Assembly: GCA_958296245.1 (NCBI GenBank)
Contig: OY282458.1
Location: 1,448,777-1,512,776 of the forward strand
DNA from: an uncultured Dehalococcoidia bacterium
GTDB lineage: Bacteria; Chloroflexota; Dehalococcoidia; Lucifugimonadales; G958296245
DNA: 64,000 nt
Reading direction: 5' to 3'
A program made the translations under genes and the position numbers. Below the pieces are notes generated by a model. That model did no database searches. It was not told the origin of the DNA and worked only from the letters and a program-made list of their open reading frames with translations. Shown here piece by piece: positions 1-64,000 of this stretch. Position 1 is the stretch's first letter. Each line of letters starts with the position of its first letter.

Positions 1-3000
1 GGGCTGGTGGAAGAACACCGCAGCACGCTGCTATTCGTGAATACGCGGCGTCTGGTGGAGCGTGTCGCGCATCTGATGTCGGAGCGTCTGGGAGAGGAAC
101 AGGTGGCAGCGCATCACGGCAGCCTCTCTCAGAAGCGCCGACACGATGCGGAGCGTCGGCTCAAGGAGGGTGGGGTGCGGCTTTGCGTGGCGACTGCGTC
201 ACTCGAGTTGGGGATCGACGTCGGCACGGTGGACTTGGTCTGCCAGATCGGGTCGCCGCGCTCGATTGGCTTGCTCCTGCAGCGGGTGGGGCGTTCTGGG
301 CACCATCTGTCCAGGACACCCAAGGGGCGTCTCTTTCCGCTGACGCGGGACGAATTACTGGAGTGCATGGCCTTGGTGAGAGGCTTCACGAACGGCAACC
401 TCGACAGGTTGGTCATTCCGCCGTGGCCCCTGGACGTGCTCGCTCAGCAGATCGTGGCCGAGACTGCCGCCAGGGAATGGAGCGAGGACGGCCTGTTCGA
501 ACTGTACCGTGGAGCCTATCCCTACCGGGAGCTTCCGCGTCAGAAGTACGACGAGGTGGTGGGCACGCTGTCGCGGGGGGTCGCGCCCCGCGAAGGTCGT
601 AGGGGGGCGTACGTACACCGCGACGCAGTGAATGGGAAGCTGCGCGGGCGTCGTGGGGCCCGCCTGGCGGCTCTGACCAGCGGGGGCGCCATTCCGGACA
701 ATGCCGACTACGACGTCATCGCGGAGCCTGATAACACGTTCGTGGGTACGGTAAACGAGGACTTCGCCATAGAGAGTATGCGGGGGGACATCTTCCTACT
801 GGGGAACACCCCTTGGCGCATCAGGAGGATAGAGGGCGGGAAGGTGCGGGTTGAGGACGCCAGCGGCTCCAGTCCCTCGATACCTTTCTGGCTCGGCGAG
901 GCGCCCGGGCGCACTTTGGAGCTCTCGGACGAGCTTTCGGAGTTGCGCCAAGGGCTGCACGCGAGGGGCGAGGAAGGGGAGGGGGCGCGGTGGCTTCTGA
1001 GCCAGGGGTTCAAGGAAGACGCCGCTGAGCAGGCGGCCGCGTACGTGGCCGAGGGGGTCCGGGTACTGGGTACGGTGCCGACGAAGAAGCGCATCGTGGC
1101 CGAGCGGTTCTTCGACGAAGCGGGCGGGCTGCAGCTCGTCATTCACTCGCCCTTCGGGTCGCGTATCAACAAGGCGTGGGGTATGGCGTTACGCAAGGAG
1201 ATTTGCCGCGCCTTCGACTTCGAGCTTCAGGCCTCGGCTACCGAAGACGGGATAAACCTGTCGCTGGGGCCGGGGATGACGTTTCAGTTGCAGGAGATAT
1301 TCAGGTACATCAAGTCGGACAAGGCCGTGAAGGTGCTGACGCAGGCGATATTGCAGGTGCCGCTATTCGGCGTCCGCTGGCGGTGGTCGGCGTCCAGATA
1401 CCTGGCGCTTCTCAGGTTTTCGGGAGGCAAGAAGGTGCCGGCGCCCATACAGCGCATGCGCTCCGAGGACCTGCTGGCGGCGGTTTTCCCGGAGCAGGTG
1501 GCATGTCAGGACAACGCCCCGCCCGGCGACGTCGAGGTCCCCAACCACCCGCTGGTGTTCGAGACGATGAGGGACTGCCTCACCGAGGCGATGGACGTTG
1601 AGGGGTTTCGACGGCTGCTCGCGGACATCGAGAGCGGCGAAGTGGAGGTCTTGGCCAGGGATACGACCCAGCCTTCTGTGTTCAGTCACCAGGTGTTGAA
1701 CGCCATGCCGTATGCCTTTTTGGACGATGCGCCGCTTGAGGAGCGCCGCTCGCGGGCAGTCGCTCTGCGGCGCGCGCTGCCGGAGGACGCCCGAGACTTG
1801 GCATCGTTGGACCCCGGCGCCGTTGCGGCGGCTTCGGCGAACGCATGGCCGGGGATGCGCGACGCGGACGAGCTTCACGACGCCCTTCTCACCCTGGGCA
1901 TTCTCACTGACGCCGACGTTTCCCGCGGCTTGGGGGCCGAGGAGACGGGGCGGCGGCTGGGCTGGCTCCGGTCACTCGCCCAAGACGGGCGGGCCGTGAA
2001 GGCTTTCTACGCGGGCGGGCGGGCTGCATGGGTAGCCTCAGAATGTGCGGATATGGTGTCTCTGGCGTTTCCGGGCGTCCGCTTCGAGCCCGCGCCTCCG
2101 GAAGTCGCCCAGCTACTCGACGCGGCGAACGAGGACGAGGCGGAGTTGGCGTTGGTACGGAGCCGGGTCGAGTGCAGCGGGCCGTTCTCGCCCGAGGAGA
2201 TGGCGTATACGCTGGGCATGGGCCAAGGCGCCGTGGACATAGCCTTGGCGCACCTGGAGGCCACGGGCGCGATTCTGCGCGGCCACTTCACCCCGGGCCG
2301 CGGGGAGGAGGAGTTTTGCGACAGGCGAATACTGGCGCGCATACACCGGGAGACGGTCGGGAGGCTGCGGAAGGAGGTCGAACCTGTGTCGGCCTCGGTC
2401 TTCATGCGCTTCCTGCTCCAGTGGCAGCACGCCGCGCCGCGCCACCGGTTGACCCGCGAGGGAGGACTGCTGGACGTGGTCGAACAGCTTCAGGGGTTCG
2501 AGGCGGCGTCGGGTGCGTGGGAATCCGAGCTGCTGCCGGCGCGCATAGAGGGGTATTCTTCCAGGGCGCTCGATGACGTTTGCCTGTCGGGGGAGGTGGT
2601 TTGGGGCCGTTTCAGCCGCCGGAGGGGCAACGGAGACTCTCGCGGCGGGCGCACTCCCTTGAATCGCGTGATCCCCATCTCGTTGGGGCTGCGCGAAGAC
2701 CTCCCCTGGCTGCTGGGGCCCATCGAGGACGTGGACGCCCCGTTGGGGGCGGCCCGGCAGGTGTTCGAATTCCTAAGGGAGCGCGGCGCCTCTTTCCAGC
2801 CGGACGTCGCAGCTGGCGCCGGCCGGCTGCCGTCGGAAGTGGACGAGGCGTTGTGGCAGCTGGCGGCGTCCGGCCTGGCCACCTCCGACGGCTTTGCGGC
2901 GGTGCGGGGGCTGGTCGACGGCACGACCAGAAGGTTGCAGCAACAGCCGCGCTACCGCCGCCGCCCGAGGAGGCGGAAGCCCACCAGCCGGTGGTCGTTG

Positions 3001-3513
3001 TTGGAGGCGCCCACCGCTGAGGAAGACCCGGTCGAGGACCGGGCGGCGCAGCTTCTCCGCAGGTACGGGGTCGTCTTCCCGGAGGTACTTGCTAGAGAGG
3101 CGAACGCCCCGCGCTGGCGGGATCTCCTCTACGCGTACAGGCGCGCGGAGGCCAGGGGGGAGATACGCGGCGGTCGGTTTGTCGCCGGGTTCGTGGGCGA
3201 GCAGTTCGCACTGCCGGAGGCGGTCGAGATGCTGCGCGCGGTCCGCAAACAGCAGCCTGACGGCGGGCTTCTGGCGCTGTCGGGGTGCGATCCCCTGAAC
3301 TTGGCGGGGATAACAACCCCCGGTCCGAAGGTCGCGGCCGTGCTGAGCAACAGGGTGCTGCTCAAGGACGGCGTGCCCGTGGCTTCCCTGGAGAGCGGAC
3401 AGATCAGATGGCATACCGAGCCCGACGAGGCGGTCCGCACACACGGGATGAGTTTGCTGACGGCGGTTGCCGGGACCGGGCCGCGGAGGCAAAAGGCTTC
3501 AGCGCCTCCATAG
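1..3513 (+). CDS. lhr: Lhr-family ATP-dependent helicase, 3' part (5' end outside window)
   Basis: Large superfamily 2 helicase of the Lhr type, which unwinds nucleic acid 3'-5' and is linked to DNA repair. The frame is open from base 1, so the first ATPase motifs (Walker A and DEAD/DEAH) lie upstream. Visible are motif IV-like TLLFVNTRR, motif V ATASLELGIDVG near codon 64 and motif VI QRVGRSGHH near codon 94, followed by about 1,000 residues of Lhr core and C-terminal extension. About 1,170 codons are present against roughly 1,450-1,550 for full-length proteins, so some 300 residues are missing. It ends in TAG at 3511. The next gene starts 38 bp downstream on the same strand. An ordinary helicase is unlikely because the C-terminal part is far too long. 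Confidence 0.85.
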   Translation, partial: GLVEEHRSTLLFVNTRRLVERVAHLMSERLGEEQVAAHHGSLSQKRRHDAERRLKEGGVRLCVATASLELGIDVGTVDLVCQIGSPRSIGLLLQRVGRSGHHLSRTPKGRLFPLTRDELLECMALVRGFTNGNLDRLVIPPWPLDVLAQQIVAETAAREWSEDGLFELYRGAYPYRELPRQKYDEVVGTLSRGVAPREGRRGAYVHRDAVNGKLRGRRGARLAALTSGGAIPDNADYDVIAEPDNTFVGTVNEDFAIESMRGDIFLLGNTPWRIRRIEGGKVRVEDASGSSPSIPFWLGEAPGRTLELSDELSELRQGLHARGEEGEGARWLLSQGFKEDAAEQAAAYVAEGVRVLGTVPTKKRIVAERFFDEAGGLQLVIHSPFGSRINKAWGMALRKEICRAFDFELQASATEDGINLSLGPGMTFQLQEIFRYIKSDKAVKVLTQAILQVPLFGVRWRWSASRYLALLRFSGGKKVPAPIQRMRSEDLLAAVFPEQVACQDNAPPGDVEVPNHPLVFETMRDCLTEAMDVEGFRRLLADIESGEVEVLARDTTQPSVFSHQVLNAMPYAFLDDAPLEERRSRAVALRRALPEDARDLASLDPGAVAAASANAWPGMRDADELHDALLTLGILTDADVSRGLGAEETGRRLGWLRSLAQDGRAVKAFYAGGRAAWVASECADMVSLAFPGVRFEPAPPEVAQLLDAANEDEAELALVRSRVECSGPFSPEEMAYTLGMGQGAVDIALAHLEATGAILRGHFTPGRGEEEFCDRRILARIHRETVGRLRKEVEPVSASVFMRFLLQWQHAAPRHRLTREGGLLDVVEQLQGFEAASGAWESELLPARIEGYSSRALDDVCLSGEVVWGRFSRRRGNGDSRGGRTPLNRVIPISLGLREDLPWLLGPIEDVDAPLGAARQVFEFLRERGASFQPDVAAGAGRLPSEVDEALWQLAASGLATSDGFAAVRGLVDGTTRRLQQQPRYRRRPRRRKPTSRWSLLEAPTAEEDPVEDRAAQLLRRYGVVFPEVLAREANAPRWRDLLYAYRRAEARGEIRGGRFVAGFVGEQFALPEAVEMLRAVRKQQPDGGLLALSGCDPLNLAGITTPGPKVAAVLSNRVLLKDGVPVASLESGQIRWHTEPDEAVRTHGMSLLTAVAGTGPRRQKASAPP

Positions 3514-3551
3514 CAGATCTGCGGGGGCGGTACTGTACAATTTGGGACAGG

Positions 3552-5576
3552 ATGCCCGTTTCCCATCTCCGCGCCATATATAGCTTCAACTCTGCGGCGG
3601 GTGTTGTATTGGCCGTTTTAACGCTGCTGCTTGCGGCGGCCTGCGCGGGACGGTCAGAGCCTGAGCCGACCCCGGGCGTGGATGCGCTCGTCGATAGGCC
3701 GGCGGCGACGCAGGTCCCCACTCCCGACATGCAAGCTACTGTGGAGGCCGGCGTTCAGGCTACGATGGAGGCGTTGGCGCTGACTCCGACGACGGAGCCC
3801 ACGCCGACCAGTACGCCCACACCCACGCCGACCGGCACACCCACGCCCACGCCGACCAGCACGCCCACGCCCACGCCGACCAGTACACCCATGCCCACGC
3901 CGACCAGCACGCCCATGCCCACGCCGACCGGCACGCCCATGCCCACGCCGACCAGTACACCCACGCCCACGCCGACCAGCATGTCGTTTGCCGACGTTGT
4001 GGAGATGGCGAGGGTGGGCGTCGTCCACGTCGTGGGCGCCTCAGTCACGGGATCGGGATTCGTGGTCGATCCTGCGGGTTACGTCCTGACGAACGCGCAC
4101 GTCGTCGCCGGGGCCGGGAGGTTGACCCTCGTGTTCAACGACGGCACTCGATTGACGCCGCGAGTGGTTGCTTCCGACCCTAGACGAGATATAGCGCTCC
4201 TGAAGGTGGATACGGCGGGCCGCTTAAAGACGCTGGCTTTCGCGGCGCGTGTGCGAGAGGGGGAGGAAGTCGTTGCGTTGGGGTATCCGCTCCAGTTGCA
4301 GGGTGGGTTGACCGTGACGATGGGCGTGGTTTCAGCCTTTCGCACGATTGACGGCGTCCCGTACGTCCAGACCGACGCGGCTATCAATCCGGGCAACAGC
4401 GGCGGGCCATTGCTGAATCTTAGGGGCGAAGTCGTAGGGATGAATACGAGTGTACGACGCGAGATAGAAGGGCTGGACTTCCAAGCGCAGGGGATCGGCT
4501 TCGCCATCAGGTACGACGTGCTGAACAGCCGTTTGGAGATAATGAGAACAGGCAATTTCTCCGCGCCGACGCCGGCGCCAACACCGGCGCCCATCTTCGG
4601 TCCGAGGGGCGGTTCGCTCAACCATGATACGGATGAAGAGTCATCTAGGTTAGACAGCTACACGGACGTTGCCGATTTCGTGGCGGAGGTCACGTTCAGG
4701 ATTCCCCGCGACATAGCCGGGGATAGGTGGAGCGCCGGCCTCTTGATAAGAGCGTCCCGCAATGCTCAGGCTATCTCCATCTGGGATTCGGGGCACTGGT
4801 CCCACAGCGTTCTCCCCGATGGCGCTGACGAATATACAACTGTCCAAATGGAATTCTCTTCCAACATCGGGACAGGCCCTAACGCGGAGAACCACATCCG
4901 CGTAGTGGCGCAAGGCGATACGGGATGGCTGTTCATCAACGGCATCTACGGGGCCGAGTTGGACCTGAGCGGCCTCATGGACTCAGGGACCATCGTACTA
5001 TTTGCCTTATCCGATGAGGGTACAACACCCACCCAGTACTCCGATTTCATCATTCGGCCGCTTGAGAAGGTGTACGGTCCCGAGAGCGGCGCCATCGAGC
5101 ACGACCCGGGCAGCGGCCTCATCGACGGGCACGACGTCTTCATCTCAACGGCAGACGGGATGATCGAAGCTCGATTCTTCAATCCGTACCCCGCTTCGGA
5201 AGGCGACTGGAGCAGCGCTTTCCTGTTTCGACAGGTCACCTCCGACGAATTTCACGCCGTCGGCGTCCTCCAGTCCGGCACGTGGTTCCACCACCTGCGC
5301 GCCGGCGCCGCCGAGTCCGCGCAACAACTGGCATGGCAGGATTCCCCCCACGTATCCACCGGCCCGTCCGGCAGCAATCACATCCGGATCATCGCTCTTG
5401 GAGGGGAAGGCTGGCTGTTCATAAACGGGGCCTACGTAGGCGAGTTGGACCTGAGGGGCTGGCTGGGAACGGGGAGCGTGTCCGCCGTAGGGGCTTACTT
5501 CGCAGGGCACGGGATCGAGGGCAAGTCCACCAAGTTCGAAGGCTTCACGGTCTGGTCGGCTGACAGTTCGGAGTGA
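3552..5576 (+). CDS. HtrA/DegP-like trypsin-type serine protease lipoprotein with Thr-Pro linker and C-terminal tandem domains
   Basis: Predicted extracytoplasmic serine protease of 674 aa, starting at ATG 3552. The frame is open further upstream, but only this start leads straight into a lipoprotein signal: hydrophobic VLAVLTLLLAAAC with the lipidated Cys at residue 31. A (TPTPTPTST)n linker spans about residues 77-144. The protease domain carries the full triad: His183 in TNAHVV, Asp213 in RRDIALLKV and Ser283 in NPGNSGGP. No PDZ domain is evident. The rest is two related jelly-roll-like repeats of about 150 residues, each containing a GWLFING motif and a D-L-S/R-G motif. A close paralogue follows downstream. 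Substrate unknown; surface protein quality control or peptide processing is inference. Confidence 0.8.
   Translation: MPVSHLRAIYSFNSAAGVVLAVLTLLLAAACAGRSEPEPTPGVDALVDRPAATQVPTPDMQATVEAGVQATMEALALTPTTEPTPTSTPTPTPTGTPTPTPTSTPTPTPTSTPMPTPTSTPMPTPTGTPMPTPTSTPTPTPTSMSFADVVEMARVGVVHVVGASVTGSGFVVDPAGYVLTNAHVVAGAGRLTLVFNDGTRLTPRVVASDPRRDIALLKVDTAGRLKTLAFAARVREGEEVVALGYPLQLQGGLTVTMGVVSAFRTIDGVPYVQTDAAINPGNSGGPLLNLRGEVVGMNTSVRREIEGLDFQAQGIGFAIRYDVLNSRLEIMRTGNFSAPTPAPTPAPIFGPRGGSLNHDTDEESSRLDSYTDVADFVAEVTFRIPRDIAGDRWSAGLLIRASRNAQAISIWDSGHWSHSVLPDGADEYTTVQMEFSSNIGTGPNAENHIRVVAQGDTGWLFINGIYGAELDLSGLMDSGTIVLFALSDEGTTPTQYSDFIIRPLEKVYGPESGAIEHDPGSGLIDGHDVFISTADGMIEARFFNPYPASEGDWSSAFLFRQVTSDEFHAVGVLQSGTWFHHLRAGAAESAQQLAWQDSPHVSTGPSGSNHIRIIALGGEGWLFINGAYVGELDLRGWLGTGSVSAVGAYFAGHGIEGKSTKFEGFTVWSADSSE
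3782..3983 (+). repeat. Thr-Pro codon repeat (low-complexity linker DNA)
   Basis: Short tandem repeats built on units such as cccacgccgaccagcacg encode the TPTPTPTST linker of the first protease. The reverse strand is also open through this stretch and gives spurious Gly-Val-rich or Arg-Gly-rich frames. Copy number is likely to vary by slippage. Confidence 0.85.
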
Positions 5577-5675
5577 GCGTAGGGGAATGGGATTCCGGCT
5601 CCGCGCCGGAACGGCGGACGTGGATTGGGGAGATTCTTGCCTGACGCGGCGGCGCTAAACCGGGACTCGCCGTCT

Positions 5676-5773
5676 GTGACGGGGAATCCGACGTCGAAGC
5701 GGTACCCGCGTACCTTGGTTGCCGCCTGGAGGAGGGCGGCGGGTATTGTGCTGGCTGTTTCGGCGCTGCTGTT
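5676..5773 (+). pseudogene. Severed 5' end (signal peptide) of the second HtrA-like lipoprotein gene
   Basis: From GTG 5676 (or TTG 5625) the frame reads a short basic N-terminus and then AAGIVLAVSALL, a lipoprotein signal segment like that of the upstream paralogue. It is cut after CTGCTGTT by the element at 5774-5992, and in the present sequence this frame ends inside the element. Removing the element and one copy of CTGCTGTT joins ...VSALL directly in frame to [13 protein letters not shown] at 6001, restoring a lipobox ending in Cys. This is therefore the original start of the protease gene now read from 6047. The exact start codon is uncertain. Confidence 0.75.
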
Positions 5774-5992
5774 GGTTCTGTCAAGTAATCAAAGGAGAAG
5801 CCCATGAACGCGAAGAACCGACTGCCTCCCAAGTGTGAGCGCCTGGGATGCTCCAGGAGCGCCGCGACCCGCGACCCGAAAGGACGCTACGACTGCGGGC
5901 ATCATTTGACGGGGCGAGAACAAGACGCCCGCGACTTCCAGGACGAGAGAGACGCCGAGGCGAGCTGGCGGGTTTGATTACTTGACAGAACC
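5774..5992. mobile_element. 219-bp miniature inverted-repeat element inserted in a protease signal peptide
   Basis: The ends are a perfect 20-bp inverted repeat: 5774-5793 reads ggttctgtcaagtaatcaaa and 5973-5992 is its exact reverse complement. Immediately outside lie identical 8-bp direct repeats CTGCTGTT (5766-5773 and 5993-6000), the mark of a transposition event. Excision with one repeat copy restores the reading frame. The element has no transposase; it carries one 57-codon frame. GGTTCTGT-like ends and 8-bp duplications recall the ISL3 or IS1595 groups, but that assignment is only a guess. I noticed no second copy in this window. The perfect ends suggest a recent insertion. Confidence 0.9.
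5804..5977 (+). CDS. Small Cys/His protein (57 aa) carried by the miniature element
   Basis: ATG 5804 is preceded by AAAGGAGAAG, a good ribosome-binding site that begins in the last bases of the left inverted repeat. The TGA stop at 5975 lies inside the right inverted repeat, so the frame fills the element. The protein is hydrophilic with a Cys/His pattern, PKCERLGCSRSAATRD followed by YDCGHHLTG, i.e. C-x4-C-x13-C-x-H-H, which could bind zinc. The tail is acidic and charged. I do not recognise the family. It could be a passenger gene or a chance frame; the fit of ribosome-binding site and stop to the two ends argues for selection, moderately. Confidence 0.55.
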   Translation: MNAKNRLPPKCERLGCSRSAATRDPKGRYDCGHHLTGREQDARDFQDERDAEASWRV

Positions 5993-6046
5993 CTGCTGTT
6001 TGCGGCGGCCTGCACGGGACGGGCCGACCCTGAGCCGACCCCGGAC

Positions 6047-8263
6047 GTGGACGCGCTCGTGCGGGAGGCCGTCGATAGGGCGGTGGAGGAACGAGTTTCC
6101 GCCATCGACTTGCAGGCAGCCGTGGAGGCCGGGGTTCAGGCGGCAATGGAGACGTTGGCGCTGACTCCGACGATAGGGCCCACGCCGGCGAGTACGCCCA
6201 CCCCCACGCCGACCGGCACACCCACCCCGACGCCGACGAGCACGCCTACCCCGACGCCGACCGGCACACCCACCCCGACGCCGACCGGCACACCCACCCC
6301 CACGCCGACCAGCACACCCATGCCCACGCCGACGAGTGCGCCCACGCCGACGCCGACGAGCACGCCCACCCCGACGCCGACCGGCACACCCACCCCGACG
6401 TCGACGAGCACGCCCACCCCGACGTCGACGAGCACGCCCACCCCGACGCCGACGAGCACGCCCATGCCCACGCCGACCGGCACGCCCACAGCTACGCCGA
6501 CCAGCACACCCACGCCGACGCTGACGAGTACGCCCACAGCTACGCCGACCGGCACACCCACGCCCACGCTGACGAGTACGCCCACAGCTACGCCCACCCC
6601 GACGCCTACCAGTATGCCTACTCCGACGCCGAGTCCATCCCTCGCAGACGTGGTTGAGAAGGCCAAGGCGGGCGTGGTGCGTATCGCTGGGAGCACCGGC
6701 GCCGGGTCGGGGTTCGTCATCGATCCTGCAGGGCACATCCTGACGAACGCGCACGTCGTCGAAGGACAGGATGAGGTGACCGTCATATTCGACGACGGCG
6801 CCGAGTTAACGCCGCAGGTAGTCGCGTCCGACCTGGGACGGGACATCGCGTTGCTGAAGGTGGAGGCGGAGGAGCCCTTGGCGGCGATTCCCCTAACTAC
6901 GGAGATGCGGGAGGGGGATGACGTGATAGCGCTGGGGTATCCGCTTCACTTGCGGGGAGGGATTACCGTGACGACGGGAATAGTTTCAGCCTTTCGCACG
7001 TTCGGAGGAGTCGCCTATATCCAGACTGACGCAGCGATCAATCCGGGCAACAGCGGCGGGCCGCTGTTGAACCTCAGCGGCGAAGTCGTGGGCATTAACA
7101 CGTCTGTGTTGCGGACGATACCGGGAAGGAGCTTCGACGCGCACGGGATCGGCTTTGCGATCAGGGCCAACGCTCTGGCGTTCAGTTCGCTGATAATGTG
7201 GGCGGGCGCGTCGGCGGCGCCAACGCCGACACTACCGCCCCCAGAGCCGCCGGACACCTTCGGCCCGGAGAGCGGCATCATCGGCGGCGATGCAGAAAGC
7301 CGGTTCGTCTCGACCTTCGAGAGCCGCACGGCGGCCGCAGACTTCGTGGCGGAAGCGGCTTTCACCACCCCTAACGACCTACCGGGGAACGCTTGGGGCA
7401 GCGGTTTCCTGATCCGGCGGACGGAACGGAACAGCTTCCACGCGTTGGTCATGCATGGATCGGGGGTCTGGCGCCACTACCTGCGAAACGGCGGCTCTGA
7501 AGATTACGAGTTGCTCAAGGCGGCCCAATCGTCCAACATCAGAACAGGCGCCGGGGCTCAGAACCACGTCCGTGTTGTCGCAACGGGCAGCATGGGATGG
7601 CTATTCATCAACGGGGGCTACGAAGCCAGGTTGGAGTTGAGCGGGTTGGAGGAGTCCGGATCCGTTGCCCTGATAGGGGCCGTGTTCAAGAGCGGCGAAC
7701 TGACGGGGCGCTCCACCCGCTTCACCGGTTTCACCGTCCGGCCGTTTCGCGAGGTGTACGGCCCAATTGACGGGGGCATCGAACACGACCCGGGGGACGG
7801 CCTCATCGACGTTCGACACACCCTCACCCGGCTGGCCGACGGGATGATCGAGGCTAGGTTCTATAACCCTTATCCTGCTTCAGAGGGCGACTGGACCAGC
7901 GGCTTCCTGATTCGGAGGAGCGTTTGGGGCGAATTTCACGCCGTCGGGGTCGATCAGTCCGGCAGATGGTTCCACCGCCTGCGCAGTGGCTACGACGAAT
8001 CCGAGAGGCGATTGGGAGGGCGGGATTCGGCGCACCTGCTGGCCACCGGCCCGAGCGGCAGTAACCATTTGAGGGTTATTGCCCTTGGCGGTGAGGGCAG
8101 CCTGTTCATTAACGGGGTCTACGTGGGCAGCCTCGATCTGAGCGGTTGGACCGGGACCGGCAACGTGGATGCGGTGGGAGGCTATTTCAGAGGCGACGGA
8201 ATCGAGGGCATGTCCACCAGATTCGAGGGCTTGACGATCTGGTCGGCTGACGGCTCGCCGTGA
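6047..8263 (+). CDS. Second HtrA-like serine protease, signal peptide cut off by insertion
   Basis: Paralogue of the protease at 3552. From GTG 6047 the protein has 738 aa: an acidic N-terminal stretch, a very long Thr-Pro linker (about residues 42-198), then a protease domain with His236 (TNAHVV), Asp266 (GRDIALLKV) and Ser336 (NPGNSGGP), then two jelly-roll-like repeats of about 150 residues with [14 protein letters not shown] motifs. The lipobox FAAAC is still encoded in frame at 6001-6015 but is severed from the signal segment by the 219-bp element; in-frame TGA at 5975 blocks read-through. The protein is either not made or made from GTG 6047 without export. Codons downstream look intact, consistent with a recent hit. 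Confidence 0.8.
6170..6643 (+). repeat. Extended Thr-Pro codon repeat of the second protease
   Basis: About 470 bp of short imperfect repeats with units such as acgccgaccggcacaccc, encoding [17 protein letters not shown]. It is more than twice as long as the matching linker in the first protease, which suggests expansion by slippage or unequal recombination. The opposite strand is open here only because of composition. Confidence 0.85.
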
Positions 8264-8310
8264 GGCCTGCGCCGGTTTCGGAGTCGTTATCCAACATCGT
8301 CAGACTCGCG

Positions 8311-8333
8311 GCAGAGGGGCTGCGCCGCTCTGC
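8311..8333. terminator. Hairpin between convergent protease and phnM genes
   Basis: GCAGAG...CTCTGC stem with an inner GGC/GCC stem, lying between the end of the protease gene (8263) and the end of phnM (8360). There is no U-run on either side, so it may be a bidirectional structure rather than a classic intrinsic terminator. The adjoining ctctgcacaccctcccccgt resembles the end of the 137-bp tandem repeat near 47100. Confidence 0.35.
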
Positions 8334-8359
8334 ACACCCTCCCCCGTATCCGCAGGGCG

Positions 8360-9571
8360 TTAGGCCGAAGCTGCGGGGGCGGAGGTGCGGCCGTGCTGAA
8401 GTTCGGGGTTGACGCCGCCCGAGTAGATCAGCTCCCCCCTCTTGAGCACCGCCAACACCCTCGGGATATGGCCGCTCTCCGTGAACAGGCAGAGGTCAGC
8501 AGCCAGCCCCGGGGCCGTCCGGCCACGGTCGGTCAACGATAGGGACTTGGCCGGATTTGAGGTTATCATCGCGATCGACTCGGGCAGCGGGCAAATCCCC
8601 TGACGGTACAGAAGCATCGCGGAGTAGAGGATGGATGGCGCGTGATAATCGCCGCATAGGATGTCGAGCAGGCCATCGCGGGCCAGGCGGAGCGCGCTCA
8701 GGTTTCCGCTGGACGAGCCGCCTCTGACGATGTTGGGAGCGCCCATCGTGATCCACTGTCCGACCTCTCTGGCGCGCTGAGCCGCCGCGTAGGTCACGGG
8801 GAACTCGGCGATGGTCACTCCCAGATCAGCCAGTTCGTCGATCTTTTCTGGTGTGTCTGGGTCGTGGCCGAGCAGAATGAAGGGTTCCTTTGCGATCTCG
8901 TCTCGCGTCCGTCGGAGGACCTCCACGGGGCGCTCGTTGCGGGCCGCGCCGCTCACCTTGGAACCCACGATCTCGTTCGGGTCGAACCTGATGGCCATCT
9001 TGGCTAGGTAGGCTGAGAGGGTCTTCTTTAACTCGTCGAGGTCGCGGTACTGGCCCTGGCCGGGGGTGTGGTCGTTCAATGACATGGCTTGGACCTTCGC
9101 CTTTCGCATCGAGTTGAAGAGCGGACCCAGGCCGCTGGGCGTCCAGACGTCGAGGCGGTAGAGGACCTCATGGTCGATCAGGGGGTTTGTCAATTCGTGC
9201 AGCATGTCTGCGATAGCGGAGGCGCCGCGGATGGTCCGTTCTTTGTCGAGCAGGTCTGCGAACATCACGGCGTGAAAGGCGGTTGTGACCCCGGAGGAAG
9301 CGGCCCGCATTTCGTAATTGGCGATGGCGAAGTTCGCCGGGAAGCCCGCGCGGGGGCGAGGGTTGATCTCCCCCTCCACTCCGTCGTTATGGCTGTCGAT
9401 GATACCGGGGATCAGGTAGGCTCCCCGCGCGTCGATGGCCTGCATTCCCCGAACCGGCAGACTGCCGGCGGGGCCGAATTCTTCAATCAGGCCCCCGGAG
9501 ACGATGAGGTCGCCGTTTTCGAGGACGCTGTCGAGCAGGACGATGCGCGCGTTTGTTATTGCCAGGGCCAA
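8360..9571 (-). CDS. phnM: PhnM, alpha-D-ribose 1-methylphosphonate 5-triphosphate diphosphatase
   Basis: Amidohydrolase-fold enzyme of the carbon-phosphorus lyase pathway; it removes pyrophosphate from the 5-triphosphate intermediate to give the substrate of PhnJ. 403 aa, close to the usual size. Seen: N-terminal ITNARIVL, metal-binding IDSHNDGVEGEINPRP, and conserved LLGHDPDTPEKI and VRGGSSSGN segments; the C-terminus has the SLTDRGRTAPGLAADLCLF signature of amidohydrolase-like proteins. The start is TTG 9571 after GGGAGG, 28 bp downstream of phnL, so it is the last gene of the phnGHIJKLM operon. Confidence 0.92.
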   Translation of the reverse strand: MALAITNARIVLLDSVLENGDLIVSGGLIEEFGPAGSLPVRGMQAIDARGAYLIPGIIDSHNDGVEGEINPRPRAGFPANFAIANYEMRAASSGVTTAFHAVMFADLLDKERTIRGASAIADMLHELTNPLIDHEVLYRLDVWTPSGLGPLFNSMRKAKVQAMSLNDHTPGQGQYRDLDELKKTLSAYLAKMAIRFDPNEIVGSKVSGAARNERPVEVLRRTRDEIAKEPFILLGHDPDTPEKIDELADLGVTIAEFPVTYAAAQRAREVGQWITMGAPNIVRGGSSSGNLSALRLARDGLLDILCGDYHAPSILYSAMLLYRQGICPLPESIAMITSNPAKSLSLTDRGRTAPGLAADLCLFTESGHIPRVLAVLKRGELIYSGGVNPELQHGRTSAPAASA

Positions 9572-9600
9572 GTCAAACTGCCTCCCAGGTCAGCTTCGAG

Positions 9601-10356
9601 CTATGGCTGCCCGCCCACGTACCTAGCGGCGTCGACGCGGCCCAAAGGGCCAAATTCAGCCGCGCGGCCGTTGTCGAGCACGAGCACGTGGTCAGCCAGC
9701 GCTTGGAGTACGTGGATGTCATGAATTATCGCAATCATAGCCGCCCCGTCTCTTCGGGCGGCGGAGAGGAGGTCGAGCACCCTCTCCCGGTTTCCGGCGT
9801 CGAGGGCGGAGGTGGGTTCGTCGAGGAGGAGCAGCCTGCGCGGGCGGAGCAGGGCCCGGGCTACGTTCACCCTCTGCTGCTCGCCCCCGCTGAAGACGGA
9901 GGGGTACGACGATTGGAGTTCGGGCTGGATGCCCAGGAATGACAGCATGGCGCCGGCGTCCTTCCGGACCTCCTCGAGGCGCCCGTTCGAGGCGTGGGGC
10001 ATCGCCACGACGTCCACAGCCGCCATACGCGGCTGTGCTCGAAGGAACTGGGGCACGTATCTGATCTCGTCCCTTCGGACCTCCAGCACCTTCCGCTCGT
10101 CAGCGGAGGCCATGTCCACGGTGTCCCCTGAGGCTGTCTTGAAAGCGATGGCGCCGCCGGTCGCAGTGTACGTTCTATAGATGCACTTGAGCAGGCTGGA
10201 CTTGCCGGCGCCGCTGCCGCCGACGAGCGCCACGCACTGGCCGGGGCTTACGTCGAAAGACACGCCGTTCAAGGCCTCCACACGCTTCCCCCCCAGAACG
10301 TGCATAGTGAAGGTCTTGGTCAGGTCTCTCACGCGCAGTATGGGCGCTTGTTCCAT
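9601..10356 (-). CDS. phnL: PhnL, ABC-type ATPase subunit of the C-P lyase complex
   Basis: 251 aa ABC ATPase of the C-P lyase machinery. Seen: LTKTFTMHVLGGKRVEALNG (the PhnL-type start), Walker A GGSGAGKSS, signature FSGGEQQRVNVARAL and Walker B LLLLDEPTSALD, followed by IIHDIHV in the H-loop. There is no membrane partner nearby, as expected for a soluble complex subunit rather than a transporter. Start ATG 10356; 31 bp separate it from phnK. Confidence 0.92.
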   Translation of the reverse strand: MEQAPILRVRDLTKTFTMHVLGGKRVEALNGVSFDVSPGQCVALVGGSGAGKSSLLKCIYRTYTATGGAIAFKTASGDTVDMASADERKVLEVRRDEIRYVPQFLRAQPRMAAVDVVAMPHASNGRLEEVRKDAGAMLSFLGIQPELQSSYPSVFSGGEQQRVNVARALLRPRRLLLLDEPTSALDAGNRERVLDLLSAARRDGAAMIAIIHDIHVLQALADHVLVLDNGRAAEFGPLGRVDAARYVGGQP

Positions 10357-10387
10357 CGTCTCTCCCGGTGCGGGCAGGGGTATGCCT

Positions 10388-11239
10388 CTACAAAGCCGAG
10401 CTCACAAGCAGTTGCGTATAGGGGTGCTGCGGGTCCTCGAGTATCTGGTCGGTGAGACCCGATTCGACCACCCGCCCATGACGCATGACCAGGGTCCGCT
10501 CGGCGAGCATTCCGATAACCGATAAGTCGTGGGAGACGACCACGATGGCGACCCTGAAGTCACGGCGGATGTCCCGGATCAGGTCCAGGACGCCGGCTTG
10601 TACGGATACGTCGAGGCCGGTGGTCGGCTCGTCCAGCAGGACGAGGTTGGGGCTGTTGGACAGGGCCTTGGCGATCTGGACCCTCTGCTGCATACCGTTG
10701 CTGAAGAAGGCGGGGAAGTCGTCCATGCGGTCTAGAGGGACCTCGGTGCGCGCCAGGTAGTCGGCGGCCTTGCTGCGTATATCGGCAACGCTCCGCCAGT
10801 CGGCGGCCAGAAGCCGTTCTGCGACGTTCCCGCCGGCTGTCACGAGGAGGTTCAACCCTCTGCGGGCCTCCTGATACACGATGCCCATCAGGTAGTTGCG
10901 GATGCGGCGCCGCTGAGGCCGGTCGGCTTCGAAGATGTTGTGCCTTCCCGCTTCGAACGCGGCGAAGTAGGCCTCGCCGGAGGTCGGCATATGGTCCAAG
11001 TAGAGGCTTCTCATGACGGTGGTCTTCCCGGAGCCGCTTTCACCCACTATGCCGAGGACCTCCCCCGGGTATACGTCGAAGCTGACGTCTGAGCAGGCCG
11101 CGATCAGGCCGCAGGCCGCGCAGGAGCTGGTCCCGGGGTCGTCTTCACGGTCCAAGAGGCATCCCTCGGATCCGCGCCCCCGGCAGGCGGGCCCGTAGGT
11201 TTTCGTAAGGCCGCGTACGGTCAGGAGGGCTAGTACCAA
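10388..11239 (-). CDS. phnK: PhnK, ABC-type ATPase subunit of C-P lyase, with a Cys-rich N-terminal insertion
   Basis: 283 aa ABC ATPase that in E. coli binds the PhnGHIJ core. Seen: Walker A GESGSGKTT (from Gly66), signature region FFSNGMQQRVQIAKAL with SNG where SGG is usual, and Walker B LVLLDEPTTGLDV. Between LTKTYGPA and SDVSFDVYPGE there is an insertion of about 30 residues holding Cys19, Cys27, Cys40, Cys43 and Cys49, which would explain the extra length over the roughly 250-aa E. coli protein. The start is TTG 11239, overlapping the end of phnJ by 10 bp with GAAGG upstream. The insertion might bind a metal; that is inference. Confidence 0.9.
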   Translation of the reverse strand: MVLALLTVRGLTKTYGPACRGRGSEGCLLDREDDPGTSSCAACGLIAACSDVSFDVYPGEVLGIVGESGSGKTTVMRSLYLDHMPTSGEAYFAAFEAGRHNIFEADRPQRRRIRNYLMGIVYQEARRGLNLLVTAGGNVAERLLAADWRSVADIRSKAADYLARTEVPLDRMDDFPAFFSNGMQQRVQIAKALSNSPNLVLLDEPTTGLDVSVQAGVLDLIRDIRRDFRVAIVVVSHDLSVIGMLAERTLVMRHGRVVESGLTDQILEDPQHPYTQLLVSSAL

Positions 11240-12120
11240 GTCTCAGCCTTCCCGCCGGTCAGCCGGAGGTCGCAGTAGGCCGTGTCTGAGCAGGTGAGGG
11301 TGCGCGACCCGTCCGCGTTGAGGCGCTCCGTGAGGAAGGTGGCAGCCGCGCCGCATCTCGCACAGGGGGTTCCTCCGAACCCCTCCACCTCGAACGGGTG
11401 GTCCTCGAACTCCATGGGTGCGACGTCGGTGTGTGGGGGGATTGCGTACAGCCGCTTCTCTCTGCCTGCGCCGAACAGGTGTAGGGCCTTCGAGCGGTGC
11501 AGCTTGGGGAGGTCCCATCGCGGGACGGGGGTCGAGGCCATGACGTACCGGTGATTGACGACTACCGGATAGCCGGCTCCGATGGTGACCTCGCCCTTGC
11601 GGACGACGTCCTCATAGAGGGCCAGCCACATCCGGGCGTAGTCCTTTTCGGCATGCATGGTCCGTGCGGCCGTCTGGCTCCGCTCCACGAGTCGCAGCGG
11701 TTCTGGGTAGGGGACCTGTAGGACCAACACCTGATCTTCCCTGAGCACCTCCTCCGGCACCCTGTGACGTGTCTGGATGACCGTTGCGCCGGCGGTTTCC
11801 AGGGTCGTGTCCAACCCCGTGGTTCTCTCGATGAGACGCCGGATGTTGTTGGCGTTCACCCCGGCGTCGTCGCCCTGGTCGATCACCTTGATTACGTCTC
11901 CCGGCCCAATGATGGACAAGGTGATCTGGAGGCCGCCCGTGCCGAAGCCTTTCGCCACGGGCACCTCGCGGGACCCGAACGGCACCTGATAGCCCGGTAT
12001 CGCAACGGCCTTGAGCATCGCGCGGCGCAAGTCCCGCTTAGCGGTCTCGTCCAGGAAGGCATACGAGTATCCGCTATGGCGTGAGCCGGACCGCTCTAAT
12101 AGCTCAGCGATGGTTGCCAT
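11230..12120 (-). CDS. phnJ: PhnJ, radical-SAM C-P lyase
   Basis: Catalytic subunit that cleaves the carbon-phosphorus bond of 5-phosphoribosyl 1-alkylphosphonates, releasing alkane and cyclic phosphate. 296 aa. Seen: the glycyl-radical region IPGYQVPFGSREVP with Gly43 matching E. coli Gly32; four cysteines Cys253, Cys256, Cys277 and Cys283 (C-x2-C-x20-C-x5-C), matching the PhnJ cluster ligands plus the catalytic Cys; and GGTPCARCGAA. All residues expected for activity are present. ATG 12120 overlaps the end of phnI by 17 bp, indicating translational coupling. Confidence 0.95.
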   Translation of the reverse strand: MATIAELLERSGSRHSGYSYAFLDETAKRDLRRAMLKAVAIPGYQVPFGSREVPVAKGFGTGGLQITLSIIGPGDVIKVIDQGDDAGVNANNIRRLIERTTGLDTTLETAGATVIQTRHRVPEEVLREDQVLVLQVPYPEPLRLVERSQTAARTMHAEKDYARMWLALYEDVVRKGEVTIGAGYPVVVNHRYVMASTPVPRWDLPKLHRSKALHLFGAGREKRLYAIPPHTDVAPMEFEDHPFEVEGFGGTPCARCGAAATFLTERLNADGSRTLTCSDTAYCDLRLTGGKAETWY

Positions 12121-13237
12121 TGCGGCCCACCCTCTTCATAAGCTCGGTGATGCGGTTGGTCCGCTGCATGTCCGCTTGGAAGGCGACGTAGTGAGGCATC
12201 TTCAGATGCTCGACGAACCCGGACGATTCGACGCAGTCGATGTTTTGGAGTACGAACTCGTCGTCCTGCGTCAGGCCGCCGGCGTGGTGACGTTGAGAGA
12301 GGTTCTCGTCGACTATGGCCATGGATATCGCCTTGCGCTCGTCGCCTCCGAGGGTCAGGCCGTATCCGAAGGTCAGGTCCGCTCTACGGTCATTGAGCGA
12401 CGCCTTCCCGGGGAAGACGGCGTGGGCCTCGGTTACGGGGATTCGTCCGATAGCAGCAGGATTCCCGGTGATGGGGTGGCGTATCTTCACGTCGACGCTT
12501 CCGACCCTGACTTCGCTGACGTAAGCGTGGGACTCTCCGTATCCACGCATCGCAGCGTAGCCGAGCGAGAGCAGCGCTCCCGCCTCCCCGCGGGCCATGA
12601 TCTGAAGCCTGGCTGAGCGTTTCGCCGGGAACCGCAGGGGTTCGGTTGTCACGTCGAAGGGCTCGTCCTCGCCTGAGCCGGCCGGGGCCTCCTCGACGTA
12701 GCCATCCTTTCGCAGGTAATCGAGGACCACGGGAAACTCCGGGGGGGCCTTCGTTGCCTGTGCGGCGTCGCCGGGGGGGGCGTGGTTCTCCGAGGATGAC
12801 CTAGAGTCCCGTCCGGCCGCCGCCGGGAAACTGGCTCCGTTAGCGAGTGAGAGGTCGAGCAGCCTCAGAGTGTAGTCCCGCGTCCTGCCCAGGACCTGCC
12901 CTCCGGGCACGTCCTGGAAGGCCGGGGAGATTCTGCGCAGTACGTGTACGTCTTCGCTCCGCGAGGGGATGGAGTAGCCCAGCCGGGGCAGTGTCGATCT
13001 GTAAGCCCTGAGCAGGAAGGCCGCTTCTATGGGGTCGCCTTGGGCTTGGATGATGGCGAGCGCCCCAAGTCCGGGGTCGTAGAGCGAGCCTTCCGCCATC
13101 ACTTTTTCGACGAGAGGACTCAGGCTCTCGACGATCTGGGCGGCGCGCAGCGGGTGTTCTACGGACAGTATGTCGTCGGTGATGAGCTTTTCAGCCCGCT
13201 TGATGGCGTCCAGACTCGCCTTGACGGACGTATACAC
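12104..13237 (-). CDS. phnI: PhnI, C-P lyase core subunit (nucleosidase-type step)
   Basis: Core subunit that with PhnG, PhnH and PhnL exchanges the adenine of ATP for phosphonate. 377 aa from GTG 13237 (MYTSVKASLDAIKRAE), near the usual 355-370. The frame is open another 600 bp upstream, but that part lies inside phnH and is not PhnI-like. Seen: HPLRAAQIVESLSPLV, the LGYSIPSRSEDVHVLRRISP region, AMRGYGESHAYVSEVRVG and a C-terminal QNIDCVESSGFVEHLKMPHY. The start is 2 bp after the phnH stop. Confidence 0.92.
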   Translation of the reverse strand: MYTSVKASLDAIKRAEKLITDDILSVEHPLRAAQIVESLSPLVEKVMAEGSLYDPGLGALAIIQAQGDPIEAAFLLRAYRSTLPRLGYSIPSRSEDVHVLRRISPAFQDVPGGQVLGRTRDYTLRLLDLSLANGASFPAAAGRDSRSSSENHAPPGDAAQATKAPPEFPVVLDYLRKDGYVEEAPAGSGEDEPFDVTTEPLRFPAKRSARLQIMARGEAGALLSLGYAAMRGYGESHAYVSEVRVGSVDVKIRHPITGNPAAIGRIPVTEAHAVFPGKASLNDRRADLTFGYGLTLGGDERKAISMAIVDENLSQRHHAGGLTQDDEFVLQNIDCVESSGFVEHLKMPHYVAFQADMQRTNRITELMKRVGRNGNHR

Positions 13238-13239
13238 GC

Positions 13240-13839
13240 CTAACCCCCCATGAGCGCCGCTTCGATCCGGTTGGAGCGCGGGATGCACGCTGCCGAGTTG
13301 TCCGCTGCGACGAGTATAAGGTCGATTCCAAGAGGGAAGTCCCTGTTGCGGCGGCTCACGGTCCGAAACGCCTCGACCGGAACGCCGGCGACCCGAAGCG
13401 TTCCCGCGCCGCACACTCCCGGGCCGTAAAGGGTGAGCCGCACCGGACCGCGGGTGAGGGAATCGCACGATATGATAACAGTAGCGCCCTCGTCCGGGTA
13501 CTCGATGGTCCCGACAGAGGCTCTCGATACCGCATGGACGGCCCCCGGCCCGTCTACGGCGACGAATCCGGCGTCCGCGGCCTGCACCCTGCGGGCCGTC
13601 GTCCTGTAGGAAAGGGCCCTTTCGACCTCCTCGCCGAGGGCCGGCGAGATCCAGTATGCGGCCTGGTGGTCGACCAAGCACGTCATTACCGCGAGGATGC
13701 CCGGCGCCGCGCCTGCGCCTGACGCCTGAGCGGGTAGGGGATTCACCTTGCCCGGCCGGGCCATGGCGTCGAGGAGGGCCCGAAATACCGCCTGGTCCTG
13801 CCGTGCGGAGGCGCTCAGTACAGGCGTCCCGGCGCTCAC
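13240..13839 (-). CDS. phnH: PhnH, C-P lyase core subunit
   Basis: 199 aa from GTG 13839, whose first bases overlap the phnG stop (GTGA), so the two are coupled. A longer frame to 13884 exists but runs into phnG. Seen: QAVFRALLDAMARPGKV, the typical PhnH start, then TCLVDHQAAYWI and a C-terminal RNRDFPLGIDLILVAADN. PhnH binds the PhnG/PhnI subcomplex and has no known catalytic residue of its own. Confidence 0.88.
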   Translation of the reverse strand: MSAGTPVLSASARQDQAVFRALLDAMARPGKVNPLPAQASGAGAAPGILAVMTCLVDHQAAYWISPALGEEVERALSYRTTARRVQAADAGFVAVDGPGAVHAVSRASVGTIEYPDEGATVIISCDSLTRGPVRLTLYGPGVCGAGTLRVAGVPVEAFRTVSRRNRDFPLGIDLILVAADNSAACIPRSNRIEAALMGG

Positions 13840-14255
13840 GTCGCATCCTCGAACGTAATCTGCGTGGGCGCGACGGCGGCCCACTGGGCTTTCATCTCGC
13901 TCTTCATCCCGGACTGTACGAGTTCCAAAGCCGCCTCTATCTCTTCGGCCATCGCGTGCCTCGACTCCACCGCCGCGTCGAGCACCGCCGCCGCGAGGGC
14001 TTTTTCGGGCGACCGGCCCATGACCATCGCGTAACCGCGCTCTTCCCCGGCCAAGACCTCGGCTTCCGTCACGGCGACCTCGACGAAGTTGAAGACGAGC
14101 TTTTCGGAGGGTTCTTCCGCCCGGGCCATCACGAGGCCCACCGTGGGTCCGCGAACGACCTCGACGTCCAGAGACTCCAGCGCGCGGTCCGCAAGACCGA
14201 CGAGGAGCTTGTCCGAGGCGCTTGCCATCGCTTCGAGTCTCTGATCTCTGTTCAT
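13836..14255 (-). CDS. phnG: PhnG, C-P lyase core subunit
   Basis: 139 aa, first gene of the operon. Seen: RLEAMASASDKLLVGL, the EVVRGPTVGLVMARAEE segment and GYAMVMGRSPEKALAAAVLDA, matching the PhnG pattern. ATG 14255 follows GAGGGAAC. No PhnF-type regulator, phnCDE transporter, phnN or phnP is seen within the window, so uptake and the last two steps must be encoded elsewhere. A TATAAT box lies about 50 bp upstream. Confidence 0.88.
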   Translation of the reverse strand: MNRDQRLEAMASASDKLLVGLADRALESLDVEVVRGPTVGLVMARAEEPSEKLVFNFVEVAVTEAEVLAGEERGYAMVMGRSPEKALAAAVLDAAVESRHAMAEEIEAALELVQSGMKSEMKAQWAAVAPTQITFEDAT

Positions 14256-14301
14256 GTTCCCTCAGCCGATTCGGATCGCGTTGGGGCCCGGTCGTTGCTC
14301 A

Positions 14302-14330
14302 ATTATACGGCAGAGGCTCACGGTCACGCA
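14302..14330 (-). promoter_or_regulatory. Candidate promoter of the phn operon
   Basis: On the minus strand a perfect TATAAT (14307-14302) lies about 47 bp upstream of phnG, with a poor -35 (TGCGTG) at 17-bp spacing. The flanking sequence is GC-rich, so the box stands out. I saw no Pho-box-like direct repeats. Only the -10 is convincing. Confidence 0.4.
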
Positions 14331-14409
14331 GCCGGTCTGCCGCACAGGGTAATGGACAATGACACGAGAGCGGGGGTTCTCCTGTATTCTCAACGCAGCC
14401 CTTGGCGTG

Positions 14410-14713
14410 AAAACTGTTCAGACCCTGTGAGACCCTCAGGGGAAGTCCAGAGAGGTTTTCCCCTCTGGCAGGGGGTCTGGTCCTTGGCCCTGGCCTGGCT
14501 GGTGCCTGGTGCGGGTTTTCCCCTCTGGCAGGGGGTCTGGTTGGGCGCCCTGGCCGGGCGGCCTGGCTCAGAGGGTTCTCCCCTGCGGCAAGGGGGTCTG
14601 GATAGGATAACCACCCTCGGCGGGAGCAGCGCTGGTCCTCCCCTCTGGCAGGGGGTCTGGGGGCTGTGCCCCCAGTTACCAAGGGGCGGGGTGGGGATCA
14701 AAGAACAGTTTTA
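14410..14713. mobile_element. AACTGTTC-family miniature element, copy A
   Basis: The element begins AAAACTGTTCAGACC and ends GAACAGTTTTA, i.e. inverted ends. It is flanked by identical 10-bp direct repeats CCTTGGCGTG (14400-14409 and 14714-14723), a likely target duplication. Inside are four 60-bp units described separately and a GGGGGCTGTGCCCCC hairpin. Compared with copy D it lacks the segment between AACTGTTC and TTTGATCCCCAC on one side. No protein is encoded. It fills most of the gap between the divergent phnG and SDR genes. Confidence 0.75.
14457..14665 (-). repeat. Four CRISPR-like 60-bp units inside copy A
   Basis: The motif ccctctggcagggggtctgg (or a near copy) recurs at 14461, 14521, 14581 and 14641, exactly 60 bp apart. 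Between the roughly 25-bp repeats lie stretches of about 35 bp that differ from one another. On the minus strand the repeat reads GACCCCCTGCCAGAGGGG then A/G-rich AACC, with a CCCCT/AGGGG hairpin. There are no cas genes and only four units, so this is called a modular repeat, not a CRISPR locus. Confidence 0.8.
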
Positions 14714-14786
14714 CCTTGGCGTGTACAGCTTGTCTCGGAAGTGCTAGGATTGCGGCTGTTCAAGGAACCCGGTCCGGGAGGAGGTT

Positions 14787-15542
14787 ATGGGTCGATTCGA
14801 TGGGCAGGCCGCGATAATCACAGGCGCAGGCGGGGAGATAGGATTCGCGGCAGCCTGCCGCCTCGGCAACGAGGGGGCTTTGATCACGGTAGTCGATCTC
14901 CATCAGGAGCGGGGGGAAACGGCGCTCGCCCGCCTCTGCGAGTCAGGCGTAGACGCCCGGCTGATAGTTGGAGACGTTGGAGACCCGGCGACAGCCGAGG
15001 CAGCGGTCAAGGCCACACTGGACGCTTGGGGCCGCGTCGACGTTCTCATCAACAACGCGGGCGGGGGCGGCGCCTACGACTACGGCAATATATGGGAGCT
15101 GCCGGTGGACGCGATGGATACTTCCTTCCGGAGCAACTTCATGGGGGCCTTCCATTTCACGCGCGCGGCGGCCCCGCACATGATGGAGCGGAACTACGGC
15201 CGCATTGTCAACACCGCTTCGATTGCCGGCAAGGAGGGGAATCCGCAGCGCGTGCCGTACTCCGCTTCCAAAGCGGCGGTCATCGGGTTGACCAAATCGG
15301 TTGGCAAGGAGCTTGCCCTCACCGGCATTAGGGTGAACTGCATCACCCCGGCTGTAGTCATGACCCGTCCCAACCGTGGGCTGGAACAGAGAGAGTTGAG
15401 CTATATGATCGAGAAGATCCCCATGGGGCGGACGGGGACTGTGGATGAAATGGCCTCGATGATTGCCTGGCTCTCATCGAAGGAGTGCTCGTTTACGACC
15501 GGCGCCGTCTTCGACGCCAGCGGAGGCCGGGCGACATATTGA
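14787..15542 (+). CDS. Short-chain dehydrogenase/reductase
   Basis: 251 aa NAD(P)-dependent SDR of the classical type. Seen: cofactor-binding TGAGGEIG, NNAG at about residue 91, a catalytic Ser in VNTASIAG and YSASK, and a C-terminal TGAVFDASGGRATY close to the FabG/glucose dehydrogenase pattern. ATG 14787 follows GGGAGGAGGTT. It precedes the E1 dehydrogenase genes by 25 bp and is probably co-transcribed. Substrate unknown; FabG-like sequence alone does not show a fatty acid role. Confidence 0.85.
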   Translation: MGRFDGQAAIITGAGGEIGFAAACRLGNEGALITVVDLHQERGETALARLCESGVDARLIVGDVGDPATAEAAVKATLDAWGRVDVLINNAGGGGAYDYGNIWELPVDAMDTSFRSNFMGAFHFTRAAAPHMMERNYGRIVNTASIAGKEGNPQRVPYSASKAAVIGLTKSVGKELALTGIRVNCITPAVVMTRPNRGLEQRELSYMIEKIPMGRTGTVDEMASMIAWLSSKECSFTTGAVFDASGGRATY

Positions 15543-15567
15543 GGATCATGAGAGGAGTCATCCAGCG

Positions 15568-16569
15568 ATGACGGCTGCGCCGCACGACAGCCTGACCGTA
15601 GAAGACCTGCGGGAGATGTACCGGATCATGCTCTTGGGCCGTCGATTCACCGAGCGGGCCTTGGAGCTCGCCTGGGAAAAGCGCCTGCCCGTGGGGCTGC
15701 ACCCGAGCGCCGGGCAAGAGGCGGTCGGGGTTGGGGCCTGCTACGGGCTGCGGCCCGGCGACTGGGTATTGCCCTCGCTGCGGACCACGGAGGCATTCTG
15801 GACCCGGGGCGTTACGGTATTGCAGATGTTCAACGCCGTCATGGGCAACTCGGGGAGCATCAACTCCGGCAAGGAGTCGTTCCACCACAGCGGCTACCCG
15901 GAATTGGGCATCCTGGCTGGCACAGCCATGGTGGGAGCGCAGATACCGGAGTCCGTCGGCGTCGGTTGGGCTATGAAGATGAAGAAGACCGACGACGTGA
16001 TGGTCTGCTTCTTCGGTGACGGTGCAGCGGGGCGCGGCGACTTCCATGAGGGCTTGAATCTCGCCGCTCTGCTGAAGGTCCCGGTCGTCTTCGTCTGCGA
16101 GAACAACCTCTACTTTCAGACGGTCCCCGGAACCGTGGGCCAGCCCATAGCAGACATTGCCGAGCGCGCCGCTGCTTACGCGATGCCTGGCGAGGTCGTC
16201 GACGGCCAGGACGTTCTGGCGGTGTACGACGCCGCGCAGAAGGCCGCCGACAGGGCGCGCGCAGGCGGCGGGCCAACCCTGTTGGAGTGCAAGACCTATC
16301 GCTTCATGAGCCACTACCCCTTGATGCTGGAAGATTCCCGTCCGCCCGAGGAGGTCGCCCACTGGAAGAAGCGAGACCCAATCACCATATTGGGGCGCCG
16401 TCTAGAGGAGATGGGCTACCAGGACGCCGCAACGGCTAGGGCGGTCGAGGACGAGATACTGGAGGAGATCGAGCGCTCCTTCGAAAAGTGCGCGGCGACC
16501 CCGTTCGCTGACGTAAGTACGGCGTTCGCCAACGTGTACGCGGAGCCGTTAGAGGATATGGGGCCGTGA
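15568..16569 (+). CDS. Thiamine-diphosphate E1 dehydrogenase, alpha subunit (pyruvate/acetoin/2-oxoacid type)
   Basis: 333 aa from ATG 15568; the frame is open further upstream but overlaps the SDR gene. Seen: GRRFTERALELAWEKRLPVGLHPSAGQEAVGVGA, a typical E1-alpha start (first 20 residues of that stretch are diagnostic), and the ThDP/Mg motif GDGAAGRGD (Gly150) ending in ENN at 178-180. It pairs with the beta subunit, whose GTG overlaps its stop. No E2 or E3 genes are adjacent, so the exact oxoacid or acetoin substrate cannot be told. Confidence 0.85.
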   Translation: MTAAPHDSLTVEDLREMYRIMLLGRRFTERALELAWEKRLPVGLHPSAGQEAVGVGACYGLRPGDWVLPSLRTTEAFWTRGVTVLQMFNAVMGNSGSINSGKESFHHSGYPELGILAGTAMVGAQIPESVGVGWAMKMKKTDDVMVCFFGDGAAGRGDFHEGLNLAALLKVPVVFVCENNLYFQTVPGTVGQPIADIAERAAAYAMPGEVVDGQDVLAVYDAAQKAADRARAGGGPTLLECKTYRFMSHYPLMLEDSRPPEEVAHWKKRDPITILGRRLEEMGYQDAATARAVEDEILEEIERSFEKCAATPFADVSTAFANVYAEPLEDMGP

Positions 16570-17537
16570 GGAATCTGGAGCTCAGGGCGGCGATAAGGGA
16601 AGCCCTGGTCCAAGAGATGCGCCGTGATGAGACGGTGCACCTCTTCGGGGAAGACGTCGCCTACTACGGCGGCATCCTTGGGGTTACCAAGGGGATGCTG
16701 GAGGAGTTCGGCCCGGACCGGGTAATGGATACGCCCATATCGGAGTCGGGGTTCGCGGGCATGGCAGTGGGCGCCGCGCTGATGGGCCTCCGTCCGATAA
16801 TCGAGATGCAGTTCACCGGCCTAATTACGGTAGCTATGGATCAGCTCGTCAACACGGGAGCCAAGGCCCGCTACGTGCACGACGGCGCCATGTCGGTCCC
16901 GATGGTGGTGCGGTCGCCGCACATGATGCACGGCAACGCCTACATGAGCCAGGCGCTCGAAGCGTGGTTCACTCACATACCGGGGTTCAAGGTCGTCACG
17001 CCATCGACCCCGGCTGACGCCAAGGCGTTGATGATAACGTCGATACGCGACCCGGACCCCGTGCTCTACGTCGAGCACGAGGACTTGTACGGCGTGATCG
17101 GCCCCGTTCCTGAGGAGTCTGAGGGGGCGCCCCTGGGCCGGGCTTCGATCCGGCGGGAGGGGTCGGACGTGACGGTCGTCGCGTGGCTGGCTATGGTCCC
17201 GGTCGCGGACGCGGCGGCCTCAGAACTCGCCGCGGAGGGGATTTCGGTTGAGGTCATAGACCCGAGGACCCTCGTGCCGTTCGATTCCGAGCGCGTGTTG
17301 CAGTCCGTCCGCAAGACGGGGCGGCTGGTCATAGTCCACGAGGCCGTCAGGCGCGGCGGGTTCGGCGGCGAGATAGCGGCGATGGTTGCGGGCAGCGACG
17401 CCGTCTCGCATCTGAAGGCGCCCATACAGCGCGTCGCTAACCCGGGCGTACCGGTGCCCCATGCCAAGGGGCTGAACCGGGCCGTCCTCCCCGACGAGGA
17501 CGACGTCATAGCAGCGGTGAAACGAGCCCTAGACTGA
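16566..17537 (+). CDS. Thiamine-diphosphate E1 dehydrogenase, beta subunit
   Basis: 323 aa transketolase-like beta subunit that forms the E1 heterotetramer with the preceding gene. Seen: AIREALVQEMRRDETVHLFG, GEDVAYYGG, the DTPISESGFAGMAVGAALMG segment and a C-terminal VIDPRTLVPFD with EAVRRGGFGGEI. GTG 16566 overlaps the alpha stop by 4 bp, giving translational coupling. The gene runs convergently into the HAD phosphatase gene. Confidence 0.87.
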   Translation: MRNLELRAAIREALVQEMRRDETVHLFGEDVAYYGGILGVTKGMLEEFGPDRVMDTPISESGFAGMAVGAALMGLRPIIEMQFTGLITVAMDQLVNTGAKARYVHDGAMSVPMVVRSPHMMHGNAYMSQALEAWFTHIPGFKVVTPSTPADAKALMITSIRDPDPVLYVEHEDLYGVIGPVPEESEGAPLGRASIRREGSDVTVVAWLAMVPVADAAASELAAEGISVEVIDPRTLVPFDSERVLQSVRKTGRLVIVHEAVRRGGFGGEIAAMVAGSDAVSHLKAPIQRVANPGVPVPHAKGLNRAVLPDEDDVIAAVKRALD

Positions 17538-17731
17538 GTCAGGACGTGGAGACGCCTACGACTCACCCTCTGAGTTGATGGCTCCGGCATACGGTGGTCC
17601 AAGTTGAGAGCACAGGGTGCGGCGCCCACCGGCGCTGACGGACGAGAAGGCTCCTCTTAAAACGCAGGCATACGGCAGGAACTGCCGCAGCTACGAATTC
17701 CGACGCCTCTCACGCGCATTGAGCCAGCATC
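17538..17731. other. Intergenic, convergent gene ends with a small hairpin
   Basis: Gap of 194 bp between the E1 beta stop and the HAD stop. It contains CGGCAG-GAA-CTGCCG (17673-17687), which on the minus strand is followed after about 12 bases by GTTTTAAG, a weak terminator candidate for the HAD gene. I see no gene here. Confidence 0.35.
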
Positions 17732-18547
17732 CTAGCTGACTCCTCCGATCTGTCCGACGGCGAGCAGTTCCTCTAGCACCTGTGCGACGCCGTCCTCCTC
17801 GAAGGCAGGCGCAACGCGGTCGGCTACCTCCAGCACCTCTGCGACGGCTCCATCTACGGCGACCCCCAGGCCCGCCCACTCCAGCATGTGCACGTCGTTG
17901 TAGCCGTTTCCGAAGGCGATAGTTTCATCACGCCTGACCCCGAGGCGGCTGCCCAGCCAGGCCAGAGCCTTGTGCTTGCCGCCCTCCGGGTGGAGTATCT
18001 CGCAGAAGCGGGGCAGCGACCGTGTTATGTGCAGCGTCGAGTCGAAGGCCTTGGTCAGATTCGAGTGAAGCACGGCGACGTCGTCCTCGCCGCCGACTGC
18101 GACGAGCCTGCACAGGGACATTTCAGCCAAGTCCCTCAGGTCGTCGACGACGTGTACGCGCCCCGGGTTACGCTCGGCGTAGCCCTCGACCCAGGGGGTC
18201 CTCATGTTGACGTAGACGTCGTTGCCGAGGTAGGCGGCCACCTCCGTCGGCCACGCTGCCAGCGCGTCGAGGGCGGCGTTGGCCATTTCGGGCGTCAGCG
18301 TGCGGCTCCAGAGCACCTCTCCACCCTGCGGCTCTGCTACCACAGCGCCCTGGAAAGCGACGATAGGCGTCGTAATACCCAGTTCGGCAGCAGCCGAAGC
18401 GGCGGAGGTGAATATCCTCCCGGTGGCCAGCGTGACGGCTGCGCCGGCGGCGCGCACGCTTCCTAAAGTCCGCCTCGTACGCTCGGACGGGGAGCGATCT
18501 ATCGTTCGTATGGTTCCGTCGACGTCCAGGGCGGCCAGCTTGTACAT
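17732..18547 (-). CDS. HAD-superfamily hydrolase, Cof type
   Basis: 271 aa. Seen: motif I LDVDGT (nucleophile Asp at about residue 8), motif II LATGR, Lys region EGGKHKALAWL and the late acidic motif FGNGYNDVHM with two metal-binding positions. These define a Cof-type (IIB cap) phosphatase of sugar phosphates, nucleotides or flavin precursors; the substrate cannot be told. Start ATG 18547. It stands alone on the minus strand, with a miniature element just upstream. Confidence 0.85.
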   Translation of the reverse strand: MYKLAALDVDGTIRTIDRSPSERTRRTLGSVRAAGAAVTLATGRIFTSAASAAAELGITTPIVAFQGAVVAEPQGGEVLWSRTLTPEMANAALDALAAWPTEVAAYLGNDVYVNMRTPWVEGYAERNPGRVHVVDDLRDLAEMSLCRLVAVGGEDDVAVLHSNLTKAFDSTLHITRSLPRFCEILHPEGGKHKALAWLGSRLGVRRDETIAFGNGYNDVHMLEWAGLGVAVDGAVAEVLEVADRVAPAFEEDGVAQVLEELLAVGQIGGVS

Positions 18548-18561
18548 GCTTACTGCCTCAG

Positions 18562-18702
18562 TGTAACTGTTCAGGCTTGGTGAGGTCCTTTTCGACTGGC
18601 GCAGCCCCTGTTCATCACTGGGGGCACAGCCCCCATACCCCCTGCCAGAGGGGAGAACCTCTCTGGGTCCCCCCTTCGGATCTCACGGAGTCCGAACAGT
18701 TT
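18562..18702. mobile_element. AACTGTTC-family miniature element, copy B
   Basis: About 140 bp. Its ends AACTGTTCAGGCTTGGTGAG and, in reverse complement, AACTGTTCGGACTCCGTGAG match at 16 of 20 positions. TGCCTCAG occurs just outside both ends (18554-18561 and 18703-18710), a likely target duplication. It contains GGGGGCACAGCCCCC and one repeat unit (CCCCCTGCCAGAGGGGAGAA). No frame of note. It separates the HAD gene from the molybdenum hydroxylase gene. Confidence 0.75.
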
Positions 18703-18813
18703 TGCCTCAGGTCGTGCGTCATTCTACATCAGGGCCGACGCCTATAGCTCGCAGCCCGGCCCCGCCCATTCTCCCTATGCTAGAATGCAATTTGTACTGC
18801 AAGGAACCAGGAG

Positions 18814-21105
18814 ATGGTGATGGTAGCTGATACAACGGCAGCGAAGGCCGGCTACAAGGTTGTGGGGACGCGCCCGATCAGGCACGACGGCGTCGACAAG
18901 GTCACCGGAAGGGCGCTCTACGGGGCCGACGTCCGGCCGCCGGGGCTCTTATGGGGCAAGATGTTGCGCAGCCCCCACGCTCACGCGCGGATAGTGTCGA
19001 TAGACGCGAGCCGGGCGGAGGCGCTGCCGGAAGTCGCGGCCGTGGTCACGTTCGCAGACCTGCCGCGGCCCAAGGACACCTTGGCCGAGGTCGGCGAAGA
19101 CCAGATCATGAGCCAGAAGTACTTGAGCAACAACGTCATCGCCGAGGATAAGGCGCTCTACAAGGGCCATGCCGTCGCGGCGGTGGCCGCCTCCAGCCCC
19201 CACGCCGCCGAGGAGGCCCTGGGCCTGATCGACGTCTGCTACGACGTGCTCCCCCCGGTCACGAACGCCGAAGACGCTCTGAAACCGGACGCGCCCATCC
19301 TTCACGAGCACATCACCGCTCCGGAGGGATTCGGCGACGAAAGGCGCACCGGGACCAATGCGACTGGCTACGTGCAACATCGTCTCGGCGACGTCGAAAA
19401 GGGGTTCGCCGAGGCGGACGTCGTCATCGAGCGCGAGTTCCGCACCCGGACGGTGCATCAGGGCTACATCGAGCCCCAGAACGCCACCGCCCTATGGGGC
19501 GAGGACGGCAGGCTGACCGTGTGGTGCAGCAGCCAAGGCCACTTCGGCATCCGCGACCAAGTGTCGAGCATTCTGGACGTTCCGGTGTCTAGGATCAAAG
19601 TAGTCCCGATGGAGATAGGCGGCGGCTTCGGGGGAAAGCTGCGCGTGTACTTGGAGCCGATCGCGGCGCTGCTCTCCAAGAAGAGCGGCGCCCCGGTGAA
19701 GATGGTCATGACCCGCGCCGAGGTGTTGGAGGCGACCGGCCCCACTTCCGGCAGCCACGTCAAGGTGAAGATGGGGGCGACCACGGAGGGGCGAATAACG
19801 GCCGCCCAAGCCTACTTCGCCCTGGAGGCGGGGGCATACCCCGGGGCGCCGGTAGGCGGCGCGGCGGCCTGCATACTGACCCCGTATGACATCGAGAACG
19901 TCCTGCTCGAGGGCGTGGAGGCGCTGACCAACAAACCGGCCACGGCTGCGTACCGAGCCCCCGGCTCGCCGATCGTGACCTTCGCGGTCGAATCGGTTGT
20001 CGATGAGATCCGCCGCCGCCTGGACCTCGATCCCATGGAGTTTCGGATTCTCAATGCCGCCAAGGAGGGCACCAGGCGCGCGGACGGGACGATGAACCCG
20101 CCGATAGGCGCGCTCGAGGTCATGGAAGCCGTTAGGGACCATCCGAGCTACTCGGCTCCACTGTCCGGCCCCAATGAGGGGCGAGGGGTCGCCGTAGGGT
20201 TCTGGCGGAATAACACGGGGCCCGCCGCGGTCGTGGCGAACGTGCTGCCGGATGGGCGCGTCAGCCTCGTGGAGGGGTCGGTAGACATCGGCGGTACGCG
20301 GACGGCGGTGGCTCAGCAGTTTGCCGAGTCCCTGGGTATTCCCGTAGAGGACGTTTCCCCGCAGATAGGCGATACGGACGCCATAGGATACACCTCCAAC
20401 ACCGGGGGGAGCGGCGTCGTCTTCAAGTCGGGCATGGCTGCTCTTGAGGCCGCCAGCGACGTCAAGCGCCAGATGGCTGAGCGGGCCGCTATTCTGTGGG
20501 AGGTCCCCCCGGAGGAGGTCGAGTACGCCGAGGGCGTAATCCGGCACAGAAGGGACCCTGAGCTGCGGATGGCTTTCAGGGAGTTGGCCGGTCAGCTCAA
20601 CGATACGGGAGGCCCGGTAGTGGGCCGCGGCAACGTCAGCCCAACGGGGGTGGGCGGGTCCTTTGCGGCGAACATCGTTGACCTCCGGGTCGACCCCGAG
20701 ACCGGAAAGGTGGACGTACTCCGGTTCACCGCTATCCAGGACGCCGGCGCTGCCATACACCCGTCATACGTGGAAGGGCAGATGCAAGGAGGCGCGGCGC
20801 AGGGGGCCGGTTGGGCCCTGAACGAGGAGTACTTCATGAGCGGAGACGGGGCGCTCCTCAACGCGACGCTTCTCGACTACAGGATGCCGACTTCGTTGGA
20901 CCTGCCGATGATAGACACTGTTATCGTGGAGGTGCCTAACCCGGGACACCCATTCGGCGTTAGAGGAGTAGGGGAGGCGAACATCGTCCCCCCGCTCGCC
21001 GCCTTTGCCAACGCTGTTGACGACGCTGTAGGAGCCAGATTGACCCAACTCCCGATGTCCCCCGCAGCTATCGTCGCCGCCTTGGCAAGGGCCGGAAGGA
21101 CATAG
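18814..21105 (+). CDS. Molybdenum hydroxylase large subunit (xanthine dehydrogenase/CoxL superfamily)
   Basis: 763 aa molybdopterin-binding subunit that hydroxylates aromatic heterocycles, aldehydes or similar substrates. Seen: N-terminal GYKVVGTRPIRHDGVDKVTG, Moco-contact GGGFGGK at 269-275, AYRAPG at 380-384 and the catalytic glutamate Glu721 in GVGEANIVPP. The CO dehydrogenase active-site loop (AYRCSFR) is absent, so it is not a form I CO dehydrogenase. No FAD or 2Fe-2S subunit gene lies near, although activity normally needs both. ATG 18814 follows AAGGAACCAGGAG. Confidence 0.85.
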   Translation: MVMVADTTAAKAGYKVVGTRPIRHDGVDKVTGRALYGADVRPPGLLWGKMLRSPHAHARIVSIDASRAEALPEVAAVVTFADLPRPKDTLAEVGEDQIMSQKYLSNNVIAEDKALYKGHAVAAVAASSPHAAEEALGLIDVCYDVLPPVTNAEDALKPDAPILHEHITAPEGFGDERRTGTNATGYVQHRLGDVEKGFAEADVVIEREFRTRTVHQGYIEPQNATALWGEDGRLTVWCSSQGHFGIRDQVSSILDVPVSRIKVVPMEIGGGFGGKLRVYLEPIAALLSKKSGAPVKMVMTRAEVLEATGPTSGSHVKVKMGATTEGRITAAQAYFALEAGAYPGAPVGGAAACILTPYDIENVLLEGVEALTNKPATAAYRAPGSPIVTFAVESVVDEIRRRLDLDPMEFRILNAAKEGTRRADGTMNPPIGALEVMEAVRDHPSYSAPLSGPNEGRGVAVGFWRNNTGPAAVVANVLPDGRVSLVEGSVDIGGTRTAVAQQFAESLGIPVEDVSPQIGDTDAIGYTSNTGGSGVVFKSGMAALEAASDVKRQMAERAAILWEVPPEEVEYAEGVIRHRRDPELRMAFRELAGQLNDTGGPVVGRGNVSPTGVGGSFAANIVDLRVDPETGKVDVLRFTAIQDAGAAIHPSYVEGQMQGGAAQGAGWALNEEYFMSGDGALLNATLLDYRMPTSLDLPMIDTVIVEVPNPGHPFGVRGVGEANIVPPLAAFANAVDDAVGARLTQLPMSPAAIVAALARAGRT

Positions 21106-21335
21106 CCGCTTGCGCGTCCTTGGGTTGACACCCTCTTCTAGTGAGTCCTATAGTGAGTCTAGGCAGCCTCAGTATGGGGCCGATGTTCGTTCGAGGTTAG
21201 AGGCGGAATTTTCTCTGCTGAATGAGGGGCCGGCGGAAAGCGCCAGCCGAGCGCCGTTGGCCTCGGCAGTCCCGGGACGCCGGCGTCATGCCAAGTTGAC
21301 GCACCTCATCCGATTCGAGGGTAGGGATCGAGTAG
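21106..21335. other. Intergenic, 230 bp
   Basis: Gap before the Gld-type ABC operon. A short repeat gagtcctatagtgagtcta is visible near 21141. I found no convincing promoter or gene. Confidence 0.3.
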
Positions 21336-22373
21336 ATGGCTGACAATAAGAGCACGGCAGATCTGACCATCCAGGTCAGCGGGGTTACCAAGACCTTCGG
21401 CCCGACCGTGGCCGTGAACGACGTCTCCTTCGACGTACGCAAGGGCGAGGTGGTGGGTTTCCTGGGTCCTAACGGCTCAGGCAAGACGACCACCATGCGG
21501 CTCCTCACCTCCTACTATACGCCTGACAGAGGCGAGATACTCATCGAAGGGTCCGACAACCAGGAGAACGACCTCGCCACAAGGCAGAAGATCGGATACC
21601 TGCCGGAGAACAACCCACTATACGGCGACATGCTCGTCCACGAGTACTTGGACTTCGTCGCCGACCTCCGCGGCCTGTCGGGGTCCGAAAAGAAGGCAAA
21701 CATCGAACAGGCCGTCGATGAGACCCATATCGCGGAGATCTACTACAAGCCGATCAGCGAATGCTCCAAAGGTTACAGGCAGCGGGCCGGGTTGGCACAA
21801 GCCCTTCTCCACAGGCCGAACATCCTGATCATGGATGAGCCCACCGAGGGTCTGGACCCGAACCAGAGGGTGCCCATCCGCGAACTCATCAAGACGATAG
21901 GCGCCCAGAGGACGGTACTGCTCAGCACCCACGTCCTGAGCGAGGTCGAGCAGACCTGCGACCGGCTCCTAGTGATCACGCGCGGCAGGATAGTTGCCCA
22001 GGGCACTTTGGACGACTTGCGGGCCCAGGCCAGAAGCAGAAGGCAGGTCAACATCGAGGTGAAGGGGAAGGGTGTCAAGGCCGGGCTCCGAGAGATTCCG
22101 AACGTAGATGAGATCGAGGACGTAGGGGCGGTCGACGGCCGCCGGCGCTATTCCGTCCTCGTTTCGGGTGAGGGCGACGTAAGGCCGCAGGTCTTCGACA
22201 TGGCGAAACGGCGCGACTGGGTGCTGTGGGACCTTCATGAGGAGGGAGCCAGCCTCTCGGACCTCTTCCATTCCCTGACGGCGCCGGGCGCGGACGAAGA
22301 ATCCCAGACGGAGAGTAACGAGCCCACCGAGGGCGGGCGCTTCAGGTGGCGCTGGCCTCCCTTCCGGGCGTAG
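21336..22373 (+). CDS. Gld/CcmA-type ABC transporter ATPase
   Basis: 345 aa ATP-binding subunit. Seen: Walker A GPNGSGKTT, IGYLPENNPLYGDM Q-loop region, signature CSKGYRQRAGLAQAL, Walker B ILIMDEPTEGLDPNQ and LSTHVLSEVEQ. About 100 extra residues follow the ATPase domain. Together with the next two genes it makes a GldA-GldFG-DUF4340 set; such systems are linked to gliding in Bacteroidota but occur widely in other phyla with unknown cargo. The stop is 6 bp before the permease ATG. Confidence 0.85.
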   Translation: MADNKSTADLTIQVSGVTKTFGPTVAVNDVSFDVRKGEVVGFLGPNGSGKTTTMRLLTSYYTPDRGEILIEGSDNQENDLATRQKIGYLPENNPLYGDMLVHEYLDFVADLRGLSGSEKKANIEQAVDETHIAEIYYKPISECSKGYRQRAGLAQALLHRPNILIMDEPTEGLDPNQRVPIRELIKTIGAQRTVLLSTHVLSEVEQTCDRLLVITRGRIVAQGTLDDLRAQARSRRQVNIEVKGKGVKAGLREIPNVDEIEDVGAVDGRRRYSVLVSGEGDVRPQVFDMAKRRDWVLWDLHEEGASLSDLFHSLTAPGADEESQTESNEPTEGGRFRWRWPPFRA

Positions 22374-22379
22374 ATCGAG

Positions 22380-24674
22380 ATGCGAATTTTCACTGCCCTA
22401 GTCAAGAAGGACCTCAAGGGGTACTTCGACCAACCGACGGGATACATCCTCCTCGTAGTGTTCATCGGGGTAATCTCGTTCTTCTTCTTCAGGGCGTTGG
22501 ATACGTCGAGAGAGGCATCCTTGCGCCCTCTGTTCGAGGTGTTGGTCCTGCCCTGGGTGCTGCCGGTATTCGTTGCGGCGGCTACCATGAGGCTGGTTGC
22601 CGAGGAGCAGCGCGACGGAACCCTGGAGATACTGTTGACCCAGCCCCTGCGGGGCTGGTCGGTGCTCTTGGCCAAGTTCGTTTCCGGCTTCCTGTTCGTG
22701 GGTGTCGGCATCCTCTTCACCGTGGTCATCCCCTTGGCGCTCTCGGCGGCGGGCGACTTGGACAGCGGCGCCATCGCCGCGCAGTACATTGGGACTTTCC
22801 TCCTGACGGCTTCCTTCGTTGCCATCGGTGTCTTCAGTTCCAGCCTAACGCAGAACCAGATCATCTCGTTCATGGTGTCGCTGGCGCTGATAGTCGGTCT
22901 CATGCTCGCGGGCTCGCCCGTGATCACTCTGGCTGTGCCCCCGGGCATCGCCGTGCTGATTCAGGACCTGAGCCCGGCGACCCACTACACGTCGATACTC
23001 CGCGGCATCATCGACCTGAGGGACGTGCTCTACTTCATCGCGCTGGTATCGGCCTTTCTGAGCGGCTCATACCTTCTCATCCGAAGCAAGAGCATCAGCC
23101 ACCGGTCGCCGATGTACCGCAATCTCCAGCTTGGCGTGGCCGGCCTGGTTGTCATCAGCCTCCTAGTAGGGTGGTTCGGCGGCATCATCGAAGGGCGGAT
23201 AGACCTGACCGAGAAGCGGTTGCATACCTTCAGCCCGGCCACCAAAGAGGTCCTTGGGAGCCTGGACGACCTGCTCACGATCAAGTTCTTCTACACCGAC
23301 GACCTGCCGCCCCAAGCCGCTCTCGTGCGGCGCGACCTGGAGGACTTCATTGACGCTGTGCAGGAGCAGGGCAGGGGTAACATCAGGGTACTTCTCCGGA
23401 GAACAGACCCCGAGGACGAGGACTCGGTACGCGAGGCTCAGGAGAATCTCATACGCCCCGTCCAGTTCAACGTCCAATCACAAGGTGAGATCCAAATCAA
23501 GGTCGGATACCTCGGTCTCGCCATGACCTACATCAATCAGCGTGAGGTCATCGCAGTGGTCCGTACCACCGACGGGTTGGAGTTCGCGCTGGCCTCTGCC
23601 GTATTCAGGATGCTCCAAAAGGACCCCCAGACCGTCGCCTTCCACACCAACTCTGAGGACCCCGGGTTGAGGTTCGAAGAGGGCGGGGAACCCGACTTCA
23701 GGACGATCCGGGCCGCCCTGACCGCGCAGACTCAGGTGGAGGAGAGCAGGGAGGGCAGGGAAGGGCAGATGCAGATGGGCGGTATCGACGCCCTCGTGGT
23801 GACCGGCCCCATGAGGGAGTTGCCGGAGCCTCTCTTCACCGAGTGGGACACGTACTTCGCAGAAGGCGGGCAGGCTGTGTTCCTGATGGACCCCGTTATC
23901 AACGATACGCAGAACTTCAGGGGCGTCATGAACCAGTTCAACTTGGACGGATACCTCGCGCAGTATGGGGTGCGCGTCAACAAGGACATGGTGTTCGACA
24001 CCCGGTCTCACGAGTCGCTGACAGTACCCGACGTCTTCCAACCCATCATCGTCCCTTACCAATACTGGGTGCGCATACCGCAGGCCGACGCCCGGGTGTC
24101 AGGCGGCGTGACCTCCGTCGTATTCCCTTGGGCCAGTTCCATAGACTTGGTCGATCCCACTGAACCCTCCGTCCAGATAGAAGACGTAATACCGCTGGTC
24201 GAGACCACCCAGTTTGGGGCAGTGGATTCAGATTACCAGAACCTATTTCCCCAATCTCCGCATCTGTCCGACCTGCCTGAGGACGAGCTCGGATCGAGGA
24301 TGCTGGCCGTCGCCATAACCGGCACCAGATGCCCGCCGGGCGAGACGGAATGCACGCGGGATCCTGAAAAGCGCTTTCGGATAATCGTTGCGGGCGACTC
24401 CGACTGGATAAACGAGGGTTGGGCCACCCAGGGCCAGGGCCACGTTGAGATGATGAGCAACTGGATCGACTGGCTCACACAGGACGACGCGCTGGCCGCG
24501 ATACGGGCCAAGGGGCGCACCGTTCGGACCCTCCTGTACGACTCGGAGACCCAGCGTCTGCTAGTCAGATATGGCAGCATAGCGGGCGTGCCTGTGCTCT
24601 TCGTCATTCTCGGCTTGGTCCGCTTCTTCGTGAGGCACAGAATGAAAAGGAAGACGTACACAAGTGAAGAGTAG
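22380..24674 (+). CDS. Fused ABC-2 permease (GldF-like) and GldG-like extracytoplasmic protein
   Basis: 764 aa. Residues 1 to about 245 form a six-helix ABC-2 permease (KKDLKGYFDQPTGYILLVVF, EEQRDGTLEILLTQPL). Then a membrane helix near 255-275 leads into the GldG/IFT52-like region with DLTEKRLHTFSPATKEVL and a FFYTDDLPPQ segment, and a last transmembrane helix lies near the C-terminus (GVPVLFVILGLVRFF). In Bacteroidota these are usually two genes, gldF and gldG; here they are one frame. It is followed with an 11-bp overlap by the DUF4340 gene. Confidence 0.82.
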   Translation: MRIFTALVKKDLKGYFDQPTGYILLVVFIGVISFFFFRALDTSREASLRPLFEVLVLPWVLPVFVAAATMRLVAEEQRDGTLEILLTQPLRGWSVLLAKFVSGFLFVGVGILFTVVIPLALSAAGDLDSGAIAAQYIGTFLLTASFVAIGVFSSSLTQNQIISFMVSLALIVGLMLAGSPVITLAVPPGIAVLIQDLSPATHYTSILRGIIDLRDVLYFIALVSAFLSGSYLLIRSKSISHRSPMYRNLQLGVAGLVVISLLVGWFGGIIEGRIDLTEKRLHTFSPATKEVLGSLDDLLTIKFFYTDDLPPQAALVRRDLEDFIDAVQEQGRGNIRVLLRRTDPEDEDSVREAQENLIRPVQFNVQSQGEIQIKVGYLGLAMTYINQREVIAVVRTTDGLEFALASAVFRMLQKDPQTVAFHTNSEDPGLRFEEGGEPDFRTIRAALTAQTQVEESREGREGQMQMGGIDALVVTGPMRELPEPLFTEWDTYFAEGGQAVFLMDPVINDTQNFRGVMNQFNLDGYLAQYGVRVNKDMVFDTRSHESLTVPDVFQPIIVPYQYWVRIPQADARVSGGVTSVVFPWASSIDLVDPTEPSVQIEDVIPLVETTQFGAVDSDYQNLFPQSPHLSDLPEDELGSRMLAVAITGTRCPPGETECTRDPEKRFRIIVAGDSDWINEGWATQGQGHVEMMSNWIDWLTQDDALAAIRAKGRTVRTLLYDSETQRLLVRYGSIAGVPVLFVILGLVRFFVRHRMKRKTYTSEE

Positions 24675-25734
24675 ACAGGTCGGCATCCTGCTGGCGGTGG
24701 TGGTAGTCATCGGCGTCGCTGGGCTCCTGATCAGGTTGCTCTCGGCCGACATCCTAGACGAGTCCGAGCTCAGCGGCTTGGCTCAGCTGGACGAGGACGT
24801 CATCGACAAGGTCGTCATGAGGGGGGAGGATAGTGAGATCGCGATAGTCAAGTCGGAGGACGGGTGGTTCTTGGACGAGTACCCCGTGTTCGACGCCAAG
24901 CTGTTCATCATGTGGGACGCCGTCTCAAAGTTCGACGGCGCCGACCTCGTATCCACGAATTCCGAGAACCACTGGCTCATGGGGGTCACTCCGGAAGACG
25001 GGACGACTGTCCAGTTCTTTAGCGGAGACGAGATGAGGGAGGAGTTGCTGATAGGAGACCACTTCGCGGCGTCGATAGGGATGAGGCAGCTATCGGCCTG
25101 GTCGCAGTCGGTGCGAATGTGTTACATCCGCAGGCCCGGCGCCGATGAGGTCTACGGGATAACCTGCCTCTTCTCCGACAACTTCGCCCCTCAAGACAAC
25201 GAGTGGAAATCTCCGATTGTCGCCCAGGTCCCGACCGAAGACATCCTGTACTTCACGTACGAGTTCCGCGACGAGGCGTTCCATGTCCGCCCGATCGAGG
25301 GCGGCGGCTGGGCGGTAGTCTCCGAGGATGGGACGATAGAGGCGGCGAGGGATGGGGTCATGTCCGGGATTTTGAGTGTTCTCCAGCGGTTCATAGCCTC
25401 CAGCGTTCCGACCGACGAGGAGAAGGCCGCGATGGACTTCGGCGACCCGTTCCTCAAGCTCAACGTCATAACCAAGCCGGACTCGGAGACCCCTTCGGTA
25501 GAGTTCCTGTTCACAGAGAAGGATGAGTTTACCTACTACGTCAAGGACGCCTCCAAGCCCTACGCGTACGTCGTGGAGTCCGACCCCGTCTTCGACCTGC
25601 TGAGCAGTCGCGAGCGCTTCACTACGGAGCCGGTATACGAAGGGCCAGCCATTCCGCAGCCGGGGACGCCTGCCACACCCGGAGCCGCTCCCAGCGGGGA
25701 CGACGCTACGGCGACCCCCACGCCGTCCGGCTGA
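24664..25734 (+). CDS. DUF4340-type membrane-anchored protein of the Gld-like ABC operon
   Basis: 356 aa. A single N-terminal anchor (VGILLAVVVVIGVAGLLIRL) is followed by an extracytoplasmic region with repeated short beta motifs (DKVVMRGEDSEIAIVKSEDG, then a second such block near residue 170), as in DUF4340 proteins that accompany GldFG-like transporters. The tail is Pro/Thr/Ala-rich and low-complexity (TPATPGAAPS...). GTG 24664 lies inside the end of the permease gene. Function unknown; a substrate-contacting partner is inference. Confidence 0.75.
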   Translation: MKSRQVGILLAVVVVIGVAGLLIRLLSADILDESELSGLAQLDEDVIDKVVMRGEDSEIAIVKSEDGWFLDEYPVFDAKLFIMWDAVSKFDGADLVSTNSENHWLMGVTPEDGTTVQFFSGDEMREELLIGDHFAASIGMRQLSAWSQSVRMCYIRRPGADEVYGITCLFSDNFAPQDNEWKSPIVAQVPTEDILYFTYEFRDEAFHVRPIEGGGWAVVSEDGTIEAARDGVMSGILSVLQRFIASSVPTDEEKAAMDFGDPFLKLNVITKPDSETPSVEFLFTEKDEFTYYVKDASKPYAYVVESDPVFDLLSSRERFTTEPVYEGPAIPQPGTPATPGAAPSGDDATATPTPSG

Positions 25735-25868
25735 TACAGGGCTTATAGGGTTCTATCTGCACTCGGCCGGAGCCGGGCGGCCTCTCCGTAAAACAACCAT
25801 GCGGCCCCGGCGTCCAACCGGACGATCCTTAGAGGGCAGAGGGGGCTCCTCGCCTCAGATGCGGGGCC

Positions 25869-26840
25869 TCACTTCCCCAGGGACCGCCGGAGCCAGGCTG
25901 CCACCCTCTCGAAGTACTCCACCCGGTAGACGTGGCGCCCAGGCGGCTGGTACACCGTGAACCACTCGGGCTTGCCCGCCTCCTCGTAGGCGGCGCGCAC
26001 GACGGGGATCAGGTCGTCCACCCCAGAGCGCGGCATGTCCTCGTCTTCGGTGGGAGCCACCATCATGAACGGACGCGGGGCGATGCACGCGGCGACGACC
26101 TCTGGATGGTCGAAGTGGCGCAGCATGTGGGGAACGAAGTAGTAAGCGCTGTGCCGTTCGTTCTGTCCTTCATGGATGACGCGCTCCATGCGGCCCAACC
26201 CACCGCAGACGGGCGCGGCGGCGGCTATCCACGGCGCGCAGGCCATCGCGTACCAGGACGCATTGCCGCCCAACGACATGCCGGTGAGCCCGATCCTGCC
26301 CGGGTCCACACCCTCGGCGTCCGCCAGGATGCGGGCCGCAAGCAGCGTCTCCTCGACCAGTACGCCCATCTGAGAGCGGCCATAGGGGGCCAGCAGCTTC
26401 ATCTCGTGCGCCCACGCCTCCGCCGAGCCACGCCTGGCCTCGGAGCCCTTGGGCGTGATGGCGATAGTCACGAACCCACGCCTGGCAAGCTCGCGCGCCC
26501 ATCCGAACAGGCGGCCTTCTTCCCGAACGTGAAGCTGCGGATGCGCCAACATCCCGGTGCTGCCGCCGGTGCCGGGCACGCAGACTACGCCGGCCCTCAG
26601 CCGCTCGGAGGCCCCGTCGGGCTTCATCATGATGGCAGGCACGTCCTCGCACAGAGACGTGCGGAACGACCCTCGGGAGACCGACAATCCGTCCTCGGTG
26701 TCCACGGAGCCAACGGCAAAGTTAGGCGCTGCCGGGATCTCCTCCAACCCCAAGAGCTCCATCAGCTTCCGGCGCACCCGCCCGCGCTCAACCGGTTCCG
26801 GGTACGCCGGCCGTATGTCTCGGGGGATCGTCCTACTCAT
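25869..26840 (-). CDS. Alpha/beta-hydrolase (acetyl-xylan-esterase/dienelactone-hydrolase-like)
   Basis: 323 aa from ATG 26840, which follows GAGAGGCGG. A TTG start 36 bp upstream is possible but lacks a site. Seen: the nucleophile elbow GMSLGG with Ser189, an oxyanion-region VCVPGTGGS, the acid in APTEDEDMP and a late His in PPGRHVY. No signal peptide, so cytoplasmic. It resembles the abhydrolase families that deacetylate or cleave plant- and algae-derived esters; the substrate is unknown. It is divergent from the next gene. Confidence 0.75.
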   Translation of the reverse strand: MSRTIPRDIRPAYPEPVERGRVRRKLMELLGLEEIPAAPNFAVGSVDTEDGLSVSRGSFRTSLCEDVPAIMMKPDGASERLRAGVVCVPGTGGSTGMLAHPQLHVREEGRLFGWARELARRGFVTIAITPKGSEARRGSAEAWAHEMKLLAPYGRSQMGVLVEETLLAARILADAEGVDPGRIGLTGMSLGGNASWYAMACAPWIAAAAPVCGGLGRMERVIHEGQNERHSAYYFVPHMLRHFDHPEVVAACIAPRPFMMVAPTEDEDMPRSGVDDLIPVVRAAYEEAGKPEWFTVYQPPGRHVYRVEYFERVAAWLRRSLGK

Positions 26841-27007
26841 CGAATACCGCCTCTCCAGCTTCCTGTCAGCACCCAAAGCTGTTCAGTGAGTCTAACAGAC
26901 TGCGGAATACCGGGGTATGCAGAAGGGCGGTGGGCGGTGCTTATTCTTCCGTAGCTTGCCGGGCTTTCGAGAGGGATCTAACGAGCGCCCGCCGATCCGA
27001 TCTGGGA

Positions 27008-27080
27008 TATAATGGTAACCTCCTGCGGGGGCGATTGGGCCACCCCGCAACCGAGAAATAAACGGCCTCAGATCCTGAGG
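27008..27080 (+). promoter_or_regulatory. Candidate -10 box and small hairpin upstream of 27101 gene
   Basis: TATAAT at 27008-27013 stands in gggatataatgg without a clear -35. Further down, CCTCAG-ATC-CTGAGG (27066-27080) forms a short hairpin just before the ribosome-binding site gaagaggggga. It may be a leader structure controlling the gene. Not strong. Confidence 0.3.
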
Positions 27081-27100
27081 CGGGAAGAGGGGGATATGCC

Positions 27101-27931
27101 ATGATGCACTACGGCAGCTTGGAGCACCTCAGCCAAGGTTTGGTCGGGCAGATCAAGTACGGGGAGCTTGCGTCTATCGGCGGCGGACCCATCACGTTTA
27201 GGCTCCAGTACCTCGACCTGCTCAAGGACCAGGGCATCTCTATTCAGGTCCTTGGAAAGGTCGACGGCGAGGAGCGGCAGCTACTGCGCTTCTACTGCCT
27301 CGACCAGCTCCCGCACTACTTCTACGGCCCGGACGAGCGCGGCTTCCGCATCAGCATAGACACGACCACCGAAGGCGACCCACTCGACTGGTCGCTCTGG
27401 CTGCTCCGCAACAGGCTGCCCGGGCTCGTCGCGCGGGCGGGGTTCGAGCACGTGGCGTCCGAGATAGACACGCAGGCTCTGGAGCCCGTCTTGGCCGAAA
27501 TGGAAGACACCGCCCGAAGGATAGCTAGGGAGCAACGGAGCACGGTGGTGCATAACCGAGGGGACGTAATGGTGGAGGCGGGCCCCGTCCGATTCGGCAT
27601 CGAGGACCGTGAGCCCGGCATAGCGATCCACGTTCTGGGAGACGTGGACGGGGAAGAGAAGGAGATGCTGGCCTTCGACTGCTTCGACGAGGACCCTCAT
27701 TACCACTACGGGCCGAGAGCGAAGAACGAGCGCCTCTACTTGGACCCGGCGGCCGTGCCGGACTCCTTGCGCTGGACCATTGACCTGTTCAAGGGCGGCA
27801 AGCTGGGGCCGATGCTCGAAAGGGCCGGGTACCACGACCACGCGGCCCGGCTGAATCCCGCTACCATCGCCCGGAAGGTGGCCGAGGTCGAGTCCGCGGC
27901 GTTCAAGATGCGCGCCGCCCGCGGCGGCTGA
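27101..27931 (+). CDS. Uncharacterised protein with internal domain duplication
   Basis: 276 aa, soluble, no signal. I do not recognise the family. Two halves repeat: residues 27-113 and 163-245 share the order G-P-(I/V)-x-F, I-x-(I/V)-L-G-x-VDGEE, L-x-F-x-C-x-D, PHY-x-YGP, D-(P/S)-L-x-W and L-x-RAG. The PHYFYGP/PHYHYGP and VDGEE motifs are the strongest. Acidic and His-rich patches could bind a metal, which is inference. It precedes the HpcH/HpaI aldolase by 34 bp and is probably co-transcribed with it, so a role in the same catabolic set is possible. Confidence 0.7.
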   Translation: MMHYGSLEHLSQGLVGQIKYGELASIGGGPITFRLQYLDLLKDQGISIQVLGKVDGEERQLLRFYCLDQLPHYFYGPDERGFRISIDTTTEGDPLDWSLWLLRNRLPGLVARAGFEHVASEIDTQALEPVLAEMEDTARRIAREQRSTVVHNRGDVMVEAGPVRFGIEDREPGIAIHVLGDVDGEEKEMLAFDCFDEDPHYHYGPRAKNERLYLDPAAVPDSLRWTIDLFKGGKLGPMLERAGYHDHAARLNPATIARKVAEVESAAFKMRAARGG

Positions 27932-27965
27932 GCCCGACGCGCCGCTTCATTTCAGGAGGCTCCAT

Positions 27966-28745
27966 ATGGAAGACCGACTGGGCGACTTGCTCCGTGAGAA
28001 CGACGTCCTATACGGTTTGACGTGCAGGGACGCTACGGCCACGGACATCGAGTTGATGGCCCAGGCCGGCTATCACGTCGTCTGGATCGACCTCGAACAC
28101 GGCCCGCAGTCGGCCGCCAAAGCCATCTCTCTCGGGCGCATGGCAACTCACCTGGGGATGATCGCTCTCGTCCGTATCCTGGAACTGTCCCGCACCCACG
28201 TTCAACGCCTCCTCGACGGCGGCATTCAGATGCTCAACCTACCGGACGTCTCCGACGCGGAGGAGGCCGCCGAATTCGTGCGCTTGGGCAAGTATCCGCC
28301 TCTGGGCCAACGCGGCGTCTCCAGTACCAGCGCCGGCACGGGCTTCAGTCTGGGCGCCGATCCGCGCCGGGTCCTGGAGCGGGCTAACGAGACGACGCGT
28401 CTTATGGTCATGTTCGAGGGCGACCGGGCATACGAGAACAGAGAGTCGATTCTGGCGGTGGACGGTATCGACGTCGTTACCGTTGGCCCGATGGACTGGT
28501 CCATCGGGCTGGGCCTGTTCGGCCAAGAAGCCGACGCGTACCTTGCGCCGAAGATCGACAACCTGCTCGAGGACATCCGAGACGCCGGCAAGACCGCGAC
28601 CATGAGCGTCTCCAGTCCGGAGGCGGCGATGCGCTACCGTAAGATGGGCGTTCGGATATTCTTCCTTGGCGTCGACGTCGCGATGAAGCGGGAGATGCTC
28701 GCCGGGGCCATACGTCCGTTCAAGCCGCAACCCTTGCCGCGATAA
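27966..28745 (+). CDS. HpcH/HpaI-family class II aldolase
   Basis: 259 aa (beta-alpha)8 metal-dependent aldolase that makes or breaks pyruvate-type carbon-carbon bonds in hydroxyacid catabolism. Seen: WIDLEHGPQS (the family signature with the metal-site region), LVRILELSRTHVQRLLDGG, a GQRGVSST segment and FEGDRAYEN in place of the usual E-T motif. ATG 27966 follows AGGAGGCTCC. The FAD oxidase gene starts 2 bp after its stop. Confidence 0.83.
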   Translation: MEDRLGDLLRENDVLYGLTCRDATATDIELMAQAGYHVVWIDLEHGPQSAAKAISLGRMATHLGMIALVRILELSRTHVQRLLDGGIQMLNLPDVSDAEEAAEFVRLGKYPPLGQRGVSSTSAGTGFSLGADPRRVLERANETTRLMVMFEGDRAYENRESILAVDGIDVVTVGPMDWSIGLGLFGQEADAYLAPKIDNLLEDIRDAGKTATMSVSSPEAAMRYRKMGVRIFFLGVDVAMKREMLAGAIRPFKPQPLPR

Positions 28746-28747
28746 CG

Positions 28748-29938
28748 ATGTGGCGCCAGCACCCGCTCAGAGACAGCTACGACGTCGTAATAGTAGGGGC
28801 GGGCGTACACGGCCTTTCGACCGCCTACTACCTGGCCAAACAGGGGGTTACGGACGTCGCCGTCCTCGACAAAGGCTACGTCGGGGGCGGCGCCAGCGCC
28901 CGCAGCACGGCGATCGTACGCGCGAATTACCTGACCGTCGAGGGGATCCCCTTCTTCAGGGAGAGCCTGAAGCTCTACGAGAGCCTTGCCCTCGAGCTCG
29001 ACTTCAACATCATGTTCAACCAGACGGGGCGCCTGGACGTCGGTCACGCGGAGTCCACAGTGTACGCCTTGAGGCAGCGTGTAGAGCTCAACAAGCTCCT
29101 CGGGGTCGACAGCCGGCTGGTAGGCCCTGAGGAGATCAAGGAGCTCGTCCCCGTGATTGACCTGCGCCAGGACAAGCATCTGCCGGTCATGGCGGCCTTG
29201 TACCATCCTCCTGCCGGCACCGTCCGCCACGACGCGGTCGTGTGGGGATACGCCCGCGGGGCCGACGGGTTGGGCGTAGAGATACACCCCTTCACGGGAG
29301 TTACGGGCGTGCTTCGCGCCGGCGACCGGGTTACCGGCGTGGAAACCGCAAAGGGGCCTGTGCGCGCAGGTACGGTAGTCAGCGCGACCGCCGGCTGGAG
29401 CTCGATCATTTCCGGCATGGCGGGGGTGGAGTTGCCTATCGTGACCTATCCTCTGCAGGCGTTCGTCACTGAGCCATTGAAGCCCTTCATGGACAAGGTC
29501 ATCTCCTCGGGCAACTTGCACGTCTATATCTACCAGACCGACCGCGGCGAGCTTGTCATCGGCGGGCCGGTGGACCATTACCCCACCTATAGCCACCGCT
29601 CCACGCTGAACATGTTGGAAGAGTTGGCCCGCTTCGCAGTAGAGCTGGTGCCCTCCCTGCGCGACGTCAAGGTCATGCGGCAGTGGACGGGGATATGCGA
29701 CATGACCCCCGACTATGCGCCCATAATGGGCGAGGTCGACGGTGTGCGCGGGTTCGTACTCAACGCCGGATGGGGGACCTGGGGCTTCAAGGCGGCTCCA
29801 ATAGCGGGAAAGAGCATTGCCGCGCTGGTGGCCACGGGGAAGACGCCGGACTTGATAGAGCCGTTCGGGCTGTTCCGCTTCGCGGAGGACCGGCTCGTAA
29901 ACGAACGCGCCGCCGCGATCGCCGCGGCGCTGCACTGA
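28748..29938 (+). CDS. FAD-dependent oxidoreductase, sarcosine oxidase beta/glycine oxidase (DAO) family
   Basis: 396 aa. Seen: dinucleotide-binding VVIVGAGVHGLSTAYYL at about residues 13-29, GGASARSTAIVRANY matching the SoxB flavin-contact region, and a C-terminal GWGTWGFKAAPIAGKS. It likely oxidises a secondary amine or amino acid such as sarcosine, dimethylglycine or proline. The other heterotetrameric sarcosine oxidase subunits are not present, so a monomeric enzyme is more likely. It lies in a run with the HpcH/HpaI aldolase and Tdh. Confidence 0.82.
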   Translation: MWRQHPLRDSYDVVIVGAGVHGLSTAYYLAKQGVTDVAVLDKGYVGGGASARSTAIVRANYLTVEGIPFFRESLKLYESLALELDFNIMFNQTGRLDVGHAESTVYALRQRVELNKLLGVDSRLVGPEEIKELVPVIDLRQDKHLPVMAALYHPPAGTVRHDAVVWGYARGADGLGVEIHPFTGVTGVLRAGDRVTGVETAKGPVRAGTVVSATAGWSSIISGMAGVELPIVTYPLQAFVTEPLKPFMDKVISSGNLHVYIYQTDRGELVIGGPVDHYPTYSHRSTLNMLEELARFAVELVPSLRDVKVMRQWTGICDMTPDYAPIMGEVDGVRGFVLNAGWGTWGFKAAPIAGKSIAALVATGKTPDLIEPFGLFRFAEDRLVNERAAAIAAALH

Positions 29939-29954
29939 GAGGGGTACGAAACCG

Positions 29955-31082
29955 ATGAAGGCGGTTCGAAAGGCGGCGCCCGGGCCGGGGTTCGAGATGG
30001 AGGACATCCCCGTTCCCGAAGTCGGCCCGGGCGAGGTCCTGATCAAGGTCGAGGCGGCCAGCCTTTGCGGTACGGACATTCACATCTGGAAATGGGACGA
30101 ATGGAGCGCGCAGCGCGTGACGCCGCCGCTTACGGTCGGCCACGAGTTCGCGGGGGCAGTGGTTGAAGTCGGGGAGCGCGTCGAGCACGTCGCGGTGGGC
30201 GACTACGTATCTGCCGAAAGCCACGTCACCTGCGGCATGTGCTTCCAGTGCCGGACAGGTCAGGCGCACATGTGCCCGCGTACCGAGATACTAGGGGTGG
30301 ACCGCGACGGGGCCTTCGCCGAGTACGTGGCCCTGCCGGAGAAGGTTATATGGCAGAACGACCGCGAGAAGATGCCTCCTGAGATCGCAACCCTGCAGGA
30401 GCCATTCGGCAACGCCGTCTTCGCCGCCCTCGCTCACGACCTCGCGGGGCAGAGCGTCGCGGTCCTGGGCTGCGGCCCAATCGGGCTGTTCTCGATTGGG
30501 ATAGCCCGCGCCTCAGGAGCCTCGAGGGTGCTCGCCGTGGACCTCAACGCCCTCCGGCTGTCCCTAGCAAGTACCATGGGAGCCGATGCCGTGCTCAACG
30601 CCGCAGAGGTCGGGGAGGGGGACGCGGTAGCCGGCTGGCTCGCCGAGGCCAACGATGGGTTCGGGGTCGACGTCGTGCTGGAGATGAGCGGCGCCGCGTC
30701 CGCCGTGGACGCAGCCCTGAAGGGCGTCCGAAACGGCGGACGGGTAACGCTCTTCGGAATACCCTCCAAGCCGGTTACCATCGACGTTGCCGAGAGCATG
30801 ATCTTCAAGAATCTGACCGTGCTGGCCCTCAACGGGCGCCGCATATTCGACACGTGGTACCGGACCAGGTGGATTCTCGAAAGCGGCCTAGTGGACGTGA
30901 GACCCCTGATAACCAAGGAGATGCCCCTCGACGACTTTCACAAGGCGCTGGAGCTTCTCGCCTCGGGACAGGCCTCCAAGATCGTCCTGCGCGTAGGGCA
31001 GGGAGGAGAGACGGCAAAGCCGTCCGGGGCCGCGCATGGCGAGGGAGCGCCCAATATCCGGGGTCAGGTGGTCCACCGATAG
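29955..31082 (+). CDS. tdh: Threonine 3-dehydrogenase-type zinc alcohol dehydrogenase
   Basis: 375 aa. Seen: catalytic zinc site SLCGTDIHIWKWDEW and VGHEFAG, structural zinc cysteines in CGMCFQCRTGQAHMC, the NAD-binding VLGCGPIGL and a C-terminal ELLASGQASKIVLRV typical of Tdh. It should oxidise L-threonine to 2-amino-3-ketobutyrate, the substrate of Kbl encoded 430 bp downstream, although sorbitol-type relatives look similar. A hydrophilic tail of about 27 residues extends past the usual end. ATG 29955. Confidence 0.82.
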   Translation: MKAVRKAAPGPGFEMEDIPVPEVGPGEVLIKVEAASLCGTDIHIWKWDEWSAQRVTPPLTVGHEFAGAVVEVGERVEHVAVGDYVSAESHVTCGMCFQCRTGQAHMCPRTEILGVDRDGAFAEYVALPEKVIWQNDREKMPPEIATLQEPFGNAVFAALAHDLAGQSVAVLGCGPIGLFSIGIARASGASRVLAVDLNALRLSLASTMGADAVLNAAEVGEGDAVAGWLAEANDGFGVDVVLEMSGAASAVDAALKGVRNGGRVTLFGIPSKPVTIDVAESMIFKNLTVLALNGRRIFDTWYRTRWILESGLVDVRPLITKEMPLDDFHKALELLASGQASKIVLRVGQGGETAKPSGAAHGEGAPNIRGQVVHR

Positions 31083-31297
31083 CCGCGCGTTGACGCGATT
31101 GCTCGGCACGGATACCCCCCGAGCCTGAATACCGCCGAGGGTGGGTAACTCGGCTCCGCTGCGAGGCGCCCGCCACCCTGTCGCCGCGCAGGCCCTCACT
31201 CTCATCAGCCCCGCAGCCTCTGACACCGTCACATCTCCCGACAAGCACTCCGTTCAACCTCTGTATCCTCGACTGCTCTCCTTATTTCTTCGGTCGG

Positions 31298-31422
31298 CCC
31301 TCTGGCAGGGGGTCCGGGGGCTGTGCCCCCGGTTGCCAAGGGGCGGGCGAGTGGGGGATCAAAGGCGTCTGCTCTATCGGGGCTACGCCAGTCGAAAAGG
31401 AACTCACGAAGTCTGAACAGTT
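31298..31422. mobile_element. AACTGTTC-family element, truncated copy C
   Basis: Contains ccctctggcagggggtccgg, GGGGGCTGTGCCCCC, a gggatcaaaggcgtctgc segment and the end GTCTGAACAGTT (31411-31422) in the same relation as copies A and D. The other end is missing, and no flanking repeat was found. It lies between tdh and kbl; the rest of the 31083-31512 gap shows nothing I recognise. Confidence 0.65.
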
Positions 31423-31512
31423 ACAGCCGCGTTGTAAAGGTAGCCGTTCTTGCCAATAGGAAGTAATATACGGTGTGCCCTTGCCAATCCTGCAACCTCG
31501 AGGAGGCGCCAA

Positions 31513-32700
31513 GTGACGTACACGTCTATCAAGACCTGGATCGACGAAGAGCTACAGGGGATCCGTGACAGTGGACTCCACAAAGCCGAAAAGGTGATGA
31601 CGGGCCCCCAGGACTCGCGCGTCAACACCCTCCAGGGAGAGGTCATCAACTTCTGCGCCAACAACTATCTGGGGCTCGCCGACGACCCGGAGGTCATCCA
31701 GGCGGTCAAGGACGGCCTCGACAGCTACGGCTTCGGGATGGCGTCGGTCCGGTTCATCTGCGGCACCCAGAGTATTCACAAGACCCTGGAGCAGCGCATC
31801 TCGGACTTCATGGGCACGGAGGACACGATCCTCTATACCTCATGTTTCGATGCGAACACAGGCCTGTTCGAGACCTTGCTCAGCGCCGAAGACGCCATTA
31901 TCAGCGACGCACTGAACCACGCGAGCATCATCGACGGTATCCGCCTTTGCAAGGCTCAGCGGAAGGTCTACAGGCACAGCGACATGTCCGACTTGGAAGC
32001 CCGGCTCAAGGAGAGCGAGTCCGCCCGCTTCCGCATGATCGCCACCGACGGCGTATTCAGTATGCAGGGCGACCTCGCGCGGCTGCCTGAGATATGCGAC
32101 CTAGCTGAACGGTACGACGCGCTCGTCATGGTGGACGACTCGCACTCCACGGGGTTCTTGGGGGCCGCCGGGAGGGGAACCGCGGAGGAGTTGGGGGTGG
32201 ACGGCGGAGTAGACATTCTGACGAGCACCATGGGCAAGGCGCTGGGCGGCGCGTCCGGCGGCTTTACCACCGGCCGCAAGGAGGTCATCGAGCTTCTTAG
32301 GCAGCGCTCGCGCCCGTACCTGTTCTCCAACACGCTGGCGCCGCCCATCGTGACCGGCGCCCTAAAGGCGCTGGACCTGCTCCAAGAGCGCCCGGAGCTC
32401 CGGGAACGTCTCTGGGAGAACACGCGCTATTTCCGGGGCGGCATAACCGCGCTCGGCCTAGACGTGATCCCGGGCATCCACCCCATAGTCCCCATCATGC
32501 TCAGGGATGAGTTGAAGACGGTGGAGATGGCTAGGGCCATGAACGAGAAGGGCGTTTTTGTCGTTGGGTTTAGCTTCCCCGTGGTGCCAAGGGGTGAGGC
32601 GCGGATACGCGTCCAAGTTTCCGCCGCCCACACGAGGGAGCAGCTAGACCACGCCCTTCACGTCTTCGAAGAGGTGGGCAAGGAAACTGGCGTTATCTGA
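31513..32700 (+). CDS. kbl: 2-amino-3-ketobutyrate CoA ligase (glycine C-acetyltransferase)
   Basis: 395 aa alpha-oxoamine synthase-type PLP enzyme that splits 2-amino-3-ketobutyrate with CoA into glycine and acetyl-CoA. GTG 31513 follows AGGAGG with 6-bp spacing; an open frame further upstream is not conserved-looking. Seen: [51 protein letters not shown] and the PLP-lysine region [14 protein letters not shown]. The length matches the roughly 398-aa family. With tdh it completes threonine degradation. Confidence 0.9.
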
Positions 32701-33461
32701 TGATTGATCCCAAAGAATTGGACGGAAAGGTTGCCATCGTTACCGGCGCGGGCCAGGGGATGGGGCGCGCGGTGGCCGAGCGGCTCTCCGCCGCCGGCGC
32801 CAGGCTGGCCCTGAACGACTTGGACGGAAAGGCCGCAGCGCGGACGGCCCAGCTCATTGCCGACAAGGGCGGGGCGGTCGGCATCCAGCCGGGCGACGTG
32901 ACCTCCGCCACCGAGGTCCGCGGCATCGTGCAGGGCGCGTTGAACCGCTTCGGCGGCGTACATATCCTGGTCAACAACGCCGGCGTGCTGCGTCCCACAC
33001 CCGTGATCGACATAGAGGAGGAGGAGTGGGACTTCGTCGTGAACGTCAACCTCAAGGGTACGTATCTATGCTCCAGGGCGGTGCTGGCGTCCATGCGCGA
33101 GGCCGGCTGGGGCCGCATCGTCAACTTTTCCTCCACCGCGGGCAAGAAGTACAGCACCATAGGCGGCGCGCACTACACCGCCGCCAAGGCCGGGATACTG
33201 GGCTTCACCCGCCACCTGGCCAAGGAGGAAGCGGCCAACGGCATCACGGTAAACTCGGTCTGTCCCGGCCTGATAGACACCGAGATGGTGCGATCGACGA
33301 TAACCCCGGAACAGGCGGCTTCCTATGGAGCCGGCTTTCCGGTGCCGAGGTTGGGCCGGCCCGACGAGGTTGCCGAGTTGGTCGCTTTCCTGGTCTCGGA
33401 CAGGGCCGCCTACATTACCGGCGCGGCCCTGGACATCAACGGCGGCGACCTGATGGTATAG
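32700..33461 (+). CDS. Short-chain dehydrogenase/reductase (FabG-like)
   Basis: 253 aa. Seen: TGAGQGMG cofactor loop, NNAG, the catalytic Ser in VNFSSTAG and YTAAK, and a C-terminal ITGAALDINGG. The ATG overlaps the kbl stop (TGATG), so it is coupled to threonine degradation or to a nearby sugar/hydroxyacid pathway. Substrate unknown. Confidence 0.83.
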   Translation: MIDPKELDGKVAIVTGAGQGMGRAVAERLSAAGARLALNDLDGKAAARTAQLIADKGGAVGIQPGDVTSATEVRGIVQGALNRFGGVHILVNNAGVLRPTPVIDIEEEEWDFVVNVNLKGTYLCSRAVLASMREAGWGRIVNFSSTAGKKYSTIGGAHYTAAKAGILGFTRHLAKEEAANGITVNSVCPGLIDTEMVRSTITPEQAASYGAGFPVPRLGRPDEVAELVAFLVSDRAAYITGAALDINGGDLMV

Positions 33462-33500
33462 TTCGTTGCGCTATTTGGACAGAGCACCCGTGTTCATGAT

Positions 33501-33607
33501 GTCATTTCCGAACGGAGCGCAGCGGAGCGAGGAGTCTAAAGCCGCTGCTCGAAGGACTGTCGTCCGTACAGCGGGCCCTCTGGATTCCTCGCTGCGCTCG
33601 GAATGAC
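33501..33607. repeat. GTCATTCC inverted-repeat element, copy 1
   Basis: Left end GTCATTTCCGAACGGAGCGC and right end ATTCCTCGCTGCGCTCGGAA-TGAC are imperfect inverted repeats around a central loop. Two related copies occur at 45208 and 53279. Similar GTCATTCCGAGC palindromes are common in many bacterial intergenic regions. It fills the gap between the SDR and the SelA-like gene. Confidence 0.75.
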
Positions 33608-33667
33608 GTGAAAATCAACACGGCCTGGTGGGGTGGATAGTGGGCAGTGTGGCGTAAGGAGTCGAAT

Positions 33668-34807
33668 ATGACACAGACGAGAGACCTCGAAGTCTACAGA
33701 AGGCTGGGCGTGCGCCCCGTGATAAACGCCCAGGGAAACAGGACCGTCTTGGGAGGCTCGACGCCGGGCCCGGAGGTCAAGGCGGCCATGGACCATGCCG
33801 ACCGGAGCTACGTTAAGATGCAGGATCTGCTCGACAGGTCGGGCGAGGCGATCGCGGAGATGCTGGAAGTCGAAGCCGCGTACGTCACCTCGGGGTGCGC
33901 TGCGGCGCTTGCCCTGAGCACGGCCGCCTGCATGACTGGCTGTGACCCCGGCAAGATCGCTCAGCTCCCGGACGCCGCCGGGCTCAAGAGCGAGGTCCTC
34001 ATACAGAAGGCCCACAGGTACAGCTACGACCGCAGCTTTACGGTGCCCGGCGCGAGGCTCGTCGAGGCCGGGACAGGCGATGCCTGTTCGCCTGAGCAAC
34101 TCGCCGCCGCCATCGGCCCCGACACGGCGGCAGTCGCATTTCTGATCAGACCGGACGACGACGGCTCCACCGTATCTTTGGAGCAGGCTGTGGAGGTCTC
34201 ACGCCCCCGGGGCGTCCCCGTAATAGGCGACGGGGCGGCACAGCTTTACCCACTCGACTACTTCAGGCGCAACGCCCAGACGCCCGACCTTGCCTGCTTC
34301 GGCGCGAAGTACTTCGGCGCCCCCCATTCCGCCGGCTTCCTGTGCGGCAACAAGGAACTGGTGGAAGCAGCCGCCGACCACGGGTTCATGGCCTTCCAAC
34401 ACAAGGGCGCCAAGGCCTTCGGACGTACCATGAAGCTGGACCGCCAGGAGATCGTCGGCGTGGTCACCGCCCTCGAGTTGTGGCTGACGATGAACCACGA
34501 GGACAGGCTGTTGGGGTACGAGGAGAAGATAGAGACCCTGCAGCGGGGGCTTCACGGGGCCCCCAACCTGAAGTCGGCTGCTATGGTACGCAATAAGAAC
34601 TTCTGGGGCGTGACCCTACACGTCGAGATCGACGCCGAGGGGCTGGGCATGGACGCGAACGGGGTGGCGTCCCTCCTCGACGAAGGCGACCCCTGCATCC
34701 TGGTCAACCTCGAAGGCGACCATACCATAGCCATCAACGTCCATACCCTGAACGAGGGCGACGAGCGCATCATCGCCGATAGACTTGGCGATATCCTCTC
34801 CGGCTAG
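33668..34807 (+). CDS. SelA/DgaE-like PLP-dependent enzyme
   Basis: 379 aa from ATG 33668 with AAGGAG upstream. Fold-type I PLP protein of the group that includes D-glucosaminate-6-phosphate ammonia lyase (DgaE) and selenocysteine synthase relatives. Seen: RRLGVRPVINAQGNRTVLGG, a phosphate-cup VTSGCAAALALS and the likely PLP lysine in CFGAKYFGAPHSAG. At 379 aa it is shorter than true SelA (about 460) and lacks its N-terminal tRNA-binding part, so selenocysteine synthesis is not implied. The Gfo/Idh gene follows on the same strand. Confidence 0.75.
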   Translation: MTQTRDLEVYRRLGVRPVINAQGNRTVLGGSTPGPEVKAAMDHADRSYVKMQDLLDRSGEAIAEMLEVEAAYVTSGCAAALALSTAACMTGCDPGKIAQLPDAAGLKSEVLIQKAHRYSYDRSFTVPGARLVEAGTGDACSPEQLAAAIGPDTAAVAFLIRPDDDGSTVSLEQAVEVSRPRGVPVIGDGAAQLYPLDYFRRNAQTPDLACFGAKYFGAPHSAGFLCGNKELVEAAADHGFMAFQHKGAKAFGRTMKLDRQEIVGVVTALELWLTMNHEDRLLGYEEKIETLQRGLHGAPNLKSAAMVRNKNFWGVTLHVEIDAEGLGMDANGVASLLDEGDPCILVNLEGDHTIAINVHTLNEGDERIIADRLGDILSG

Positions 34808-34875
34808 GGATAGGGGAGTAGCCTGCGGAGAAATACGGGCGGACTGATGATTACCGATGCGAGGAGGGCGTTGAA

Positions 34876-35940
34876 GTGGTGAAGACTCCGTATCGCGTGG
34901 GACTGGTCGGCGCGACCGGGATAGGCGTCCGCCGCCCGGAGCCGCCTCCTCCCCCGTTCAAGGACGAGCTCATGACGTCGCACGCGGCGGCCCTGGCCTT
35001 GCTCCCCAACGCCGAATTGGTCGCCGTCTGCGACCTGGTCCCGGGGCTGCTGGAGGACTTCAAGGCGGTCTGGGCAGACGAGTTCCCCGGCGCCGCTACC
35101 TACACGGACTATAGGGAGATGCTCGCCCGCGAGCGCCTCGACATCCTGGCGGTGGCGACGTCGGACCACAGGCACGCCGATATAGTGGTCGACGGCGCCG
35201 CCTCGGGCGTCAAGGGCATCATGTGCGAAAAGCCGTTGGCCACAACCTTGGAGGATGCCGATAGGATGATACGGGCGTGCGCCGCGCGCGCGGTCCCGAT
35301 CCACGTCAACCACACTCGGCGGTGGAATCCCACGCTGCACAAGGTACGGGACGAGGTGCGGGCCGGCCTGATCGGACCGCTGAGCGCCATCTTCGCCTAC
35401 CACGGCGGCCCCAGGGCCATGTTATTCCGCAACGGCACCCACATAATCGACGCGGTCTGCTTCTTCGCGGAATCCGAGCCGGCGCAGGCCTTCGCCCGCC
35501 TCCAGGACGGCTACGAGGGCTGGGACCGGTACAAAGGGGACGGCGGGAAACTACCGGAGAACGACCCATCCGCGACCGGCATGGTCCTCTTCCGCAACGG
35601 GATACGGGCGGTCTACAACAGCTCCAAGGAGACGTCGTCCGTCTCCAACGGGATCCACCTGATGGGGCCCGCAGGGGAGATACGCCTCAACCTGGAGGGG
35701 CACAGCGCCCTTGTGGTCACTGAGCACGGCGACCCCGCGGAGCCTGTGACGCGAACGCTCTACCCTGTCCAATATCAGCTCCAAGCCCTTCCGGCGGCCT
35801 ACGCCGAGCTCATAGGCGTCATGGAGAACGGCGGCGAGGGCGTCTCTCCGGCCACGGAGGCCCGCAAGACCCTGCAGATACTGCTCGGATTCCTCAAGTC
35901 GCAGCAGGAGGGCGGCCGGCTCGTAGACGTCCCCGGCTAG
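34876..35940 (+). CDS. Gfo/Idh/MocA-family oxidoreductase
   Basis: 354 aa NAD(P)-dependent sugar or cyclitol dehydrogenase. Seen: RVGLVGATGIG at the N-terminus, VAVCDLVPG, the family motif CEKPLATTLEDA, NHTRRWNP and a GTHIIDAVCFF segment with the likely catalytic His. The start is GTG 34876 (or GTG 34879) after GAGGAGG. A proline-rich loop (RRPEPPPPPF) sits in the cofactor region, longer than usual. With the SelA-like enzyme it may act in amino-sugar or sugar-acid catabolism, an inference from proximity only. Confidence 0.82.
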   Translation: MVKTPYRVGLVGATGIGVRRPEPPPPPFKDELMTSHAAALALLPNAELVAVCDLVPGLLEDFKAVWADEFPGAATYTDYREMLARERLDILAVATSDHRHADIVVDGAASGVKGIMCEKPLATTLEDADRMIRACAARAVPIHVNHTRRWNPTLHKVRDEVRAGLIGPLSAIFAYHGGPRAMLFRNGTHIIDAVCFFAESEPAQAFARLQDGYEGWDRYKGDGGKLPENDPSATGMVLFRNGIRAVYNSSKETSSVSNGIHLMGPAGEIRLNLEGHSALVVTEHGDPAEPVTRTLYPVQYQLQALPAAYAELIGVMENGGEGVSPATEARKTLQILLGFLKSQQEGGRLVDVPG

Positions 35941-36027
35941 ACGCCCAGCGCCCACACCCCGCCCAAGACGACGTGGGCTTGTTGCCCAATCCTGCATGGG
36001 TCAGTGAGGGGTTTTCAAACTGAGACA

Positions 36028-39000
36028 CTACACCGGGGTGTCATCCGGCTCGCGGCCAGGCCTGCCCGTTGCAGGCAGGGCGGCGCCGACTAGCTGGGTG
36101 GATACGAGCTGAGCGTAGAGGCCCTGCTTGCGGAGCAGGTCGTCGTGTGCGCCCTGTTCGACGACCTTGCCCGAGCTCATTACCACGATCCGGTCGGCGT
36201 CGCGCACCGTGGACAGCCGGTGCGCAATCACGACGGTCGTGCGGCCACGCATCAGGCGGCGCAGCGCGTCGCGTATCTGCCTCTCGTTCACCGCGTCCAA
36301 GTGGGAGGTGGCCTCGTCCAGTATGAGCACCGGCGCATCCTTCAAGATCGCCCTGGCGATGGAGATGCGCTGCCGCTGACCCCCGGAGAGCTGCATACCG
36401 CGCTCGCCGGCGAGCGTGTCGTAACGGTCGGGCAGGGCGTCGATGAACTCCTCGGCGCTCGCGAGCCGGGCTGCCTTTCGTACCTCCGTATCCGCGGCGT
36501 CGGGCCGCGCGATCCGCAGGTTCTCCATTATCGACGCGTTGAACAGGTACGTGTCCTGCGTGACCAGCGCGATGCGGCTCCGCAGCTCGTCCAGCTCGAA
36601 CCGCCTCAGGTCGTCGTCGTCCAGGGTGACGCGCCCCTCGTCCGGGTCCCAGAACCTCATGATCATGTTCGCCGTGGTCGACTTGCCCGCGCCGGACCGC
36701 CCCACAAGCGCGACCGTGGCGCCCGATCCGGTCTCGAAGCTCACGCCGTCCAGCGCGCGCCTGAGATCCGGGCTGTATGCGAAGCTCACACCCTGGAAGT
36801 CTATGGAGGGCGCGCCGCCGTCTTGCGTGCCGTCCTTGGGCCCAAGGCCCGGCCCGTCGTGTACGGCGACCGGCTCGTCGTACACCTCGAACACGCGGCG
36901 GGACGACGCCAGGGTCTCGATAAGCTGCTTCAACGTGACCGCCAGCTCCGTCACCGGGCTGAACGACGACAGGGCGAGCAGGGTTGCCAGGGGCAGATCG
37001 GTGCGGTCCATCTCGCCCTGCGCCACCAGCCACGCGCCCAGGGATAGCACCGACAGCCCGGCCAGCGCCGTCAACACCTCGATGGTTGCCGAGTGCGCCG
37101 ACTGCGACTTGAGGAATCTCATGCGGTGGTCCGAGAGCTCTCGGCCTCGCCGCGTCGTCTCCTGCACCCGCCGCCGCCCGGCGCCGAACGCCACGATCTC
37201 ACGCATCCCCTGTATGCCGTCGACCAGGTACGCGTTCAACCTTCCGAGATGCCGGCGCATCTCCGCGCCGACCCGCTCCGTTCGAGCTTGGGCTATGAAG
37301 GGGCTCAGCGCGCCGAGCGCCAGGAAGGGCAGGAGCACCAGCGCCAGCGGCCACGCCAGAAACGCCAGGACTGCCAGTACGGCGCCGGGCGCCAGGACCG
37401 CTATCAGCGCGGGGGTTATGGTGTGGGCAAAGAAGTACTCGATCTTCTCTATGTCGTCGCCGGCGATGCTGACCAGGTCCCCGGAACGGCGCCTAACCAG
37501 GTACGCGGGGGCCAACGGCTCCAGCTTCCGGTACATCTCGATCCTCATCTCCGCCAGAAGCTTGAAGGCCACGTGGTGAGAGATCCAAGATTCGCCCCAA
37601 CGGGTCAGCGCCGACAACGGCGCCAAGACCGCCAGCAGAGCGACCAAGAACCGGATCGGCTCCTCGTCGAAGACGGCGGCTACGAGTAGGGCGCTCACTG
37701 CTCCCAAGGCGATGGTGGACCCGTGGTAGAGCAGACCCAGGCCCAGCGTAACGGCCACCTGAACGCGCCACCGGCGCACCAGGCTTGCGAGGCGGACCCA
37801 GTTTTCCCAACGGCCCACCGTCCTGACAGGCCGCCACGCGGGCGAATCGCCGGAAGGCTGCCGGCCTCCATCTTCGCCGACGCCCACGGCGCCGGGGGCT
37901 CTTGGCAAGGCCGCCGCTATCAGGTCCGGGGTCTCGCCGACCTGCTGGTCGGCCATGAGCCGGGAGTAGACGCCGCCGGCAGCCGCCAGATCGGCGTGGC
38001 TGCCGGATTCCACGACACGGCCCCGGTCGAGTACGATGATCCGGTCGGCGCCGATCACGCTGGACAGGCGGTGAGCTATGACCAGGGTCGTCCTGCCCTC
38101 CATGAGCCGGTCGAGCGCCTCTTGGATTACCGACTCGTTCTCGGCGTCCACGTTGGACAACGCTTCGTCGAGAAGCAGGATGGGGGCCGACTTCAGCAGT
38201 GCGCGGGCTATGGCGATCCGCTGTCTCTCCCCGCCGGAGAGCCTTACGCCGCGTTCGCCTATCTCGCTGTCGTAACCGTGAGGGAGGGCCGTTATGAACT
38301 CGTGGGCGTTGGCGGCCTCGGCGGCCCTCTCCAAGTCCTCCCGGGAGGCGTCGGGCTTACCGAGCCGCAGGTTTTCCGCCACCGTTCCTTGGAACAGGTA
38401 CGTGTCCTGTGTCACGACGGAGATATGCTCCCTGAGCGCTTCCAGGGGGATCTCGCGCAGGTCGCGGCCTCCGAGCAGTACGCGCCCCCGTTGGGGGTCG
38501 TAGAGCCGGAGCATCAGCCAGACCAACGTCGACTTACCGGCCCCGCTGGGTCCCACGACGCCAAGGCGCTCGCCCTTGTGGAGCGTGAAGGAGACGTCGT
38601 GAAGGGCTTCGCGTCTGCCTTCCTCGTATCCGAAGGTCACGTCTCTGAAGGCGATCTCGGGATCGAGGCGGTCCTCCCGCGCCCCGGCGGGCGCCGCGTT
38701 CGGCGACCTGATTTCTACGGGGGTATCCAGCAGTTCGAACACCCCCTCGGCTGACGACATGGCCGTCATGCCCAGGTGGTAGAGCTGCGCAAGCTCGCGC
38801 ATGGGCCGGAAGACCTCGGCCCCCAGCATCAGGATGATCAGGAGCGCGGACAACTCTAATTCACCGTTGCTCACCCTGACGCCGCCCCATACGAGGGCTA
38901 TCGCGGCGCCGGCCGAGATACCGAGCACCGTTACCGCCCCCGACGCGCCATCCGCCGCCAGCATCCACATGGTCGTGCGGTACACGTCCTGCGCCCTCCT

Positions 39001-39666
39001 GGCCAGCAGCTCACCGCGCGCCTTGCTCTGCCCGAACGCCTTCAGGGTGCTGAGGCCCTGTATGGAGTCGAGGAGCTCGGCGCCCATGCTTCCCCACGCA
39101 TCCCGCCGCGCGAGAGTACGGGGCCGGTTGGCCTTCTGTATGAATGAGGGCGCCAGGAGAGTGAACAGGGCGAACACCACGAAGACCAAGCCGATCCGCA
39201 CGTCCAAGAACGCCATGAATGCGAAGATGAGCAGAGGGGCTATGGCCGCCACGATGAACTGCGGCAGGTACTGCCCGAAGAAGGTTTCCAGGTTCTCCAC
39301 GCCATCGACCAAGAACGTCGTCACCTCCCCGGTGCGGCGCCGGTCGAAGTGGCCGGGGCCAAGGGCGAGCGAGTGCTGGTACAGCCTGTGCCTCAGGGCG
39401 ACCTTGGTCTCCGCAGCCGTTTTGTAGCTGACGCTATTCCTGAAATGTTGTAGGACGCCGCGGAGGAGAACCAGCCCCGCCAGGACGCCTAGAGGAAGAA
39501 CCAGAGACGAGAAGCTATCTCCCCGGAAGACATTTGCAAGGACGAGCCCGGTAAGGGCAAGCATGGCTATGCTGGCCGCAACGGCAAGCAGGCCCGCCAT
39601 TGCCGCAGCCAGTATTCGAAACCGCAACCCTCTGGTCATTCCGAACAGTCGGAGATTGAAGTACAA
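36028..39666 (-). CDS. Fused two-half ABC exporter (CydDC-like)
   Basis: 1,212 aa with the order TMD-NBD-TMD-NBD. First half: YFNLRLFGMTRGLRFRIL start, FFGQYLPQFIVAAIAPLLIF as in CydD, Walker A GPSGAGKST, signature LSGGERQRIAIAR and Walker B ILLLDEALSNVD. Second half: Walker A GRSGAGKST, signature LSGGQRQRISIAR and Walker B VLILDEATSHLD. A Gly/Pro-rich linker joins the halves near residue 600. CydDC exports cysteine and glutathione for cytochrome bd assembly, but no cydAB is in this window, so a lipid or drug exporter of similar layout is possible. ATG 39666; last gene of the ilvE cluster. Confidence 0.8.
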   Translation of the reverse strand: MYFNLRLFGMTRGLRFRILAAAMAGLLAVAASIAMLALTGLVLANVFRGDSFSSLVLPLGVLAGLVLLRGVLQHFRNSVSYKTAAETKVALRHRLYQHSLALGPGHFDRRRTGEVTTFLVDGVENLETFFGQYLPQFIVAAIAPLLIFAFMAFLDVRIGLVFVVFALFTLLAPSFIQKANRPRTLARRDAWGSMGAELLDSIQGLSTLKAFGQSKARGELLARRAQDVYRTTMWMLAADGASGAVTVLGISAGAAIALVWGGVRVSNGELELSALLIILMLGAEVFRPMRELAQLYHLGMTAMSSAEGVFELLDTPVEIRSPNAAPAGAREDRLDPEIAFRDVTFGYEEGRREALHDVSFTLHKGERLGVVGPSGAGKSTLVWLMLRLYDPQRGRVLLGGRDLREIPLEALREHISVVTQDTYLFQGTVAENLRLGKPDASREDLERAAEAANAHEFITALPHGYDSEIGERGVRLSGGERQRIAIARALLKSAPILLLDEALSNVDAENESVIQEALDRLMEGRTTLVIAHRLSSVIGADRIIVLDRGRVVESGSHADLAAAGGVYSRLMADQQVGETPDLIAAALPRAPGAVGVGEDGGRQPSGDSPAWRPVRTVGRWENWVRLASLVRRWRVQVAVTLGLGLLYHGSTIALGAVSALLVAAVFDEEPIRFLVALLAVLAPLSALTRWGESWISHHVAFKLLAEMRIEMYRKLEPLAPAYLVRRRSGDLVSIAGDDIEKIEYFFAHTITPALIAVLAPGAVLAVLAFLAWPLALVLLPFLALGALSPFIAQARTERVGAEMRRHLGRLNAYLVDGIQGMREIVAFGAGRRRVQETTRRGRELSDHRMRFLKSQSAHSATIEVLTALAGLSVLSLGAWLVAQGEMDRTDLPLATLLALSSFSPVTELAVTLKQLIETLASSRRVFEVYDEPVAVHDGPGLGPKDGTQDGGAPSIDFQGVSFAYSPDLRRALDGVSFETGSGATVALVGRSGAGKSTTANMIMRFWDPDEGRVTLDDDDLRRFELDELRSRIALVTQDTYLFNASIMENLRIARPDAADTEVRKAARLASAEEFIDALPDRYDTLAGERGMQLSGGQRQRISIARAILKDAPVLILDEATSHLDAVNERQIRDALRRLMRGRTTVVIAHRLSTVRDADRIVVMSSGKVVEQGAHDDLLRKQGLYAQLVSTQLVGAALPATGRPGREPDDTPV

Positions 39667-39742
39667 GAGCAGTCCTCCGGCAGGCCGCGGCTAGCGGCGC
39701 CTATGGTCGTATGATTGCGGCGGACAGGGCGTACCGCTTTCG

Positions 39743-40891
39743 TCACGCAAGGCAGAGCACTCGCGCAGCCCTGAGCGCCAGCGAGGGTAGGGGCTCGAGC
39801 AAGGCGCGCAGCCTGTGGACGAGGAGAGCTATCACCACGCCCAACGCGCCTCCCACGACCACGTCCAAGGGGTAATGTACCCCTGCGTAAACGCGCGAGA
39901 AACCCAGCGCCGCGGCCGCCGCCAGCATGACGGCGCCCGCCCTCCGGTTCACCACCCATACGGCAGCCGCTATGGCGAACGTAGCGGCCGCCGAGTTGGC
40001 GGGGAAAGAGGGGTCCGTGGGGTAGTAGAACAGTACGGAGACGTCGTTGTCCACAAACGGCCTCGGACGCTGGTATACCCCGTTGACCGCGTAGACGGAC
40101 CAGCTCGAAAGCGCCATCGCCGCCAGGGCTGCCAGAATGCCTTTCTGGTGTCTCACCCTCTCGCCGGCGTCCTTCCCCGCAAACCAGAGCCCGACAAGCG
40201 CCAGCACCATGCCCACCGCAATCATGTAATCGCTCACGACGAGCACGATCATGCTGTCGAGCCATGATGCCGCGCCGCTCCACCTGTTGACCCAAAGCAG
40301 TATGCTCTCGTCGATACTCATCAGGCCCGTGACCGCGCTGGATCCCGTCAGCCAGGCCGGTGAGGGTAGGGAGCCGGCGCTGCCGCTGCTCCACAGGAAA
40401 GCGATCCCCGCCAGAACCGCCCCTCCCGCGGCGAGGGTCAGCGCCACCCTGCCCAGGCTCGGGTGGCCCCCTGCGCCACGGCGCCGCGCATGGATGTTGT
40501 GGCGCAAGCTCTCCGCAAGCGCCCGGAAGTAGCTTGCGGAGCGCAGCGCGTCCAGCCCGTCCGCCGCCGAGCCGGGCGCCGGGGTCATCTTGAAGTTGAT
40601 CAGCGTCGACGTTATGAGCGTAACGGCGAGCGCGGAGACTGCGCCGAGGAGGAAGAGAATAGCCTGCGCGTTGGCGTCCAGCCCGCCCTCGGTGTCGTTG
40701 ACGTTGCGGTCGGCGACGCTGAAGAACCAGACGATCGATCCCAGTGTGACCGCCAGCCCGAGCAACCGGGCCGCGGGAAGCGAAGGCAGGAAGAGCAGGC
40801 CGCGGAGCCGGCCCAAGGAGGCGGCTATCTGGATCACGCCGACTGTTGCCGCAAACGTGAGGAGGTAGTAGTCGGCCGCGAAGCTAAGCAT
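39743..40891 (-). CDS. PAP2-superfamily membrane protein with altered active-site motif
   Basis: 382 aa, about eight or more hydrophobic segments. The C-terminal half is PAP2-like: motif C1 VYQRPRPF, motif C3 SRVYAGVHYPLDV with the nucleophilic His, but the C2 motif (usually SGH or SDH) reads FPANSAAA, so its histidine is absent. The N-terminal half is an additional membrane region, with a charged loop RHNIHARRRGAG. Family members remove phosphate from undecaprenyl diphosphate or phosphatidic acid. Activity here is uncertain. It starts 21 bp after ilvE and precedes the ABC exporter. Confidence 0.72.
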   Translation of the reverse strand: MLSFAADYYLLTFAATVGVIQIAASLGRLRGLLFLPSLPAARLLGLAVTLGSIVWFFSVADRNVNDTEGGLDANAQAILFLLGAVSALAVTLITSTLINFKMTPAPGSAADGLDALRSASYFRALAESLRHNIHARRRGAGGHPSLGRVALTLAAGGAVLAGIAFLWSSGSAGSLPSPAWLTGSSAVTGLMSIDESILLWVNRWSGAASWLDSMIVLVVSDYMIAVGMVLALVGLWFAGKDAGERVRHQKGILAALAAMALSSWSVYAVNGVYQRPRPFVDNDVSVLFYYPTDPSFPANSAAATFAIAAAVWVVNRRAGAVMLAAAAALGFSRVYAGVHYPLDVVVGGALGVVIALLVHRLRALLEPLPSLALRAARVLCLA

Positions 40892-40912
40892 GTCCGGCGC
40901 CGGGGCGTCGCG

Positions 40913-41842
40913 TCAACGCTCCAGCGTCACCGGCGTGCACCAATGCACGTAGCGGGGGGCGTCCCCCCGAACTACCTTGGAGTAGATGTCGCTGATCGAC
41001 TGGGTTACGGGGCCTATCTTTCCGCTGCCGATGGTACGGTGGTCCAGCTTTCCGACAGGGGTGACGTGGGCCGCCGTGCCGGTCAGGAACACCTCGTCGG
41101 CGAGGTAGAGCTCGCTCCGGTAGAGGTGCCTCTCAACTATATCCATCCCCAGTTCGTTCTTGGCGAGCTGGAACACGGAGTCCCTGGTTATGCCGGTCAG
41201 GTTGTTGTCCCCAAGCAGGGGGGTATGGATGGCGCCGTCGGAAACCATGAACAGGCTCTCGCCCGCGCCTTCCGAGACGGTGCCGTCCTGATTGAGGAGT
41301 AATGCCTCGTCGAAGCCCGCCAGGGTCGCCTCGGTCTTGGCAAGAATCATGTTCACGTAGGCGCCGGACACCTTCACCCGTGGAGGTATGTTGGTATCCT
41401 CCATGCGGCGCCAAGAGGAGGTGCAGCAGTGTATGGCGCCCTCGGTCTCTATGTACGAGCCGAACGGCACGACCACCAAGGCGAAGTCGCTGCTAAGGCG
41501 CTGGAGCATTAGATTCGCGACGAGCTCCTCGCTCTTGTAGGCTATCGGCCTGATGTACACGTCTTCGGCGTAGCCGCACGTCCGGAGCAGCCTGGAGGTG
41601 ATGCCGCAGAGTTCGTCGACGCCGTAGGGGATGTCCAGCATCATGATGCGGCAGCCTTGTAGTAGACGCTTGTAATGTTCCCGGAGTCGGAACACGAATA
41701 GGGTCTGCTGGTCTTCGTTCCAGTTGCCCCGGACGCCCTCGAATACCGACGTGCCATAGTGCAGGGCGTGGGTCATTATGCTTACCTTCGCGTCGGCGAT
41801 AGGGACCACCTCCCCGCGAAAGAAAGCCATCGCCTGGGGCAT
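40913..41842 (-). CDS. ilvE: Branched-chain amino acid aminotransferase
   Basis: 309 aa from ATG 41842, preceded by AGGAGG at 6-bp spacing; a longer frame to 41917 has no site and is out of line with family length. PLP fold-type IV enzyme that makes or degrades Val, Leu and Ile. Seen: the start region AFFRGEVVPIADAKVSIMTH, FEGVRG, RIMMLDIPYG, IRPIAYKSEE, the PLP-binding EGAGESLFM and the late TGTAAHVTPV. Complete. Confidence 0.9.
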   Translation of the reverse strand: MPQAMAFFRGEVVPIADAKVSIMTHALHYGTSVFEGVRGNWNEDQQTLFVFRLREHYKRLLQGCRIMMLDIPYGVDELCGITSRLLRTCGYAEDVYIRPIAYKSEELVANLMLQRLSSDFALVVVPFGSYIETEGAIHCCTSSWRRMEDTNIPPRVKVSGAYVNMILAKTEATLAGFDEALLLNQDGTVSEGAGESLFMVSDGAIHTPLLGDNNLTGITRDSVFQLAKNELGMDIVERHLYRSELYLADEVFLTGTAAHVTPVGKLDHRTIGSGKIGPVTQSISDIYSKVVRGDAPRYVHWCTPVTLER

Positions 41843-41878
41843 CTTGTCCTCCTGAAAGTGGGGCCGAAGCTGGCGCAC

Positions 41879-41907
41879 ATTATAAATCAATGCCATTCGG
41901 CGAACAA
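41879..41907 (-). promoter_or_regulatory. Promoter of ilvE
   Basis: On the minus strand a perfect TATAAT (41884-41879) has TTGTTC 17 bp upstream. The box lies 37 bp before the ilvE ATG and its ribosome-binding site, giving a short leader. The local AT-rich patch stands out from GC-rich surroundings. Confidence 0.5.
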
Positions 41908-41937
41908 CACGTTGCACTCTTAAAGGCTCTTAAAGGT

Positions 41938-42291
41938 AGCTGTTCAGAGTTCATGAGGTCTTTTCGACTGGCGTAGCCCCTATAAAGCAGACGTCTTTGA
42001 TCCCCACCCACCCGCCCCTTGGTAACTGGGGGCATAGCCCCCAGCCCCCCTGTCAGAGGGGAGAACCAGGATGACGACCTTGGGGCGACCGCCCGCCTGC
42101 CCCAGCCCCCCTGTCAGAGGGGAGAACCAGGATGACGACCTTGGGGCGACCGCCCGCCTGCCCCAGCCCCCCTGTCAGAGGGGGAGAACCGGGGGAAAGA
42201 ACGCCGTGCGAGAGGCGGCCAGGCCAGCCCCCTGCCAGAGGGGAGAACCCCTCTGGACTCCTCCTTCGTACCTCACAGAGTCTGGACAGTT
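41938..42291. mobile_element. AACTGTTC-family miniature element, copy D (longest)
   Basis: 354 bp beginning AGCTGTTCAGAGTTCATGAG and ending CTCACAGAGTCTGGACAGTT (reverse complement AACTGTCCAGACTCTGTGAG), so the inverted ends are about 20 bp. Inside are a GACTGGCGTAGCCCC segment shared with copies B, C and E, GGGGGCATAGCCCCC, and four 61-bp units. No clear target duplication was found. It lies between ilvE and the 48-aa gene; 42292-42459 beyond it shows only the ribosome-binding site of that gene. Confidence 0.75.
42042..42285 (+). repeat. Four 61-bp repeat-plus-spacer units inside copy D
   Basis: The motif cagccccc(c)tgtcagagg recurs at 42042, 42103, 42164 and 42225, exactly 61 bp apart. Each repeat of about 26 bp ends in gagaacc and is followed by about 35 bp. 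Spacers 1 and 2 are identical, spacer 3 differs and unit 4 runs into the element end. Same repeat as in copy A but opposite strand. Confidence 0.8.
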
Positions 42292-42459
42292 ACACCCTAA
42301 GCACGTGTCCGCACCGTCAAGGACCAGGAAGGGAAGGCTGGCAGCGGCGCGGAGACGGCGGCGTTCCGGGAGGAATCAGGGTTTACAGAGGCTCGGCTGC
42401 TGCTCTAAACTCTATGTCAGCCGGCCCGGCCAGCATGTGACAACGGAGGGAGGTCGGAC

Positions 42460-42606
42460 ATGCCGAAAGGTCACGCCCCCAAGAGAGAATCCAAGAAGGC
42501 CAAGAAGAAGGCGGACGGCCCAATTCTCACGCCGCCGTCCCAATTCGTCTCTCCCGAGGTCGAGGTGATCAAGAGGAAGAGGAAGCGGCGTAACGAGGAG
42601 GAGTAG
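42460..42606 (+). CDS. Small Lys/Arg-rich protein (48 aa)
   Basis: ATG 42460 follows GAGGGAGGTCGGA, a strong ribosome-binding site. The protein starts MPKGHAPKRESKKAKKKADG, has a neutral middle (PPSQFVSPEVEVI) and ends KRKRKRRNEEE. It is very basic, could bind nucleic acid or be structural, and I have the impression of similar short proteins in Chloroflexota, from recall only. Its compact length and signal make it a real gene more likely than not. Confidence 0.65.
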   Translation: MPKGHAPKRESKKAKKKADGPILTPPSQFVSPEVEVIKRKRKRRNEEE

Positions 42607-42742
42607 GCCATCGCTCCGGCGGCCCAACGTTCTTGAAGTAAGGGTTAGCTGAGATCGACGCGCTCACTGACAACGCTCTTGAAGTGCTATTCGCGCATCG
42701 AGCCTCAACCCTTCATGATCGCGGTACGAACACGCTGAACCA

Positions 42743-43702
42743 CTAGTAGCCGGCGCGCTTGTCGCAGACGTAGGGGAAGGGCTTGCCGGTCATGAAGCGC
42801 TCCAGGTAGTCCACGTACACTTGCCAGCGCCCCCCGAGCAGGCCCGTGGTGTGGGCGGACGAATGCGGCGTTATGATGACGTTGTCCATGTCCCAAAGCG
42901 GGCTGTCGCTTGACAGGGGCTCGGGCTCGAGGGCGTCCAATGCGGCGCCGGCTAGATGCCCGGACCGAAGCGCGTCGACCAAGGCGCTCTCGTCGACGAT
43001 GCCCCCTCGGGAGATGACGATCAGGCGAGATCCCTTCTTCATCAAGCTCAGCCTGCGCCGGTCGATTAGATTGCGCGTCTCGGGCGTCAGCGGAGCGGTA
43101 ACGACGAACCAGTCCGACATCCCGAGCAACTCGTCCAAACGCTCGGGATCCCAGACCTCCTTGATCTCAGGGGCGTTGCGCGGTTGGACGTCCACGGCGT
43201 AGATGTCCATGCCGAACCCGTGGGCCCTGCGGGCGACGGCGGCTCCGATGTCGCCAAGGGCCAGGATGCCCATGACGGCCCCCTCCAACTCCGCGTACGT
43301 GCCGTGGTACTTCTCGGTCTCCCAGCGGTGGAGCCGCTGGTCTTCCATTAACTCCCGCCACCTGTGGGCTAGCATTACCACCATCGCCATCACGTGGTCT
43401 GCCATCGGCGCGACGTGCGGCCCCCTCGTGTTGGTGACCACGACGTCGCTCTCGACGAGCTCCGGTATCCTGGTGAGCTGGTCGATGCCGGTGCCGGGGC
43501 AGTGGACCCAGAGAAGCTTCTCGGCGGCGACGAAGACCTCGCGAGTCGGCCAGCCGTAGTATGCGTCGGCGTCCCGTATCTGCTCCATCTGCTCCTCGTC
43601 TGTCGAGGCGACGACGAACTCGGCGTCCGGGTGGGTCTTCCGCAGGGCGGCAATCCGGCTTTCGGTTTCGTCTCCTGGCTCTCCGGCGAGCAAGATCTTC
43701 AT
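42743..43702 (-). CDS. D-isomer-specific 2-hydroxyacid dehydrogenase
   Basis: 319 aa NAD(P)-dependent enzyme that interconverts 2-oxoacids and D-2-hydroxyacids. Seen: the dinucleotide region MGILALGDIGAAVARRA (first glycine of GxGxxG replaced by Ala), catalytic Arg in VISRGGIVDE, Glu in DALEPEPL and His in TPHSSAHT. ATG 43702 has AGGAG about 12 bp upstream. Substrate unknown; glyoxylate/hydroxypyruvate reductase-like enzymes share this layout. Stands alone on the minus strand. Confidence 0.85.
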   Translation of the reverse strand: MKILLAGEPGDETESRIAALRKTHPDAEFVVASTDEEQMEQIRDADAYYGWPTREVFVAAEKLLWVHCPGTGIDQLTRIPELVESDVVVTNTRGPHVAPMADHVMAMVVMLAHRWRELMEDQRLHRWETEKYHGTYAELEGAVMGILALGDIGAAVARRAHGFGMDIYAVDVQPRNAPEIKEVWDPERLDELLGMSDWFVVTAPLTPETRNLIDRRRLSLMKKGSRLIVISRGGIVDESALVDALRSGHLAGAALDALEPEPLSSDSPLWDMDNVIITPHSSAHTTGLLGGRWQVYVDYLERFMTGKPFPYVCDKRAGY

Positions 43703-43810
43703 GGCGCTGTCTTTCTCCTAATCATCAGTCCGGGCGGCTAGGCGCTCCGGCCACGCTCCGTACAAGCTAGGCGGCCCGTACTCTATATCTCCTTTGGGCG
43801 GTTGGGCAAC

Positions 43811-43866
43811 CCCTGGCGCAGCCCCGATAAAGCAGCCTTTCGGGTCTCACAGAGTCTGAAGAGTTT
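43811..43866. repeat. AACTGTTC-family element, remnant E
   Basis: ctggcgcagccccgataaag followed by GGGTCTCACAGAGTCTGAAGAGTTT matches the two flanks of the family with the central part deleted; GAACAGTT is mutated to GAAGAGTT. The remaining gap (43703-43810 and 43867-44004) shows nothing I recognise. Confidence 0.55.
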
Positions 43867-44004
43867 CAGTCCTGAAGGCTTTCGGCGAAGCTCCCGGAAT
43901 GCCAAAGGCGGAAGGGGAGGGGACCGCACGGGAGTTCACCACCCATGCCGTCCCAAACAGCCGCTCCAGCCTTGAGCAGGAACCCGGAAACCGGGTGTAG
44001 GTCG

Positions 44005-45144
44005 CTACGCCGCGGGGTCCCGCGCCTCCGCCAGAGCCGTCTCGATCTCTTCGCGCACCTCGGCCTCCGGCTCGCGGGCCAGCGCCGCTTCCAGGGCATC
44101 GGCGGACACTTGGCCGCCGATGCGTCCGAGCGCCCACGCGGCGTGGGACCTGACGAGCGGCTCCCCGCGGGTCAATCTGCCGATCAGGCCGGGCACGGCC
44201 GACCGGTCTCCGATGTTGCCGAGGGCCACGCAGACGTTCCGCTGGAGGCCGACCCTCTTTGCCCTCTTGATCGGGCTGTTGCGAAAGCGCTCGCGGAAGC
44301 CGTCGTCGTCGAGCTCCAGCAGCGGCAGCAGCGCCGGCGCCCCGAAGTCGCGCCGCTGCCGGAAGGCCGGCTCGGTCCCGTGCTCCGTGCCTCGGTTGAC
44401 GGGGCACACGTCCTGACAGATGTCGCACCCGAAGACCCAGTCGGCCATCAGCGGGCGAAGCTCTCGCGGAATGGCGCCCCGCAGCTCGATGGTCAGAAAG
44501 GAGATGCACTTCCTGTTGTCGATCACGTAGGGGGCGACGATCGCGCCCGTGGGGCAAGCGTCGATGCACCTTACGCACTCCCCGCAGTTCTTCGCCAGCG
44601 GCGGGTCGGGCCTCAGTTCGAGGTCGGTTATCACCTGGCCAAGGAGGACCCACGAGCCGCGACTCGGCGTCAGAATGTTGGTGTTCTTGCCGAACCAGCC
44701 GACCCCGGCGCGCTCGGCGGCGGCGCGGTCGTTCATGGGCCCGTCGTCGACGAATATACGCGTCCTCACCGGCCTGCCGGCCGCCCCCGGAAGCGCCTCC
44801 GCGAACCGGCGTAGCCGTTTCTTCATGACGCCGTGGTAGTCGTCGCCCCAGGCGTAACGCGCTATTCTCCCGCGCGGCGCCGCCGCGCCGGGCTTGGGCT
44901 CGCCGGTGAGGTAGCTCATGGCGAGGGAGATTATGGACTTGGCCCCCGGCAGCAGCGCCTCGGGGCGGTTCGCCTTGCGGACGCGCTCCTCGGTGTACCA
45001 GGGCAGACCGTCCATCAGCCCGCCGCGCACGCGCTGAACGGCCGCATCCTCGTCGCGCAGGAACGGCTCCGCCGACGCGATGCCGACAAGGTCGAAGCCC
45101 ATCTCGCGGGCCAGCGTCTTGACGGCAAGCTCGGTCTGTCTCAT
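44005..45144 (-). CDS. queG: Epoxyqueuosine reductase QueG
   Basis: 379 aa from ATG 45144 (GGAG 9 bp upstream); a 13-residue longer frame lacks a site. Cobalamin- and iron-sulfur-dependent enzyme for the last step of queuosine tRNA modification. Seen: GFDLVGIASAEPFLRDE, FVDDGPMNDRAAAERAGVGW, WFGKNTNIL, two 4Fe-4S motifs CGECVRCIDACP and CDICQDVCP, and a C-terminal HEAT-like repeat (LVRSHAAWALGRIGG). All expected motifs are present. No other que genes are adjacent. Confidence 0.93.
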   Translation of the reverse strand: MRQTELAVKTLAREMGFDLVGIASAEPFLRDEDAAVQRVRGGLMDGLPWYTEERVRKANRPEALLPGAKSIISLAMSYLTGEPKPGAAAPRGRIARYAWGDDYHGVMKKRLRRFAEALPGAAGRPVRTRIFVDDGPMNDRAAAERAGVGWFGKNTNILTPSRGSWVLLGQVITDLELRPDPPLAKNCGECVRCIDACPTGAIVAPYVIDNRKCISFLTIELRGAIPRELRPLMADWVFGCDICQDVCPVNRGTEHGTEPAFRQRRDFGAPALLPLLELDDDGFRERFRNSPIKRAKRVGLQRNVCVALGNIGDRSAVPGLIGRLTRGEPLVRSHAAWALGRIGGQVSADALEAALAREPEAEVREEIETALAEARDPAA

Positions 45145-45207
45145 GGGACCGCTCCGGGCGGGCGGCGCCTCCAACCTGTGCATCCGCCCGTCAACCCTGC
45201 CGTACCT

Positions 45208-45314
45208 GTCATTCCGAGCGCAGCGAGGAATCTAGGGCTCATGCCCACAGACGGCCTTGTCTTGCGGGCAGCGGCCTTAGATTCCGAACGGAGCGCAGCG
45301 GAGTGAGGAATGAC
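45208..45314. repeat. GTCATTCC inverted-repeat element, copy 2
   Basis: Left GTCATTCCGAGCGCAGCGAG and right GAGCGCAGCGGAGTGAGGAA-TGAC flank a central loop; same family as 33501-33607. It accounts for the gap upstream of queG together with about 110 bp (45315-45423) where I see nothing. Confidence 0.75.
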
Positions 45315-45423
45315 ATGATGAACATGTCCATGTCTCGGTTTCCTCGCCGCTTCGAGGTCATCGAGCATGAGCAAGGGTCTAAGCAGATCCTGCCCATCGC
45401 GGCCTCTGACATGCCTCATGCAC

Positions 45424-45777
45424 TCAGGCCGCCAGGGCCAGCATCCGGGCCACGAAACGGCGTACGAGCTCGGCGTTAGGTCCTAGGTCTTCGTGTTCCA
45501 GGAAGCCGTGGTAGAAGTTGGCGTGGAAGTGCCGCGCCGCCAACAGCCCCGCCCGCAGCCCGTCGTCGTCAAGCTCGTCGGCCACCCGCCGGGCAACGTC
45601 TATCATCACGCGATGGTTCCCATAGGGCTGCCCCCGTTGCTGAGCGACCGCCATGATCGCGTGGGAGGCCGCGCCCCACATCTTCTCTGAGCCCTGCAAG
45701 TCGTCCCCAGCGGCGAACTCACGCTCCGCCGCGTCCAAGAACTCCCGCGCCGTCTGCACGTGCTCTCGAGTCAGCAA
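45424..45777 (-). CDS. HEPN/PaREP1-like small protein
   Basis: 117 aa, all-helical looking. The pattern AREFLDAAEREFAAGD followed by GSEKMWGAASHAIMAVAQQR and HRVMIDVARRV resembles HEPN/PaREP1 proteins, where the Arg/His positions can form an RNase site. No nucleotidyltransferase partner lies next to it. The start is TTG 45777; no stronger start is available. Function unknown. Confidence 0.6.
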   Translation of the reverse strand: MLTREHVQTAREFLDAAEREFAAGDDLQGSEKMWGAASHAIMAVAQQRGQPYGNHRVMIDVARRVADELDDDGLRAGLLAARHFHANFYHGFLEHEDLGPNAELVRRFVARMLALAA

Positions 45778-45826
45778 CGTAATAATACCAATGCGTTTTG
45801 AGTATGCCGCGAATTGCCAACCCTAG

Positions 45827-45845
45827 GGCGGGTCTGAAACCCGCC
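45827..45845. terminator. Perfect hairpin in the 45778-45998 gap
   Basis: GGCGGGT-CTGAA-ACCCGCC lies between the end of the aldo/keto reductase gene and the HEPN-like gene, both on the minus strand. No U-run follows, so it may be a REP-like palindrome instead of an intrinsic terminator. The rest of the gap shows no gene. Confidence 0.35.
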
Positions 45846-45998
45846 TCTACCGACGGCCGCAACCCCAATTACGCACGTGGCCCCATCGCGGCAATTCGGT
45901 ATAACGCCTCTGCCTTACGCGCAGGGATTATAGCAACCGGCAGGCTGCGGAAGGATGGGTTGTGGGGGACAAAGATGGTCCCGTTCCGGCGGGGGCCG

Positions 45999-46985
45999 TT
46001 AGTTCCAGGCTGCCATCTCGCTCCTGAGCTCGGGGGCCAGCCCTTCGCTGTAGGCCAGCAGCGCGTTGTCGACGTGGCTTGTGGACCTAGCGCCTATCAG
46101 GGCCGCGGACACGTCAGGGTTGGTCATCACCCAGGCCATGGCCAGGCGTACCATGGGCACGCCGAGCTCCTCCGACTTGGCTCTGAGGGCGTCTACCACC
46201 CGGAAGTTTCTGTCTGAGAAGTAGATGTCGGCGTGGCCGGGCATGATGTCGTACCGGGTGCCCTTGGGGAGCTTCGAGCGGTCGGGGGTGTACTTCCCGG
46301 CGAGGAATCCGGCGCCCAACGGGCTGTAGGGGGTGACGGCGACTCCCTCTTTCGTGCATAGAGGGAACAGGTCCCTCTCGGCGTCGGGCACGGCGAGGTT
46401 GTAGATGGGCTGCGTGATCTGAAAGCGGGCGTAGCCCCGGGAATCGCTGACGTCCAGGGCCTCTCGCATCTGCTCGGCGGAGAAGTTGCTGCATCCGATG
46501 GCGCCGATGAGTCCGGCGTTTACCTGCTCGTTCAGCGCGTGCAGCGTCTCGGCTATGGGCACGTCGTCGTCGGGGGAGTGCATCTTGTAGACGTCCACCT
46601 TGTCGACGCCGAGGTGCTCCAGGCTGCCCTGCAACGACTTGACGACCTGCTCGGGGCTGCCGCCGTAGCTGAACTTGGTGCATATGGTGACGTCGTCCCG
46701 GTTGCCCCTCAGCTTCATCCAGCGCCCGATGATCTTCTCGGATGAGTACATCTCGGTCGTTACCTCTTTCTGGACCTCGACGCCCTCGGCCTCCTTGCGG
46801 CCCGCGTAGGACTGGCCGCCCCCGTAGCCCTCGGCCGTATCGAAGAAGTCGATGCCGCTCTCGAGGGCGTGGTCCATCACCTGGTAGCACATGTCCTCGT
46901 CGATCTCCCGTCCGAAGGTGACGCACCCCAGCCCTATGGCGCTTATGGTGCGGCCCGTACGTCCCAGAGGCTTTCTGTCAAGCAT
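45999..46985 (-). CDS. Aldo/keto reductase
   Basis: 328 aa NADPH-dependent oxidoreductase of the AKR12/13-like (YhdN/Tas) type. Seen: LGRTGRTISAIGLGCVTFGR, catalytic FFDTAEGYGGGQS with Asp and Tyr, KFSYGG Lys and KMHSPDDD His regions, then IGCSNFSAEQM. ATG 46985 follows GAGGAGAACC. Substrate unknown. It lies upstream of a 137-bp tandem repeat. Confidence 0.85.
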   Translation of the reverse strand: MLDRKPLGRTGRTISAIGLGCVTFGREIDEDMCYQVMDHALESGIDFFDTAEGYGGGQSYAGRKEAEGVEVQKEVTTEMYSSEKIIGRWMKLRGNRDDVTICTKFSYGGSPEQVVKSLQGSLEHLGVDKVDVYKMHSPDDDVPIAETLHALNEQVNAGLIGAIGCSNFSAEQMREALDVSDSRGYARFQITQPIYNLAVPDAERDLFPLCTKEGVAVTPYSPLGAGFLAGKYTPDRSKLPKGTRYDIMPGHADIYFSDRNFRVVDALRAKSEELGVPMVRLAMAWVMTNPDVSAALIGARSTSHVDNALLAYSEGLAPELRSEMAAWN

Positions 46986-47007
46986 TATGGTTCTCCTCGT
47001 CGTGGAT

Positions 47008-47279
47008 TAGCAGGGTGCGTATGAACCCTTTCTGTTACCTTCATTCAGAGCTTTCCTGGTCGGGAAGGGGGGGTATATATATCTGAGGGGACTCCCTCAG
47101 ACTCCCGGCAAAGGGGGTCTGCCCCTCTGCACACCCCCGTATTCTAGCAGGGTGCGTATGAACCTTTCTGTTACCTTCATTCAGAGCTTTCCTGGTCGGG
47201 AAGGGGGGAATATATCTGAGGGGACTCCCTCAAAACTCCCGGCAAAGGGGGATCTGCCCCTCTGCACACCTCCGTATTC
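47008..47279. repeat. 137-bp tandem duplication
   Basis: tagcagggtgcgtatgaac starts at 47008 and again at 47145, and a third partial start tagcagg occurs at 47280. Each unit includes a tatatctgaggggactccct segment and ends gcccctctgcacacccccgt, which resembles the hairpin region near 8311. Slight differences (tatatatat against tatat, a g/gg change) show early divergence. It fills the 46986-47298 gap. Confidence 0.8.
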
Positions 47280-47298
47280 TAGCAGGCTGAAAGCGCTG

Positions 47299-48291
47299 CT
47301 ACCGGTCCCAGTCGATTATGACGCCTAGAGCGCTCTCCGGGCTGTTGTAGAGCAGGTGATACGCCTCAGGGGTCTGCCGCCACGGCATTCTATGAGTTAT
47401 CAGGGGCTCGACGTCGATGCGACCGGCCATCATCATCTCGGCGGCCTCCTTCTGGTGGTCCGCGCGGCGGCCACTGATTCGTGTGCCCGACACCAGCATC
47501 TTCCTCTGTATCAGCCCCGAATCCAACGGAACGGAGCCGTAACCCTCCAGCGGCCCGGGTTGGTACTTGGAAATCAGGTGTATGACCCCGTCTTTCCGGG
47601 TCATGGCTAGGGACTGTTCGAAGGACTTGACGCCTGCCGGTCCTCCGACGCATTCGACAACTACATCCGCGCCCTCGCCGTGGGTCCTATCTTTTATCGC
47701 CGCAACCGGGTCCTCCTTGGCGGCATTGACCGCCTCATCGGCCCCCACCCGGCGTGACACTTCGCACCGGGAGTCCTCGGCGTCTATGGTGATCACCCTG
47801 CCTGGCAGGCGCTCGCGCACGGCCTGCGAGTACAGCAGCCCGATGATCCCCTGTCCTACCACTACAACCGTGTCGCCTGGTTCCACCGGGGTCGTGCGCG
47901 CCCACATTACCGCGCTGGCCGCCAGGTGGAGGAAGGTCCCCTTCTCATAGCTCATGCCCCCGGGCAGCAGGGCGACGTCCTTGACTTCGGCGGTGGGCGA
48001 CGCGGTGACGTATTGGGCGTGCGGGCCCACCGCCTTGACCCTCTGGCCTACCGCTATGCCCTCGACGCCGGCGCCGACTTTGGTCACGTCGCCCGTATCT
48101 GAATAGCCCATCATCTCGACGGGCACGGCCTCCTCCAAGACATACCGCCTGAACAGCTCCGAGCCTCGGCTGATCAGGCTGCGCCTGACCTTAATCTGAG
48201 CTTCTCCGTCGTTCGGCTCCGGTATTTCGTCGTCCATCATTCGGACGTTGCCGAAGCCTTCCAGCTTGACTAAGCGTTTCATCTTCGCCAT
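47299..48291 (-). CDS. Zinc-ligand-poor MDR-family dehydrogenase
   Basis: 330 aa from ATG 48291 with GGAG upstream. Medium-chain dehydrogenase fold: VVVVGQGIIGLLYSQ cofactor site, ADVVVECVGG and a C-terminal LITHRMPWRQTPEAYHLL. The catalytic zinc motifs (Cys near residue 40 and GHE) are missing: the matching stretch reads SRGSELFRRY and MMGYSDTGDV. This resembles BchC- or YhfP-like members that lack the zinc. Substrate unknown. Confidence 0.8.
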   Translation of the reverse strand: MAKMKRLVKLEGFGNVRMMDDEIPEPNDGEAQIKVRRSLISRGSELFRRYVLEEAVPVEMMGYSDTGDVTKVGAGVEGIAVGQRVKAVGPHAQYVTASPTAEVKDVALLPGGMSYEKGTFLHLAASAVMWARTTPVEPGDTVVVVGQGIIGLLYSQAVRERLPGRVITIDAEDSRCEVSRRVGADEAVNAAKEDPVAAIKDRTHGEGADVVVECVGGPAGVKSFEQSLAMTRKDGVIHLISKYQPGPLEGYGSVPLDSGLIQRKMLVSGTRISGRRADHQKEAAEMMMAGRIDVEPLITHRMPWRQTPEAYHLLYNSPESALGVIIDWDR

Positions 48292-48340
48292 CACTGCGTC
48301 TCCGTATCCTGCCTTAAATGCCATCCCTAGCAAGAGCCTG

Positions 48341-49063
48341 CTAATTGCCTCCGGTCGAAACCGAGGCCGTGAAGTCGAGTTCCACGCGGATGTTGTCCTC
48401 GACGCTCAGGATAAATGCGAGCCTGGGCACGTCCAGGTCGAAGGTATCGAACGTGAAGGATGCGGCCGCCAGGCCGGTGGCCGTTCCGTTGCCGAACTGC
48501 GCAGTCACACCCCAGGTCAGCGGGGAGGTCACGCCGTGGATCGTCATGTCGCCTTTCAGCACGAAGGTGACTTCGCCTGAGCTCGGCAGCGGCCACGGCA
48601 GCCCCTCAGTCTCCCTGGGCTTGAACTCGGAGGTAGGGTACTTGCTCGTCTCGAAGGTGTTGGTGCGGACGTAGTTGTCCCGGCGCCCGGAGTCGCTCGT
48701 GAGCGTGCGAAGGTCGACGGTGATCAGCGATTGGTCGGCGAGCACCGAGCCGGCGGCGTCGAAGCGGATGATGCCGCTGACGTCCGTCGTCTCCCCAACG
48801 GCGTCCGAGGGGGCGCCGATTCGCGCCAGGGTCTCGTTTACGAGATAGCGAGCGACCGAGCCCTCGCCGATCTCGATAGCTGTCACGTCCGGAGCGGCAG
48901 CGGCGGGGGTCGTTGTGGGCGCCGGTCCGGCCTCATCCTTGGCGGCAGGGGGAGTGCTCGCCGGAGTGGGATCAGACGCGCCTCCACAGGCTGCCAGCAC
49001 CGCCAGCACGGCAATGGTGGCCGCGAGCGCAGCGAGAAGACGTAGCGGGCGATCTGTGGACAT
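48341..49063 (-). CDS. YceI-family lipoprotein
   Basis: 240 aa. The N-terminus has a lipoprotein signal ending LAVLAACGG, then an Ala/Pro/Thr-rich linker to about residue 58. The rest matches the YceI lipocalin-like beta-barrel, with DVSGIIRFDAAG, NYVRTNTFETSKYPTSEF, LKGDMTIHGVTSPLTW and the closing LSVEDNIRVELDFTA. YceI proteins bind isoprenoid quinones or long lipids. ATG 49063; the preceding purD stop is 1 bp upstream, so it is likely in the purD transcript. Confidence 0.82.
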   Translation of the reverse strand: MSTDRPLRLLAALAATIAVLAVLAACGGASDPTPASTPPAAKDEAGPAPTTTPAAAAPDVTAIEIGEGSVARYLVNETLARIGAPSDAVGETTDVSGIIRFDAAGSVLADQSLITVDLRTLTSDSGRRDNYVRTNTFETSKYPTSEFKPRETEGLPWPLPSSGEVTFVLKGDMTIHGVTSPLTWGVTAQFGNGTATGLAAASFTFDTFDLDVPRLAFILSVEDNIRVELDFTASVSTGGN

Positions 49064-49064
49064 G

Positions 49065-50372
49065 TCAGAGACTCGCCTCCTTTCCGTGTAACGGCGCTCT
49101 GCGCCTTTCAGACGAAGCTATGTCTGTCCTCCAAAAGGCGCGCTCGAAGCCGACGACAGCGGCGCGGTCATAAGCCGTCTTCCTGGCCTCGCCCAGGGTT
49201 GGGGCGAGGCCCACAGCCATCAGGACACGGCCCCCGTCCGTAACGGTCCGCCGGCTGGCGGCGTCGAGCCGCGTCCCCGCGTGGAATAGCATCGCATTCG
49301 GCTGCTCCACGTCCAGACCGTCGATCGCAAAGCCCGTCTCGTATGTGCCTGGATACCCTCCGGAGGTCAGGACGACACCCACGCATGGCCGCGGGTCCCA
49401 TGCCAGCGTCACGCCGGTCAGGTCGCCACGAGCCACGCCAATCATAACGTCGGCCAAGTCGGTTATCAATCTGGGCAGCAGGACCTGAGCCTCGGGGTCG
49501 CCCAGCCGGCAGTTGAACTCGATCACCTTGAGTCCTTGGCCGGTATGCATGAGCCCGGCGTAGAGGGCGCCGGTGTAGGGCGCGCCTTCCTCCGACAGAG
49601 CGCGCACGACCGGCTCGATGATCCGGCTGCGCACCTCGCGGCATATGTCGTCGTTCCAGAGGTGGGGCGGGGGAGGGGAGTAGGCGCCGACCCCCCCCGT
49701 GTTGGGGCCGGTGTCGCCGTCCCCCTGGCGCTTGTAGTCGCAGGCCGCTACCAGCGGAGACACGCGCCGCCCGTCCACGAACGCGAAGACGCTGACCTCC
49801 TCGCCCTCGAGGTACTCCTCTATGAGAACCCGATCCCCGGAGGCCCCGAACGTCCTCTCTACCATCTGCAGGCGCAGGGCATCCAGGGCGTCCTTCTTGG
49901 TCCTTGCGACCACCACGCCCTTACCGGCCGCCAAGCCGTCGGCCTTGATCACGACGGGCGCCGGCGACCCCTCCACGTATCTCCGCGCGTCGTCGTAGTC
50001 GTCGAAAACGGCAGCGGCAGCGGTGGGCACGCCGTGCCGGAGCATCAGGTCCTTAGCGAACGCCTTGCTGGTCTCGATGCGCGCCGCGGACTGCGTGGGG
50101 CCGAACAGCAGCAGGCCGGCCTCTGCGAATCTGTCCGCGATGCCGGCGGCAAGGGCCGCCTCCAGGCCTACAACCGTCAGGTCGACGGCCCGGTCCTGGG
50201 CGAGACGGAGAAGGCCGTCTACGTCCTCAGCGCCGACGGCGACGTTCTCGGCCACCTGCGCAGTTCCCGCGTTGCCTGGCGCGGCGAGCAGTTCGGTCAC
50301 GCGCGGGCTCTGGCTCAGCTTCCACGCGATCGCGTGCTCCCTGCCCCCGCCGCCGATCACGAGCACTCTCAT
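49065..50372 (-). CDS. purD: Phosphoribosylamine-glycine ligase (GAR synthetase)
   Basis: 435 aa ATP-grasp enzyme for the second step of purine synthesis. ATG 50372 follows GAAGAGGAG; a longer upstream frame runs into the AT-rich promoter region and is not coding. Seen: MRVLVIGGGGREHAIAWKL, APGNAGT, VIKADGLAAGKGV, EYLEGEEVSVFAFVDG, GPNTGGVGAYSP and VIEFNCRLGDPE. Complete. Its promoter region abuts that of the toxin-antitoxin operon on the other strand. Confidence 0.95.
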   Translation of the reverse strand: MRVLVIGGGGREHAIAWKLSQSPRVTELLAAPGNAGTAQVAENVAVGAEDVDGLLRLAQDRAVDLTVVGLEAALAAGIADRFAEAGLLLFGPTQSAARIETSKAFAKDLMLRHGVPTAAAAVFDDYDDARRYVEGSPAPVVIKADGLAAGKGVVVARTKKDALDALRLQMVERTFGASGDRVLIEEYLEGEEVSVFAFVDGRRVSPLVAACDYKRQGDGDTGPNTGGVGAYSPPPPHLWNDDICREVRSRIIEPVVRALSEEGAPYTGALYAGLMHTGQGLKVIEFNCRLGDPEAQVLLPRLITDLADVMIGVARGDLTGVTLAWDPRPCVGVVLTSGGYPGTYETGFAIDGLDVEQPNAMLFHAGTRLDAASRRTVTDGGRVLMAVGLAPTLGEARKTAYDRAAVVGFERAFWRTDIASSERRRAPLHGKEASL

Positions 50373-50451
50373 GACTACTCCTCTTCGCGCCCGGCTCCAC
50401 AGCCATGATAACCCAGCATTCGGGCGCTGTCGCGCCGGACACTGCAAGACG

Positions 50452-50552
50452 TTGAACAGACCAGAAACATAGTTTACTATACAACCATACACATAACTAA
50501 TAAGAACATACTTGAATGGACTAGTAACATGAGTTAGTATATAGCCATGCAT
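50452..50552 (+). promoter_or_regulatory. Duplicated AT-rich promoter of the toxin-antitoxin operon
   Basis: Two copies of one promoter unit, exactly 60 bp apart. Copy 1: TTGAAC (50452), 17 bp, TACTAT (50475). Copy 2: TTGAAT (50512), 17 bp, TAGTAT (50535). About 29 of 43 positions match across the copies, including acat and cca-tac/tgc tails that could be operator half-sites. The stretch is markedly AT-rich inside a GC-rich chromosome. Autoregulation by the antitoxin complex is inference from family knowledge. Confidence 0.6.
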
Positions 50553-50592
50553 TCAATCAGATAGGAAGGAGGAGCCGTAAGCGCATACGACC

Positions 50593-50847
50593 ATGACTAC
50601 TACAACCATGCTCAACATGCACGAAGCCAAGACCCACCTGTCCGAGCACGTCGCCAAGCTGAAGACCGGCGGGAGGATCGTACTATGCCGCAGGAACCGC
50701 CCCGTCGCGGAGATCCTGCCCATCGCGGAGCCTGAGAGCCAACCGCGCCCGGTAGGCTTGGGGAAGGGGCTCGCAGAAGTGCCGGAGTCGTTCTTCGACC
50801 CGCTGCCCGACGACCTCCTCGCCCTGTTCGACGGGACGGCCTCCTGA
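50593..50847 (+). CDS. Phd/YefM-type antitoxin
   Basis: 84 aa. The first 50 residues match the Phd/YefM DNA-binding fold: NMHEAKTHLSEHVAKLKTGG, IVLCRRNRPVAEI. The tail is acidic (VPESFFDPLPDDLLALFDG), as expected for the segment that wraps the toxin. ATG 50593 or ATG 50608; the GGAGG at about 50570 is far for the first, so the true start is uncertain. The toxin gene follows 17 bp downstream. Confidence 0.85.
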   Translation: MTTTTMLNMHEAKTHLSEHVAKLKTGGRIVLCRRNRPVAEILPIAEPESQPRPVGLGKGLAEVPESFFDPLPDDLLALFDGTAS

Positions 50848-50864
50848 GAGGACCATAGGCGGCG

Positions 50865-51251
50865 ATGAGGCTCTTGCTCGACACGGTAACCTTCATCTGG
50901 CTGGTTGACGGCGATGCGAGACTGAGCGGGCCTGTGCAGGGCCTGATCGTCGATCCCGCAAACGAGGTGTATCTGAGCGCCGCGTCAGCGTGGGAGATCG
51001 CGATCAAGTACGGCATTGGCCGCCTCCTTCTGCGGGTGCCGCCGGATGAGTACGTCACCGGGCAACGCCGTCTCCATCGCATCGAATCCCTGCCCGTCGG
51101 CGAGACGGCTGCTCTTCAGGTGCCTAAGCTGCCAGCCCTCCATGACGACCCGTTCGATAGAATCATCGTCGCCCAGGCTATCATCGAGGGCTTGGCGGTC
51201 GTGACTCCCGACCGTCATATCAAGCAGTATCCGGTGCGGGTCGAGTGGTAA
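50865..51251 (+). CDS. vapC: VapC-like PIN-domain toxin
   Basis: 128 aa PIN-domain ribonuclease. Seen: the first acidic residue in LLLDTVTFIWL, SAWEIAIKYGIG with the second acid, HDDPFDRIIVAQA with the central acids and TPDRHIKQY at the end. All four expected acidic positions are present, so it should be active. It forms a type II system with the preceding antitoxin; the Phd + PIN pairing is common. ATG 50865. Confidence 0.88.
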   Translation: MRLLLDTVTFIWLVDGDARLSGPVQGLIVDPANEVYLSAASAWEIAIKYGIGRLLLRVPPDEYVTGQRRLHRIESLPVGETAALQVPKLPALHDDPFDRIIVAQAIIEGLAVVTPDRHIKQYPVRVEW

Positions 51252-51382
51252 TGACGCGCGGGCAGCTACTCTACGAGGCTCTCCAGAGGCGCCTGCATCT
51301 CGGGGCTGGGTCCGAGGAGGGCAGGCAGCCTGCCTTCCGCCTCCCACGTTGGAACCGGGAGTTAACCGAAGTCGAACATACT

Positions 51383-51410
51383 AGGGGGCTGGGGGAATGG
51401 CCAGCCCCCT
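51383..51410. terminator. Hairpin between convergent vapC and guaA
   Basis: AGGGGGCTGG-GGGAATGG-CCAGCCCCCT, a perfect 10-bp stem, lies in the middle of the gap between the two convergent genes. There is no U-run, but its position suits a bidirectional terminator. The rest of 51252-51476 has no convincing gene. Confidence 0.5.
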
Positions 51411-51476
51411 CCGCAGGGAGGTCAAGCATGACGACCGCCCATGCGGGTGAGAAAGACCACTGACTGGCTGACGGCG

Positions 51477-53144
51477 CTACTCCCACTCTATGGTGCCGGG
51501 GGGCTTGCTCGTGATGTCGAACACGACCCTGTTGACACCCGGAACCTCGTTGGCGATCCGGTTGGAGATCCGGGCGAGCACCTGGTAGGGCAGTCTCGCC
51601 CAGTCGGCGGTCATCGCCTCCGTGCTCGTAACGGCCCTGACGGCCACCACGTGCCCATAGGTGCGATAGTCCCCTGTTACGCCGACGGTCTGCGTATTGG
51701 TCAGCACGGCGAAGCTCTGCCACAGGCGGCGGTACAGGCCGTTGGCCTTGATTTCGTCCATGACTACCCAATCGGCGGCCCGCAGCACCTCCAACTTGTC
51801 CTTGGTCACCTCGCCCATCACGCGGATCGCCAGCCCCGGTCCTGGGAAGGGCTGCCGGTAGACGACCTCCTCGGCTAGGCCGAGTTCCAACCCCACCTCG
51901 CGCACCTCGTCTTTGAAGAGGTACCGCAGGGGTTCGATCAGCTTCAACTTCATCCTGCTCGGCAGGCCTCCCACGTTGTGGTGAGTCTTGATCTTGGCCG
52001 CAACCTTATTCTCCGGGGTCTTGCTCTCGATGATGTCCGGATAGAGCGTCCCCTGCGCGAGGAAGTTCGCGGTTCCCAGCCATGCCGCCTCCCTCTCAAA
52101 TACCCTGATGAACTCCTCGCCGATGACGCGGCGCTTCTCTTCAGGGTCGATTACCTCACTGAGCGCGTCCAAGAACTGGTCGGATGCGTCGGCGTAAACC
52201 AGCGGGACCCCCAGGTGCTTCTTGAAGGTGTCTAGCACGCGCTCGGGTTCCTCGCGGCGCAGGAGGCCGTTGTTGACGAAGATGCACGTGAGCTGTTCGC
52301 CGACCGCCTTGTGTATCAGCGTGGCCGCGACAGCGGAATCCACACCACCGGACAGGGCGCAGATGACCTTGCCGTCTCCTACCTTGCTCCTGATGTCTTC
52401 AATGGCGCCGGCTACGAAATTGGCTGGCGTCCACAGCGCCTGGCACCCGCATACGGAATGGACGAAGTTGTCCAGCAGAGCTTTGCCGTCAGGCGTGTGA
52501 ACGACCTCGGGATGGAACTGAATGCCTGCGATGCCCCTGCGGTTGCCGATCGCCGCAACAGGGGAGTTCTCCGTGTAGGCAAGGGTCTCGAATCCCGGGG
52601 GCGGCGCTATGATCCGGTCGCCGTGGCTCATCCACACCGGCATCGAGGCCGGAAGCCCGGAGAACAACGGCTCGTCCTGCGTATTCCGATGAAGCACCGC
52701 GTGCCCGAACTCGCGCCTGGCGCTGGGAGCTACTTCGCCGCCGAGCTGGTGCACCAACACCTGCATCCCGTAGCAGATGCCCAGGACGGGGAGGCCCTTG
52801 TCGTAGACCCACCACGGGGCCGTAGGCGCTCCCGGCTCATAGACGCTTGCCGGCCCGCCGGAGAGTATTACGCCTCGGGGGTTGAGGTGCTCCACCGACT
52901 CCCAGGGCGTCTCGTGCTCGATGATCTCGCAGTATACCTTCGACTCCCTCACGCGCCTGGCGATCAGCCGGCTGTACTGCGAGCCAAAGTCGATGACGAG
53001 AATCGCCTCGCGTTGGGGGTCGGCCGGTTGGTCGGGGGCAGACCCTTGGCCGCACTTCCCCTGGGCGATCTCGAGGTACGCGGAAACCTCCAAGTCGTCG
53101 CTGGCGGCTACCCTGCGGCTGTAGGGAGGAGGTATCTGCGTCAT
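51477..53144 (-). CDS. guaA: GMP synthase (glutamine-hydrolysing)
   Basis: 555 aa. Seen: N-terminal glutaminase with [20 protein letters not shown], nucleophile LGICYGMQ and FHPEV; ATP-pyrophosphatase loop SGGVDSAV; and the dimerisation domain [17 protein letters not shown] ending KPPGTIEWE. About 45 residues precede the usual start region [11 protein letters not shown]; they are hydrophilic and may be non-coding if a later start is used, but no good later start is visible. ATG 53144. It makes GMP from XMP. Confidence 0.95.
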
Positions 53145-53229
53145 TTGCGGTGAGGGTTCCCAAGGCTAGCACCGCGAAGGCGGCCCGGTCAAGCGCGGGG
53201 GGACGACAGCGCGGGGGGCAACGAATCTT

Positions 53230-53486
53230 GTAACTGTTCGGCCTTGGTGAGAAGTGCAGGGAATCGCCCTCCCCGTTTGTCATTCTGAGGCCCTACACCT
53301 GTTTCCTGTCATTCTAATACGCTGGGCCGCTGAGAAATGGGGCGCCCCAAGTAGTAGGCATCAGATTCCTCACTCCGCTGGCGCTGCATTCGGAATGACA
53401 ACTTGGGGGCGACGGCTGGCGGCTTGCGTTCGAAATGACAGGTTGAGGGGTTCTCGCGATTCGACTCATGGGGACTGAACAGCTTC
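53230..53486. mobile_element. AACTGTTC-family element, copy F, holding GTCATTC repeats
   Basis: Begins GTAACTGTTCGGCCTTGGTG and ends GGGGACTGAACAGCTTC. CGAATCTT lies just outside both ends (53222-53229 and 53487-53494), a likely target duplication. The interior is not the usual CCCCTGCCAGAGGGG units but a GTCATTC inverted-repeat element (53279-53399) plus a further fragment tcgaaatgac. It occupies most of the 53145-53711 gap. Confidence 0.65.
53279..53399. repeat. GTCATTC inverted-repeat element, copy 3, nested
   Basis: Starts tgtcattctgagg and ends CATTCGGAATGAC; more degenerate than copies 1 and 2 and with an extra internal gtcattctaatac. It lies inside copy F of the AACTGTTC family. Confidence 0.6.
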
Positions 53487-53626
53487 CGAATCTTTGACGC
53501 AGGGGCTGAGTTGTGGATGCACAACCGGATTGTCTCTTGCGGGATTCGGGCGCTACGGTTTCCGCGTGACGGAGGAGGCCGAACTTAATGAATGGTCTTA
53601 AAACTGAAGAACCGAAGCACGGAATC

Positions 53627-53654
53627 TTGACAAAGGGGCCTTAGTCGTGATACT
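53627..53654 (+). promoter_or_regulatory. Promoter of the solute-binding protein gene
   Basis: TTGACA at 53627-53632, 16 bp, GATACT at 53649-53654 (four of six matches to TATAAT). It lies about 57 bp before the ATG and its GGGAGGAG site. The perfect -35 is unusual in this window. Confidence 0.5.
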
Positions 53655-53711
53655 TAACAGCGGGTCGGTCTAGGTCTTGCGGAGTTGCGGTTTCGAAGGG
53701 AGGAGATATTC

Positions 53712-55724
53712 ATGACTAGTATGAGAGCTTTGTTCGCAGTGGCGGCGGCGCTGGTTCTGCTCGCCTCTTGGGCATGTACCCGAGAGGTGGTGAAGGAGGT
53801 GCCGGTCGAGGTGGTGGTGGAGAAGGAGGTGGTGAAGGAGGTAGAGGTACCCGGCGAGACGGTCGTCGTGGAGAAGGAAGTGGTGAAGGAGGTGCCGGTC
53901 GAGGTGGTGGTCACCAAGGAGGTCGTAAGGGAGGTAGAGGTGCCCGGCGAGACGGTCGTCGTGGAGAAGGAGGTGGTGAAGGAGGTGCCGGTCGAGGTGG
54001 TGGTCACCAAAGAGGTGATCAAGGAGGTGGAAGTGGAGAAGGTAGTGGAGAAGGAGGTCGTCAAAGAGGTACCCAAAGAGGTGGTGGTGGAGAGGGAGGT
54101 GGTGAAGATAGTCGAGGTCGAGCGACCGGGTGGCAAAGAAAAGGTCTTGAACATCCGAATGGCCAACATGCCGCCCAGCTTACCGCCTCATACGACGGGC
54201 AGCGGGGCCGTGGTGCAGGTTATGGGGTACATGTTCCCACGCCTGGCTCAGCCGGACCCGACGCTCGGAAGGTGGGTCCCGGACCTGGCCGAGAGGTGGG
54301 ACGTCACCCCCGATGGCAGCCAGTGGACCTTCTACCTTCGCAAGAACGCGGTGTGGAACGACGGGAACCCGATTATCGCCGAGGACGTCAAGGCAACCTT
54401 CGAGTCGTACCTCCTCCCAGAGGCAGGGTGGTGGATGCACAACATGTTCGAGAACCTAAAAGGGGCCTCTGACGTCGTGGAAGGCACGGCCACCGAGATA
54501 TCCGGTGTGACCATCGTAGATGACAACACAATCCAGTTAACGATGGACCCCCCCACGCTGACGTTCCTGGACACTTTGAGCAACCTGTGTGGCCTGGCGC
54601 CGCCGCCGGTCCTCCCCGCGCACATACTGAAGGATATACCGGACGACCAGCTTCTCGAGCACGATTTCTGGTCGAGCGGCTTCATGGGGGGTGGGCCCTT
54701 CAAGTTCGTCGAGTATGTCCCGGACCAGTACATGGAGATGGAGGCCAACGACGAGTTCTACTTCGGGAGGCCGAAGATTGACCGAATCATCCTGGCAATC
54801 ATCCCCTCGGCAGACGCGACCCAGATCGCCATGCAGCGGGGAGAGATCGACGTAACCGTGCGCGGCGGGGTCACAAACGACGCCGCGCAAACGATGCTCC
54901 TGGACCCCCGGTTCGACGTCTACGCTACGCAGGGTACCGTCGCGGTGGGATTCGGCTTCAACCAGCGCCACGACCATTTGAAGGACGTGCGGCTGCGACA
55001 GGCCTGGGTACACGCCCTCGACCGGAAGCTGCTGCTGGACAAGTTCCAGAATGGACTGGGAAGTGTAATAAACAGCCCCCTGGTACACAGCTGGTACCAG
55101 AAGCCGGAATGGGACGATGCATTCCCGTACGACCCTGAGAGGTCGAAAGCGCTGCTCGCGGAGATGAACTGGGACCCCAACAAGGTAATCATGGTGCACG
55201 CGGGGGCTCCGAGGGACGAAGAGGGGCGAGCGCGGCTTGCGGTCATGCAGCAGATGCTCGGGGACGTGGGCATCAAGATAGAGTACGACACGGAGCCGGG
55301 CGCAGCCGGACAGAACAAGTGGTACGACACCCACTCCGCTGAGGTCCTATACTCCGGCTGGGGCACGTTTGGTCACCCGACCGGGTGGCTCTCACATATC
55401 AACCGGCCGCTCGAGGACGGTGAGTTCTACTACTACAACGCTGATCTGCACGAGTTGACCACCAAGGGAGCCGCAGCAACCGATCGGGAAGAGGCCGCGA
55501 TGATCTGGCAGCAGATAGTCGAGGAGTACTTCCACAAGGACCTTCCCTGGGTGGGGCTGTACAACGGCGCCGGGATAAAGGTGAAGAACAAGCGCTTCTA
55601 CATGCCGCATTTCGGAGAGATCCCGAAGCCGCTAAAGCTTTCCCAAATCAAGGTTTACCCGGTCCACGTGGGACGTGACGACAACTGGCAGTACCACGTC
55701 GAGCAGTGGGACATAAGGGACTAG
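53712..55724 (+). CDS. Family 5 solute-binding lipoprotein of a peptide/nickel-type ABC importer
   Basis: 670 aa from ATG 53712 after GGGAGGAG. Lipoprotein signal ending LLASWAC, then an unusual linker of about 110 residues made of KEVVKEVPVEVVV and EVEVPGETVVVEKE repeats, predicted to stand the binding domain off the membrane. The binding domain follows: LAERWDVTPDGSQWTFYLRK, DVKATFES, LRQAWVHALDRKLLLDKF. It precedes the two permease genes (with a sialidase-fold gene between). A hairpin terminator follows, so it may be made in excess. Ligand unknown. Confidence 0.88.
   Translation: MTSMRALFAVAAALVLLASWACTREVVKEVPVEVVVEKEVVKEVEVPGETVVVEKEVVKEVPVEVVVTKEVVREVEVPGETVVVEKEVVKEVPVEVVVTKEVIKEVEVEKVVEKEVVKEVPKEVVVEREVVKIVEVERPGGKEKVLNIRMANMPPSLPPHTTGSGAVVQVMGYMFPRLAQPDPTLGRWVPDLAERWDVTPDGSQWTFYLRKNAVWNDGNPIIAEDVKATFESYLLPEAGWWMHNMFENLKGASDVVEGTATEISGVTIVDDNTIQLTMDPPTLTFLDTLSNLCGLAPPPVLPAHILKDIPDDQLLEHDFWSSGFMGGGPFKFVEYVPDQYMEMEANDEFYFGRPKIDRIILAIIPSADATQIAMQRGEIDVTVRGGVTNDAAQTMLLDPRFDVYATQGTVAVGFGFNQRHDHLKDVRLRQAWVHALDRKLLLDKFQNGLGSVINSPLVHSWYQKPEWDDAFPYDPERSKALLAEMNWDPNKVIMVHAGAPRDEEGRARLAVMQQMLGDVGIKIEYDTEPGAAGQNKWYDTHSAEVLYSGWGTFGHPTGWLSHINRPLEDGEFYYYNADLHELTTKGAAATDREEAAMIWQQIVEEYFHKDLPWVGLYNGAGIKVKNKRFYMPHFGEIPKPLKLSQIKVYPVHVGRDDNWQYHVEQWDIRD
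53785..54125 (+). repeat. GTGGAGAAGGAGGTGGTGAAGG-type codon repeat (binding-protein linker)
   Basis: Tandem imperfect units such as gaggtggtgaaggaggtgcc encode the Lys-Glu-Val-rich linker. The reverse strand is open here and gives a Ser-Thr-rich frame, which is an artefact of composition. Confidence 0.8.
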
Positions 55725-55762
55725 CAGGACTTAGGTACGCGTTCAGGAAGACTGGGAATATG

Positions 55763-55802
55763 CGCGGTCGGCTTGGGCAGGTTTCTGGCCGGGCCGACCG
55801 CG
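55763..55802 (+). terminator. Hairpin terminator after the binding-protein gene
   Basis: CGCGGTCGGC and GCCGACCGCG form a perfect 10-bp stem with a 20-base loop, 39 bp after the stop. It is followed by acctttcataac, a weak U-rich stretch. Partial termination here would raise binding protein over permeases. Confidence 0.6.
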
Positions 55803-55958
55803 ACCTTTCATAACAGGTTTCCTCTGTGTGTGCAGGAAGGCGCAACAGTTGGACGTCCCCTCAAGAGCATCTGTCCGCTCGTGGGATCCCATTGATCGAT
55901 GGCTAATCTGTTACGCGTACGGGAAGCTTCCTGGCCGATGGACTAAGTTACGAGGGAT

Positions 55959-57044
55959 GTGACACGAGAGATTGAGACAGTCATGGAGCCACGCATTGAC
56001 ATCGTGTGCCCGTACAGTGTCGAGTGGCCGCGCAACTCGGAGGGATCGATAGCCGTGCTGCACGATGGGCGCTGGCTATTGGCTTGGAGCGGCTTCTACG
56101 GCGGGTTCTGGGACGACTCTCCCGCGCACATCATGGGCAAATGGTCGCACGACAAGGGCGAAACGTGGAGCGATCCCTTCATAATGAAGGAGAACGATGC
56201 CGAGCGCTGCGTGGCATCGGCAAGCCTTGCGGTGATTGACGACGGCAGTATCGGCCTCGTCTACTGCCATAAGAAGAATGAGACCGATGAGTGCAGGCCC
56301 TTCTTCCAGAAGTCCTCGGACGAGGGCCGGAACTTCGGTACCGATAAGACTATGGTTCCCGCGACCATGACACCTTGGTATGGCGGCTCCCTGAACGGCA
56401 GCCTGTTCCAGATGTCCACCGGTCGCCTGGTGGCGCCGATCTATCCGCCTCAAACCGTGATGGCCGCCTATTCGGACGACGCAGGCGAGTCCTGGGAGCT
56501 GAGTTCGAAGACGACCACGGTGGAGGGGCCTGGCCCGTACTATGCCTATCCTTCGGGTGGGGCTGCCGAGCCCGTTGCGTTCGAACGGAGGGACGGGACG
56601 CTGCTCTTTATCTTCCGCACCGCTCTCGGAACGCTTTACGCAGCCGAGTCCGCGGATGGTGGGGAGACCCTCTCGGATGCCTATGACACGGGGCTAATGT
56701 CACCACGGGCCCCATGCGCCGTGGGACGGATACCCGCTACAGGGGATATCCTGATAGTGTGGAACAGGGCGCGTCCGTTGCCGAACGACCATGGTCCGAG
56801 GGCTCCTCTTACAGCCGCGATCTCACGGGACGAAGGTATGACGTGGGAAAACGTCAAGGACCTCGAGCCTGACAGGGACACAATCAACACGTACGCGTCG
56901 CTTGCGTTCGACGGCGACTTGGTGCTGGTCACCTACTCCCTGGGGCAAGTAGATGTCGACGACAAATGGGGGACCAAGACCTCCTTCAGGAGCCTGCCGG
57001 CGCTCAAGCTCGCGCGGGTCCCGTACCAGTGGTTCTATGAATGA
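55959..57044 (+). CDS. Sialidase-fold (BNR/Asp-box) protein
   Basis: 361 aa, no signal peptide. Four Asp-box-like motifs occur in order: SHDKGETWSDP, SDDAGESWEL, SADGGETLSD and SRDEGMTWEN, the mark of a six-bladed beta-propeller. An Arg near the start (WPRNSEGSIAVL) and one in FIFRTALGT could belong to an arginine triad, but I cannot confirm sialidase activity. The start is GTG 55959; ATG 55983 is an alternative. It sits between the binding-protein and permease genes, so it may process the imported sugar or glycopeptide. Confidence 0.72.
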   Translation: MTREIETVMEPRIDIVCPYSVEWPRNSEGSIAVLHDGRWLLAWSGFYGGFWDDSPAHIMGKWSHDKGETWSDPFIMKENDAERCVASASLAVIDDGSIGLVYCHKKNETDECRPFFQKSSDEGRNFGTDKTMVPATMTPWYGGSLNGSLFQMSTGRLVAPIYPPQTVMAAYSDDAGESWELSSKTTTVEGPGPYYAYPSGGAAEPVAFERRDGTLLFIFRTALGTLYAAESADGGETLSDAYDTGLMSPRAPCAVGRIPATGDILIVWNRARPLPNDHGPRAPLTAAISRDEGMTWENVKDLEPDRDTINTYASLAFDGDLVLVTYSLGQVDVDDKWGTKTSFRSLPALKLARVPYQWFYE

Positions 57045-57153
57045 CAACCGCCGGATACCGGTTGGGGGATCGATTGTATGGATGGTTACCCGAGGCGGGC
57101 CTGTGCCGGCTGGGCGCATAGGCGGCGTAGCCTCGTAGCGGAGCGGCTCTTTC

Positions 57154-58107
57154 ATGCAGAGGTACATTGCGCGGCGCCTGCTTATCGCCATTCCTATGCT
57201 GATAGGCATCACCATGATGACCTATGCGTTCATAAACCTGGCGCCTGGCGATCCCGTATCCGCCATGGCGGACCCTCAGCTGACCTTGGGCAGGACCAAT
57301 CCCAAGCAGCTAGAGCGACTGGGGCTGGACAAACCTGTAGCTGTCCGGTACCTGATTTGGCTCAGGGAGCTCGCAAAGGGCAACTTCGGATATTCCTATC
57401 AGTCCGGCAAGCCGGTGCTAGAGATAATCAGGGCCCGGATAGTGCCGACGCTGGAGCTGACATCCGTTACCTTGGTCGTGTCCGTAGTACTGGGCACGGT
57501 GTTCGGGGTCCTTGCCGCCCTGCGACAGTACAGCATATACGACTACCTGCTCAGCGTGGGCTCCCTGATCGGTCTTTCGATCCCCACATTCTTCTTTGCG
57601 TTGCTGGCGCTCTACCTCTTCGCCGCCGTATGGCCGATCTTTCCCTCGTTCGGCTTCACCACCTACGGGAGCGATTACTCCGTCCTCGACAACCTTCACC
57701 ACCTCATCCTACCCGCGACCGTGCTCTCGGTCGAGTCGATGGCGGGCAACACGCGGTACGCGCGCACGGCGATGCTGGAAGTGATGAGGTCGGACTATGT
57801 GACTACCGCTAGGGCCAAGGGGCTGAGCGAGTTTTCTGTGATCGGCAGACATGCCTTCCAGAACGCGCTGCTGCCGCTGATCACCATCACGACCCTGCGA
57901 CTTCCTTCCCTATTTGGGGGCGCCTTCATCATAGAGTACATGTTCGCATGGCCGGGAATGGGTCAGCTATCCATCCAGGCAGCAGTCATGCGCGACTATA
58001 CGGTACTGATGGGGTTGGCGGTCATCATCGCCGCTCTCGTGCTTGGTGCGAACCTGCTGGCCGACGTGTTGTACGCCTTCGCTGACCCGCGCATTCGACA
58101 GACTTGA
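57154..58107 (+). CDS. DppB/OppB-type ABC permease
   Basis: 317 aa, six membrane segments. Seen: N-terminal YIARRLLIAIPMLIGITMMT, LGLDKPVAVRYLIWL, and the ATPase-contact EAA loop EVMRSDYVTTARAKGLSE. ATG 57154. It forms the transmembrane pair with the next gene. The upstream 109 bp shows no gene. Confidence 0.9.
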   Translation: MQRYIARRLLIAIPMLIGITMMTYAFINLAPGDPVSAMADPQLTLGRTNPKQLERLGLDKPVAVRYLIWLRELAKGNFGYSYQSGKPVLEIIRARIVPTLELTSVTLVVSVVLGTVFGVLAALRQYSIYDYLLSVGSLIGLSIPTFFFALLALYLFAAVWPIFPSFGFTTYGSDYSVLDNLHHLILPATVLSVESMAGNTRYARTAMLEVMRSDYVTTARAKGLSEFSVIGRHAFQNALLPLITITTLRLPSLFGGAFIIEYMFAWPGMGQLSIQAAVMRDYTVLMGLAVIIAALVLGANLLADVLYAFADPRIRQT

Positions 58108-58130
58108 GCGGCCGAAGGACATAACGAAGA

Positions 58131-59033
58131 ATGTCGACAGCTGATGACGCAAGAGATGTAGACCTTGAGCTAACGGCTCTGCCCCGCAGGTCCAATCAAG
58201 GTGTCTGGCCGCGGTTCCGACGCCACCGCCTCGCGCTCATCGGACTCGTCATACTGGTTGTATTCAGCGTCATGGCCATCCTCGCCCCGTGGGTCTCAAT
58301 AAACGACCCCCTAAGGGCAGATGTTTTCAACATCAAGACGCCGCCGAGCCGCGACCACATTCTCGGCACCGACTCCGCCGGACGCGATATCTTTGCCAGG
58401 ATAGTCCACGCCGGACGTGTCTCATTGAGCGTGGGCATTGTCGCCGCTCTGATCTCCTCTGCGATCGGCACCATCCTCGGGCTAATCTCCGGGTACGTCG
58501 GCGGGTGGGTGGACAATCTGCTCCAGCGCTTCACCGAGCTGGTGATGACCATTCCGACCTTCTTTGCCGTGATCATACTGGTCTCGATAGTCGGGGCAAG
58601 CATCTGGAACCTGATGGTGGTCATCGGCTTCCTGGGGTGGACCGGGCAGGCCCGGCTCGTACGCGGCCAGGTGCTCTCCCTGCGCGAGACGGACTACGTC
58701 ACCGCGGCGCGGGCGATCGGCGGCGGCCACGGCCGGTTGATGTTTGCACACATCTTCCCCGGCATCGTGCCCTATATCGTGGTGGCCGCCACGCTGACGC
58801 TGGCGGGCGCCATACTAACCGAAGCGGGCCTCAGCTTCCTAGGGCTGGGTGTCAGGATCCCAACCCCTACCTGGGGAAACATGATGAACTCCGCCCAGTC
58901 CCTCCACATACTCCAACACCAGCCCTGGCTCTGGCTCCCTCCCGGCATCGCGATCTCCGCAACCGTCATCGCCGTAAACTTCGTGGGCGACGGCCTGCGG
59001 GACGCACTCGACCCACGCACGATAATAGAATAG
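58131..59033 (+). CDS. DppC/OppC-type ABC permease
   Basis: 300 aa. Seen: RFRRHRLALIGLVILVVFSV, HILGTDSAGRDIFARIVHAG (the DppC signature), and the EAA loop RETDYVTAARAIGGGHGRLM, then a C-terminal NFVGDGLRDALDPR. It starts 24 bp after dppB. No DppD/DppF ATPase genes follow in the window, so the importer must use ATPases encoded elsewhere. Confidence 0.9.
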   Translation: MSTADDARDVDLELTALPRRSNQGVWPRFRRHRLALIGLVILVVFSVMAILAPWVSINDPLRADVFNIKTPPSRDHILGTDSAGRDIFARIVHAGRVSLSVGIVAALISSAIGTILGLISGYVGGWVDNLLQRFTELVMTIPTFFAVIILVSIVGASIWNLMVVIGFLGWTGQARLVRGQVLSLRETDYVTAARAIGGGHGRLMFAHIFPGIVPYIVVAATLTLAGAILTEAGLSFLGLGVRIPTPTWGNMMNSAQSLHILQHQPWLWLPPGIAISATVIAVNFVGDGLRDALDPRTIIE

Positions 59034-59137
59034 CTCTCCGCGGGACGGGCAATCCAACGTCCGCCAAGGACGTTTAGGGTGGACCCCGGAGCCGCCGAGA
59101 GGCACATAGCAAGGCCGGTGAGTACGGCGTTGCGGCG

Positions 59138-59773
59138 CTAGTGAACCACCTCTATGGTGTGCGCCATCCCGCGGTCTTCCCAAGTGCGGCTGTACATGTA
59201 CAGTGAGTCGAGATCAGCGGGGACAGTGAATTCGACCACCTCTTGGTCACCAGCCCAGAGCTTGAGGTCAGCAAACCTCTCACCCTTGACTCTGCTTCTT
59301 CTTTCCCTGCTTACAGCAAGGCCAAAGTCGATTCACCAGCACTCGTCAGGGTCGGTGAACGTGTTTGTAACGATGAACCTCACCTTCTTGCCCGCCGGCA
59401 CGGTCAAGGGGCCGTCGAAGTCGAAGATGTATTTGTAGTTCTCGTCCCACGTTATGTCGATGTAGATCGTCTTGGCTACGGGGCCATCGTCGGCGTCCGC
59501 CGTCACCGAGCCGTCGTCCGGGCTGGGGATTGGCCACTCGACCGATGCCGGCAGAACGGTCATGGCTGGCTGAATGCGGACCGGGCCGCTGTCTTCGTAA
59601 GGTGCCGCAACGTCCTCGGCGGTGACTTGTTCAGAGGGCAAAGTCGAGATAGCTTCGGGCTCCGCCCGCTCACTAATCGGCTCTACGGAAAGGGCCGAGC
59701 CCTTGCCGCAGCCTATGCTCACGGCCAGCAGCACTGAGAGGACGCCCCACAGGGCCGGTTTCAGCATACGCAA
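59138..59773 (-). pseudogene. Cupredoxin-like lipoprotein frame with an in-frame TGA
   Basis: The annotatable first part (59773 to 59333) encodes 146 aa: lipoprotein signal ending LLAVSIGCGKG, a linker, then a domain with IYIDITWDENYKYIF and VPAGKKVRFIVTN. It ends in TGA (59335-59333). The same frame continues without another stop for 64 codons to TAG at 59138 and reads IDFGLAVSRERR, WAGDQEVVEFTVPAD and a C-terminal GMAHTIEVVH typical of cupredoxin-like folds. So the gene once, or still, spans both parts. A hairpin CCTTGCT-GTA-AGCAGGG (59321-59305) lies 11 bp after the TGA. Either a nonsense mutation (for example CGA to TGA) or UGA recoding. Confidence 0.6.
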
Positions 59774-59879
59774 GCCTCAGCGGAGGTAGGGGACATGGCC
59801 ATCATACCATAGAGCGCGGGGCCTATACAGACCTATACAGGTACATGAACCTATTCAAACCGAGACCATCACGATAACC

Positions 59880-60293
59880 GTGGTAGCGGGAGAAAGCCAG
59901 GTCTTCTTTATCGAGCCCGAAGACGGGGCCCAGTTCAAGGAGTTCCCGTTCAACGTCAAGATTGGCTCGGAAGGGCTCGATGAGAGCTCGGGACACTACG
60001 TGGTCGTGTGGGGCGTAGACGACCCTTACCCCGCTGAGGGCCAGCCTGTGCCCACTGACGAGCAACATATCCACTTGGAGCCGGGTCAGTCGGAGGTCCA
60101 GCTGGACCCAGCCGGAGGACAACAACCCCTTCACATAATTTTCGTGGACGAGAACAAGATGGTGACGGACCGGTCGCTGTCGGACTCGATCGCCGTTACC
60201 ATCTGGAAGGCGGTAATTGACGACATCCCGGCTGGCACAGTCCGTTCCGAGGACTACTCCGAAAAGGCGTCCACCCCTGAGCCTGACAACTGA
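59880..60293 (+). CDS. DUF4399-like domain protein, possibly 5'-truncated
   Basis: 137 aa from GTG 59880. VFFIEPEDGAQFKEFPFNVK, GHYVVVWGVDD, then EQHIHLEPGQSEVQLDPAGG with LHIIFVDENKMV match the DUF4399 pattern, which normally sits in exported proteins. No signal peptide is present, although the frame is open for more than 100 bp upstream without a start codon (…IQTETITITVVAG). The 5' end may have been lost in rearrangement. A duplicated cctatacag occurs at 59822 and 59832. Confidence 0.5.
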   Translation: MVAGESQVFFIEPEDGAQFKEFPFNVKIGSEGLDESSGHYVVVWGVDDPYPAEGQPVPTDEQHIHLEPGQSEVQLDPAGGQQPLHIIFVDENKMVTDRSLSDSIAVTIWKAVIDDIPAGTVRSEDYSEKASTPEPDN

Positions 60294-60380
60294 AGCCCCA
60301 CGCGCGCCCTGAACCGTTCAGAGCGGCTTGGATTTTGATACCATAGCAGTTGAGGCTCCGACCGCCGTTCTTCCCACCCA

Positions 60381-61022
60381 ATGACCGCGACGTGCGCATC
60401 ACATACCCAGCAGCTAGACGCCGCAGTGCGCCTGCTGCGTAACGGCGGCGTCGTTGCCATACCCACGGACACCCTCTACGGACTGACCGCGGCCGCATCC
60501 GACGTTGGGGCAGTGAAGCGCCTCTACCGGATCAAGGGCCGCCCCGCAGCGATGGCGGTCCCGCTGCTCATCGCCGACGAAAGCCAGCTCGAGGTCTACA
60601 GCTCGTGCGTACCCCGGGTGGCCCGCAGGCTCGCGCGGGCTTTCTTCCCCGGAGCCCTAACCCTGGTGCTGCCCAAGAGCGGCCTCGTCCCCGACGTGGT
60701 GAGCGGGGGAGGGAACAGCGTCGCTCTCCGCGTGCCTGACCACCCGGTCCCTAGGACCATTGTCAACCGGCTTGGAGGCGCCATAACCGGCACCAGCGCC
60801 AACCGCAGCGGCGCGCCGAGCCCGACCACGGCGCAGGAAGTGAGGCGTCAGCTCGGGTCGGATGTTGACCTTGTCGTCGACGGCGGCAGGTGCCGAGGAG
60901 GCGAGGCCTCGACCGTGGTTGACGTCACAGGCCCAATCCCAAGGGTGCTCCGCCAAGGCTCGGTGGCAAGGGAAGACTTGGAGGAAGCGCTGGGCATGGA
61001 GCTTGGCGAGGCTGCAAGCTAA
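60381..61022 (+). CDS. tsaC: Threonylcarbamoyl-AMP synthase (TsaC/Sua5/YrdC)
   Basis: 213 aa. Makes threonylcarbamoyl-AMP for the t6A modification of ANN-decoding tRNAs. Seen: GGVVAIPTDTLYGL, YRIKGRP, FFPGALTLVL, VALRVPDHP and ITGTSANRSG. Length fits the short TsaC form without the Sua5 C-terminal domain. ATG 60381. It is the first of five tightly packed plus-strand genes running to the window end. Confidence 0.92.
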   Translation: MTATCASHTQQLDAAVRLLRNGGVVAIPTDTLYGLTAAASDVGAVKRLYRIKGRPAAMAVPLLIADESQLEVYSSCVPRVARRLARAFFPGALTLVLPKSGLVPDVVSGGGNSVALRVPDHPVPRTIVNRLGGAITGTSANRSGAPSPTTAQEVRRQLGSDVDLVVDGGRCRGGEASTVVDVTGPIPRVLRQGSVAREDLEEALGMELGEAAS

Positions 61023-62051
61023 ATGCCGCCCGGTCCAGTCACTCCCAGCCTCGCCTCCCAGGTGGAATCAGGCTTGCGCAGCGTCTTGGAGCCGCGCAGA
61101 ATGCCGCTATACAAGATGATGTCCTACCACATGGGATGGACGGATCGGAGCGGCAACCCTGCGCTGTTCCGGCTGCCGGCGCGTACCCACGGCGTAGCGT
61201 GCCTCGCCGCGTGCGCGGCGTGCGGGGGCGACCCTGAGAGAGCCGTACCCGCCGCTGCGGCCGTCGAGTTGGTGGAAAACTTCTCCCAGATACACGACGA
61301 CGTGCAGGCGGGGCGCCCCCAACGAGATGGCCGCGATGCAGTGTGGTGGGTATGGGGCCCGGCACAAGCTATAAACGCCGGCGACGGCATGCACGCGCTG
61401 GCCCGGCTGGTCATGCTCCAGATCCAAGGCGCAGACACGCCCGCCGAAACGACTTACAAGGCCGTTCACATGCTGGACCACGCGAGCTTGGAAGTCTGCG
61501 AGAGCAGATTCGAGGATCTGGAGGCCCAGGAACGAATCGACCTCAGCGTCGACGCGTACATGAAGACGACCTCCAGCAAGACAGGCGCCCTCTACGAATG
61601 CGCAATGAAGCTCGGGGCGCTCCTTGCGTCTGCCGAAGAGTCCACGGTGGAAGCCCTGGGGCGGTGCGGGCGCAACGCCGGGATAGCCCTTCAGATCCGG
61701 CGCGACCTGCTGGAGCTGTGGCCCGCCGACGCCGCTTCCGCCGGCCCGAGCGCAGCGGTGCTGAACAAGACCAAGTTGCTTCCCATAGTGTACGCCGTAC
61801 AGGAAGCTAACATAAACGACAAAAGACGCCTGGGGGACGTATACTTCAAGCGGGTGTTGGACGGCGGCGACGTCGAGACGGTAAGGGGCATCGCCGAACG
61901 GCTGGGAGGCAGGCGATACTGTCAAGACCTCGTACGAGAGTATACGGCCAAGGCCGAGCGTGCCGCCGCCGATGCCGGGATGACCGGGGACTCTCTGGAG
62001 ACGGTCAAGCAGTCGCTGAGATTCCTCTTGGAGAGTTCCAACCCGGCATGA
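61023..62051 (+). CDS. Polyprenyl synthetase homologue with altered Asp-rich motifs
   Basis: 342 aa, all-alpha isoprenyl diphosphate synthase fold. Lineage clear from NFSQIHDDVQAG and WGPAQAINAGDGMHALA. The first Asp-rich motif (usually DDxxD) is D92-D93-V-Q-A96, and the second reads QIRRDLLELW with Arg227 in place of the first Asp; the usual RRG/RP pair is QRDGRD. Both metal-binding sites are therefore weakened, so it may be a non-catalytic or repurposed member. ATG 61023 follows directly on the tsaC stop; the next gene overlaps by 4 bp. Confidence 0.75.
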   Translation: MPPGPVTPSLASQVESGLRSVLEPRRMPLYKMMSYHMGWTDRSGNPALFRLPARTHGVACLAACAACGGDPERAVPAAAAVELVENFSQIHDDVQAGRPQRDGRDAVWWVWGPAQAINAGDGMHALARLVMLQIQGADTPAETTYKAVHMLDHASLEVCESRFEDLEAQERIDLSVDAYMKTTSSKTGALYECAMKLGALLASAEESTVEALGRCGRNAGIALQIRRDLLELWPADAASAGPSAAVLNKTKLLPIVYAVQEANINDKRRLGDVYFKRVLDGGDVETVRGIAERLGGRRYCQDLVREYTAKAERAAADAGMTGDSLETVKQSLRFLLESSNPA

Positions 62052-62593
62052 GAAGGGTGCTTGTAATCGGCAGCGGCGCCGCGGGGAAGACCACTTTGGC
62101 GCTGCGGGTAGGCGAGATCACAGGGTTGCCAGTCGTCCACCTCGACAAGCTGCACTGGGGCCCCGGCTGGGTCATGCCCGACGGGAACGTCTGGCGTAGG
62201 CGTCTCGAGGACGTCATGTCGGGTGACGGATGGATCCTCGACGGCAACTACAGCGGCACCTTGGACCTGAGGCTCGCTAGAGCCGATACGATCCTGTTCC
62301 TCGACTTCCCGCCGTACGTCTGCGTATGGAGGGCCGTCAAGAGGTATATAGAGTATCGAGGCGCCACCCGGCCGGACATGGCGCCGGGCTGCGAAGAGAG
62401 GCTGACGCTGAGCTTCCTCTACTGGATATGGACCTTCCGGAGGCGCAGGGTAGCGGCGATGACGCAGATGATCGACGAGCAATCCCGCGACGCTGCCGTC
62501 GTGGTCTTGAGGAGCCAGAAGCAGATCGACCGATACGTAAATACGCTTCGGACCGGCAAAGCCGGGCAACTTGGCCCTATGCACGGGGAATGA
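62048..62593 (+). CDS. P-loop kinase-like protein (FlaR/topology-modulation type)
   Basis: 181 aa. Seen: Walker A IGSGAAGKTTLA at the N-terminus, VVHLDKLHWGPGW, GWILDGNYSGTLDLRLARAD and ILFLDFPPYVCVWRAVKR, the layout of adenylate-kinase-related proteins annotated as topology modulation protein. Actual substrate unknown. The ATG overlaps the preceding stop (ATGA) and its own stop overlaps pgk. Confidence 0.8.
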   Translation: MRRVLVIGSGAAGKTTLALRVGEITGLPVVHLDKLHWGPGWVMPDGNVWRRRLEDVMSGDGWILDGNYSGTLDLRLARADTILFLDFPPYVCVWRAVKRYIEYRGATRPDMAPGCEERLTLSFLYWIWTFRRRRVAAMTQMIDEQSRDAAVVVLRSQKQIDRYVNTLRTGKAGQLGPMHGE

Positions 62594-63783
62594 CTGCTAA
62601 GAAGACCATCGAAGACATCGACCTTGCAGGCAAGACCGTACTGGTCCGCGTCGACTTCAACGTACCATTCAGCCCGGGCACGACGCGGATATCGGACGAC
62701 TCGAGGATCAGAGCTTCGATACCGACCATAGAGCATCTGCGGGGTCTGGGGTGCAGGGTGGTCCTATGCTCGCACCTGGGGCGGCCCGGGGGTAGGGCCG
62801 TCGATGGACTGAGACTTGCCCCCGTCTCCGCCAGGCTCTCCCGCCTGCTTGGAGCGCCGGTGGCCCAAGCCGCGGACTGCGTAGGCGCCGGCGTCAAGGC
62901 CATGGCTGACAGCCTGGAGCCGGGGGGGGTGCTCATGGCGGAGAATACGAGGTTCCACCCAGGGGAGGAGAACAACACCCCGGAGTTCGCCAACCAGCTC
63001 GCGGATCTAGCCCAAGTGTACGTCAACGACGCGTTCGGAGTGTCCCACAGAGCGCACGCTTCCACAGTGGGCGTGGCGAGCCGCCTGCCGGCCGTAGCGG
63101 GGCTTCTCCTTGCCAGAGAGCTAGACGTCTTAGACGGGCTGTTGCAATCCCCGCGCCGCCCCTTCGCGGCAATTTTCGGAGGCGCAAAGGTCTCCGACAA
63201 GCTGGAGGCGTTGAATCGCCTCGCGGAGAGAGCCGATGCCCTGATCGTCGGCGGAGGCATGGCCGCAACGTTCCTGGCAGCTATGGGCTTAGGGATCGGC
63301 GGCTCCCCCGTCGAGCGGGAGATGGTGGCCGACGCGGGGCGGCTGATCGAGGCGTCGGCGGCTGATGGGCCGGAGCTCTTCTTGCCCGTCGACGCGGTCG
63401 TCGCCAGCGAGTTCTCGGAAAAAGCCGCGTACCGGACGGTGGACGCGGACTCTATCCCTGACGGATGGACCATCATGGACGTTGGGCCCAAGACGGCTGA
63501 CCTCTTCTCAGCAGCCCTGGCTCCGGCCAAGACGGTCGTCTGGAACGGCCCGGCCGGGGTCTTCGAGTGGGAGGCGTTCTCGGGGGGCACGAGGCGCATA
63601 GGAGAGGTGCTGGCCGGCCTGGCCGATGCTACGACCGTAGTGGGCGGCGGCTCGACGGCCGAGGCAGTAGCGGAGCTCGGCATAGCCGACAAGATGTCCC
63701 ACGTCTCCACCGGCGGGGGCGCTTCCTTGGACTATCTCGCCGGCAGGACCCTCCCCGGCGTGGCCGCCCTGATGAGCAGGTGA
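62590..63783 (+). CDS. pgk: Phosphoglycerate kinase
   Basis: 397 aa from ATG 62590, overlapping the preceding stop; a longer frame upstream belongs to the kinase region. Glycolytic enzyme that transfers phosphate from 1,3-bisphosphoglycerate to ADP. Seen: VLVRVDFNVPF, CSHLGRPGGR, ENTRFHPGEE, YVNDAFGVSHRAHAS, FGGAKVSDKLE, NGPAGVFEWEAF and VGGGSTAEAV. Complete. Paired with the phosphoglycerate mutase gene that follows. Confidence 0.95.
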   Translation: MTAKKTIEDIDLAGKTVLVRVDFNVPFSPGTTRISDDSRIRASIPTIEHLRGLGCRVVLCSHLGRPGGRAVDGLRLAPVSARLSRLLGAPVAQAADCVGAGVKAMADSLEPGGVLMAENTRFHPGEENNTPEFANQLADLAQVYVNDAFGVSHRAHASTVGVASRLPAVAGLLLARELDVLDGLLQSPRRPFAAIFGGAKVSDKLEALNRLAERADALIVGGGMAATFLAAMGLGIGGSPVEREMVADAGRLIEASAADGPELFLPVDAVVASEFSEKAAYRTVDADSIPDGWTIMDVGPKTADLFSAALAPAKTVVWNGPAGVFEWEAFSGGTRRIGEVLAGLADATTVVGGGSTAEAVAELGIADKMSHVSTGGGASLDYLAGRTLPGVAALMSR

Positions 63784-63784
63784 G

Positions 63785-64000
63785 ATGATCGACTTCCCGT
63801 ATATAGACGACATCTGCCGGCGGACCGGCAGCAAGATAATCATGCTGGTGGTGGACGGCCTGGGAGGCGCCCCGCACCCGGAGACCGGGCTTTCCGAACT
63901 CGAGACCGCCTCGCTGCCCAACCTGGACCGGCTCGCGCGGGACAGCGACGCCGGGTTGACGACTCCCGTCGCCCCCGGCATTACGCCGGGCAGCGGCCCG
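63785..64000 (+). CDS. apgM: 2,3-bisphosphoglycerate-independent phosphoglycerate mutase, archaeal type, 5' part
   Basis: 72 codons are visible, starting at ATG 63785 one base after the pgk stop; the frame runs off the window. KIIMLVVDGLGGAPHP gives the metal-binding Asp-Gly of the alkaline-phosphatase superfamily, and LETASLPNLDRLARDS and PVAPGITPGSGP match the ApgM start. It converts 3- to 2-phosphoglycerate, the next glycolytic step after Pgk. Confidence 0.85.
   Translation, partial: MIDFPYIDDICRRTGSKIIMLVVDGLGGAPHPETGLSELETASLPNLDRLARDSDAGLTTPVAPGITPGSGP

Follow-up and report, generated by a model that had tools for sequence, protein, structure and literature searches.

On the minus strand of the window, as the whole stretch of 64,000 nucleotides analysed here is called, a gene for a cupredoxin-fold lipoprotein contains an in-frame TGA, which raises the question of whether this codon encodes selenocysteine (Sec), ends the protein, or is a defect in an otherwise ordinary gene. 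The initial annotation described the protein as cupredoxin-like and named selenocysteine recoding as a possibility, while holding that a mutation from CGA to TGA, or a base error, was the simpler explanation. The results described below make it highly likely that the gene encodes a selenoprotein, i.e., an exported cupredoxin-fold lipoprotein with Sec at the TGA, in which a former copper scaffold carries a CxU motif. The features of the gene are collected in Table 1.

The product has a length of 209 residues including Sec, and, as was annotated, the reading frame continues for 64 codons past the TGA to a TAG at 59140-59138. The gene span had been given as 59138-59773, of which the TAG end holds, whereas 59773 is an in-frame TTG and the ATG at 59767 is the likely start judging by the sequence. 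The three orthologues described below have a comparable hydrophobic stretch with a Cys at its end. With a lipobox-like Cys, judged by eye, in all four proteins, the window protein would be exported as a lipoprotein.

Table 1. Features of the selenoprotein gene, in window coordinates
Feature	Position	Strand	Basis
Selenoprotein gene from ATG to TAG, including a single in-frame TGA	59138..59767	-	start codon deduced from the sequence
Signal peptide through putative lipid-anchored Cys (LLAVSIGC)	59708..59767	-	sequence reading
Cupredoxin-fold domain, 115 residues	59141..59485	-	AlphaFold2 model; Z about 11 to copper proteins
Invariant Cys codon, 2 before the Sec codon (CWU motif)	59339..59341	-	4/4 orthologues
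TGA predicted to encode selenocysteine (59335-59333)	59333..59335	-	TGA in 4/4 orthologues; Sec machinery in genome
SECIS hairpin, 7-bp stem CCTTGCT (59321-59315)/AGCAGGG (59311-59305), loop GTA (59314-59312), 18 nt past the TGA	59305..59321	-	offset identical in 4/4; beats synonymous randomisation
Ser codon where related cupredoxins have the copper-ligand Cys	59189..59191	-	alignment A6
Trp codon where the second copper-ligand His would be	59180..59182	-	alignment A6
Retained axial Met	59165..59167	-	invariant in alignment A6

Conservation of the TGA codon and the downstream hairpin

Orthologues were searched for in overlapping sets of 59 relatives, 393 genomes of the class, 250 of the order and 400 of the phylum. 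Three clear orthologues were found besides the window gene, and these four sequences constitute the orthologue evidence. The three are G046 (also L029; a Chloroflexi MAG, CAJWER010000014.1), G010 (also L030; OY282442.1, an uncultured Dehalococcoidia) and G594, with a domain identity of 54-61%. G010 and G046 represent two genera of one GTDB family, while the window's genome and G594 each come from a further family, so that the four genes span three GTDB families of one order. Each gene contains exactly one in-frame TGA, located at the identical codon in an [E/D]CWU motif (DECW-U-IDF in the window protein, DECW-U-HNF in two orthologues and SDCW-U-HTF in the third). The alignment of homologues at this codon, as proposed in the initial annotation, thus returned TGA in all four genes and Arg in none. 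Among the 250 genomes of the order, no orthologue has Cys, Arg or Trp at this position. Furthermore, no Cys form was found when 84,980 species genomes were scanned with the patterns DECWC[HI][ND] and LYM[FY]SRT[WY]. The scan matched just two TGA-bearing loci, reachable by the second pattern, as the first can match a Cys form only. Pairs of Sec and Cys orthologues are the usual support for selenoproteins, but are no strict requirement. In viral contigs, no relatives were found.

The 64 codons following the TGA align gapless in the four genes and end in TAG in each of them, and an invariant core (CW-U-x-x-F-x-LAVS-x-ER-x-SR) spans the TGA. The downstream codons vary mostly at third positions; for every pair of genes, third-position differences exceed second-position differences 1.5- to 5-fold, which fits the expectation under protein-level selection. 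Codons +1 to +18 show more synonymous identity than codons +19 to +64 (0.62 vs 0.38, P = 0.04), a modest point, since the 20 codons preceding the TGA reach nearly the same value (0.58). With the TGA present at the same codon in three related genomes, the codon looks like a real feature of an undescribed selenoprotein family rather than a mutation.

The initial annotation had also described a CCTTGCT-GTA-AGCAGGG hairpin with a loop G 18 bases after the TGA, which is exactly what is found. A hairpin of 17 nt is located at the identical offset from the TGA in all four genes: CCTTGCT GTA AGCAGGG in the window, CCTTGCT GTA AGCAAGG in two orthologues and CCTCGC GGTCA GCGGGG in G010. In the three genes with a 3-base loop, 18 nt separate the TGA from the loop, which has G as its first base; the GGTCA loop of G010 starts one base earlier, also with a G. 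Bacterial SECIS elements have a G in the first two bases of a loop located 16-37 nt after the UGA, and all four hairpins place their loop G in this way.

Compared to synonymous-codon randomisation, the hairpin energy at the site gave P = 0.032, 0.004, 0.005 and 0.006 for the four genes, while counts of stem pairs at any place within the permitted range were less telling (P = 0.08, 0.008, 0.36 and 0.005). In the hairpin alignment, 96% of the cells are paired, compared to 29-54% in slid-strand controls. By these sequence-based measures, the hairpin is more than a product of chance. The variation among the four sequences consists of one compensatory pair and one U-A/U-G pair; covariation lends weak support, because with four sequences it does not rise above within-column shuffles (119/500). 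The Rfam search returned nothing but a sub-threshold match located elsewhere.

Selenocysteine machinery and the cupredoxin fold

The genome to which the window belongs is a single contig of 2,685,284 bases, 98.4% complete, and selA, selB, selC and selD, for which the initial annotation had advised a search, are all present in it. The selA (526 bits), selB (310 bits, or 343 including a C-terminal match) and selD (373 bits) genes score over their curated cut-offs, and the tRNA-Sec with anticodon UCA reaches 65.9 bits with the Rfam model and is called tRNA-SeC by ARAGORN. In addition, selD itself has an in-frame TGA near its N-terminus (SCAG-U-ASK; G000:C1:4795-5715, L011), at the position known to hold Sec in many SelD proteins. 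A strong hairpin follows this TGA, and therefore SelD is probably a selenoprotein as well. Given the four sel genes and the TGA in selD, the genome very probably decodes Sec. Across the order, selA scores over the cut-off in 199 of 247 genomes, so the use of Sec is likely widespread there.

General reassignment of TGA was considered and ruled out, as TGA is a common stop in the window and terminates 16 of the 36 long ORFs. A codon-usage scan of the window for read-through TGAs picked up none at a strict threshold, the selenoprotein gene included; at a looser threshold, it picked up only this gene and position 40915. The latter was rejected as a read-through TGA, as it represents two adjacent genes sharing one frame.

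The 115-residue domain was modelled with AlphaFold2 from three sequences with Cys in place of Sec (model m9ee54cc4b4e9). The model has nine strands, a pLDDT of 79 and a pTM of 0.74, with low confidence in stretches 62-67 and 103-105. Its top structural matches are cupredoxin domains of nitrite reductases, auracyanins, nitrosocyanin, AcoP and the copper domain of nitrous oxide reductase (Z 9.9-11.1, rmsd 2.1-2.6 A, 91-105 residues), and Foldseek concurs. At the level of the predicted structure, the comparison confirms that the domain has a cupredoxin fold (Greek-key beta barrel). The earlier description as cupredoxin-like therefore applies to the fold, whereas the copper ligands are largely lost.

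The auracyanins of Chloroflexus and Roseiflexus (6kol, 2aan, 1qhq) and nitrosocyanin (1ibz) share the fold over almost the entire domain (Z 10.8-11.0, rmsd 2.1-2.5 A). These proteins bind copper, whereas the window family has Ser and an aromatic residue at the ligand Cys and His positions of related cupredoxins, with Cys-Trp-Sec added. Within the order itself, cupredoxin proteins (L037; L019/L020) have about 30% domain identity to the window family and share its conserved elements in like order as well as the Met. However, they have an intact set of presumed copper ligands (H..C..H..M) and contain neither the TGA nor the CWU loop nor the SRxKG insertion. In alignment A6, the cupredoxin HTF...(F)C[RK]PHE..GM becomes [H/I]xF...SR[TS][W/Y/F]E..M in the window family. 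The ligand Cys is replaced by Ser and the second His by Trp, Tyr or Phe in all four members, while the Met is kept. A five-residue insertion and the Cys-Trp-Sec are placed directly ahead of the first-His position, which in the window's own protein is Ile. The residues of the window family thus differ from the His, Cys, His (Met) ligand set of type-1 (blue) copper sites.

Alternative readings and proposed function

Point mutations, such as CGA to TGA, and base-call errors are common in single genomes and could in principle have broken an ordinary cupredoxin gene. Here this is hardly credible, as four genomes from three families, each assembled independently, share the TGA at this codon, and a conserved protein and a conserved hairpin follow it. 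The initial annotation's preference for such an error is refuted by the orthologues, none of which has Cys, Arg or Trp at the codon. A genuine stop at the TGA, or programmed readthrough with Trp, yielding a short form or a mixture, is improbable, though less so than an error. Termination normally competes with Sec insertion, and a Trp precedes the TGA in all four proteins. However, the genome has the full Sec system including tRNA-Sec(UCA), the hairpin matches SECIS geometry, and the protein is conserved up to its C-terminus, including strands that the fold requires. The recoding noted in the initial annotation is thus supported, and from the conserved TGA, the hairpin and the machinery we infer that SelB and Sec-tRNA(UCA) would insert Sec at the TGA, guided by the SECIS hairpin 18 nt downstream.

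A selenoprotein could still have retained a role in metal binding. The Cys, the Sec, the retained Met and the His beside Sec (present in three of four members) could form a rebuilt site for copper or another soft metal, with a natural selenolate ligand. In favour of such a site, copper proteins have this fold, the Met does not vary, and CWU directly precedes the place of the first His ligand of copper. Nevertheless, we regard such a site as unlikely, above all one with a conserved His, because the ligand Cys and the second His are lost in all four members and the window protein has Ile in place of the first His. To our knowledge, selenolate-metal centres in cupredoxins come from engineered proteins only. 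Under the favoured reading, that of a selenoprotein on a former copper scaffold, the family, set against copper cupredoxins of its order, has lost the Cys and the C-terminal His ligands and gained a short Cys-Trp-Sec loop before the first-His position, and most likely the role of a blue-copper electron carrier was lost with them. For Cys and Sec, the most probable arrangement is a selenenylsulfide (CxU) that opens and closes reversibly and serves redox reactions of the thiol or peroxide type on the outer side of the cytoplasmic membrane. Read from the CxU motif, this function has a somewhat better than even chance.

Relation to known selenoproteins and gene neighbourhood

The window protein is matched by no NCBIfam model, and for all four members Pfam gives sub-threshold matches only (DUF7407, 0.015; Cupredoxin_1, 0.097). 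A separate Pfam search and a PDB sequence search likewise returned nothing useful. No cupredoxin is among the 119 prokaryotic selenoprotein families and subfamilies inventoried in 2026 (PMC13188914). The CxU motif is found there in rhodanese-like form 3, UshA-like, ferredoxin-thioredoxin reductase and thioredoxin-like Sec.1 proteins (Table 1 of PMC13188914). Like the window protein, these are encoded with an in-frame TGA and have Cys at the second residue ahead of Sec, but they contain other named domains, none of them a cupredoxin. Among open-access full texts that mention both selenoprotein and cupredoxin, titles and abstracts indicate other subjects only, and the titles and abstracts of the open-access literature on selenocysteine and azurin contain no natural case. 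Given the missing NCBIfam match, the sub-threshold Pfam scores and an inventory and literature without a cupredoxin, the window family seems to be a new family of selenoproteins with a known fold.

The bacterial selenoproteome thereby gains an apparent new family of cupredoxin fold, in which a blue-copper scaffold has apparently been turned to selenium/sulfur chemistry. Standard gene calling is expected to cut its product off at DECW. As no Cys form was found, methods that search for Sec/Cys pairs may miss the family, and reliance on such pairs is acknowledged as a limit by the authors of deep-Sep (PMC12013277). The finding suggests that more Sec-only families are possibly hidden in this order, in which selA is frequent.

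The neighbourhood of the selenoprotein gene is conserved only in part across genomes. No redox partner gene is conserved beside it, and none could be named in the neighbourhood. In G594, a gene for a DUF4352/5067-like lipoprotein lies divergently upstream, and a similar protein is found in G046. Lipoprotein genes similar to one another lie in this divergent position in two genomes, at L029:42-749 (G046) and L036:189-917, the latter with a weak Pfam match to DUF4352/DUF5067. In the window, their place is occupied by a DUF4399 gene (59880-60293). Permeases of the oppBC type are found near the selenoprotein gene in the window and G046 only. In the window, they are part of a set of oligopeptide-type ABC transporter genes on the plus strand (53685-59033). 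In this set, a BNR-repeat (sialidase-like) gene separates the gene of the SBP_bac_5 binding protein from those of the two BPD_transp_1 permeases. The permease pair near the selenoprotein gene in G046 (L029) is similar. Just downstream of the selenoprotein gene of G046, three consecutive, mutually similar lipoprotein-like genes without a Pfam match lie on the minus strand (L029:1900-4500).
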